34,146 bases of DNA, taken from positions 1,190-35,335 of the IMG/VR virus record IMGVR_UViG_3300030099_005449, one strand, 5' to 3'. A program made the translations under genes and the position numbers. Source of the stretch: a virus. The stretch's first letter is position 1. Each line of letters starts with the position of its first letter. The notes beneath the pieces were generated by a model, which saw only the letters and a list, made by a program, of their open reading frames with translations, had not been told where the DNA came from and ran no database searches. Shown here piece after piece: positions 1-34,146 of this stretch.

Positions 1-326
1 ATGTTATAAGTATAGCTTTAGATTTAGATAATAATTTTGTTTATTTTGCAAAAAATGGAACATATCAAAATAGTGGTGATCCAACAAGTGGTTCATCTGG
101 TACAGGTGGTGTAGCCATTGATGCTGATACTACATGGTTTCTAGGTAGCACTTCACATAGTTTAAGTTCATCAGGTTTAAAAATTAGTTTTGCAAATTTT
201 GGTAACCCACCAACAGGATTTACTATTTCATCAGGCAACGCAGATGGTGAAGGTTTTGGTAATTTTGAATTTTCACCTTCAGGTTATTTTGCGATATGTT
301 CTAAAAACTTAGCGGAGTATGGATAA
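1..326 (+). CDS. SPRY-like phage surface protein, C-terminal part
   Basis: The reading frame is open from base 3 to a TAA at 324-326; the start lies left of the window. The roughly 107 visible residues contain a stretch reading like the core of a SPRY/concanavalin-like fold: hydrophobic strand, DLDNN, VYFAKNG, then later ISFANFGNPP and a GFGNFEFSP-SGYFAIC ending. SPRY domains bind proteins or ligands and in phages occur in tail-fibre or virion decoration proteins. The stop overlaps the next start (TAATG), so it is translationally coupled to the following tail-type gene. The family call rests on pattern memory only; the missing N-terminus could hold a virion-anchoring domain. Confidence 0.6.
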   Translation, partial: VISIALDLDNNFVYFAKNGTYQNSGDPTSGSSGTGGVAIDADTTWFLGSTSHSLSSSGLKISFANFGNPPTGFTISSGNADGEGFGNFEFSPSGYFAICSKNLAEYG

Positions 327-1420
327 TGGCTTACACAACTATAGACGATCCAGGTTTATATTTTAACACTGTTACATGGACAGGTAACGATAATGAATCT
401 AGAGACATAACTGGTGTAGGTTTTCAACCCGACTGGGTCTGGGGTAAACGTAGAGATGATGCAGCAGGTCATAACTTGCTAGATAGTGTTAGAGGTGCTG
501 GTGAAAACGGAGAGTTACAATCAAATAGTAATGGTCCTGAAGGTGGTGGTGCGCAAGATCGTTTTGGTTACCTTAGTGCATTTTTATCAGATGGTTTTAG
601 AGTTGAAGATGGATCAGAAGGATCAGGTGATAAAGCTTACTGGAATCAAAACAGTGCAAAGTATGTAGCATGGAATTGGAAAGCTGGTGGTTCTGCATCA
701 TCTAATACAGATGGAGGTGTTACAAGTTCAGTAAGTGCTAGCTCTATTAGTGGTTTCAGTATTGTTACCTATACTGGCACTGGCAGTAATACTACTGTTG
801 GACATGGTCTTGGAGCAAAGCCAGATTTTATTCTTTTTAAAAAAAGAGAAGGCAGTAGCAATTGGATTACTTATGATTCTTCTAATGGTGCTACTAAATA
901 TTTACATTTAAATCTTACAGATAATGTTGCTTCAGCTTCAACTGTTCACAATGATACAGAACCAACAAGTTCTGTTTTTTCTATTGGCACTAATTCTCAT
1001 GTTAATACTGCCTCTGGAACGTATCTAGCATATTGTTTTCGTAACGTTCAAGGCTATAGTAAAATCGGTAAATATACAGGCAATGGAGCTTCAGGTACAG
1101 CAGGAGACCTTGATGGACCTTTTGTATATTGTGGTTTTAAACCTGCATGGCTTTTAGTAAAAAGACTATCTGGAGTAGCTCAAAGTTGGCACATGTGGGA
1201 TAATAAAAGAAATGGATTTAACAATAACAACTTTAATTTATTAGCAGACGACTCTGATGCTGAAGATGATGGCAATTTTAGAGTAGATTTTTATTCTAAT
1301 GGTTTTAAGTGGAGAGTAAATGATACAGTAGTTAATGGAAGTGGAATTGAATATTTATTTATAGCTTTTGCAGAGTCACCTATTGTAAATTCTAACGGAG
1401 TACCAAACAATGCGGAATAA
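326..1420 (+). CDS. Tail/receptor-type protein with three DUF7483-like repeats
   Basis: The 364-residue protein holds three recognisable copies of one module, each opening with G-F/A-x-P-[DA]-W/F-hydrophobic-K-[KR]: GFQPDWVWGKRRD near residue 32, GAKPDFILFKKRE near 164 and GFKPAWLLVKRLS near 270. Each is followed by a short aromatic stretch (for example WITYD, WHMWD). This is the pattern of the DUF7483 family found in many marine phage structural proteins, probably beta-sandwich domains on tail fibres. No enzyme motif is visible. It starts on the TAATG overlap with the SPRY-like gene and precedes the large tail/neck gene by 3 bases, which supports a virion role. Receptor binding is inferred from context. 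Confidence 0.65.
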   Translation: MAYTTIDDPGLYFNTVTWTGNDNESRDITGVGFQPDWVWGKRRDDAAGHNLLDSVRGAGENGELQSNSNGPEGGGAQDRFGYLSAFLSDGFRVEDGSEGSGDKAYWNQNSAKYVAWNWKAGGSASSNTDGGVTSSVSASSISGFSIVTYTGTGSNTTVGHGLGAKPDFILFKKREGSSNWITYDSSNGATKYLHLNLTDNVASASTVHNDTEPTSSVFSIGTNSHVNTASGTYLAYCFRNVQGYSKIGKYTGNGASGTAGDLDGPFVYCGFKPAWLLVKRLSGVAQSWHMWDNKRNGFNNNNFNLLADDSDAEDDGNFRVDFYSNGFKWRVNDTVVNGSGIEYLFIAFAESPIVNSNGVPNNAE

Positions 1421-1423
1421 ATT

Positions 1424-3586
1424 ATGTTACAAAAATTAAGATTTGCACCAGGAATAAACAAACAAATTAGTTCTTCTAGTGCTGAAGCACAATGGACTGA
1501 TTGTGATAATGTTAGATTTAGATATGGTGTCCCTGAAAAAATAGGCGGTTGGACACAGCTTGGTGGTACAAAAATAACTGGACGTAATACTGCTATTCAT
1601 CACTTTGTAACAACGGGTGGTATTAAATATGCAGCACTTGGAACCAATAGAGTGTTATATGTTTTTTCAGGTGGTGCTTTTTATGATATTCATCCAATTA
1701 AATCGACAACGACATTAACAAGTGCATTTACAACCACAAACGGATCATCAACGGTCACCATTACATTTGCTAGTGCGCACAACATTGAAAATGTTGGAGA
1801 CGTTATTTTATTAGATAACTTTTCATCAATCACTAATTCTAATTTTGTATCTACTGATTTTGATGATAAAAAATTTGCAGTCACAACTATTCCGTCTGAT
1901 ACAACAATTACCATTACCATGCCATCTAATGAGTCTGGTTCTGGTGCAACAACATCTGGGGGTATACGAGTTCAACATTATTTCCCTGTAGGTTTAGCAT
2001 TAGAAACAGCAGCAACAGGTTGGGGCCTTGGACAATGGGGTGGTCAATTATCAGGACAATTTACATCAACACTATCATCATCTCTAACTGATAGTGCTAC
2101 AAGTTTAACCATGGCAAGTTCATCTTCTTTTCCATCATCTGGAACTGTATTGATTGGAACTGAACTTATAGCTTATACTGCTAACAATGACTCTGGAACA
2201 CTGTCAGGTTTAACAAGAGGATCACAGGGAACAACGGCTGCCGCTCATAGTTCTGGAGCAACGGTAACGGATGCTGCATCTTTTGCTGCTTGGAATAGTG
2301 CACCATCAGGGGACGTTGTTACTGCACCAGGAATCTGGTCTCTTGATAACTTTGGTAATTTATTAATTGCAACGATTAACGGTGGTGAAACATTTAGTTG
2401 GAACTCAGAAGCAACCGCTGCAAACTCAACACGTGCAACAATATTAGCAAACGCACCAACAGCAACTGCCACAACATTAGTCTCTACACCAGACAGACAC
2501 TTAATATTTTTTGGAACTGAAACAACGATTGGTACAAAGTCAACTAAAGATCCAATGTTTATCAGGTTCTCAGATCAGGAAAGTATTAATGCTACAACAT
2601 CGTATACTCCATCGTCAACCAATACTGCCGGTACACAAAGACTGGCCGACGGATCAAGGATCGTTGGAGCCATTCGTGGTCGTGATGCAATTTATGTTTG
2701 GACGGATACAGCATTATTTATTATGCGTTTTGTTGGACCACCATTTACATTCTCGTTTCAACAAGTTGGAACCAACTGTGGTTTGATTGGACAGAACGCT
2801 GCGGTTGAAGTTGATGGAACAGCTTACTGGATGTCAGAAAATGGTTTCTTTAGATATACCGGTAAACTAGAATCACTACCGTGTTTAGTTGAAGATCATG
2901 TTTTTAATGATTTAAACACAACACCAAAACAACACATTAATGCTGGACTTAATAACTTGTTTGGTGAAGTGATGTGGTTTTATCCAAACGCTGGATCAAA
3001 CACAGTAAACAGAATGGTATCTTATAATTATTTAGACTCAACAGCGGAAAGACCGATCTGGTCAGTTGGCACACTAGATCGAACTGCTTGGTCTGACTCT
3101 GCAATTTTTGGTAAACCACATGCAACAGATTATGATGATAGTTCAAATGTAGATTCAACATCAACAACCTATGTAGAGGGTAATCAAGATGGTTGCTCTA
3201 TTTACTATCAACATGAAACAGGACTTAACCAAGTATTAGCAGGACAAACCACAGCGATCGCTGCAAATATTAAATCAGGTGATTTTGATATTGGACAACA
3301 AGGATTACAAGGTGATGGAGATACTATGATGAGAGTGAGTCGTGTAATACCAGACTTTTTATCTCAAACAGGAAACGCAACAGTACAACTTGATTTAAGA
3401 GATTTTCCAAACGAAACTGCAGCGAGTTCATCACTTGGTCCATTTACTGTTAGCTCTTCTACAAAAAAAATAGACACACGTGCTAGAGCTAGATTTATAG
3501 CACTCAAAGTTTCTAATGATTCTACAGATCAGTTTTGGAGACTTGGAACATTTAGAATCGATTACAACTCGGATGGTAGAAGATAA
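1424..3586 (+). CDS. Large tail/neck structural protein (P22 gp10-like in general character)
   Basis: A 720-residue beta-rich, Ser/Thr/Asn/Gly-rich protein without transmembrane or enzyme motifs. The N-terminus (LRFAPGINKQ, then W-x-D-C-D-N-V-R-F-R-Y-G-x-P-E-K-I-G-G-W) is typical of phage proteins whose repeated sheets form a propeller at the head-tail junction or tail hub; P22 gp10 is the best-known example of that architecture. About residues 211-285 form a separate Ser/Thr-rich insert with the phrase LIGTELIAYT and TRGSQGT followed by an AAHSSGA turn, a small domain seen in other phage structural proteins. The end overlaps the next start by one base. The gp10 relation is a general resemblance, not established homology. 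Confidence 0.55.
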   Translation: MLQKLRFAPGINKQISSSSAEAQWTDCDNVRFRYGVPEKIGGWTQLGGTKITGRNTAIHHFVTTGGIKYAALGTNRVLYVFSGGAFYDIHPIKSTTTLTSAFTTTNGSSTVTITFASAHNIENVGDVILLDNFSSITNSNFVSTDFDDKKFAVTTIPSDTTITITMPSNESGSGATTSGGIRVQHYFPVGLALETAATGWGLGQWGGQLSGQFTSTLSSSLTDSATSLTMASSSSFPSSGTVLIGTELIAYTANNDSGTLSGLTRGSQGTTAAAHSSGATVTDAASFAAWNSAPSGDVVTAPGIWSLDNFGNLLIATINGGETFSWNSEATAANSTRATILANAPTATATTLVSTPDRHLIFFGTETTIGTKSTKDPMFIRFSDQESINATTSYTPSSTNTAGTQRLADGSRIVGAIRGRDAIYVWTDTALFIMRFVGPPFTFSFQQVGTNCGLIGQNAAVEVDGTAYWMSENGFFRYTGKLESLPCLVEDHVFNDLNTTPKQHINAGLNNLFGEVMWFYPNAGSNTVNRMVSYNYLDSTAERPIWSVGTLDRTAWSDSAIFGKPHATDYDDSSNVDSTSTTYVEGNQDGCSIYYQHETGLNQVLAGQTTAIAANIKSGDFDIGQQGLQGDGDTMMRVSRVIPDFLSQTGNATVQLDLRDFPNETAASSSLGPFTVSSSTKKIDTRARARFIALKVSNDSTDQFWRLGTFRIDYNSDGRR

Positions 3587-3750
3587 TGGCTAAAATTGTA
3601 CAATCACTTACACAACCAAATCAAGAGTATGATGTTATCACAGCAAGATCACTCGTTCGTGATATTGATGGTATTGTGCAAAAATTAAATACAACGTATC
3701 AACAAGACTTGAAGGATGAAGTTGAGGCACAAAACTTCTTTTTAAATTAA
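3586..3750 (+). CDS. Small conserved phage protein, 54 aa
   Basis: A short gene joined to both neighbours by TAATG overlaps, at 3584-3588 and 3748-3752. The product begins MAKIVQSLTQPNQEYDVITA and continues with a charged, probably helical half (RSLVRDIDGIVQKLN, then QQDLKDEVEAQNFF). It has no membrane segment or cysteine. The exact coupling on both sides and normal codon use argue that it is real. Position between two structural genes suggests a minor virion or assembly protein. I recognise the sequence style from marine phages but know of no assigned function. Confidence 0.75.
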   Translation: MAKIVQSLTQPNQEYDVITARSLVRDIDGIVQKLNTTYQQDLKDEVEAQNFFLN

Positions 3751-4091
3751 TGGCTAATACATTTGTAAATAAAAAAGCAGATCTAACAACAACGAGTGCA
3801 ACCACACTCTACACGGTTCCTACTGCAACGACCTCGGTTATTAGATCCATACTCGTGTCCGAAGACTCAGGGAACGCGGACACTATAACAGTGACTATCA
3901 CTGATACATCAGATGATGTATTTAGTTTATTTAAAACAAAGTCTATTAGTGCAAATGGAACAACAGAATTACTAACAAATCCGCTAGTTGCTACAGAGTC
4001 TGAAGTTATAAAAGTGACTGCAGCTACAGCAAATCGACTCCATGTGGTGTTATCAGCCCTAGAAATCAAGCCTAGAGAGGTGACAACATAG
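3750..4091 (+). CDS. Small beta-rich virion protein, 113 aa
   Basis: The product is dominated by alternating Thr/Val/Ile strands: TTTSATTLYTVP, then SVIRSILVSEDSGNADTITVTITD, then NRLHVVLSALEIKP. This is the profile of a compact beta-sandwich such as a decoration or tail-fitting protein. No catalytic motif is visible. It starts at the TAATG overlap with the 54-residue gene. Its TAG stop overlaps a possible GTG start (TAGTG) of a 20-codon frame. Structural role is inferred from composition and from lying inside the virion operon. Confidence 0.65.
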   Translation: MANTFVNKKADLTTTSATTLYTVPTATTSVIRSILVSEDSGNADTITVTITDTSDDVFSLFKTKSISANGTTELLTNPLVATESEVIKVTAATANRLHVVLSALEIKPREVTT

Positions 4092-4153
4092 TGTTGATTT
4101 ATCCTGTAAAAACTAGTAGATATATAGGTTCAGGTGAAATTCCTGCAGTTTAA
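4091..4153 (+). CDS. Possible 20-residue micro-ORF
   Basis: GTG overlaps the preceding TAG stop (TAGTG) and opens a 20-codon frame reading MLIYPVKTSRYIGSGEIPAV, ending in TAA five bases before the acyltransferase start. The overlap style matches the TAATG couplings of the neighbouring genes, and translation through it would carry ribosomes to the next gene, which has no clear Shine-Dalgarno sequence of its own. It is very short and may be only a coupling leader. Confidence 0.35.
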   Translation: MLIYPVKTSRYIGSGEIPAV

Positions 4154-4158
4154 TTAAG

Positions 4159-4584
4159 ATGAATGACGATATGCAGGTTGTTGTCGAGCTTTATAAAAAG
4201 TTTGATCGATATAAAGATAACACCTATGAAGAACTCTACCAACATATCTTGCCATCTTTTCAATTAGAACAGTATAAAATACACAAGGACGGAGAAAACG
4301 TGATTGCTTTTACAAACTGGGCTTTTTTAAGTAAAGAAGCTGAAAATAGATATTTAAAAACAACCGAGCTAGAACCGGGTGATTGGAATAGTGGTAATCG
4401 ACCATGGCACATCGATACAGTTTGTATAGGTAATATTATAAAGGTTCACCGTTGGACTAAAAAATATTTTACAGAGTTATTAGGATTAAATAAATATGTA
4501 AACTGGTTACGCGTATCACCAAACGGTAAAGTTTACAGAAAAACAAAAAGATTTACAAAAGGACATTATGGGATCGTCAGTTAA
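4159..4584 (+). CDS. HlyC/RtxC-like toxin-activating lysine acyltransferase homologue
   Basis: The 141-residue product follows the HlyC family (GNAT-like fold enzymes that move a fatty acyl group from acyl-ACP to lysines of RTX toxins). Visible landmarks in order are ILPSFQLEQY (30-39), VIAFTNWAFLS (48-58), E-x-E-N-R-Y-L (60-66), GDWNSGNRPWHID (74-86). These match HlyC's LPAI..QY, PVAYCSWANLS, and DWTSGDRKWFID. Asp86 aligns with catalytic Asp92 of E. coli HlyC. The catalytic His23 of HlyC, 13 residues before the LP pair, falls on Tyr18 here and no His lies nearby until His29. The gene sits among virion genes and overlaps the next by 17 bases. No RTX-repeat toxin is in the window, so the substrate is unknown; a virion protein is a possibility. 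Confidence 0.8.
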   Translation: MNDDMQVVVELYKKFDRYKDNTYEELYQHILPSFQLEQYKIHKDGENVIAFTNWAFLSKEAENRYLKTTELEPGDWNSGNRPWHIDTVCIGNIIKVHRWTKKYFTELLGLNKYVNWLRVSPNGKVYRKTKRFTKGHYGIVS

Positions 4585-5500
4585 AAAAGTTGTAAAAAAA
4601 GTAACTAAACCAATTAAAAAAGTTGCAAAGAGTGATGTTGGTAAGGCAGCACTAGCCGCTGCTGGCTTATATTATTTAGGTGGTGGAGCTTTAGGACCAT
4701 TTCAAAGAGCTGGTTTTCAAAAATTTGCATTAACTAATATTCCAGTTGTAGGTAAACCCACTGCGGGTTTTTTAAGTGGTTTAGGACTTCGTGGACCAGT
4801 TGCAAATGAAGCAATTGCTAGTGTTGCACCAAAATCTTTTGGACTTGGTCAATTTCTTAGTAGAGGTAGTGCTTTTAGAAACATAGCAGGAATATCTGCT
4901 TTATCTGGTTTGTTGGCTGCAAAAGATCAAAAAAGTGAAGAAGAGATTGCGAATATGAGTACAGAAGAGAGAAATGAATACGTTGCAAAATTAAGAGCTG
5001 CTTACACAGCTAACCTTGCAAGAGGTTTTCCTGGCATTGGATCTGTTCCATATACCATGGCTGCACAGGGTGGCCGTGTAGGTCTCGCAGAAGGTTCGGG
5101 TGGTTTTGAAAGTGCAAAAGATTTTATAGAAAGCACAGGTGATGAAGAATTAATGGATATGTATATTGATGTTTTAAACGGTATAAAATCAGAAGAAGCT
5201 TTATTTAAACTGTTAAGAAAAAAAGGTTATCAAACTTATGCGGTAGGTGGTCAAGTTGATATGCCAACAGGTATTATGAGAACAAATGCAGCTGGTATTA
5301 AGGAGAGAGATTATAGAGACGAAGGTGGTTTTGTTCCAGTAGGTATAAAAGAAAAAGCAGATGATGTGCCAGCAATGCTTAGTAAAAATGAATTTGTCAT
5401 GACAGCGGATGCAGTCAGAGGTGCAGGAGACGGAAGCATTGAAAAGGGTGCACAAAAGATGTATGACACAATGAAGAAACTGGAGGATAAAGTAGCATAA
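4568..5500 (+). CDS. Probable internal virion protein, 310 aa
   Basis: The N-terminus is strongly basic (about ten Lys in the first 30 residues: KKVVKKVTKPIKKVAK), followed by Ala/Gly-rich helices with a hydrophobic patch near 27-45. The middle carries AAQGGRVGLAEG, and the C-terminal part has GGFVPVGIKEKADDVPAMLS-KNEFVMTADAVRGAG. The VPAMLS..EFVM phrase is common at the ends of tape-measure-like and internal virion proteins of marine phages. The basic head could contact DNA or, as a lysine-rich target, the acyltransferase encoded just upstream with which it overlaps by 17 bases; the latter is speculation. The stop overlaps the next start. Confidence 0.55.
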   Translation: MGSSVKKVVKKVTKPIKKVAKSDVGKAALAAAGLYYLGGGALGPFQRAGFQKFALTNIPVVGKPTAGFLSGLGLRGPVANEAIASVAPKSFGLGQFLSRGSAFRNIAGISALSGLLAAKDQKSEEEIANMSTEERNEYVAKLRAAYTANLARGFPGIGSVPYTMAAQGGRVGLAEGSGGFESAKDFIESTGDEELMDMYIDVLNGIKSEEALFKLLRKKGYQTYAVGGQVDMPTGIMRTNAAGIKERDYRDEGGFVPVGIKEKADDVPAMLSKNEFVMTADAVRGAGDGSIEKGAQKMYDTMKKLEDKVA

Positions 5501-6621
5501 TGGCAGAAACAGTACAAAGAGTATTACCCGCACCATTTGTTGAGGCACTAGGTCAAACTTTTGCTGATACATTAACAAGACAAGCAGGCACACCAATTGA
5601 TACAGCTGCTTTTGCACCAACAGTAGCGGCACAAGATCCATTACAAACACAAGCTGCAACGCTTGCAGCTTCTGGTGTTGGAGCGTTTCAACCATTTTTA
5701 ACTTCCGCTGCAGCAAGAGGAACAGAAGCAGCAACACAGTTAGGCGGTGTTCCTGCAGCTATCCAAGCTGCTGATTTAAGATTAGCCAATGTTCCTGGAG
5801 CGATTACAGCTGCACAACAAGGGCTTACCGATGTAGGCACAACATTAACAGGAGCGGCAGGACTTACTGGACCAACCGCGTATCAAGATTACACCTCACC
5901 TTTTCAACAAGACGTTATTGATACAACACTTGCAGAGTTTGATCGACAAAGACAAATAGAAGAAGCAAGACAGTCTGCGGCCGTGCTAGGAGTGCCTGGT
6001 GCATTTGGTGGTGGACGTGAAGGAGTTTTACAAGCAGAATTTGGAGCAAGGTCAGATGCGAACAGAGCAGCATTACAAGCTGGATTATTACAACAAGGAT
6101 TTACACAAGCACAACAATTAGCAGGACAAGATTTTAGTAGACGATTAGGTTTAGCTCAAGCCCAAGCAGGACTCGCTGGACAACAACTTGGTATTGGTCA
6201 AGCAGAGCAAAGTTTAGCTGGAGCTGCGCTAGGTATTGGTGGAGCAAGACAATCGTTAGCACAATCTCTTGGAGGTTTAGGTGCATTTCAAGCAGGACTA
6301 GGTGCTCAACAACAAGCTTTGGGCCAACAAGATATTTCACAACTTGGTAGAATAGGTGGTGTTCAACAAGCTTTTGCTCAAGCACAATTAGATGCTGCAA
6401 GACAAGCTGCAAAAGAGGCAGAATTAGAACCGTTACAAAGATTACAATTATTACAATCAGGTGTAGGAACAGTTATATCTGGATATCCACAAAGAGATGC
6501 TTTCACATCACAACCAGACCCTAGCCCATTAGCAACAGCTCTTGGCGTTGGATCAACTCTTGCAGGAATATACGGAGCTTTAAATCCTAGACCATTTAAC
6601 TTTAATTTTCCAACTGGTTAA
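5500..6621 (+). CDS. Ala/Gln-rich internal virion protein, 373 aa
   Basis: An unusually Ala-, Gln- and Gly-rich product. From about residue 205 to 300 it is an almost continuous set of degenerate short repeats built on L-A-Q/G-Q-Q-A-L-G-I-G (for example AGQQLGIGQAEQSLAGAALG and ARQSLAQSLGGLGAFQAGLG), expected to form long helices or coiled coils. A conserved-looking block RQSAAVLGVPGAFGGGREG lies near 157-175. The C-terminus is loosely hydrophobic and ends FNFNFPTG. Such proteins in marine podovirus-like genomes are taken as inner-core or ejected proteins. Starts on the TAATG overlap; no enzyme motif. Confidence 0.55.
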   Translation: MAETVQRVLPAPFVEALGQTFADTLTRQAGTPIDTAAFAPTVAAQDPLQTQAATLAASGVGAFQPFLTSAAARGTEAATQLGGVPAAIQAADLRLANVPGAITAAQQGLTDVGTTLTGAAGLTGPTAYQDYTSPFQQDVIDTTLAEFDRQRQIEEARQSAAVLGVPGAFGGGREGVLQAEFGARSDANRAALQAGLLQQGFTQAQQLAGQDFSRRLGLAQAQAGLAGQQLGIGQAEQSLAGAALGIGGARQSLAQSLGGLGAFQAGLGAQQQALGQQDISQLGRIGGVQQAFAQAQLDAARQAAKEAELEPLQRLQLLQSGVGTVISGYPQRDAFTSQPDPSPLATALGVGSTLAGIYGALNPRPFNFNFPTG

Positions 6622-6623
6622 TT

Positions 6624-7430
6624 ATGAGTAGAATATTAAAAAGACCCATGTTTAGAAAAGGCGGACCTGCAATGGAAGGTGTTATGACTGGTATTAAGGA
6701 TAGAGAAAAATTTGCTGTTAAAGGTTTTACTCAAGCGCAAATAGATGAACTTCAAGGTGGGTCTCAAATAGAGAGAATAAAACAACAAGCAGAACTATTA
6801 GGAAGATTTGCAGGTGTCCCATCTAGACAAGCGGCACTTACAAATTTTCTCTTAAGGTTTGGACCTGCAATTGCATCTAGACCTAGCACAGGTAATATTT
6901 TTACAGATGTATTAGGAGCAGCACAAGCACCAGCAGCCGACTTAGCAAAACAAGTAGGAGCTGAAGATCAGTTTAAAAGACAATTAGGGTTAACTGCAGC
7001 GTCAGGGGTTTTAGCAGGAGATAAAGCTCTAAGACTAGCAGCCTTAAAAAAAACAGGCGAATCACCATTTAGAAAACCAGGAGATCCAAAGGAAGCGAGA
7101 CAAAAGAGAATAGAGAAAATATTAGGAGAACAAAATCTACAGTCAACTTTTGCAGGACTTGGCACGAGTGCATATAGATACGCTGGGATTTTAGATAATA
7201 TTAGACAAGGCGGTATTAAATTAAATGAAGATGTAACCGTGACTAAAGCTAATTTAGGAGCTGATTATCTTTTTACAAGTGATGATGTTCAGGAAGTAGG
7301 TGGTAAATTAAAACCAAAAAGTGGTGGTATCGATTTTGCCCAGGGTAAAATTTATCTAGATATAAGAGGTGAGGCAGACAATTTTTATTTATTTGATAAA
7401 GGTGAGTTAATTCTTATACCGAGAGGATAA
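6624..7430 (+). CDS. Probable internal virion protein, 268 aa
   Basis: Begins MSRILKRPMFRKGGPAMEG, a KGG-type N-terminus repeated across this group of phage virion genes, followed by helical Ala/Gln/Lys-rich sequence and a C-terminal beta-rich region (about 190-268: GGIKLNEDVTVTKANLGADY, then GKIYLDIRGEADNFYLFDKG). Two bases separate it from the upstream stop and six from the next start, so it belongs to the same operon. No catalytic residues can be recognised. Role inferred from neighbours and composition. Confidence 0.5.
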   Translation: MSRILKRPMFRKGGPAMEGVMTGIKDREKFAVKGFTQAQIDELQGGSQIERIKQQAELLGRFAGVPSRQAALTNFLLRFGPAIASRPSTGNIFTDVLGAAQAPAADLAKQVGAEDQFKRQLGLTAASGVLAGDKALRLAALKKTGESPFRKPGDPKEARQKRIEKILGEQNLQSTFAGLGTSAYRYAGILDNIRQGGIKLNEDVTVTKANLGADYLFTSDDVQEVGGKLKPKSGGIDFAQGKIYLDIRGEADNFYLFDKGELILIPRG

Positions 7431-7436
7431 AATTAA

Positions 7437-10400
7437 ATGTCGTCTGAAAAATTTGTACCAATACCAGAAACCTTAACAGAAAAAGATTTTAGAAAAAAAC
7501 CAATAGAAGCTGGTCTTGCTGATTATTTTAATTTAGGTGATGAGGTACCTAATAATGAAGTTGGTGCTTTTACAGCCATGCTAGCAGGTGCTGCTGATGG
7601 TTTTATAAAAGTTCCTTATGGTTTTGTGCAATTAGGTGCAGAAATATTAGATGCTTTTCAAGAAGATGGTATTTCAGTTGATCAAGGTTATGTAGCTAGG
7701 TTAGATAAAGCTTTTTATGATACCTATGTTGGTAAAGTATCTAAACAGTTAGAAGAAACAGCAAGGCAAAGAGCAGCAGGAAGGTTAGTTTCTGCTTTTG
7801 TTCAAGTATATAATACGGCAAAAATTGGTACTAATCTTACAATTAAAGGTGCAGAAAAAGCAAAAGCCATTGCTAATAAATATATTACTGCAGCTAAAAA
7901 TAATAAAGTCGTTATACCAAGCAATAATAATTTAAAAGCACTTAAAAAAGCAAAAGATTTAAATAAACTATCAGGCACACAAAGATTTGCTGCTGTGGTT
8001 GGTGGTGGCGGAGGAGGCACGTCTTTCGTTGTGGATATAGAGGACATTGGAACTTTTGGTGATGTTTTTGGTGGTCCTACAGCTATAGATCGAGAGGATA
8101 GAGCTACGGCACAAGATGATGCTATAAGAAAATTGAGTAATCGATTTAAGTTTGGAACAGAGAACACCTTAATCACTGTACCATTTGTTTATGGTGGTAA
8201 ATTAATTGGTAATTTATTAGCAAAGCAAAGTAAAGATTTAGCTTATAGTAATTCACGAATTGAAAGATTTATCGATAAAAGACTTAGAGAGCCTTTTCAA
8301 GCCAGAGGTAAAAAAGATCCTACGCTCTTTGAAGAACAAATAAAAGCATTAGGTCGAATTGAACGAAGAGATTTAACTGCAAAAGATCTTGTAAAAGATA
8401 TTGATGTTAATTTAGCCAAAGTTGTTCAGAGATCAAAACCACTTACTAATGATGGAACACCAGGTCGTGTACTAGGTAAAATGGATGAATTATTATTTTC
8501 TGGTCAAGACGCAACTATTGGTAATCGAATTGTATTTAATGGATTCGATGAAAAAAAATTAAAAGAATTTAAAGATTATGTAGGTAATTTTGGAATTGTA
8601 GATGAACAAGCAACTATATTAGTTGATACACTAACTAATGTTAGAAATGCAATGAACACGGCTAAAAATGCTTTGTTTGGTGGTCGAGCAACTCCGTTAA
8701 ATATAAAAGAATTTAATGAAATTATGTCTGAAAGATTTACTAATTTTTTTAGATCAGAGTATAAAATATTTACCAATAAAAATTTTTTTGGTGTAAAAAA
8801 TTATAAACCTACACAAGAATCTATTAATGACGTAAAACAAATTATAGCTAGATATGGGCAAAGTATTGGTAAAGTTTACGATGATACAGACTTAGACCTT
8901 TTAACTGAGGGTATTTTAAAAAATGTTAGACAAAATTCTACAACAAAAACTCCAGAGTTTCCTATTCCAACTCAAGTGTTAGATGATAAAGCCACTCAAC
9001 TAGTAAATATTGCGAACAGTGTAAAACAAAATAAATTTGTAGCAACTGATTTTATTAAAACAAAATCTGATTTAAAAAATTTAGAAAGATTTTTTGGAGT
9101 TACTAGAGATCCAAGAGAGACCCTATTTAATTATATTCATGATTTAGGACAACTTGTAGCTAAAGATAAGTTTTACCGAAATATTGTAAAAGCTAGTGAT
9201 GAGGCAAGAGCAAAAGGCGAGAGAGCTATACTTTATCCAACTTACGAAGAGGCGGTTCGTGCGTTTCCAAAAACAGACGTCATATCCTCACCTAGAGGAC
9301 TACAACTAGAATCTAAATTAGGAAAAAACTATGTGCCACCTGTCAATGGTTATTTTACTAGAACAGATTTTGCAAAAGCTTTAGATTTTGCAGAGAAAGC
9401 ACCACTAGAAGATTTAGCTAAGTCAACACTTTATAGAAATTTAGTGTTAATACCAAAAGGTATGGCACAAATATCAAAAACAGTTTTAGGTCCATTTACA
9501 CATACTCGTAACTTTGCAACTGCAGGGACGTTTGTAAGTATGAACGGAAACTTATTTAAAAACCCTGCATTTCTGGTAAAAAATTTTAAACGATCTTTCA
9601 ATACAGTTCAACCACAATTTCTTTACCGTAACTTACCAAGAGACCAAGCGTTGTATAAATTTTTATTAGATGAAAGAGTTGCAAGTAGTAGTGCAACCTA
9701 CAAAGATATTACTGGATTGTTTGATGATATTGGAAAAGGCGGTGATGTATTTGATCGAATATTTAAAGGCTTTGGTAAAACCATGAGTAAAATTTATAAA
9801 GGTGCTCAAGATCTATATCTTTCAGAGGATGATATTTTTAAAATATTTAGTTTTTTAGCTGAATTTGATAATTTAAAAAATGCGCACAAAGCAGCACTGC
9901 GAGCAGGTAAAATTAAAAAACTTCCAGCAGATATTGCTTTGATGCGTGAAGCTGCAGATATTGTAAGAAATACAGTGCCAAACTATGCACTAACAGGAAG
10001 TTTTATTCAAGCATCAAGAAGATCACCGCTTGGAAACTTTGTTTCCTTTGCATCTGAGATGGTTAGAACAACAGGAAACTCTGTTCAACTATCATTAAAA
10101 CATCTTAATGATCCAATTAGAAGTGGTATGGGAGCGAGAAGATTATTTGGTAATGCTTTTACACTCGTAGGACTTGGTTATGTTATTCCAGAAATTTTGA
10201 GAGGACTTTATGGAATTAGTAAGGAGGCGTTAGCAGCTATGAGAGAATTTTTACCAAGCTTTTCTGAGGACTCCACACTTTTTGGTCCTTATCGTAACGA
10301 AAAAGGCGAATATATGTATGTAGATCTTAGTCAGGCTTTACCTTACGATACTGTAACCAACCCGTTAGAAAGTGTTGTTTCTGGTGTGGCAAGAGAACAA

Positions 10401-11450
10401 ACCTTTGACCCAGACTCACCATTAATAAAAGGATTTGTTGAAGGAACAGCTAGAGCTATTGCTAGAGGTATTAGACCTTTTGTTGATGAGTCTATTTGGA
10501 TTTCTACATTTTTAGATATTTTTGTAAGAGGTGGACGTACTAAACCAACAAGAGACTTTCCTGATGGTAGAAGAATTGTAAATCCTGAGGCACCACTGGG
10601 CGATAAAATTGTTGCCATATCAGAGTATGTAACTAGAAAATTAGCACCTGGTTCTATACAACAGTTAGAAAGATTGTATGATGCAGCGTTAAATAAACCC
10701 GGTGATAAATATGGTAAAAAATATGAAATACCAGATGAACTTAGAGGATTTATTGGATTACGCAGTGTTAAATTAGATTTAGATCAAGGAATAAGATCTA
10801 AAATAGCTAGCTTTCAAAGAAAAATTCGTGACTCTAGAGCTTTATTAACTACAGAAACAGGTCGAGGTGGGCCAGTAACAGAAAATGATATTATTAGACA
10901 ATACATAAAAGCAAATAAAGCAAGATATAATGCTATGTCTGAATTAAGAAGAATGGTAGATGCTGCCAATGTTTTAAAATATGATAAGGGTAAATTATTT
11001 ATCACATTTGATAAAAAAAATTTAAAAAAAACATATAATTTTATTCAAGCTAATCAATATCAACCTCTAAAAATTACGCCAGGTTTTAAAGAAAGACAAA
11101 GAGAAATCGCAGAGACTTTACAAGAAAATTTTGAAACACAAAAATTTCGTTCTCCTGTAAATAGAAAGGCTCTTAAGCAAATTGCTAGAATACAAAGAAA
11201 ATTAAGTAGATTAAAACTAAATAAAAATTTTGATCAAGAAATAAATGTGAAAGATTATTTATTACCTGAACCAGGTGCACAAAGTTCTTTACCTATACAG
11301 GCTCCACAAACACCACAACCAAACCCAGCTGTGGTTACACCACCTGTTCAACCTGCTGTGGCTGCACAAAGTGGCTTGACACCAACGGAGGAGGCTTTAT
11401 TATCACCATCAGAAAAAGCAATCAGACTACGTCAAAGGGGACTAGGATAA
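7437..11450 (+). CDS. Giant internal virion protein, 1337 aa
   Basis: The largest gene of the window. The product is mainly helical and Lys/Asn/Phe-rich. It contains a stretch near 36-70 with hydrophobic patches (GAFTAMLAGAADGFIKVPYG), a Gly run at about 188-194, and a central block near 670-890 with the order TRNFATAGT, then YLSEDDIFKIFSFLAE, KAALRAG, DIVRNTVPNYAL, RRSPLGNFVSFASEMVR. This succession (membrane-proximal Y-x-x-D, aligned aromatic and Ala-rich helices, then R-x-SP-x-x-x-F) recalls the 'large polyvalent protein' helical modules of other phages, a tentative match. The tail is Pro/Gln-rich (about 1275-1310). I see no lytic transglycosylase or protease motif. Probable ejectosome or core protein, by size and position. 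Confidence 0.55.
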   Translation: MSSEKFVPIPETLTEKDFRKKPIEAGLADYFNLGDEVPNNEVGAFTAMLAGAADGFIKVPYGFVQLGAEILDAFQEDGISVDQGYVARLDKAFYDTYVGKVSKQLEETARQRAAGRLVSAFVQVYNTAKIGTNLTIKGAEKAKAIANKYITAAKNNKVVIPSNNNLKALKKAKDLNKLSGTQRFAAVVGGGGGGTSFVVDIEDIGTFGDVFGGPTAIDREDRATAQDDAIRKLSNRFKFGTENTLITVPFVYGGKLIGNLLAKQSKDLAYSNSRIERFIDKRLREPFQARGKKDPTLFEEQIKALGRIERRDLTAKDLVKDIDVNLAKVVQRSKPLTNDGTPGRVLGKMDELLFSGQDATIGNRIVFNGFDEKKLKEFKDYVGNFGIVDEQATILVDTLTNVRNAMNTAKNALFGGRATPLNIKEFNEIMSERFTNFFRSEYKIFTNKNFFGVKNYKPTQESINDVKQIIARYGQSIGKVYDDTDLDLLTEGILKNVRQNSTTKTPEFPIPTQVLDDKATQLVNIANSVKQNKFVATDFIKTKSDLKNLERFFGVTRDPRETLFNYIHDLGQLVAKDKFYRNIVKASDEARAKGERAILYPTYEEAVRAFPKTDVISSPRGLQLESKLGKNYVPPVNGYFTRTDFAKALDFAEKAPLEDLAKSTLYRNLVLIPKGMAQISKTVLGPFTHTRNFATAGTFVSMNGNLFKNPAFLVKNFKRSFNTVQPQFLYRNLPRDQALYKFLLDERVASSSATYKDITGLFDDIGKGGDVFDRIFKGFGKTMSKIYKGAQDLYLSEDDIFKIFSFLAEFDNLKNAHKAALRAGKIKKLPADIALMREAADIVRNTVPNYALTGSFIQASRRSPLGNFVSFASEMVRTTGNSVQLSLKHLNDPIRSGMGARRLFGNAFTLVGLGYVIPEILRGLYGISKEALAAMREFLPSFSEDSTLFGPYRNEKGEYMYVDLSQALPYDTVTNPLESVVSGVAREQTFDPDSPLIKGFVEGTARAIARGIRPFVDESIWISTFLDIFVRGGRTKPTRDFPDGRRIVNPEAPLGDKIVAISEYVTRKLAPGSIQQLERLYDAALNKPGDKYGKKYEIPDELRGFIGLRSVKLDLDQGIRSKIASFQRKIRDSRALLTTETGRGGPVTENDIIRQYIKANKARYNAMSELRRMVDAANVLKYDKGKLFITFDKKNLKKTYNFIQANQYQPLKITPGFKERQREIAETLQENFETQKFRSPVNRKALKQIARIQRKLSRLKLNKNFDQEINVKDYLLPEPGAQSSLPIQAPQTPQPNPAVVTPPVQPAVAAQSGLTPTEEALLSPSEKAIRLRQRGLG

Positions 11451-11662
11451 TGGCAAAAGAACCTAAAACAACTGGTGAACATATTGTAGCTTTGTATGGT
11501 TACATTACAGGTTTAAAAAAAGATATTCATTCAATAAAGAATAATCACCTTAAACACATGCACCAGGACATAGATAAAACATCTAAAAAGATAGATTACG
11601 TTCTAGGGCTGATTATTACTGGATTAGCTTTTTTAGCTGCAAAAGGCCTAGATTTACTATAA
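11450..11662 (+). CDS. Small coiled-coil plus membrane protein, XhlA/holin-like
   Basis: Seventy residues: a hydrophilic N-terminal half with heptad-like spacing (ITGLKKDIHSIKNNHLKHMH, then DIDKTSKKIDYV) followed by one membrane segment at about 49-68 (LGLIITGLAFLAAKGLDLL). A cytoplasmic coiled coil with a C-terminal hydrophobic helix is the layout of XhlA-type haemolysin/holin accessory proteins. The start overlaps the stop of the giant virion gene by one base and it is the last gene of the late operon. The endolysin is 12 kb away, so a holin role is plausible but unproven; a membrane-attached virion protein is the alternative. Confidence 0.5.
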   Translation: MAKEPKTTGEHIVALYGYITGLKKDIHSIKNNHLKHMHQDIDKTSKKIDYVLGLIITGLAFLAAKGLDLL

Positions 11663-11790
11663 AAAAACCCTCTCAGATGCCCCAGAATTAACGAAACGAC
11701 ATCTTCATGACCTGTGGTACCTCCAAAATTATGCTAAAAAATGTATAAATGATATAGCTAGAAAAGCTATGAATAGCACAACTATTGCTT
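11663..11790. other. Junction between convergent late operon and helicase gene
   Basis: The 128-base gap separates two converging genes. It contains a short inverted repeat ATAGCT-AGAAA-AGCTAT (11754-11770) but no T-run follows on either strand, so I cannot call a strong terminator. A rightward frame stays open from about 11652 across the gap (reading T-L-S-D-A-P-E-L-T-K-R) but has no good start codon and soon runs antisense to the helicase, so it is not called. Confidence 0.3.
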
Positions 11791-13224
11791 TCATATCCAC
11801 TCCTTTAATTCTTCACCCATTATTTGAGTTGCAATATTTATTTTTCTACGAAGGGCTTTTACAATTCTTTCATCAACTGTCTTTTCACAAATAATATCGA
11901 TGTAGGTCATATTTTTAGTTTGACCGATACGATCTATTCTAGCTTCAGACTGTTGACGTTTTTCTAAATCATATCCGTTAGAATAATAAACCATGGTTGA
12001 TGCACCTGTCAGCGTAATACCAAAACCAGCTGTTTGTGGTGTGCCCACAATAAATCTAACTTTACTATCTGGGTTTTGTATTTCACGTATTGCTTTCTGC
12101 CTATCTGCATCGGATGTATCACCGTAATACGTTACTACAGAATTATCCCCATACTCTTTTTTTAAATGTTCTACAATTGTTTGTATGTCGTACCTCCAAT
12201 GTGCCCATATTACAACTTTTCCACTGATCTCATCTAAAATGTTGATAAGTTCTTTAATACGATTGTTTTTTATTATCTGTATCTCACCGTCATCAGAGGT
12301 AAAATGACCTGATGTAATTTGTTGAAGTCTCATGAGTTGGGTCACAACATTTTTAGTTGTTAACATTTTACCATTTAACACAGCTAATGCTTGTTGTTTC
12401 ATTTGTTTGTAAATTTTATCTTGTTCATCAGTAAGTTGAATAATACGTTTCATGTATGTTTTTTCAGGAAGATCTAAACAATCATCTTTTAAAATTCTGT
12501 ATGAAAAAGGTTTTATTTTTTCTGTTAACTCATTAAGGTTTCGATAACCCACTACAATTTGAACAGATCGACCACCAAAGTTTGCAGTTCTCATCATAGC
12601 ATATCTAACTCTAAAACTATAATAAGACTCATGACCCAATAACCACGGATCAAGGAACTTGCACTGACTAAATAAATCTAACGGTGATTTTGTTACTGGT
12701 GATCCAGTTAAAATTCTTCTGTAACTACATTGCTCTGATAATGATAAAATATTTTTTGTTCGTTTAGCACTAGGATTTTTTATTGTAGTTGACTCATCAA
12801 TAGCCATCATGGCACGATGGCAAGATAAAAATTTAGTTGCAAACTCTGTGCCTTTTTTAGTTGAAAGAGCCTCAACATTCATAATTAATATATTTAAATG
12901 TTCACCAGTTTTAAGTAAACTATTTAACTTTTGTCTTTGTTTTTCATTAATAAGAGACTGCCAAACCACAACATTTTTCTCTATGTGATCAACCATATGA
13001 GTTGGTATCTCTGAGTCAGACCAATTTTTATACACACCTTTAGGTGCCACAATTAAGACACCATTGATCTTACCATTATCATAAAGCATTGAAATATTGT
13101 CAATTAATACTTTAGATTTACCTGTACCCATCTCCATAAAGTAGGCAAAAACTTGTTTTTTCCATGACATTTCTAACGCTTGTAATTGATGCGCGAATGG
13201 CTTTGTTTTAAATTTATAATTCAT
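11791..13224 (-). CDS. SNF2-family (SF2) DNA helicase
   Basis: The 477-residue product carries the ordered SF2/SNF2 motifs: Q-region FAHQLQAL (10-17), Walker A MGTGKSK (32-38), motif Ia LIVAPKGVYKNW (57-68), motif II DEST (143-146), motif III LTGSP (172-176), motif IV-like VIWAHW, motif V TPQTAGFGITLTGAS and motif VI SEARIDRIGQT near the C-terminus. These drive ATP-dependent translocation on duplex DNA; phage members are thought to help replication, recombination or branch migration. It is the only large gene on the minus strand of the left half, facing the late operon and divergent from the replication genes. An AGAAAG stretch about 16 bases before the ATG may serve as ribosome-binding site. 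Confidence 0.92.
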   Translation of the reverse strand: MNYKFKTKPFAHQLQALEMSWKKQVFAYFMEMGTGKSKVLIDNISMLYDNGKINGVLIVAPKGVYKNWSDSEIPTHMVDHIEKNVVVWQSLINEKQRQKLNSLLKTGEHLNILIMNVEALSTKKGTEFATKFLSCHRAMMAIDESTTIKNPSAKRTKNILSLSEQCSYRRILTGSPVTKSPLDLFSQCKFLDPWLLGHESYYSFRVRYAMMRTANFGGRSVQIVVGYRNLNELTEKIKPFSYRILKDDCLDLPEKTYMKRIIQLTDEQDKIYKQMKQQALAVLNGKMLTTKNVVTQLMRLQQITSGHFTSDDGEIQIIKNNRIKELINILDEISGKVVIWAHWRYDIQTIVEHLKKEYGDNSVVTYYGDTSDADRQKAIREIQNPDSKVRFIVGTPQTAGFGITLTGASTMVYYSNGYDLEKRQQSEARIDRIGQTKNMTYIDIICEKTVDERIVKALRRKINIATQIMGEELKEWI

Positions 13225-13243
13225 ATTTTAATTTTTCTTTCTA

Positions 13244-13271
13244 TTGACAGGGCCTACCAAAAGTATATAGC
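13244..13271 (+). promoter_or_regulatory. Sigma70-type promoter for the replication module
   Basis: TTGACA (13244-13249), 16 bases, TATAGC (13266-13271), 15 bases before the ATG at 13287. The -35 is a perfect consensus; the -10 is weaker. A TGTCAA at 13274-13279 makes an inverted partner of the -35; read leftward it could be a -35 for the helicase gene, but its -10 would be TAGGCC, which is poor. Confidence 0.6.
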
Positions 13272-13286
13272 TTTGTCAAGAAAGTT

Positions 13287-13646
13287 ATGAAAGAAAACAC
13301 TGTATATGTACTACAAGATGTACCTGGGACACGAGAGGGTCGTCCTAAAATTAACATAATTGGTGCAGCTGAATATGGTGAGTTAAAAATATTATTGCCA
13401 GAAACTTCGCAAATTATTTTTTCACCAGGTCCATTAATATTTAAATTAAGAAAATTATTAAGAGACTTTAAATCAAATGATTACATTTTACTTACAGGTG
13501 ATCCTGCTATTATTGGAGTCGCATGTTGTATTGTTTCAGACATAAACAATGGTTCTTACAATCTTTTGAAATGGGATAAACAAGAAAGAAGATATTACCC
13601 AATAAAAATAAATATCTATGAGAAAGGTAAAATAGATGACAATTAA
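13287..13646 (+). CDS. Conserved marine-phage hypothetical protein, 119 aa
   Basis: First gene of the rightward replication block. The sequence has a short N-terminal strand (TVYVLQDVPGTREGRPKINI), a central helix ending LRKLLRDFKSNDYILLTGDP, then IIGVACCIVSD and a C-terminal YNLLKWDKQERRYYPIKI. The phrase GDP...IG.A...N.G....LKWD recurs in many environmental phage genomes I have seen, always near replication genes, with no known function. An AAGAAAG element lies directly before the ATG. It overlaps the next gene by 11 bases. Confidence 0.7.
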   Translation: MKENTVYVLQDVPGTREGRPKINIIGAAEYGELKILLPETSQIIFSPGPLIFKLRKLLRDFKSNDYILLTGDPAIIGVACCIVSDINNGSYNLLKWDKQERRYYPIKINIYEKGKIDDN

Positions 13647-14184
13647 TTTTGAAGAAGACAAACAAGAAGTTTTAACTGGGATGGATGATGCAAATGCATT
13701 ATCATCACAAGTTTTGAAATTAAAAAATTTAGAAGATCAAATTAAAGATGCAGAGGATAATATAAAAAAATTAAAAGCAGAAGCTTTACATATTTCAGGT
13801 GATGTAATTCCAAACATGATGTCTGAAATGAATATTAAAACTATGAAATTAGAAGACGGCTCAGCAATAGAAGTAAAGCCCGTCTACGGTGCCTCGATAA
13901 CAGAAGCAAAAAAACAAGAGGCATTTCAATGGCTTCGAGATAACGACCTAGGTGACATCATTAAAAATGAAGTGACCGTTTCCTTTGGTCGTAACGAAGA
14001 TAACAAGGCTAGCAATTATGCAAACCTTGCCAAGGAGCGTGGGTTCGAACCGGTTCAAAAACTAAAAGTTGAACCCATGACTCTGAAAGCTTTAGTTCGT
14101 GAGCGTATCGAGTCCGGAGCAGATATGCCTACAGAACTATTTAACGTGTTCGCAGGAAACAGAACCAAAATAACAAGGAAATAA
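13636..14184 (+). CDS. Coiled-coil protein of replication module, 182 aa
   Basis: An acidic N-terminal part (1-20), then a clear coiled coil of about 21-50 (LKLKNLEDQIKDAEDNIKKL), then a compact conserved region: MKLEDGSAIEVKPVYGASI, EAFQWLRDNDLGDIIKNEV, SFGRNEDNKA. The last third (PMTLKALVRERIESGADMP) is helical. No nuclease, polymerase or ATPase motif is visible. Its place between the first replication-block gene and the following candidate DNA-binding gene suggests a replication accessory role, which is inference. Separated from the next gene by five bases. Confidence 0.65.
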   Translation: MTINFEEDKQEVLTGMDDANALSSQVLKLKNLEDQIKDAEDNIKKLKAEALHISGDVIPNMMSEMNIKTMKLEDGSAIEVKPVYGASITEAKKQEAFQWLRDNDLGDIIKNEVTVSFGRNEDNKASNYANLAKERGFEPVQKLKVEPMTLKALVRERIESGADMPTELFNVFAGNRTKITRK

Positions 14185-14189
14185 GAACG

Positions 14190-14954
14190 ATGAGCAAAGA
14201 ACAAGCAATGACGAAAAAAGAAAATGCGTTGCCTTCAAACATGTTTGAAGCTGACGCTGGCCAAGGTATTGGTAATCTAACTCAAGAAGATTTAGCATTA
14301 CCCTTTTTAAAAATACTTGGTCAATTATCTCCAGAAGTTAACAAAAGGGACGGTAAATATGTAGAGGGTGCAGAGCCTGGCATGATTTACAATTCAGTAA
14401 CTTCAGAATTATTTGATGGAGAAAAAGGATTAAATGTTATTCCGTGTCATTATAAATTGGAATACATTGAATGGAGAGACAGAGGCGATGGCCCAGGAGC
14501 TCCAGTTGCAATCCATCCATCAAACAGTGATATCTTATCACAAACAACTAGAGGGGCAGACTTCAAAGATAGATTACAAAACGGTAACTATATTGAGAAG
14601 ACAGCGAGTCACTTTGTGATAACGATGGGAGAAACACCATCAACCGCATTGATTGCCATGAAATCTACTCAATTAAAAATAAGTAGAAAATGGAATACAA
14701 TGATCAACCAAATAAAATTTAAAGGTTCCAAGGGTTTATTTACTCCGGCATCTTTTAGCCACATTTATAATCTAAAGACTGTGCAACAGTCTAATGATAA
14801 AGGTACATGGTTTGGTTGGGAAATTAGTAAAGTTGGTCAAGTGCAAGATGAAGCAACATACCAACAAGCTAAAAGTTTCTCTGAAAGCGTCTCTAAGGGA
14901 GATGTTGCAGTCAAACATGGTGAGACTTCTGAAAAATCAAATTCACCAATTTAG
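14190..14954 (+). CDS. Conserved phage protein, possible ssDNA-binding function
   Basis: A 254-residue soluble product. Conserved-looking blocks are GNLTQEDLALPFLKILGQLS (27-46), GAEPGMIYNSVT (59-70), then LNVIPCHYKLEYIEWRDRGD (80-99), and a long basic stretch in the second half. An acidic, Ser-rich C-terminal tail resembles the tails of phage single-stranded DNA-binding proteins, though the usual acidic tip is missing and it ends SNSPI. Position directly before primase and helicase fits an SSB, but I recognise no OB-fold signature. The call is therefore context based. Confidence 0.45.
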   Translation: MSKEQAMTKKENALPSNMFEADAGQGIGNLTQEDLALPFLKILGQLSPEVNKRDGKYVEGAEPGMIYNSVTSELFDGEKGLNVIPCHYKLEYIEWRDRGDGPGAPVAIHPSNSDILSQTTRGADFKDRLQNGNYIEKTASHFVITMGETPSTALIAMKSTQLKISRKWNTMINQIKFKGSKGLFTPASFSHIYNLKTVQQSNDKGTWFGWEISKVGQVQDEATYQQAKSFSESVSKGDVAVKHGETSEKSNSPI

Positions 14955-14964
14955 TTTAAACATC

Positions 14965-14988
14965 GATGGGCAGGTTAAACTGCCCATC
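14965..14988 (+). promoter_or_regulatory. Perfect intergenic hairpin before the primase gene
   Basis: GATGGGCAG (14965-14973), loop GTTAAA, CTGCCCATC (14980-14988): a 9-bp perfect stem in the only gap of the replication operon, 13 bases before the primase ATG. No U-run follows, so it is more likely an mRNA processing or stabilising element, or an attenuator, than a classic terminator. Confidence 0.6.
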
Positions 14989-15001
14989 AAGAAAGTAGAA
15001 T

Positions 15002-16618
15002 ATGGAGAGCAGGTTTATAAAAATATTTTCTGGTCTAGAGCGTAATTATGGATACTGTAATGTAAAAAATGGTTATACTGATCCCGATACAGGAAAATTA
15101 AAATTTAAACCAGGTGATTATGGTTGGTCACAAGATGCAGTCACAGATCAAGATTATTTCGATCATTTAAACGGAGAAAAATCTATTGGTATTCAACCTT
15201 GCGATGACGAGGGTATGGCACGTTTTGGTGCAATAGATATTGACCCTGAGCGATACAAAGATTTTAACGCAAAGTATTTTTTTGATATTATTGTTAAATG
15301 GAGTTTACCTGTTGTACCTGTAAAATCTAAAAGTGGTGGTTTACACATTTTTGTATTTTTAAATAAAAAAATTAAAGCTAGCTTAATTAGAAACTTTTTA
15401 GATAAATTATTATTTACATTTAAATTAAAACAGACCACAGAAATATTTCCAAAGCAAACAGAACTAGGGACCACGGACGATGGAACAAAGATTAATGGTA
15501 ATTTTATCAATCTACCATACTACAATAAAACAGAACGAGTTGCAGTTAATCCACACGATGGAACAGAATTTACATTAGAACAATTTATACAAGTTGTAGA
15601 AACAAATTTACAGACACAAGAATCCATAGAAAATTTTGGATCTGAGATAATAAATAAACAATTAAAATTTGGAGACGAAGAGTTTAACGATGGTCCTCCA
15701 TGTTTGCAAGCATTAACTGAAAATAAATTAACTGACGGACGAGATAGATTTCTATATAATTATATGGTTTTTTCAAAAAAGAAATACCCTGATGACTGGG
15801 AGAAAAAAGTAGAAGCTGCAGCTAGAAAATATTTTGAGTATTCTCCAGAGTGGGATGATAACAGAGTTAAACTAAAAATTAGATCATGGAAAAAAGAAAC
15901 CAAGGGACATACTTGCACCGAAGATCCAATCGTTAATCATTGTGTAAAATCAGTTTGTGTTAGAAGAAAGTTTGGTATCGCATCAGACAAAAAGAAAACT
16001 TGGCCGATGCTATCTAACCTAGTGAAGTATGATTACAAACCAGAACCAGAGTTTTGGTTGACGGTCACACTACCTGACAAAGGTAGCGGAGAAACTAAAA
16101 AACAAATCGTAGCAAGAAGTATTGATAAACTAATTGAAATGAGAGAACTAAGAAAAATAATTGCAGCACAAACATCAGTCATTCCACCAAAAATAAAAGA
16201 TAACGATTTTCAAATTATTTTAGACACATTAAAAGATACAGAAGAAGTTATGCAACCAGCTTCTGGAACTAGCCCCGAAGAGCAGTTACACAAATATTTA
16301 AACGATTATATATTCCAAGTGATTGCAAAAACTTATGCATCATTTAAAAATGGGTCAACATTAATAGAAGAAGATCATGCATACTTTGTTTACGAACATT
16401 TTTTTAATCATTTAAAAAATAAAGATTGGAGAATAAAAGAAGACAGAACTGCAACACTTATGCAAAAAAATTATCATGCAGTATTTGGAGAGAGAAAAAG
16501 ATTTCCTAAATCAAAAGCACAAGGCATCTACTGTGTAAAAATATCTTTACAATATTTTACAAAAGAAGAAACTATGGATGAGGTCGTTGAGATGAAAAAT
16601 CAAGATGAGATCTTGTAG
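15002..16618 (+). CDS. AEP-type DNA primase, TOTE-like
   Basis: The 538-residue protein has the signature of archaeo-eukaryotic primases: GAIDID (76-81) with metal ligands Asp79 and Asp81, then KSKSGGLHIFVF (108-119) with the nucleotide-binding His115, followed by EIFPKQTELG and NFINLPYYN. This ordered set resembles the primase domain of TOTE conflict systems and of some phage primases. The C-terminal half (about 240-530) has a helical region with a CxC-like HTCTEDPIVNHC-VKSVC cluster near 300-316, possibly a metal site, and no Walker motifs. A separate helicase gene follows, overlapping by 14 bases, so priming and unwinding are split between two proteins. Confidence 0.8.
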   Translation: MESRFIKIFSGLERNYGYCNVKNGYTDPDTGKLKFKPGDYGWSQDAVTDQDYFDHLNGEKSIGIQPCDDEGMARFGAIDIDPERYKDFNAKYFFDIIVKWSLPVVPVKSKSGGLHIFVFLNKKIKASLIRNFLDKLLFTFKLKQTTEIFPKQTELGTTDDGTKINGNFINLPYYNKTERVAVNPHDGTEFTLEQFIQVVETNLQTQESIENFGSEIINKQLKFGDEEFNDGPPCLQALTENKLTDGRDRFLYNYMVFSKKKYPDDWEKKVEAAARKYFEYSPEWDDNRVKLKIRSWKKETKGHTCTEDPIVNHCVKSVCVRRKFGIASDKKKTWPMLSNLVKYDYKPEPEFWLTVTLPDKGSGETKKQIVARSIDKLIEMRELRKIIAAQTSVIPPKIKDNDFQIILDTLKDTEEVMQPASGTSPEEQLHKYLNDYIFQVIAKTYASFKNGSTLIEEDHAYFVYEHFFNHLKNKDWRIKEDRTATLMQKNYHAVFGERKRFPKSKAQGIYCVKISLQYFTKEETMDEVVEMKNQDEIL

Positions 16619-18002
16619 AATACATAAAATTTATGGTCCACCTGGAACAGGAAAAACTACTAGACTATTAGAACTTGTACAAAAATATAACATAGAGAAA
16701 GTTGGTTATTTTGCTTTTACTCGTAAGGCTGCAAACGAAGCTAAATATAGAATAAATTTATCTAATAAAAAATTAAAATATTTTCAAACATTACATGCAT
16801 TTGCATTTCATACACTTGGATTAAGTGAGGATAGTGTTATGCAACCCTATCACTATGAAGACTTAGGTAAGATACTTGGTATACGAGTAAACTATGTTGA
16901 TAAATTTAACGATCAACAGATACATTATTTAACATCCGATAATACTTATTTTCAGATTATAAATAAAATGCAAAACCAAGATATTGAAGAGTACGAAGAT
17001 CGAGACATCGATCCAGGTCTTTTGCGTCACATTATTATAAACTTAGCTGAATATAAAAAGAAAAATAATTTATTAGATTTTAACGACATGATAAAAAGAT
17101 TTGTTAACAAACCTGAATTGTGTCCAAACTTTGACGCCGTATTTATTGACGAGGCTCAAGATCTCTCTCCACTACAGTGGAAGATGTATGATATTTTAAA
17201 AACTAAAACTAACAATATGTATCTTGCAGGGGACGATGACCAGGCTATCTATCAATGGGCTGGGGCTGACGTCACACGTTTCATTGAAGAACCAGGCACA
17301 GAACAAATTTTAACTCAATCAAGGCGTATACCAAAATCTATTCAAGAATTATCAAAAGTTATTACTGAGAGAATACAAGGTGTTAAAGTATACAAAAAAT
17401 ATTTACCAAGAGATGTAGAGGGAAGAGTTGAGTATGTCAATAATATTGGTCAGCTACAATTAGAAAAAGGTAAATGGTTAGTTCTTGCAAGAACAAATAC
17501 AAGACTCAAAGATGTAATGAAAAAATTACAAGAGATGGGATTGTATTATCAGTATAAAAAAGGTAAAAGTTTTAAGGCAAAACTTTATAAAACAATTGTT
17601 AATTATACAAGGTGGACTAAAGGCGAGCCATTAGAGGATAATGAAATAAAGGATATATTGGAGTGTTGTGGTAGTAAACCAAATAAATCAAAACCATGGT
17701 ATGAAGTTTTTACAGCGGTGCCTATGGTAGAAAGAGATTATTTAAGACACATGTTGTCAAATGGTGAGAAGTTGTCAGAAGAGGCAAGAATTAAACTATC
17801 AACGATTCATGCAGCTAAAGGTGGTGAAGAAGACTCTGTGGTTTTAATTTTAGATAACTCTAAAAAAATTAGAGATGCAATTATGCATGACAATATTAAA
17901 AGTGACGAAGAGCACAGAGTATGGTATGTTGGTGCAACTCGTGCTAAAAATAATCTTTATTTAATGAGAGCAAAAAAAGAAAGACATGGTTATCAACTAT
18001 GA
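16605..18002 (+). CDS. UvrD/Rep-like SF1 helicase
   Basis: A 465-residue SF1A helicase. Motif I GPPGTGKTT (11-19), Ia FAFTRKAANEA, TLHAFAF (motif Ib region), motif II VFIDEAQDLSP, motif III GDDDQAIYQWAGA, motif IV-type LARTNTRL, motif V STIHAAKGGEED and motif VI VWYVGATRAKNNLYL are all present in order. It is shorter than UvrD (about 720 residues), with a reduced 1B/2B region, as usual for phage versions. It should unwind DNA 3'-5' at the replication fork or in recombination. The start overlaps the primase end and the stop overlaps the next gene (ATGA). Confidence 0.93.
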   Translation: MRSCRIHKIYGPPGTGKTTRLLELVQKYNIEKVGYFAFTRKAANEAKYRINLSNKKLKYFQTLHAFAFHTLGLSEDSVMQPYHYEDLGKILGIRVNYVDKFNDQQIHYLTSDNTYFQIINKMQNQDIEEYEDRDIDPGLLRHIIINLAEYKKKNNLLDFNDMIKRFVNKPELCPNFDAVFIDEAQDLSPLQWKMYDILKTKTNNMYLAGDDDQAIYQWAGADVTRFIEEPGTEQILTQSRRIPKSIQELSKVITERIQGVKVYKKYLPRDVEGRVEYVNNIGQLQLEKGKWLVLARTNTRLKDVMKKLQEMGLYYQYKKGKSFKAKLYKTIVNYTRWTKGEPLEDNEIKDILECCGSKPNKSKPWYEVFTAVPMVERDYLRHMLSNGEKLSEEARIKLSTIHAAKGGEEDSVVLILDNSKKIRDAIMHDNIKSDEEHRVWYVGATRAKNNLYLMRAKKERHGYQL

Positions 18003-18238
18003 CAAATAAATCATTTTTTGAAAATGCATCCGATCGTCAAGAGGGTGGAGATCATTACAAATTAAACATACAACCTTTTGATTTTATTATGAAAAATAAA
18101 TTAAATTTTTTTCAAGGCAATGTAATTAAATATGTTGTTAGGTATTTAAAAAAAGGTAACTCGATAGGAGATTTAAATAAAATAAAACATTATTGTGATT
18201 TAGAAATAGATAGATTGAGAAAGGAATGGGACAAATGA
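17999..18238 (+). CDS. DUF3310 protein
   Basis: A 79-residue product matching the DUF3310 pattern: GGDHYKLNIQPFDFI (16-30), then NVIKYVVRYLKKGNSIGDL (41-59) and a terminal basic helix (KIKHYCDLEIDRLRK). DUF3310 proteins are widespread in phages near nucleotide-metabolism or replication genes and sometimes annotated nucleotide kinase-like; the activity is unproven. Joined to both neighbours by ATGA overlaps, so it is part of the primase-helicase-polymerase operon. Confidence 0.85.
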   Translation: MTNKSFFENASDRQEGGDHYKLNIQPFDFIMKNKLNFFQGNVIKYVVRYLKKGNSIGDLNKIKHYCDLEIDRLRKEWDK

Positions 18239-18324
18239 ATGTTCAAGACATAACACATGTGTATTGGTTGTTGGCCTTTGCTGTTTTTATAACTATGCTT
18301 GTTTGGTGGAATAAAGATTTATAA
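18235..18324 (+). CDS. Tiny single-pass membrane protein, 29 aa
   Basis: Reads MNVQDITHVYWLLAFAVFIT-MLVWWNKDL. A membrane helix covers about residues 9-25, and the end WWNKDL is polar. The start overlaps the DUF3310 stop (ATGA) and its stop overlaps the polymerase start (TAATG), which strongly supports translation. A second protein of the same build, ending WWNDRL, is at 25882-25974. Function unknown; membrane attachment of the replication complex or a superinfection role are guesses. Confidence 0.7.
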   Translation: MNVQDITHVYWLLAFAVFITMLVWWNKDL

Positions 18325-20180
18325 TGAAGATACCTTTTTTTAAAGCACAAACAGAATGGACAGAACCAGAAGAGTTTCCGGATCTTAGATCTTACGATGA
18401 GATTGCGATTGACTTAGAGACTCGTGATCCTGATTTAAAAAAATCAGGTTCAGGATCGGTGATAGGAAACGGCGACGTGATAGGGATTGCTGTGGCGGTT
18501 TCTGGTCGCAAGTTTTATTTTCCGATTGGTCACGCATCAGGTCCAAACATGCCTCGAAAAAAAGTTCTGTCATGGTTACAAGATACTATGTCTGGTGATG
18601 CTGTCAAAATTTTTCATAATGCGATGTATGATGTATGTTGGTTACGACATCTAGGTATAAAAATAAATGGTTTAATTGTTGATACTATGATTGCAGCATC
18701 TCTTGTAGATGAGAATCGTTATCAATATAGTTTAAATAGTTTAGGGTGGGACTATCTTGGTTATGGTAAGTCTGAAAATGAATTAATCGAAGCTGCAAAG
18801 TCTAGAGGACTCGACCCTAAAGCTGATTTATGGCAACTACCAGCGATGGAAGTTGGAACATATGCAGAAAGAGATGCAGAGTTAACATTAGATCTTTGGC
18901 AGATGATGAAAAAAGAAATTATTCATCAAGACTTAGAAAGTATTTTTAATTTAGAAACTGATCTTTTTCCTTGTTTGGTTGACATGCGTTTTCTTGGGGT
19001 GAGAGTGGACGTTGAACGAGCGCACAAGTTGAAGCAAAAATTAATTGAAGAAGAAGAAGAATTACTCCGCCAAGTAAAAACACAAACAGGAATAGAGCCT
19101 CAGATATGGGCCGCACGATCGATTGCGAAAGTTTTCGATAAACTCGAACTAGATTATCCCAGAACTGAAAAAACCAAGTCACCATCTTTTACTAAAAATT
19201 TTCTGCAAGAACATAAACATCCTTTGGTACAAAGCATAGCAAAAGCAAGAGAAATAAACAAGGCACATACAACATTTATTGACACAATTATTAAATATGA
19301 ACATAAAGGTAGAATACATGCAGAAATAAACCAGATAAGATCTGATACTGGTGGCACGGTAACAGGTCGTTTTAGTTACAATAACCCTAACCTACAGCAA
19401 CTTCCAGCAAGAAACAAGGATCTTGGACCATTAATTAGATCTTTGTTTTTACCAGAGGAAAAACATACCTGGGGATGTTTTGACTATTCACAACAAGAAC
19501 CAAGATTGGTTGTGCACTATGCATCACTATTTAAATATCCATCAGTCAACGATGTTATTGAAGCGTATAACAATGAAACTTCAACAGACTTTCATCAGAT
19601 TGTTGCTGACATGGCCAGAATACCAAGAGCACAGGCTAAAGTTATTAATCTAGGATTGTTTTATGGGATGGGTAAAAATAAATTGCAAGCAGAACTTGGT
19701 GTCACAAAAGAAAAGGCAGAGGAATTATTTAATCAATATCATGCAAGAGTACCATTTGTAAAACAACTAATGAATGCTACATCAAATCGTGCACAAGATC
19801 GTGGTCAGATTAGAACATTACTAGGACGACTATGCAGGTTTCATTTATGGGAGCCAAATCAATTTGGTATGCATAAAGCCATGCCTCATGAAGAGGCGCT
19901 CAAGGAACACGGACCAGGAATTAAAAGAGCTTACACATACAAAGCATTAAATAAACTTATACAAGGTTCAGCTGCAGATATGACAAAAAAGTCTATGGTA
20001 GAACTTTATAAAGAAGGTATTATTGCACACATACAAATTCATGACGAACTTGACTTATCGGTTGAGTCACCAGATCATGCTAAAAAGATTATTGAGATTA
20101 TGGAAAATGCTGTTAACTTAGAAGTCCCTAATAAAGTTGACTATGAATCAGGCGAAACTTGGGGAGATATTTACGATTAA
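18324..20180 (+). CDS. polA: Family A DNA polymerase with 3'-5' exonuclease
   Basis: The 618-residue protein has both domains of a Pol I/T7-type replicase. Exonuclease: DLETRD (Asp30, Glu32), HNAMYDVCW (exo II, near 94-102), and AERDAELT (exo III). Polymerase: motif A FDYSQQEPR (near 386), motif B RAQAKVINLGLFYG, motif C IQIHDELDL. There is no 5'-3' exonuclease domain. At the position of E. coli Phe762 in the O-helix (NFG in E. coli) the residue is Leu443 (NLG). In marine phage surveys this Leu variant has been proposed to be linked to slower, more accurate replication and non-obligately lytic lifestyle. It starts on the TAATG overlap with the tiny membrane gene. Confidence 0.95.
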   Translation: MKIPFFKAQTEWTEPEEFPDLRSYDEIAIDLETRDPDLKKSGSGSVIGNGDVIGIAVAVSGRKFYFPIGHASGPNMPRKKVLSWLQDTMSGDAVKIFHNAMYDVCWLRHLGIKINGLIVDTMIAASLVDENRYQYSLNSLGWDYLGYGKSENELIEAAKSRGLDPKADLWQLPAMEVGTYAERDAELTLDLWQMMKKEIIHQDLESIFNLETDLFPCLVDMRFLGVRVDVERAHKLKQKLIEEEEELLRQVKTQTGIEPQIWAARSIAKVFDKLELDYPRTEKTKSPSFTKNFLQEHKHPLVQSIAKAREINKAHTTFIDTIIKYEHKGRIHAEINQIRSDTGGTVTGRFSYNNPNLQQLPARNKDLGPLIRSLFLPEEKHTWGCFDYSQQEPRLVVHYASLFKYPSVNDVIEAYNNETSTDFHQIVADMARIPRAQAKVINLGLFYGMGKNKLQAELGVTKEKAEELFNQYHARVPFVKQLMNATSNRAQDRGQIRTLLGRLCRFHLWEPNQFGMHKAMPHEEALKEHGPGIKRAYTYKALNKLIQGSAADMTKKSMVELYKEGIIAHIQIHDELDLSVESPDHAKKIIEIMENAVNLEVPNKVDYESGETWGDIYD

Positions 20181-20182
20181 TT

Positions 20183-20833
20183 ATGGCTTATTTAAATGCA
20201 AACATACCACCAATATATTGTCAAATAAGGAGGGAATATTTATATGACTTACAAGAACATCATGGAGAAGCTGAAGACGTTGTGGTCTTTGGTATTACAA
20301 GTATTGCAGGACGTGCCATACTATTCCACTGTATGTTGGAGAACGGCGCGTGTTATTGGAGATTGCCTATCTCAGCGTTTTTCCAAAAATCGCATGACCG
20401 AGCCAAAGTGCCGGATATGTCAGTACACGAGTTGGAATTGTGGAACTGTTTTAGTTATCATCCTAGTGTGCATTGCTTTGATTTTTTAGTAGGAGAAAAA
20501 GGTAAATTTCGAGGCATAGATAAAAAATTTTATCATGGTGAGTATTTATTTACCATTGACTGGGCTGCCCCAGATAGTAATATACTAGATGTAGAGCACT
20601 CAGAAATACCTCAAGAACATAAATGTGCTCATGTTCTTGCATTAGAAAACGGCAATTTTGCCGCTCAACCAAACAATAGATTAATCTGGAGTGTCCCAAG
20701 CTTTACAGTAAAAGACAACTGGCCAGACTACAAAGTACAAACAACCTATTGGAACGTTGAGAACAAAGGCCTAATTACTGAGGACTCTGACAGAATGTTT
20801 TATGAGGTAAATAAAAAGGATGAAAAAAACTGA
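20183..20833 (+). CDS. Conserved phage hypothetical, 216 aa
   Basis: I start it at the ATG at 20183 (MAYLNANIPPIYCQIRREYL), two bases after the polymerase stop, instead of the longer frame overlapping the polymerase. Recognisable blocks are FGITSIAGRAILFHCMLENG, LPISAFFQK, LWNCFSYHPSVHCFDFL, KKFYHGEYLFTIDWA, then HKCAHVLALENGNFAAQPNN and RLIWSVPSF. Many environmental phages carry this protein next to polymerase or lysis genes. Aromatic- and Cys-rich but without a recognisable metal or catalytic motif, and soluble. Function unknown. Confidence 0.7.
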   Translation: MAYLNANIPPIYCQIRREYLYDLQEHHGEAEDVVVFGITSIAGRAILFHCMLENGACYWRLPISAFFQKSHDRAKVPDMSVHELELWNCFSYHPSVHCFDFLVGEKGKFRGIDKKFYHGEYLFTIDWAAPDSNILDVEHSEIPQEHKCAHVLALENGNFAAQPNNRLIWSVPSFTVKDNWPDYKVQTTYWNVENKGLITEDSDRMFYEVNKKDEKN

Positions 20834-21437
20834 ATGGATTATATTCTTAACAGTAACTACGTTATTTTTAATGATGTGGCTTATAACTCCTTCGCGTTCA
20901 GATACCACACAAAATAATACAAGCGGATCTAATACATCTATCACTGGTGGTTATACTAATAGTACAACTTATGAATCTGGTAGTAGTTCTGCTAGCACAA
21001 CGACAAACAACACCACATCAAATATTAAATCAGCCCCACCAACTGCAACCGCTCCAGGACTTGCACCATCTGGAATAGATGTGTGCTCAGTGTCTGCTAG
21101 TGCTGGACTTCAAACTTTTGGTTTAGGTGTTTCTGGTGGTAAAAGTTTTAGAGATAAAAATTGTGAAAGAATAAAATTATCAAGAGAACTTAGAGCAAAC
21201 GGCATGAACGTAGCAGCCGTTGCACTTCTCTGCCAGGACCCACGTGTGTTTCAAAGCATGGAGATGGCGGGGACTCCGTGCCCGATTGATGGTAAGATTG
21301 GTAAACAGGCACAAGCACAATGGAAAAAATACGGCAAACTTAGACCAGACTACGACCTATATGTAAAAAGATTAAAGGTTATTGAAGATGCAGAAAACAA
21401 TAGTAAAACTTCTAGTCAGCCTGATCCTGACGAATAA
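20820..21437 (+). CDS. Exported or membrane-anchored protein, 205 aa
   Basis: An N-terminal hydrophobic segment at about 6-25 (WIIFLTVTTLFLMMWLITP) follows a short KKTE head, giving a signal anchor or uncleaved signal. A 40-residue Ser/Thr/Asn-rich low-complexity linker follows, then a compact C-terminal domain with four Cys: DVCSVSASAGLQTFG, DKNCERIKLSRELRANGM, ALLCQDPRVF and GTPCPIDG. The domain is expected in the periplasm, where disulphides could form. Overlaps the previous gene by 14 bases. Common in marine phages without assigned role; a cell-envelope or entry role is likely from topology. Confidence 0.6.
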   Translation: MKKTEWIIFLTVTTLFLMMWLITPSRSDTTQNNTSGSNTSITGGYTNSTTYESGSSSASTTTNNTTSNIKSAPPTATAPGLAPSGIDVCSVSASAGLQTFGLGVSGGKSFRDKNCERIKLSRELRANGMNVAAVALLCQDPRVFQSMEMAGTPCPIDGKIGKQAQAQWKKYGKLRPDYDLYVKRLKVIEDAENNSKTSSQPDPDE

Positions 21438-22857
21438 TTCTTTTGCTGAAACAGCAACAAGTGGTAACTTATTACCAAACGCTGGCGTAGCTAAAAGTAA
21501 TTTACAAAATCAATCAGGCACCATAAATGGTATCAACGGATCTAATGGTTGGACTACAACAGGTATATCTAATTATAATAATGAACTAGAAGCAAACGGC
21601 ACTGGCACAGTATCCTCATCAGGATCTCTTGTGGGCATTACAACAGAAAAACAAAACGGTGGACAGTTTACAACTACTGCAGATGCTTTGGATGGTGGAG
21701 TCAGATTAAACTCAACAACCGAAGTACAAAACTGTGAATGGATAGGTTCTGCTCATCAATGTGGACAAGCCACACAAGGTCGAGATAGTTATTCAACCAC
21801 GGTTAATATTTTAGATGCAAACAACAACACGTTATCTACGGTTACACAAAACAGAAACAATGATGCTGGATATTATGGCAACACCTACACTTACACAGAC
21901 ACAGTCATACACAATGATACTGGAGCAAGAAACTGGAGTTGGAGTTGGACTGGTGTAGATGGAAACAATGTTAATGCAACAGGTGCTGTTGGACCTAACT
22001 TACTTGGTGCAGAACTTACAGCTACACTTTTAGATATTAACTACACACCTCTACCACCTGCACTACACACAGAACTTTTAAGTTTTAACACTGAAATTAT
22101 AGAGGAGTTTAAAGAATTAGAACGAACTGTAAATATTAAAGAAGAAATTAAATTAGAAGAAACATTTAAGTTTGAAGAACCAAAGCTAGAGACGTTCAAA
22201 GAACCTGCACCCATGAAAGTTAAACAAGAATTTAAACAACCAACATCAACAATGAAAGAGGAACCTGAACCTAGTCTTACAGAGACTTCGGGGCCTTCCG
22301 GTCAGGGAAATAACGCTCCGGTTCAATCTGCTCAAAAAGAGGAGGAGACGTTTGCTCCTGCGAGCGCTGGTTCATCAACGCCTCAAAAACAGACTCAGGA
22401 AGAACAAATATCGGAGTTTGGCGGTGGTAAAAAGAATGATAAGCCAAAAGAAAAAGCAAAATCAGAACAATTGCCAGATTCAACTGACAAAACTGACAAC
22501 GCTTCAAGTGACGTAAAAGATTCTTCAAAAGTTTCATTGGCAAAGACTATGGAGAAAATAGATACCCAAGTCAAGGATATTGGCAAAAACTTACAATTAA
22601 AAAACTTAGTAAAATTAAAATTAATGGCAGATAATAGTGCGTTAGAAAGCTACAGTAAGATTGAGTTTTATAAACCAAAAAATATTTATTTAGATCAAGC
22701 TAATATTCAAGATAACCGAATGCTGTATAATAACATCACTCTTACGTCTTATCAGCAAAAAGACCCTGTTTTTCAAAAGAAAAAAATATTATTTGATATT
22801 AGACAGAAAAAAGAAAAACTGATAAAAGAGTTAAGGTTATTAAAAAATGTACACTAA
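21382..22857 (+). CDS. Secreted protein with beta domain and charged C-terminal rod
   Basis: A clear signal peptide, KTIVKLLVSLILTNNSFA, with a likely cleavage before ETA, starts this 491-residue product. Residues about 25-215 are Asn/Thr/Gly-rich beta sequence with the phrase NLLPNAGV, GSNGWTTTGI and paired WSWSW, suggesting a carbohydrate-binding-like jelly roll. Residues about 230-410 are Glu/Lys/Pro-rich low complexity (EEFKELERT, EEIKLEETFKFEEPK), and the end is helical and basic. It overlaps the upstream gene by 56 bases, so its start (21382 or the in-frame ATG at 21388) is not certain. A periplasmic or cell-surface role is inferred. Confidence 0.55.
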   Translation: MKMQKTIVKLLVSLILTNNSFAETATSGNLLPNAGVAKSNLQNQSGTINGINGSNGWTTTGISNYNNELEANGTGTVSSSGSLVGITTEKQNGGQFTTTADALDGGVRLNSTTEVQNCEWIGSAHQCGQATQGRDSYSTTVNILDANNNTLSTVTQNRNNDAGYYGNTYTYTDTVIHNDTGARNWSWSWTGVDGNNVNATGAVGPNLLGAELTATLLDINYTPLPPALHTELLSFNTEIIEEFKELERTVNIKEEIKLEETFKFEEPKLETFKEPAPMKVKQEFKQPTSTMKEEPEPSLTETSGPSGQGNNAPVQSAQKEEETFAPASAGSSTPQKQTQEEQISEFGGGKKNDKPKEKAKSEQLPDSTDKTDNASSDVKDSSKVSLAKTMEKIDTQVKDIGKNLQLKNLVKLKLMADNSALESYSKIEFYKPKNIYLDQANIQDNRMLYNNITLTSYQQKDPVFQKKKILFDIRQKKEKLIKELRLLKNVH

Positions 22858-22993
22858 AGATTTTTTACACTTGATAAAGTTTCGAGATAAAGAAACTAAA
22901 AAACAAGCTCAGATTACTTATGCTTTTAGACAAAGGCAAAGTAGACCTAGAGCTAAACAAAATATAATTAATCCAAAACAGGTAGGTATTTAA
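22847..22993 (+). CDS. Small basic protein, 48 aa
   Basis: Starts inside the end of the previous gene (11-base overlap) and ends with TAATG overlap to the next. The product is MYTKDFLHLIKFRDKETKKQ followed by QAQITYAFRQRQSRPRAKQN-like basic sequence. It is soluble and Lys/Arg/Gln-rich with no cysteine. Tight coupling on both sides is the main support. Located just before two membrane proteins and the endolysin, so it may be part of the lysis cassette, but the role is unknown. Confidence 0.6.
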   Translation: MYTKDFLHLIKFRDKETKKQAQITYAFRQRQSRPRAKQNIINPKQVGI

Positions 22994-23268
22994 TGAACAA
23001 AATAAAAGAACAACTCGCAGGCGTTGCAGCATTGATTGGTGTCTTAGCAGCAATCGGTGGTGGCTTCGTTAAATATGGCGAAGTTATGACAAGAATGAGT
23101 CAAATTGAAGATTCATTAAAAAACTATCAACCATTTAATCCAGATGGACTTGTAGTAGAAATGGGTAAACAATCCTCTAGAATTGCAGTTTTAGAGAAAA
23201 CAAATCAAATTTTAGAACTCGAAATCAAGGAGCTAAAAGCATCAAATAAAAATCCATTGGCAAACTGA
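22993..23268 (+). CDS. Membrane plus coiled-coil protein, holin or spanin candidate
   Basis: An N-terminal membrane segment at about 8-27 (LAGVAALIGVLAAIGGGFVK) is followed by a coiled coil (about 35-85: RMSQIEDSL, RIAVLEKTNQILELEIKELK). The N-in/C-out topology with a periplasmic coiled coil is that of an inner-membrane spanin (Rz type); a small holin is also possible. It lies 440 bases upstream of the endolysin start. The Gly/Ala-rich membrane segment is compatible with either role. No glutamine- or lysine-based holin motif is decisive. Confidence 0.5.
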   Translation: MNKIKEQLAGVAALIGVLAAIGGGFVKYGEVMTRMSQIEDSLKNYQPFNPDGLVVEMGKQSSRIAVLEKTNQILELEIKELKASNKNPLAN

Positions 23269-23269
23269 A

Positions 23270-23455
23270 ATGATTGATGCATTAATTTTTATTGCATCCA
23301 TCATCTTGTTTTTAGATTATATGCACAAATCATACATCACAAAAGACCCTGAAGATCCTGAGACACAAAGATGGATAGCAGAGATCGAAGCGGACAAACG
23401 AAGAGAAAAATTTTTTAAAAAGGAGAACAAAGATGAAACTGACGGAAAACTTTAA
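23270..23455 (+). CDS. Small membrane protein next to endolysin, 61 aa
   Basis: A membrane segment at about 2-20 (DALIFIASIILFLDYMHKS) is followed by a highly charged helix (DPETQRWIAEIEADKRREKF). The stop lies inside the first codons of the endolysin (23-base overlap), and a strong Shine-Dalgarno AAGGAG for the endolysin is inside this gene. The layout, short TM plus charged helix before an endolysin, suits a holin or an inner-membrane spanin. Which of this and the preceding gene does which job cannot be told. Confidence 0.5.
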   Translation: MIDALIFIASIILFLDYMHKSYITKDPEDPETQRWIAEIEADKRREKFFKKENKDETDGKL

Positions 23456-23894
23456 CCTTCGAGAGCTTACAAAATCGCAAGTGGCCGAGCGCAATGGGAT
23501 TCCAAATAATCCATCCAGTGACCACATTGATTCACTAAAAAAATTATGTGAGTCTGTTTTACAACCCATCCGTAACCATTTCGACTCCCCAGTAATTATA
23601 TCCTCAGGGTACCGCTCCGGAGAGCTGTGTGTGCGTATAGGTTCAAAAATTACCAGTCAACATGCAAAAGGCCAGGCAGCGGACCTAGAGGTTATTGGTG
23701 TAGACAACAAGGAACTCGCAACGTGGATTAAGAATAACATCGATTACGACCAATTAATTCTCGAATTCTACAAAGGACCTTCGGAACCCACATCGGGGTG
23801 GATCCACGTGTCGTACGTCGGCAAGGAGAACCGTAAATCAACATTGATTGCCTACAAAGACGCAGATGGTAAAACACAATACAAACCATGGTAA
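23433..23894 (+). CDS. Endolysin, M15 peptidase family
   Basis: A 153-residue zinc peptidase of the M15 (D-Ala-D-Ala carboxypeptidase/L-Ala-D-Glu endopeptidase) type. The metal ligands sit in the expected motifs: SQHAKGQAADLE gives His77 and Asp84, and GWIHVSY gives His125. SGYRS (58-62) is also conserved in this family. No signal peptide is present, so it needs a holin to cross the membrane. It cuts peptide cross-links in peptidoglycan to release progeny. Preceded by AAGGAG eight bases before ATG and by two small membrane genes, giving a recognisable lysis cassette. Confidence 0.9.
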   Translation: MKLTENFNLRELTKSQVAERNGIPNNPSSDHIDSLKKLCESVLQPIRNHFDSPVIISSGYRSGELCVRIGSKITSQHAKGQAADLEVIGVDNKELATWIKNNIDYDQLILEFYKGPSEPTSGWIHVSYVGKENRKSTLIAYKDADGKTQYKPW

Positions 23895-24085
23895 TTAAAC
23901 TAGATGAAATCAAAACAACGTTGGGAAAGTGTCCATATTGTTTTGAAACAACCATTCTAGTTTCTATCGTAACTGATTATTATCGTTGCTCTGCATGCGG
24001 TGAAGATATTAAACAACATGTTAACGGAAGTATATCGTATCTTCCTGTAAGTACAAAAGATATAGATTTTTTAAGAGAGGAATAA
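23888..24085 (+). CDS. Small zinc-ribbon protein, 65 aa
   Basis: A CPYC (15-18) and CSAC (34-37) pair, 15 residues apart, make a zinc ribbon; the rest is short and beta-rich (TTILVSIVTDYYRCSACGED). Overlaps the endolysin end by 7 bases and the next gene by one. Zinc ribbons of this size are common in phages and usually mediate protein or nucleic-acid contacts; nothing more specific can be said. The end (DFLREE) is acidic. Confidence 0.7.
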   Translation: MVIKLDEIKTTLGKCPYCFETTILVSIVTDYYRCSACGEDIKQHVNGSISYLPVSTKDIDFLREE

Positions 24086-24222
24086 TGGCAAAACGTAAAG
24101 CACTTTTTGGTGTTAACAACTTTATAAAAAAGAAAAGACGTAAACGTCCAGGCCGTGTAGCAAAGTCTCCTAATAAAAGATATACAAAGAAAAAAAGAAT
24201 TGGACAGGGAAAACCAGGTTAA
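24085..24222 (+). CDS. Very basic small protein, 45 aa
   Basis: TAATG coupling to the zinc-ribbon gene. The product is MAKRKALFGVNNFIKKKRRK followed by RPGRVAKSPNKRYTKKKRIG-QGKPG, about 44% Lys plus Arg. It looks like a nucleic-acid-binding or DNA-condensing peptide; many marine phages carry such a gene. Its stop overlaps the end of the leftward gene at 24219 by four bases. Confidence 0.75.
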   Translation: MAKRKALFGVNNFIKKKRRKRPGRVAKSPNKRYTKKKRIGQGKPG

Positions 24223-24449
24223 ATTACTTCACCCTTTGCATTTACACACCAGATAATATGCTCCATAATTTTGATGTTATCTTGCTTTAATTTTGCCACA
24301 ATCTCGTCTCCAACCTCTTCTGCTCTAGCATAGCACTGAGATGCTTTGTAGGTTGGTTTATTTTCTTCCCAAAAATTAAGGCAATTCATACCTGTGTGCA
24401 TTTCCGGGTCTTGAAAGCAAATTAAGGCAAAAATAAAGTACATCTTCAT
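24219..24449 (-). CDS. Exported Cys-containing small protein, 76 aa
   Basis: Begins MKMYFIFALICFQDPE, a short hydrophobic start that could be a weak signal peptide, followed by CLNFWEENK, KASQCYARAEEVGDEIVAKL and a late IIWCVN. Four Cys (including the ones at 23, 39 and 68) suggest disulphides in the periplasm. It is leftward, divergent from the RHH gene. Its ATG stands six bases after a GATAAT -10, predicting a leaderless mRNA, and there is no Shine-Dalgarno. The regular charge pattern and matching promoter favour a real gene; function unknown. Confidence 0.6.
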   Translation of the reverse strand: MKMYFIFALICFQDPEMHTGMNCLNFWEENKPTYKASQCYARAEEVGDEIVAKLKQDNIKIMEHIIWCVNAKGEVI

Positions 24450-24450
24450 A

Positions 24451-24478
24451 TTGACATTATCCTATAATTTAATATATA
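24451..24478 (+). promoter_or_regulatory. Rightward sigma70-type promoter
   Basis: TTGACA (24451-24456), 16 bases, TATATA (24473-24478), 36 bases before the ATG at 24515. A TATCCTATAAT stretch lies in the spacer. It overlaps the leftward promoter of the gene ending at 24219, so the two directions probably interfere. An AGAAAGAG stretch before the ATG is the likely ribosome-binding site. Confidence 0.65.
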
Positions 24479-24484
24479 CATTAA
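24456..24484 (-). promoter_or_regulatory. Leftward promoter giving a leaderless mRNA
   Basis: Read leftward: TTAATG (24484-24479), 17 bases, GATAAT (24461-24456), then six bases (GTCAAT) to the ATG at 24449. Transcription would start at or next to the start codon. The -35 is weak (three of six matches to TTGACA). The geometry is the same as for the genes starting at 28768 and 30734. Confidence 0.5.
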
Positions 24485-24514
24485 CTAAATATGTATAGAA
24501 AGAGTATATAGATT

Positions 24515-24700
24515 ATGACTGACATTACAAAGTATAAAAATGTATCTTTACCCAAAGAGACATACAACCACATCACTCAGTTACAAAGTGAAATGGTTCC
24601 TGACGCTACGATTAGTCGGACTCAGGTCATTAATATCTTAGTAAAAGAAAAAGTAAGAAAGTTAAACGGAAGTTTAAGTGGTAAGAAAGGAAAAAAATAA
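24515..24700 (+). CDS. Ribbon-helix-helix (CopG-like) regulator
   Basis: A 61-residue protein with the RHH layout: strand YKNVSLPKETYNHI, helix 1 ITQLQSEM, a turn, and helix 2 SRTQVINILVKEKVRKL, then a basic tail (SLSGKKGKK). RHH proteins bind DNA as dimers through the strand and often repress their own promoter. It is the first gene after a strong divergent promoter pair, which would be the obvious operator. The stop overlaps the next start by one base. Confidence 0.7.
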   Translation: MTDITKYKNVSLPKETYNHITQLQSEMVPDATISRTQVINILVKEKVRKLNGSLSGKKGKK

Positions 24701-24924
24701 TGTATAAGTTAACAGAAGAACAAAGAAAACAGTTGTTAAATTATCTTGCAAAACGACCTTATATGGAAGTTGCATCGTTAATAACAATAATGGTAAGTTT
24801 ACCATCAATCACGGATCAAGGAACAGCAAACAAACTTGCATCCGAAACAACAAAAGAAGGACGCGAGAAGATAGCCAATCTTGCGATACAAAAACGAAAC
24901 AATGCTCAAAATGATTTGTCCTAG
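24700..24924 (+). CDS. Small phage protein, 74 aa
   Basis: TAATG-coupled to the RHH gene. Helical, with TEEQRKQLLNYLAKRPYMEV, a hydrophobic patch ASLITIMVSLPSI and an ending rich in Asn/Lys. No domain is recognised. The hydrophobic patch is too short and polar-flanked to call a membrane segment with confidence. Overlaps the following zinc-binding gene by 23 bases. Probably an early host-interaction or regulatory protein by context. Confidence 0.55.
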   Translation: MYKLTEEQRKQLLNYLAKRPYMEVASLITIMVSLPSITDQGTANKLASETTKEGREKIANLAIQKRNNAQNDLS

Positions 24925-25072
24925 TTGTCAAGGTAATGGATACATCGGTTCTAGTGTAGAACCAGAAAAACAAAAAGATTGTATCGACTGTAACAGCCAG
25001 GGTGAAGTTGAGATTAACGAAAAGAACCTTGACCTTCTAAAGAATGGTCATCCAATGAAAGGAAAAATATGA
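24902..25072 (+). CDS. DnaJ-type zinc-finger small protein
   Basis: I use the ATG at 24902 (MLKMICPSCQGNGYIGSSVE), since the longer start would only add overlap with the upstream gene; 24911 is a further in-frame option. CPSCQGNG and CIDCNSQG form a CxxCxGxG pair as in the DnaJ cysteine-rich domain, giving one zinc site. The end is charged (INEKNLDLLKNG). Its TGA stop overlaps the ATG of the lipoprotein. A role in protein contacts is likely but unspecific. Confidence 0.6.
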   Translation: MLKMICPSCQGNGYIGSSVEPEKQKDCIDCNSQGEVEINEKNLDLLKNGHPMKGKI

Positions 25073-25245
25073 AAAAATTTTTATTATTAACTGTAGCACT
25101 TATTTTTTTAACAGGTTGTGCAAACAAACATGTTGTACTTGGCAAACGTTGTTTTGACAAATCAACAGGTATGCATAGCTGGAGTTATGTTTGGGTTGCT
25201 GACAAAGAAGTGATTGATAAAAAACTTTTAAAAAAATGTAAATAA
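25069..25245 (+). CDS. Small lipoprotein, 58 aa
   Basis: MKKFLLLTVALIFLTGCANK is a typical lipoprotein signal with lipobox LTGC and Cys17 as the acylated residue. The mature part (HVVLGKRCFDKSTGMHSWSY, VWVADKEVID, KKLLKKCK) has two more Cys and is short. An Ala follows the Cys, predicting outer-membrane sorting. It could be an outer-membrane spanin (Rz1-like) but lies 1.2 kb past the endolysin and lacks the Pro-rich part. ATGA and TAATG overlaps couple it to both neighbours. Confidence 0.65.
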   Translation: MKKFLLLTVALIFLTGCANKHVVLGKRCFDKSTGMHSWSYVWVADKEVIDKKLLKKCK

Positions 25246-25889
25246 TGTCAGCGATTAATTACGAAGTTTTACGTTGGGGTCCTTGTCTAGTTAAGACAAA
25301 GATCACCGAAGAGTGGAGACAACTTTTTTTATCTGAAGCCAGAGCAAGTAAAAAAGATTTTGAGTCTCGTCTGGCAGGCATGTTGAAGCGACAAGTTGAA
25401 TTTAGAGACTCGAGTTTATTTGATAAATTTTTTAGTGACATGTTTAAGATGTATGACCATGCACTACAAGATTGGACAGGAGACAGAAATATTATTGCAG
25501 GTGGTGGAGAGATGTACAATCTCGAATCTTTATGGGCAAACTTTCAAGGCCCAGGTGATTTTAATCCACCCCATTCTCACGGCGGAGCTTTGTCGTGGGT
25601 AATCTATTTACAGATTCCTGATGAGCTTATTGAAGAAAATAAGCAATACAAAGGAACCAGTGCTGGTCCAGGTGGGATTACATTCACCTATGGTGATGGA
25701 CCTAGAGAAGTCATCACTTATCAGACATATTTACCTCAAACGGGTGACATGTATATTTTTCCCGCTTGGTTACAGCACTGGGTATATCCTTTTAAATCTG
25801 ATGTTGAGAGAATATCAGTATCAGGTAATGTAACAAACAGTGTGCGTATCAAAGCTATGTATGACAAGGTGAATAACAAAAATGTATGA
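25245..25889 (+). CDS. 2OG-Fe(II) oxygenase-like protein (first copy)
   Basis: A 214-residue dioxygenase-type cupin. The core reads SLWANFQGPGDFNPPHSHGG (95-114), then LSWVIYLQIPD, GDMYIFPAWLQHWVYPF (168-184) and ERISVSGN. His110 or His112 and His178 are the expected iron ligands and Arg189 binds 2-oxoglutarate, following the phage 2OG-FeII_Oxy_5 pattern. Substrate unknown: phage members are thought to modify proteins or nucleotides, or lower 2-oxoglutarate levels. It is coupled by TAATG to the lipoprotein gene. A second member of the same superfamily is at 29052-29702. Confidence 0.8.
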   Translation: MSAINYEVLRWGPCLVKTKITEEWRQLFLSEARASKKDFESRLAGMLKRQVEFRDSSLFDKFFSDMFKMYDHALQDWTGDRNIIAGGGEMYNLESLWANFQGPGDFNPPHSHGGALSWVIYLQIPDELIEENKQYKGTSAGPGGITFTYGDGPREVITYQTYLPQTGDMYIFPAWLQHWVYPFKSDVERISVSGNVTNSVRIKAMYDKVNNKNV

Positions 25890-25974
25890 ATTTACAGTAA
25901 CTGATTATGTAATTATTTACATTGGATTTTCGATTGTATTCCTTTGTTGGATGTGGTGGAATGATCGCTTATAA
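25882..25974 (+). CDS. Tiny single-pass membrane protein, 30 aa
   Basis: Starts 8 bases before the end of the oxygenase gene: MYEFTVTDYVIIYIGFSIVF-LCWMWWNDRL. One membrane helix at about 8-24 and the same WWN plus two charged residues plus Leu ending as the 29-residue protein before the polymerase (WWNKDL). This shared end is the main support for both. It overlaps the start of the downstream PD-(D/E)XK gene. Function unknown. Confidence 0.65.
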   Translation: MYEFTVTDYVIIYIGFSIVFLCWMWWNDRL

Positions 25975-26257
25975 AAAAATAAAAGGATGCTACGGTGAGA
26001 ATCTTGCCGTGTGTCACTTCCAGAAGGAGGGAAAATATGTTTTCAAAGCATGTCAAAGGAATGGTCCTATCGATATCATTACCGTGGATCCTAACAACTT
26101 TCACATCGAGTGTTATGATGTTAAAGCAGGGAGCCGAAGGCGTGACGGTAGTAAAATCTCTCGCAGCCCAAGAAGTAAAGAAGGCAATATCAAAATCATC
26201 TATTATGATGGGAGAGGGGGAATAATTGTCCCGAAAAAAAGAAAAAAGAAAGATTAG
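25961..26257 (+). CDS. Small PD-(D/E)XK nuclease-like protein, 98 aa
   Basis: I start at ATG 25961 (MIAYKKIKGCYGENLAVCHF), directly after GTGGA; the earlier ATG at 25922 would lie fully inside the tiny membrane gene. A nuclease core is visible: KG..GEN with Glu13, GPIDIITVD with Asp38, and ECYDVKAGS with Asp53 and Lys55, matching the beta-strand D...(E/D)xK arrangement of resolvase-type enzymes. A basic tail (SRRRDGSKISRSPRSKEG and PKKRKKKD) would bind DNA. Likely a structure-specific DNA nuclease used in recombination or packaging; not tested. Confidence 0.55.
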   Translation: MIAYKKIKGCYGENLAVCHFQKEGKYVFKACQRNGPIDIITVDPNNFHIECYDVKAGSRRRDGSKISRSPRSKEGNIKIIYYDGRGGIIVPKKRKKKD

Positions 26258-26354
26258 TGGTTATTATATAGAGAATGGAAAGATAAAAATATTATATGAA
26301 AAAAGAGAACCTTTACAGGCCTTTACCCGAGGGACTGTTCATCGAAGAAAGTAA
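26226..26354 (+). CDS. Possible small basic protein from a TTG start
   Basis: A TTG at 26226 lies after GGGGGAATAA and opens a 42-codon frame: MSRKKEKRKISGYYIENGKI followed by KILYEKREPLQAFTRGTVHRRK. It starts inside the upstream gene and ends inside the SET gene. The composition resembles the neighbouring basic proteins, but overlap on both sides and the TTG start leave it doubtful. If it is not real, the 38 bases between 26258 and 26295 are untranslated. Confidence 0.3.
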   Translation: MSRKKEKRKISGYYIENGKIKILYEKREPLQAFTRGTVHRRK

Positions 26355-26667
26355 GATTGAGGGGCAAGGTTTATTTACCGATCGGTTTATACATCGGAAC
26401 ACGAACCTAGGACTTTGTCATATCGAAACTATGAGTTGTCCACCCATGTTGGTGAGAACTCCTCTTGGTGGATTTATTAATCATAGTGATGACCCTAACT
26501 GTATGAGAATACAAAAAGATAATCGATGGGAGTTATTAACAATAAAAAATATAATACCTGGAGAAGAGTTGACGCTTTGTTATACGATGTATAAACCAGA
26601 GCTAAGACCTATTGATCTTGATGATTATGAGAGCCATACTAAGAAAGTATTTAAAGGAAAACAATGA
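26296..26667 (+). CDS. SET-domain protein (lysine methyltransferase-like)
   Basis: Residues about 12-97 of the 123 form a minimal SET domain: EGQGLFTDRFI (22-32), the pre-NHS strand GGFINHSDDPNC (58-69) with Asn62-His63, and the substrate/cofactor region IKNIIPGEELTLCYT (83-97) with the GEELTxxY signature. SET enzymes use S-adenosylmethionine to methylate lysines. There is no pre-SET cysteine cluster, and the protein is shorter than typical bacterial SET proteins (about 130-200), so activity is unproven. It overlaps the next gene by four bases. Targets in a phage are unknown; host or virion protein are both possible. Confidence 0.75.
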   Translation: MKKENLYRPLPEGLFIEESKIEGQGLFTDRFIHRNTNLGLCHIETMSCPPMLVRTPLGGFINHSDDPNCMRIQKDNRWELLTIKNIIPGEELTLCYTMYKPELRPIDLDDYESHTKKVFKGKQ

Positions 26668-26921
26668 ACAATAGAGTAACACCACTTGCCCTGGCAAGTT
26701 CGCCTGAAGTAAAATTATGGAGAGCCGTTTTAGCAGCAGCCGTTACAGATGCGTTGAATGAAAAAGAACTCGATTACAAAGGTTATTTAATACCTCGTGG
26801 TATGCGAAGAATGGGAAAAGATTATTTTTTATATCCGAGTGAAAGTTTTTATCTTGTCTGCCGTTTTGCTGGATATGATCCAGAGTATGTGAAAAGAAAA
26901 ATGGTAGAAAGATTAAAATGA
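26664..26921 (+). CDS. Small phage protein, 85 aa
   Basis: Overlaps the SET gene (ATGA) and the following nuclease gene by four bases. It has a helix PEVKLWRAVLAAAVTDALNE and an ending GKDYFLYPSESFYLVCRFAG-YDPEYVKRKM. The last part matches a small phage family in which a final YF..SE.F..VC..AG.DP..V...K is conserved and whose function is unknown. No metal or membrane motif. Confidence 0.6.
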   Translation: MNNRVTPLALASSPEVKLWRAVLAAAVTDALNEKELDYKGYLIPRGMRRMGKDYFLYPSESFYLVCRFAGYDPEYVKRKMVERLK

Positions 26922-27646
26922 GATGGAATAAAAAGTTTAAGTATCCTGCCAGCACCAGGTCCCTGATCCGTGGGTCAAGACACTATGATATACAGACTGA
27001 GGACTCTGGTTTTGAAGTCATGGAAAAATTACCATCAGTGACGACTATTTTGTCTAAGACTCAGCCAGAAGAGAAGCGTAAAGCTTTGGAAGATTGGAAG
27101 GCTAGGGTAGGCAAGGACGAGGCAACACGGACCAAGGATCAAGCGGCAACTAGAGGCACGATCATGCACAATATTATTGAAGGTTGGCTCCTGGGTGAGC
27201 AACATCTTGATTTAACGACTGTTGGTAAAAATGCCCATGGCATGGCACAAAAGATTATTGAAGAAGGTATTAACTACAAACTTACAGAGATATGGGGTAC
27301 AGAGGTCACGGTGCATTATCCTGGTCTTTACGCAGGTGCAACAGATCTAGTAGGTATCTACGAAGGACATCAGTCTATAGTTGATTTTAAACAGACTAAT
27401 AGGCCTAAACGCAGAGAATGGATAGGAGACTACCTATTACAGCTAGGAGGCTATGCTATGGCCCATAATCACGTCTATGGCACCAATATTACCCAGGGTG
27501 TCATCCTGATGTGTAGCAAAGATAATTACTTTCAAAGATTTACCATAAGTGGACAAGAGTTTATAGATCAACAGCATAATTTCTTGAGAAGAGTAGATCA
27601 ATACTACGATCAAATCACAAAATCGACTGAATTACAGCCTTCGTGA
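26918..27646 (+). CDS. PD-(D/E)XK exonuclease, RecB/Cas4-like
   Basis: A 242-residue nuclease with the RecB-family motif set: RGTIMHNIIEGWL (79-91) gives His84, YAGATDLVG gives Asp143, IVDFKQTNR gives Asp156 and Lys158, and QLGGYAMAH gives the Q-x-x-x-Y motif (Gln175, Tyr179). This is the phage exonuclease group that replaces T7 gene 6 or lambda Exo in recombination and nucleotide recycling. No helicase domain is fused. It ends at the AT-rich repeat region that follows. Confidence 0.87.
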   Translation: MRWNKKFKYPASTRSLIRGSRHYDIQTEDSGFEVMEKLPSVTTILSKTQPEEKRKALEDWKARVGKDEATRTKDQAATRGTIMHNIIEGWLLGEQHLDLTTVGKNAHGMAQKIIEEGINYKLTEIWGTEVTVHYPGLYAGATDLVGIYEGHQSIVDFKQTNRPKRREWIGDYLLQLGGYAMAHNHVYGTNITQGVILMCSKDNYFQRFTISGQEFIDQQHNFLRRVDQYYDQITKSTELQPS

Positions 27647-27911
27647 CATAAAATTGGTCAAACTATGTCATAAATATGGCAATGTTCCCTCCCATAGGGT
27701 TTTTAAAATATTTTTACAAAAATATTTTTTATTTTTTTAAAAAGCATGGAACAATGGAACAAATGGTCAAAAACACCATTTTATTCAATAAAATCAATAC
27801 CTTTTTTGTTCCAAATCTTGTTCCAAACGTGTTCCATGCATGGAACAAATTCCCGTACGCGCGCGCGATAAAGGTGTTTTTATTTTTTAGAAAATATATT
27901 AAAAAAAGCCT
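27647..27911. repeat. TGTTCCA repeat cluster in AT-rich non-coding DNA
   Basis: The 265-base gap holds six exact TGTTCCA/TGGAACA heptamers at 27747, 27755, 27807, 27819, 27830 and 27841, plus TGTTCCC at 27683. The last two form the perfect palindrome TGTTCCATGCATGGAACA (27830-27847). The spacing between the last four is 11-12 bases, about one helical turn. They sit next to AT-only stretches (27697-27745) and a GTACGCGCGCGCG tract (27854-27866). Other inverted pairs: TGACATA (27644) with TATGTCA (27664), and TCCCATAGG (27690) with CCTATGGGA (27909). An origin of replication or a repressor-binding array would fit; no protein is called here. Confidence 0.75.
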
Positions 27912-28217
27912 ATGGGAAAAGTAAAATCCAAAAGAAAAAAGAAACAACTTGCGCCTGTAGGACCAGATAAGTTTCCATATGATAAATATAAGATATGGTG
28001 GACGGATCCTTGTGGCGATACCGGTTGGGCTAGTACAACAGAGTTTGATAAGATGACGTACAGCGAACCCTATTCTGAAGCGTGGGTGTACAAGAAGGAT
28101 AAAAAAAGCATTAAGATATTTTCTAGTTACGATAGAGACCCAGATGGTGAAATAACTTTTGGAGATAGAAACTGTTTTCCCATATCTAACATAAGACGTA
28201 TGGAGAAGATAAATTAA
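27912..28217 (+). CDS. Conserved phage hypothetical, 101 aa
   Basis: A basic head (KVKSKRKKKQLAPVG) followed by an all-beta core: YKIWWTDPCGDTGWAS, SEAWVYKKDKKSIKIF and DRDPDGEITFGDRN. The WW.DP.GD.GWA sequence is a recognisable hallmark of a family present in many marine phages, function unknown. It lies after the repeat region without an obvious Shine-Dalgarno and overlaps the end of the leftward terminase gene by four bases. Confidence 0.65.
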   Translation: MGKVKSKRKKKQLAPVGPDKFPYDKYKIWWTDPCGDTGWASTTEFDKMTYSEPYSEAWVYKKDKKSIKIFSSYDRDPDGEITFGDRNCFPISNIRRMEKIN

Positions 28218-28768
28218 TCTGATGAAACTTCCGTGGATTTTTCTTGCTTATTTTGGTTTGGTTGCAGTCGTAACTTTTGTTGCTTTTCTTTTACCTCTCT
28301 GGTTAATTCAGTAACCTCAACACCTTCAAGTATTGGTGAGTATTCATCTAATATTTCTTTCATTCTATTTTCTAATTCTTCAGCAGATAAATCTTCTAAT
28401 TTACCTGTTCTAATAATTTTTTGTTCTATGTAAAGTCCAGCTGCTTTACCTCGTGCAACCTCTGCATTAACAGCAGCAGACCAAGCACCCTTTTCCAGTG
28501 CGGCCTGTCTAATCTTTCCTAACTCTGTAATGTGTTTTTCAAATGTAACATCATATTTCTTTTGATACTCCGCTCTAAGTTCACCCATGTATTTTACAAC
28601 AAGAGGATAGTGTTTTGGATTTTGTAGTTCAGATGCTCTAAATCTAGCTGAGTCTTTTGCATAGCCTGCTCTGATAGCTGCCTCTGTTGCCGTAATTCTG
28701 CCTTCATTGGTGACCAACTCATGAGCAAATTTCATTTGTTGATCTGTAAGTCTTTTAGGTAGTCCCAT
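28214..28768 (-). CDS. terS: Terminase small subunit
   Basis: A 184-residue product with the Terminase_2-type N-terminus: LTDQQMKFAHELVTNEGRIT then an HTH ATEAAIRAGYAKDSARFRAS (about 26-45), followed by a long helical oligomerisation part (TFEKHITELGKIRQAALEKG) and a charged tail. TerS binds the packaging site on phage DNA and feeds the large subunit. It is on the opposite strand and about 4.7 kb from the start of the large subunit gene, an unusual split. Its ATG lies six bases after a TATATT -10, so a leaderless transcript is predicted. Confidence 0.82.
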   Translation of the reverse strand: MGLPKRLTDQQMKFAHELVTNEGRITATEAAIRAGYAKDSARFRASELQNPKHYPLVVKYMGELRAEYQKKYDVTFEKHITELGKIRQAALEKGAWSAAVNAEVARGKAAGLYIEQKIIRTGKLEDLSAEELENRMKEILDEYSPILEGVEVTELTREVKEKQQKLRLQPNQNKQEKSTEVSSD

Positions 28769-28770
28769 AC

Positions 28771-28799
28771 TTGCAATATAACATGGAGTGCAGTATATT
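28771..28799 (+). promoter_or_regulatory. Rightward promoter between terS and the 78-aa gene
   Basis: TTGCAA (28771-28776), 17 bases, TATATT (28794-28799); the ATG of the next gene at 28816 is 16 bases downstream. It occupies the same DNA as the leftward terS promoter. The -35 matches TTGACA in four of six positions. Confidence 0.45.
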
Positions 28800-28802
28800 C
28801 AA
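28775..28802 (-). promoter_or_regulatory. Leftward terS promoter giving a leaderless mRNA
   Basis: Read leftward: TTGAAT (28802-28797), 16 bases, TATATT (28780-28775), then GCAAGT and ATG (28768). The -10 hexamer ends six bases before the start codon, so transcription should begin at the ATG itself. Confidence 0.55.
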
Positions 28803-28815
28803 TGTTACTTTAAAT

Positions 28816-29052
28816 ATGATAAAGGCGAAAGTAGTACAAATGGCTTTGGAAAAGATGTTGAAGTCACCCATCACACAAGATGCTAGATTTCAAGTAAAAG
28901 CAGGTGATAGATATTACGATGTTAAATCTATGAAGTTATTAGAAAACCAAGTCATAGGAAGTAGAGAAACACATAGAATAGTGATAGAGGTTTTAGACCA
29001 GGAGTTTGCACCCATGGGTAAAATAGTTAACACAAAGGGAGAAGTATTATAA
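28816..29052 (+). CDS. Small conserved phage protein, 78 aa
   Basis: I start at ATG 28816 (MIKAKVVQMALEKMLKSPIT) because a promoter (TTGCAA-17-TATATT) places the transcript start near 28806; a longer frame from TTG 28771 would include promoter DNA. The remainder, DARFQVKAGDRYYDVKSMKL and ETHRIVIEVLDQEFAPMGKI, is beta-rich. No known domain. Its end overlaps the oxygenase start (TAATG). Confidence 0.6.
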   Translation: MIKAKVVQMALEKMLKSPITQDARFQVKAGDRYYDVKSMKLLENQVIGSRETHRIVIEVLDQEFAPMGKIVNTKGEVL

Positions 29053-29702
29053 TGGAATTATCAACGTCACCTATATTTCAATCGGCAGTGTATAGAGCAG
29101 AAGCCCCACAATTTTTAGAAGAGATAAACAGAATATGTGATCCGTTTATTGTAGAAGCAAAAAAGAAAACAGCTCCGCAGATAGTATCTAGAGAAGCAAA
29201 AGCAGGTAAAGATATAGGAGACATTGGTTTATCTTATCATACTGAAAACCTGATGGCATTGGCAGAGTTATATCAATTTAGAAGATTTATTAAATCTACA
29301 TCTGAGAATATTTTAGAGTCACAAGGTTATGATTTAAAAGACTATGAGTTAAAGTTTACCGAGTTATGGTGCCAAGAATTTGCAAATAAAGGTGGTGGTC
29401 ACCATGATACACACATACATTGGAACAACCACATATCTGGTTTTTACTTTTTAAAATGTTCCGACAGAACTTCAGCTCCGCTTTTTCATGATCCAAGAGC
29501 TGGTAAGATGATGACTCAACTACCAGAGAAAAATCAAAACATTGTAACTATGGCTACAGAAAAAGTATTGTTACGTCCAAAACCTGGCACAGTCATGTTC
29601 TTCAACTCGTATCTTCCACATCAGTTTGCAGTGGATAATGGTGTTGATCCGTTCCGATTTATTCATTTTAATCTGCAAGCCGTCCCTAACAATGTTCTCT
29701 AA
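29052..29702 (+). CDS. 2OG-Fe(II) oxygenase-like protein (second copy)
   Basis: A 216-residue protein with the same superfamily core as the gene at 25245: TELWCQEFANKGGGHHDTHI (103-122), then HWNNHISGFYFLKC, APLFHDPRAG, PKPGTVMFFNSYLPHQFAVD, and FRFIHFNLQ. His121 or His123 and His190 are the probable Fe(II) ligands and Arg202 the 2-oxoglutarate contact. Overall length and the SGFYFL signature agree with 2OG-FeII_Oxy_5. The two copies are only distantly alike, so they probably act on different substrates. Substrate unknown. Confidence 0.8.
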   Translation: MELSTSPIFQSAVYRAEAPQFLEEINRICDPFIVEAKKKTAPQIVSREAKAGKDIGDIGLSYHTENLMALAELYQFRRFIKSTSENILESQGYDLKDYELKFTELWCQEFANKGGGHHDTHIHWNNHISGFYFLKCSDRTSAPLFHDPRAGKMMTQLPEKNQNIVTMATEKVLLRPKPGTVMFFNSYLPHQFAVDNGVDPFRFIHFNLQAVPNNVL

Positions 29703-29705
29703 AAA

Positions 29706-30077
29706 ATGGCTGGTCCAGAGAGTAAATTTTACTCAGAAATAAAAAAATCTTGGACTAAATTTAACCTCACAAGAATAGAAAATATAAGCATTCCAGGCGT
29801 GCCAGACTTGTTGTGCTACAACAAAAATCATTTCTTTTTTACGGTTGAGATGAAGGTAACAACCAACAACAAACTACGCTTCTCACCACATCAAATTGCG
29901 TTTCATATTCGACATCCCTTGAATACGTTTATCATAGCCAAGAGCCTCGGTCATGGAACCGTGAAACTTTATGAAGGACAACAGATCAAGGAGCTTGCTG
30001 CTTGCGGCTTGGAGCTTGATGCTTGCTGCTTGGGGCTTGATGCTTGCGGCTTGTGGCTCGCGGAGCTTGGCGCTTGA
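29706..30077 (+). CDS. VRR-NUC-like PD-(D/E)XK nuclease with repeat-derived tail
   Basis: The first 95 residues are a VRR-NUC type nuclease: ESKFY with Glu5, IPGVPDLLCY with Asp34, FTVEMKV with Glu48 and Lys50, and SPHQIAFH with Gln63. Such enzymes resolve branched DNA. From about residue 96 the protein is AACGLELDACCLGLDACGLW and similar Leu/Ala/Cys repeats, because the gene runs into the GCTTGNN heptad repeat (29993 onward). The original C-terminus was probably at or near IKELA, and the repeat has replaced the normal end. It faces the gp88-like gene. Confidence 0.72.
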   Translation: MAGPESKFYSEIKKSWTKFNLTRIENISIPGVPDLLCYNKNHFFFTVEMKVTTNNKLRFSPHQIAFHIRHPLNTFIIAKSLGHGTVKLYEGQQIKELAACGLELDACCLGLDACGLWLAELGA

Positions 30078-30092
30078 AGCTTGGCGCTCCAG
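29993..30092. repeat. Heptad repeat GCTTGNN, block 1
   Basis: Ten contiguous 7-base units (29993-30062) of the form GCTTG plus two variable bases, one of them GCTCGCG, followed by GA and four more units (30065-30092) degenerating to GCTCCAG. The variable bases differ (CT, CG, GA, AT, GG, TG). Because seven is not a multiple of three, 21 bases give a 7-residue peptide period (D-A-C-G-L-x-L) at the end of the nuclease gene. Confidence 0.9.
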
Positions 30093-30131
30093 GTCCCGGC
30101 AACTCTGTTTAACCGGGCCCAGTCCTGGAGC
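30086..30131. terminator. Hairpin between convergent nuclease and gp88-like genes
   Basis: GCTCCAGG (30086-30093) pairs perfectly with CCTGGAGC (30124-30131), and an inner CCCGG (30095-30099) with CCGGG (30113-30117). The stem-loop fills the 57-base gap between the two converging genes. No U-run follows in either direction, so it may act with Rho or as an mRNA 3'-end protector. Confidence 0.5.
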
Positions 30132-30134
30132 ATA

Positions 30135-30734
30135 TTAGTGTTGACCATAGGCAACATTCTTAACTGACTTGTCCCAGCATGCCCGGCAGTCCCTGCATTC
30201 GTTGTTTTGTTGTGGAGCTGGGCAACTTGCGCCAGTCTTCACAACGGTAGAAGTATTCGGCCATGAGGCAGGCGCTGCCTGGTCCACCATCGGAGCACTG
30301 AATCTAATTATTAAATTAGCAGGGCATAGCGGCAGGAAGTGTTTTGTCCACGCTTCACGGGTCGGCATCCAGTGTTTAACATCCGGCGTTAATTTACAAA
30401 CCGCAAAAATTTTTAATAAATGTTCCTCGCTTTGTATGTCGCCTGAATCATGCCATCTAAACCATTTAGATTTTTTAGAATTAATCAATAGACTCATAGC
30501 TCCAACCCAAAGCGGGTTATTAATAGATTCGAGTCGCTTGTATTGAGCTGCTTGAACCACTTTGAAAACGTAGCAGCCTTTAAGTGCATAACATCCGTGG
30601 CAGGTGCTGCCTTTAATCTTAACTAATTTAGAGCCAGTCTTGCACTCTTTAGCTGGTAACCCGTAGGCCCAGCCCGGCATCTTAGAGGGCTTACTTAAAC
30701 CTCCAACCAGAGACCACGCTTCACTTGTTTTCAT
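30135..30734 (-). CDS. gp88/DUF7227-like cysteine-rich phage protein
   Basis: A 199-residue protein with a conserved Cys layout: Cys31, TCHGCYALKGCY (Cys45, 48, 54), and a C-terminal CRDCRACW (Cys180, 183, 186), plus a central WFRWHDSGDI (91-100) and WMPTRE. This pattern, with RWHDSGD between two Cys groups, is typical of the 'gene product 88' family of phages and is compatible with metal or Fe-S binding. Function is not known. Leftward, with a consensus promoter (TTGACA-17-TATTAT) and only six bases between -10 and ATG. Confidence 0.7.
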   Translation of the reverse strand: MKTSEAWSLVGGLSKPSKMPGWAYGLPAKECKTGSKLVKIKGSTCHGCYALKGCYVFKVVQAAQYKRLESINNPLWVGAMSLLINSKKSKWFRWHDSGDIQSEEHLLKIFAVCKLTPDVKHWMPTREAWTKHFLPLCPANLIIRFSAPMVDQAAPASWPNTSTVVKTGASCPAPQQNNECRDCRACWDKSVKNVAYGQH

Positions 30735-30740
30735 AGTCCT

Positions 30741-30769
30741 ATAATATCCTATTTATTTTTGTTTGTCAA
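30741..30769 (-). promoter_or_regulatory. Leftward promoter of the gp88-like gene, leaderless
   Basis: Read leftward: TTGACA (30769-30764), 17 bases, TATTAT (30746-30741), AGGACT, ATG (30734). Spacing and hexamers are near consensus. The heptad repeat block 2 begins only two bases upstream of the -35. Confidence 0.72.
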
Positions 30770-30770
30770 T

Positions 30771-30805
30771 GCTTGCTGCTTGTCGCTTGCTGCTTGCTGC
30801 TTGTC
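30771..30805. repeat. Heptad repeat GCTTGNN, block 2
   Basis: Five contiguous units (CT, TC, CT, CT, TC in the variable positions), a sixth decayed to GCTTATT. It stands immediately upstream of the gp88 promoter -35 in non-coding DNA. Same orientation as block 1. Confidence 0.85.
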
Positions 30806-30859
30806 GCTTATTTCTTTAAAAAATTTCTTACAGCTTTTTACATAAGAGGCCGGCAGCGT

Positions 30860-30884
30860 GCGATGGTCCTCCAGGAACCATCGC
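30860..30884. terminator. Hairpin after the 31-residue gene
   Basis: GCGATGGTCCT (30860-30870) pairs with AGGAACCATCGC (30873-30884) with a single bulge, two unpaired bases in the loop. It begins 12 bases after the stop of the leftward gene at 30897. A T-run on the leftward strand lies only some 45 bases further, so termination would be weak. Confidence 0.45.
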
Positions 30885-30896
30885 AACAAATTATGT

Positions 30897-30992
30897 TTAC
30901 TCTTGTATCTCATTGCGCTGCATATCTTTTTTAACTAAGCGTAGAATCTCTTCTAACGCATCAGCTATTCTTTTTAAGTTTTCATTGTCCAT
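30897..30992 (-). CDS. Small leftward protein, 31 aa
   Basis: MDNENLKRIADALEEILRLV followed by KKDMQRNEIQE: an amphipathic helical peptide, probably coiled coil. A good Shine-Dalgarno AGAAAGGA lies before the ATG (GTAGAAAGGAATAATT), and a TTGACG-17-TATAGG promoter is 22 bases further up. Short, but promoter, ribosome site and codon use agree. Function unknown. Confidence 0.6.
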   Translation of the reverse strand: MDNENLKRIADALEEILRLVKKDMQRNEIQE

Positions 30993-31013
30993 AATTATTC
31001 CTTTCTACTGTAT

Positions 31014-31042
31014 CCTATACCATCCTATACTATAGCCGTCAA
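31014..31042 (-). promoter_or_regulatory. Leftward promoter for the 31-residue gene
   Basis: Read leftward: TTGACG (31042-31037), 17 bases, TATAGG (31019-31014), then 21 bases to the ATG at 30992. The -35 overlaps the stop codon of the upstream RHH-like gene. It carries the TATAGGAT phrase shared with other promoters of the window. Confidence 0.55.
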
Positions 31043-31215
31043 GCTTGCGGCTTGTCGCTTTCGCTTGGAGGTTGATCATCTCCATCTATAATTTGAAACA
31101 TTTCTTCTAATTCACTGTTAAGAAGAGCGTTGGCAGCTCTCTCCGGTATCATATCATTTTTCTTACACCATTGTTTAAATCTTTTTTGAAGATCTTTTCT
31201 AATTTTAATTCTCAT
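31039..31215 (-). CDS. RHH-like small leftward protein, 58 aa
   Basis: MRIKIRKDLQKRFKQWCKKN (1-20) gives a basic strand plus helix, followed by DMIPERAANALLNSELEEMF, which fits the second helix of a ribbon-helix-helix fold. The acidic tail ends SESDKPQA, encoded by decayed heptad repeats. Ribosome site AGAAAGGATATT precedes the ATG. First gene downstream of the structured leader region, so it may regulate its own promoter; inference. Confidence 0.6.
   Translation of the reverse strand: MRIKIRKDLQKRFKQWCKKNDMIPERAANALLNSELEEMFQIIDGDDQPPSESDKPQA
31043..31069. repeat. Heptad repeat GCTTGNN, block 3
   Basis: GCTTGCG, GCTTGTC, a 6-base GCTTTC and GCTTGGA, inside the 3' end of the RHH-like gene, where they read (complementary strand) as codons for PSESDKPQA. 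Same direction as blocks 1, 2 and 4. Confidence 0.7.
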
Positions 31216-31242
31216 AATATCCTTTCTATATAAATCCTCGTT

Positions 31243-31256
31243 GCTTGAGGCTTGAA
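31243..31256. repeat. Heptad repeat GCTTGNN, block 4
   Basis: Two units, GCTTGAG and GCTTGAA, directly before the first stem of the structured region. Two copies alone could be chance; the identity with three nearby blocks makes relation likely. Confidence 0.45.
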
Positions 31257-31257
31257 C

Positions 31258-31468
31258 CCAGGCCGCCAGAGTCTCTGTGTTCTAGCGGCGGCGGCGCGGC
31301 CTGGATCCAGCGGCTCAGGCCCCGCGTTTTACCTTATCAGCCGACGGGAGTCTGAGCCACTCGATCCAAGTCGCTGGCCCGATAGCCTAGGATGACCGGG
31401 CCAGCGCGTTTAAACAACGGGGGTGAAGTCATTAGCCCTCAGTGATCAAGAGAAGACCGTCCACCCCC
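31258..31468 (-). ncRNA. Candidate structured RNA or 5' leader, four consecutive hairpins
   Basis: About 210 bases without a credible coding frame; I count 64% G+C for 31261-31440 in an otherwise AT-rich phage. Four perfect inverted repeats follow each other: CCAGGCCGC/GCGGCCTGG (31258-31266, 31296-31304), GGCTCAG/CTGAGCC (31312-31318, 31352-31358) with an inner CCCG/CGGG, CGCTGGCCCG/CGGGCCAGCG (31372-31381, 31397-31406), and GGGGGTG/CACCCCC (31419-31425, 31462-31468). CTGGATCCAG (31301-31310) is a further palindrome. A leftward promoter at 31503-31531 would transcribe it ahead of the RHH-like gene. The strand is inferred from that promoter; the stems exist on either strand. A DNA-level site (origin, packaging) is the alternative. 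Confidence 0.5.
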
Positions 31469-31502
31469 TAAGGATATATTCACTAAAAAATGAATACACT
31501 CC

Positions 31503-31543
31503 CATATAATCCTATTGACATTGTTTGTCAAGGGGTATATAAA
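31503..31543. promoter_or_regulatory. Two-way promoter with a shared palindromic -35
   Basis: TTGACA-TTGTT-TGTCAA (31515-31531) supplies a consensus -35 in both directions. Rightward: TTGACA (31515-31520), 17 bases, TATAAA (31538-31543), for the gene at 31566. Leftward: TTGACA (31531-31526), 17 bases, TATATG (31508-31503), into the structured region. The two promoters overlap by the -35 boxes, so only one polymerase can bind at a time; the palindrome could also be an operator. Confidence 0.75.
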
Positions 31544-31565
31544 TTTTTTAACGAAAGGATATAAA

Positions 31566-32537
31566 ATGCAAACACAAACAAAAGACTTTAGACTAAACGC
31601 ACAAAAGCGTAAGTCTTTAGTATCGCATTACGAAGATCATCTTCGTAATAAAAGAACAAGAGTTCGCATGGCTTATGATGAAGCCAAAGAGAACTTTGTA
31701 GAACTGCAACCTAAAATCTGGGAACTGATAACTAAGATTGTTAGGAAACATCAACCACAACAAGACGTAGATACCATTAACTCCATGATTGATAAATACG
31801 GAGATAACGGGGGTCGTGTGCATGATGACGCTTGTTTTAATTTTATCTGTCCAACTGAGGAAAGGGACAGCGAGGGTACTGTGACAAGCACTAATGATAA
31901 CAACCTACATCTTGACATGAAACTAGACGCTAATGTTGATTGTAGTTATGATAATAGATTTGCCTATGCTTATTATTATGATGATTTAAAACAACATGGC
32001 TTAGACCCAGACTTTGAGTATAGGTGGGGAGATAAAAAAAATCCTAGATATTATGAAACTGAAAGTGAGGTTAGAGAGTTTATAGGTTTTAGTCGTAATA
32101 AAAATGATGACGATAAAAATAAACCTATCAATGACCCATTTTGGAAACATACTATTCCTGTTATTGGAACGAGTTATTGTGGTTCTAGGAATTTTAAGGT
32201 TGATGACATTACACACTCAACCTTAAATCAATTTAAAATAGCACAACAAGAGTTAGTTAGAACTCACGAAGCTATGTTCACTTATATTAATGATAAGGTG
32301 ACTAAGATCGAGCAAGGTTTAAAATCTTATACTAAGTACAGTCAAGCAAAACAATTGTTTGATAAACTTGGCATACCTTTAAATGAAGCTATGCTTGACG
32401 ATCAGTCTACAATGGCTTTAAGTGTATTCAGTCCCGAGAACTTGGCGGATATGCTTACAGACAAAGATGACGAGTTTGAAAATCGAGAAGCTAAGATCGC
32501 TCACTTTAGAGCATTACAAAGTGCAAGTGTAAATTAA
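31566..32537 (+). CDS. Large soluble probable early protein, 323 aa
   Basis: I start at ATG 31566 (MQTQTKDFRLNAQKRKSLVS), preceded by AACGAAAGGATAT; an in-frame TTG at 31515 is the -35 box itself and cannot be a start. The protein is charged and mainly helical, with DEAKENFVELQPKIWELITK in the N-terminal part, a Tyr/Asp-rich middle (FAYAYYYDDLKQHGLDPDFE), and a helical C-terminal third (KVTKIEQGLKSYTKYSQAKQ). I recognise no family and no catalytic motif. The strongest promoter of the window and the first position in the operon suggest an early, abundantly made host-takeover protein. Confidence 0.75.
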   Translation: MQTQTKDFRLNAQKRKSLVSHYEDHLRNKRTRVRMAYDEAKENFVELQPKIWELITKIVRKHQPQQDVDTINSMIDKYGDNGGRVHDDACFNFICPTEERDSEGTVTSTNDNNLHLDMKLDANVDCSYDNRFAYAYYYDDLKQHGLDPDFEYRWGDKKNPRYYETESEVREFIGFSRNKNDDDKNKPINDPFWKHTIPVIGTSYCGSRNFKVDDITHSTLNQFKIAQQELVRTHEAMFTYINDKVTKIEQGLKSYTKYSQAKQLFDKLGIPLNEAMLDDQSTMALSVFSPENLADMLTDKDDEFENREAKIAHFRALQSASVN

Positions 32538-32540
32538 GAC

Positions 32541-32573
32541 TTGACGAGGTATCCTATTTAATATAGGATACCT
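32541..32573. promoter_or_regulatory. Inverted repeat AGGTATCCTAT next to TTGACG
   Basis: TTGACG (32541-32546) is followed by AGGTATCCTAT (32547-32557), TTAAT, ATAGGATACCT (32563-32573): an 11-bp perfect inverted repeat. It can be a promoter (-10 near TAGGAT, 17 bases from TTGACG) with operator, or a low-GC terminator of the 31566 gene; no T-run follows. The ATAGGAT half recurs near several promoters here. Confidence 0.55.
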
Positions 32574-32591
32574 CTAACGAAAGGATATATT

Positions 32592-32795
32592 ATGACAATA
32601 AAAACATACTTCAACATTACTTACTTTGCTAAAAAGCATAAGGGCTTTGTTACAAGATCAGGTAAGGTTGATGACAAAACAAAAGAGTGGACAGATAAAA
32701 AGGGAAACAAGTGTTTCACTTATTATGATTTAGATAACATGGGATATAGAACAGCAGTAGGCAACTATGTCCTAACACCGAAAGGATATAACTAA
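32592..32795 (+). CDS. Small probable early protein, 67 aa
   Basis: MTIKTYFNITYFAKKHKGFV and TRSGKVDDKTKEWTDKKGNK, then CFTYYDLDNMGYRTAVGNYV: a basic, aromatic-rich, probably beta protein. AACGAAAGGATATATT stands directly before the ATG, copying the element before the gene at 31566. Its last codons encode a further copy, CCGAAAGGATATAAC, which serves the next gene. Unknown function. Confidence 0.65.
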   Translation: MTIKTYFNITYFAKKHKGFVTRSGKVDDKTKEWTDKKGNKCFTYYDLDNMGYRTAVGNYVLTPKGYN

Positions 32796-32796
32796 T

Positions 32797-32952
32797 ATGT
32801 TAACGATAATTAGAAATGTGCTTTGCTTTTTATTAAGCTTTGCATTTATATATTTAGGGGCAGTGAACATTATGCCAGATACACCAGCCATTATTTGTGC
32901 GACCGGTATGTTTTTAATCGGTGCCTTTGGTTTTGCAAAGGACTTCGTATGA
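32797..32952 (+). CDS. Two-helix membrane protein, 51 aa
   Basis: MLTIIRNVLCFLLSFAFIYL then GAVNIMPDTPAIICATGMFL and IGAFGFAKDFV: two hydrophobic segments at about 4-22 and 31-48 with a short polar turn. The ribosome site lies inside the end of the previous gene (GAAAGGATAT). It overlaps the next gene (ATGA). Small early membrane proteins of this kind often block superinfection or alter host membrane traffic; not provable here. Confidence 0.6.
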   Translation: MLTIIRNVLCFLLSFAFIYLGAVNIMPDTPAIICATGMFLIGAFGFAKDFV

Positions 32953-33272
32953 GTTATTTTAAATGGTGTCACGGACCGGAGTGCCATACTTATCACACCG
33001 TGGGTAGAATACGCGGTGTGAAAGGTAACAAAGTTTTACGTACACGTAAGATTAATCAAACTAAATGGAACGAAAATACATGGTTTGGTTATTTTTGTGA
33101 TGAGAGATGTAGAACTGATTACATGCATAAACATTTAAATAGTATCATGCAGCACGAACCTAGAAGCGAGCCACAAGAGACACCGGTAGAAGTTACTAGG
33201 GAAACTAAAAGTTATGATTATGGGTATGGTTCTCATACCTACGTAGATACAGAAATAAAAGTAAAACAATAG
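32949..33272 (+). CDS. Zinc-finger-like protein, 107 aa
   Basis: The start is ATG 32949, overlapping the TGA of the membrane gene; a longer frame from 32823 would run through that gene. The product reads MSYFKWCHGPECHTYHTVGR with Cys7 and Cys12, then WNENTWFGYFCDERCRTDYM with two Cys spaced C-x3-C and a following His pair (MHKHLNS), enough for one zinc site. The C-terminal third is Glu/Thr/Tyr-rich and likely disordered. Reminiscent of small phage Zn-ribbon proteins; function unknown. Confidence 0.65.
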   Translation: MSYFKWCHGPECHTYHTVGRIRGVKGNKVLRTRKINQTKWNENTWFGYFCDERCRTDYMHKHLNSIMQHEPRSEPQETPVEVTRETKSYDYGYGSHTYVDTEIKVKQ

Positions 33273-33279
33273 AGGTACC

Positions 33280-33308
33280 AGCCGTAAGTCAATTTTTGGC
33301 TTACGGCT
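33280..33308 (+). terminator. Strong hairpin terminator of the early operon
   Basis: AGCCGTAAGTCA (33280-33291), loop ATTTT, TGGCTTACGGCT (33297-33308): 12 pairs including one G-U, followed by TTATAC. The T-run is short, so it may need a factor. It separates the early operon from the terminase gene. The remaining 135 bases to 33443 show only AT-rich sequence, a GGGGGG run (33319-33324) and a GGGG run (33335-33338); no promoter I trust. Confidence 0.65.
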
Positions 33309-33443
33309 TTATACTAAAGGGGGGTACATGCAAAGGGGTCCCATATATGCTACATATATTGCTGGATTTACACATTCATAGCTGATAAAATCATTATGAA
33401 TTAAAAACAAAACCTAAAAAATTTTGCGGAAAAATTTTTCGAA

Positions 33444-34146
33444 ATGAAAGTAGATTTAGAAAAAATAAAAAAGCTGCCACCTGATATTAAAAAAGATTTC
33501 ATGAAAATGTATCTACGGCACGCAGAAAAAAAGAAAATAGAAAAAATTAATGTGGATTTTCTATCCTTTGTAAAACATGTGTGGCCTGATTTTGTAGAGG
33601 GCGCTCATCACAAAAAGATTGCAGATAAATTTAACAAGCTAGCAAAAGGTGAGATTAAACGTTTAATTATTAACATGCCACCTAGACACACGAAGTCTGA
33701 GTTTGCATCTTATCTTCTACCTGCATGGATGATTGGTCAAAAGCCAAAATTAAAAATTATACAAACGACACACACCACAGAACTTGCAGTTAGGTTTGGT
33801 CGTAAAGCAAAAACACTAATCGACTCACAAGAATACCAGGATGTATTCAAAACAAAACTTAGAGAAGACTCACAAGCTGCAGGTAAGTGGGAGACTGCAC
33901 AAGGCGGTGAATACTATGCTGCAGGTGTTGGCTCAGCAATCACGGGCCGTGGTGCGGATTTATTGATTATTGATGACCCACACTCGGAACAAGATGCCAT
34001 GAACATGGGCGCGTTAGAACGAGCGTATGAATGGTACACCTCAGGTCCACGTCAACGTTTGCAGCCTGGCGGTGCTATTGTCTTGGTCATGACAAGATGG
34101 AACACCAAAGATTTAACAGGCGCCTTGATCCGTGCTCAAGGGGAAG
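33444..34146 (+). CDS. terL: Terminase large subunit, N-terminal part
   Basis: The frame from ATG 33444 runs off the window after 234 residues. The packaging ATPase is clear: Walker A-like MPPRHTKSE (78-86), adenine/coupling HTTELAVRFG region, Walker B LLIIDDPHS (173-181) in the phrase TGRGADLLIIDDPHS, and coupling motif VMTRWN (215-220). An N-terminal helical part (1-50) precedes it. The C-terminal nuclease domain should follow beyond 34146. It drives DNA into procapsids together with the small subunit encoded leftward at 28768. ATG is preceded only by weak ribosome-site sequence. Confidence 0.93.
   Translation, partial: MKVDLEKIKKLPPDIKKDFMKMYLRHAEKKKIEKINVDFLSFVKHVWPDFVEGAHHKKIADKFNKLAKGEIKRLIINMPPRHTKSEFASYLLPAWMIGQKPKLKIIQTTHTTELAVRFGRKAKTLIDSQEYQDVFKTKLREDSQAAGKWETAQGGEYYAAGVGSAITGRGADLLIIDDPHSEQDAMNMGALERAYEWYTSGPRQRLQPGGAIVLVMTRWNTKDLTGALIRAQGE

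Follow-up and report, generated by a model that had tools for sequence, protein, structure and literature searches.

A hairpin array beside a two-way promoter of an HTVC027P-like pelagiphage probably encodes a structured RNA built of exchangeable modules

What does a G+C-rich, hairpin-filled gap of 350 nt do next to a two-way promoter in an A+T-rich phage? The gap (31216-31565) is situated in the window, i.e. the whole stretch of 34,146 nucleotides that was analysed, which itself is part of a 35.3-kb virus record. Judged from its genes, the window represents part of a pelagiphage of the HTVC027P/HTVC023P type. Specifically, its DNA polymerase is 65% identical to the enzyme of pelagiphage HTVC027P, and the 340-aa gene on the right-hand side of the gap is related (29%) to HTVC027P gp35. 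To the left of the gap, on the other strand, are a 58-aa ORF, a GP88-family gene and the small terminase subunit; the gene order at the same locus of HTVC027P is gp35, gap, gp34, gp33 (the GP88 homologue), gp32 and gp29 (TerS). HTVC027P-type phages are reportedly among the most abundant SAR11 phages (PMC11066056). In HTVC027P, gp33 and gp34 lie directly leftward of the gap and make up a separate temporal expression cluster that is high at 6-9 hours (PMC12753301). Transcription of the gap itself is something we infer, because that transcriptome, the only one found for such a phage, was published at gene level and does not mention intergenic or non-coding transcripts. A link to ribosome-deprived 'zombie' cells (PMC11066056) was considered and dropped; such cells are also seen with pelagiphage HTVC031P.

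The G+C content of 31261-31440 is 63.9%, in good agreement with the originally predicted value of about 64%, and this is the richest 180-nt stretch of a window that has 36.0% overall. When the window was scanned in 350-nt tiles for perfect stems of 7 bp or more whose arm has five or more G+C, 31216-31565 contained exactly four of them, the number and size (7-10 bp) claimed before, whereas no other tile has more than one (mean 0.11). The folding z-score of the gap is −6.6 for the plus and −8.2 for the minus strand, and none of 100 shuffled sequences was as stable. It had also been said that no known RNA can be recognised here; Rfam gives no family match in the window or the gap, and a permissive threshold applied to the gap yields chance-level scores only. 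A DNA search of annotated phages with 31100-31700 did not find a close relative. A coding function of the array was rejected, as all three leftward frames contain stops; the plus strand of the gap has one 47-aa ORF with a TTG start. A search for sequences antisense to the phage itself returned nothing notable (three 12-nt matches, counted without a chance baseline).

The leftward consensus promoter of the original prediction is present as TTGACA-17-TATATG, and many relatives have TTGACA-17-TATATA/G at the equivalent site. A generic promoter scanner misses it because the scanner demands a −10 box ending with T. The two-way character of the region also stands: a rightward promoter-like site overlaps the leftward one, and the TTGACA...TGTCAA arrangement is found again in relatives. 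Read leftward from 31503-31531, the RNA would consist of a 5' hairpin followed by four G+C-rich hairpins:

31515-31544, plus strand: rightward promoter-like site TTGACA ... TATAAA for the 340-aa gp35-type gene, overlapping the leftward promoter
31503-31531, minus strand: leftward promoter TTGACA-17-TATATG, assigned by sequence, with the start expected near 31496-31497
31216-31497, minus strand: predicted structured non-coding RNA or leader of about 282 nt, stops in all leftward frames
31474-31497, minus strand: predicted 5'-terminal A+T-rich hairpin of the RNA, from the fold
31419-31468, minus strand: predicted hairpin 4, GGGGGTG/CACCCCC with a long tip (perfect stem 4, 7 bp, 31419-31468); other hairpins occupy this site in relatives
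31372-31406, minus strand: predicted hairpin 3, CGCTGGCCCG/CGGGCCAGCG, from the stem scan and relatives (perfect stem 3, 10 bp, 31372-31406)
31303-31367, minus strand: predicted hairpin 2 with a type A foot (TTGGATnnAGTG ... CGCTGGATCC on the RNA) and the tip core CGUCGGCUGAUAAGGUAAAACGC (perfect stem 2, 7 bp, 31312-31358)
31258-31304, minus strand: predicted hairpin 1, CCAGGCCGC/GCGGCCTGG, tip sequence GCUAGAACACAGAGACUCUG (perfect stem 1, 9 bp, 31258-31304)
31236-31250, minus strand: predicted short 3' hairpin within a CAAGCNN-type repeat, preceding the ribosome-binding site
31042-31215, minus strand: 58-aa ORF, weakly RHH/Arc-like, directly after the array, with AGAAAGG 5' of the ATG

A hairpin similar to the 5'-terminal one is found at the same place in contigs L033, L035, L003, L036 and L031. 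In L001, one G-C pair of hairpin 3 has become G.U on the leftward RNA.

Viral contigs related to the window were collected through homologues of the 340-aa gene. The gaps upstream of these homologues are G+C-rich and filled with hairpins, and their sequences differ. Among 61 distinct gaps, 49 have hairpins of 10 bp or more that include five or more G+C pairs; for stretches of gp35 coding sequence the figure is 5 of 65. The position is constant, with a gp35-type gene on one side and the leftward gp34/GP88/TerS genes on the other, and most of the phages have hairpin arrays there; the array of the window lies in this very setting together with a leftward promoter. The array must be dispensable in some relatives, since L006, L040, L041 and L051 lack a G+C-rich one. 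Pattern matches in L012, L015, L017, L020, L023, L024, L026 and L032 fall within coding sequence and were discarded as chance. Two other kinds of sequence were noticed in relatives' gaps. L083, L091 and L092, which are more distant relatives, share another conserved module of about 125 nt (TAAGTTGTGG...AATATTCGCCC...CACAACTTA on the RNA strand). The gaps of L006, L007, L040, L013, L016 and L019 contain several copies of GCATGTGGGCGGGACCCACCC, often two per gap, with an A run after them (or, on the other strand, a T run), and GCGACA/TGTCGC inverted repeats occur in the same gaps.

The mismatches in these helices tell the two strands apart. In a symmetric scan of 73 distinct gap helices, the plus strand has 75 A.C and only 22 G.T mismatches, an A.C share of 0.773 where base composition predicts 0.516; A.C is in excess in 38 helices and G.T in 5. 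An A.C on the plus strand is a G.U wobble on the leftward RNA. The p-values of the strand comparison, about 1e-6 to 1e-7, are indicative, as they ignore relatedness, and neither the strand counts nor the covariation counts are independent across related phages. The same scan of the gp35 coding sequence shows no A.C excess. Moreover, in 34 of 35 gaps the more stable fold is that of the minus strand (mean z −4.6 vs −3.4).

Compensatory change in homologues, the check proposed along with the original prediction, was then clearly evident and points to the same leftward strand. Eighteen hairpins with the foot of the window's hairpin 2 (type A) were aligned on their arms; they are those of 20 pattern matches that form at least five of eight inner pairs. 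Paired cells amount to 92% as compared to 75.7% in shuffles, and both sides have changed in 57 cells as compared to 15.7. The covariation score is 0.493, vs 0.150 for shuffles and at most 0.109 when the partner is slid by 1-3 bases. Feet of types B, C and D follow the same plan as type A, which we describe as a predicted helix, a 1x1 mismatch, a 3-bp helix, a second 1x1 mismatch and then a variable stem. Taken as sequence comparison, these results make it very probable that the gap encodes a structured RNA read leftward.

In HTVC027P the syntenic gap, in the region 17,670-18,219 of MN698241, contains a full-length match to Rfam RF02976, the Flavobacterium-1 RNA, on the leftward strand (90.2 bits; cut-off 58.9). 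The core pattern of this RNA is found in at least 120 viral contigs and in five genome contigs. Among the latter, one is a real match, L245, from a single-cell Flavobacterium assembly; L246 and L247 have no Flavobacterium-1 match by Rfam, and L243 and L244 were set aside on reading their sequences. In at least 47 of the 120 viral contigs listed, the RNA is followed by the leftward genes on its own strand and preceded by a gp35-type gene on the opposite one. Among the matches listed, the neighbouring modules upstream of the RNA are the same in about half of the viral loci. By the distribution of its matches, the Rfam 'Flavobacterium-1' RNA is mainly a phage RNA. It is also found elsewhere in the genome, in 38 of the 120 listed contigs (L123-L242), and in L126 it stands apart from its usual neighbouring modules.

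Between hairpin C and the Flavobacterium-1 RNA, the HTVC027P array has a domain of about 115 nt on the same strand, with a constant UAAACACUAUA and covarying arms; 17 of its 30 predicted pairs show a double compensatory change. A covariance model of this new TAAAC domain, R1, matches HTVC027P, L066, L072, L090, L099, L245 and others, including members outside the training set, and always on the leftward strand where the match can be placed. Neither RF02976, even at permissive thresholds and searched against both the window and the gap, nor R1 has a match in the window; the window therefore has a module combination of its own at this shared locus.

The tips of the window's hairpins have been conserved in a different way from their stems. 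The tip of hairpin 1, GCUAGAACACAGAGACUCUG on the RNA, is found in 18 other viral contigs. Many of these have the outer stem GAUCAGUCAACGC/GCGUUGGCUGGUC and not the window's CCAGGCCGC/GCGGCCUGG; in L260 the stem is close to that of the window. The tip core of hairpin 2, CGUCGGCUGAUAAGGUAAAACGC, is on a type B foot in L266 and L267. Together, the tip cores of hairpins 1 and 2 occur in 20 other viral contigs, some of them on clearly different stems or feet, and in 19 of the 20 the core is followed by leftward genes on the same strand. Both window hairpins thus have a shared tip core on a stem or foot that can be exchanged. More generally, when cores shared among 224 pooled gaps but with diverged flanks were compared in pairs, both members had good but different stems in 2.1% of cases vs 0.24% expected from the squared single-site baseline, about 9-fold more, the pairs not being independent. 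A 38-nt core in L195 and L217 is an example. We searched the literature and did not find exchange of tips between stems and feet described. The pattern marks the tips as the likely functional parts of the modules, and on comparative grounds a modular locus is nearly as well supported as the structured RNA.

Strand bias, covariation, tip reuse and the presence of Flavobacterium-1 and the 115-nt domain therefore suggest a structured non-coding RNA composed of exchangeable modules. Our best explanation overall, to which we assign a probability of roughly 0.7, is a structured, modular leftward RNA; the support is comparative (selection on the RNA strand, covariation, tip reuse and synteny). The mechanism that we propose for it, work in trans as a decoy or scaffold, is less certain. 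The window array would be one version of an RNA locus with a fixed place in HTVC027P/HTVC023P-like phages. Conserved tips would be carried on exchangeable stems and conserved feet, and whole modules would be gained, lost and moved. The RNA may act early to middle in infection, its tips binding a host or phage protein or RNA. Action in trans seems to us somewhat better founded than control in cis; that the RNA is a multivalent decoy or scaffold is a guess that could easily be wrong. Two considerations favour it over a leader: conserved tips on free stems are expected of presented binding sites, and a locus that stays in place while its content changes is reminiscent of one for accessory genes.

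The strongest competitor, to which we give perhaps one chance in a few, is a cis-acting leader, with the array as a 5' untranslated region that controls translation or mRNA stability of the next gene, e.g. by forming a 5' structure that stabilises the message. An RHH-like ORF with its ribosome-binding site comes directly after the array in the window and in L005/L025, with no convincing promoter in between, and here the RNA probably doubles as leader of this gene. However, the gene that follows differs among relatives, and many of them have a second leftward promoter-like site (TTGACA...TATAGG) after the array and before that gene. In many relatives the next gene is thus a different one with a promoter-like site to itself, so the RNA does not belong to the RHH-like gene alone; the originally predicted position before such a gene applies to the window but not to many relatives. 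In relatives without the RHH-like gene, it would be a leader or a separate transcript ending before the next promoter-like site. A leader also leaves the kept tips on changing stems unexplained. As for the label 'RHH-like', the match of the 58-aa ORF to the PHROG Arc-like repressor (E=0.074) and that of a homologue, used as query, to Pfam RHH_10 (E=0.081) give it weak support.

Much less probable is a terminator or insulator, with the hairpins ending transcription or keeping it apart at the divergent promoter. Stable hairpins rich in G+C and placed between transcription units would suit this, and one copy in L004/L005 bears five or six consecutive T on the plus strand, but the terminator scan of 31216-31500 detected no G+C-rich stem with a T run, and serial hairpins with conserved tips right after a promoter are unexpected in a terminator. 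Least probable, by a small step, is a DNA element, in which the inverted repeats would serve as an origin of replication, a packaging site or a substrate for recombination (imperfect mobile hairpins whose interiors vary). The array does adjoin terminase genes between divergent transcription units, its modules clearly move and CAAGCNN repeats flank the arrays. However, G.T and A.C should be equally acceptable in hairpin DNA, and a curated RNA family makes up part of the HTVC027P locus on the leftward strand. A conserved DNA site, the alternative that would have spoken against the original prediction, is disfavoured, since only one strand tolerates changes of the G.U type and since the stems are free to exchange their sequences and do not conserve them.

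For the structured modular RNA, the nearest known things are the Flavobacterium-1 RNA, GOLLD/ROOL and the T4 PeSLs, and its form is new. Flavobacterium-1 is likewise a structured RNA, on the leftward strand of the same syntenic gap in HTVC027P; it is one module among many, is absent from the window and has a name that suggests a bacterial RNA. GOLLD and ROOL are large structured non-coding phage RNAs of unknown function (PMC12286853). The window array is also a predicted structured phage RNA with no assigned function, but Rfam models of GOLLD, ROOL and other phage RNAs have no match in the window or the gap. Moreover, those RNAs have one elaborate fold and are located near tRNA islands, whereas the window locus would consist of exchangeable hairpins lined up next to a divergent promoter. 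The promoter-terminator stem-loops (PeSLs) of T4-like phages, the subject of Comeau et al. 2014, are reportedly linked with module shuffling in phages. The coupling of a promoter to stem-loops and the shuffling of modules are shared with our locus, but here there are several long hairpins per promoter, with conserved tips and varying stems, and the window's array has a promoter and no terminator-type stem-loop or tail. A search of the literature did not find an RNA gene described at this pelagiphage locus.

If our reading is true, HTVC027P-type phages have an RNA gene with a fixed position and promoter whose content changes one module at a time, and the 'bacterial' family Flavobacterium-1 is mainly a phage RNA belonging to this pelagiphage RNA gene. 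A speculative extension, in our opinion rather doubtful, is that the locus is a combinatorial RNA island, in which tips, each probably with a different host or phage target, are mounted on interchangeable stems at one locus behind one promoter and are swapped between phages like accessory or anti-defence genes. Expression and structure are directly testable because the HTVC027P isolate and its host, HTCC1062, are in culture.

Several smaller features were observed around the array. Tandem 7-bp repeats GCTTGNN/CAAGCNN are present at 29993-30083, 30771-30803, 31043-31054 and 31243-31254 (16 matches of a 12-mer vs 0.09 expected). They flank the arrays of relatives and encode Q/A/S/K/P-rich C-terminal tails of leftward proteins, and modules could be exchanged along them as seams. 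Between convergent genes at 30086-30131 there is a hairpin, GCTCCAGG-30 nt-CCTGGAGC, whose stem and loop are the same in L001, L004, L005 and L008, unlike the variable hairpins of the array. Another, TGCGATGGT/ACCATCGCA at 30859-30885, lies within a small leftward ORF (30752-30913); a similar hairpin in L004 and L031 has CGCGTGGT/ACCACGCG, as if RNA structure and protein were both kept. Finally, a 12-bp hairpin, GAGGTATCCTAT-TTAAT-ATAGGATACCTC, is located at 32546-32574 just after the 340-aa gene, and in relatives its ends have changed yet are still paired.
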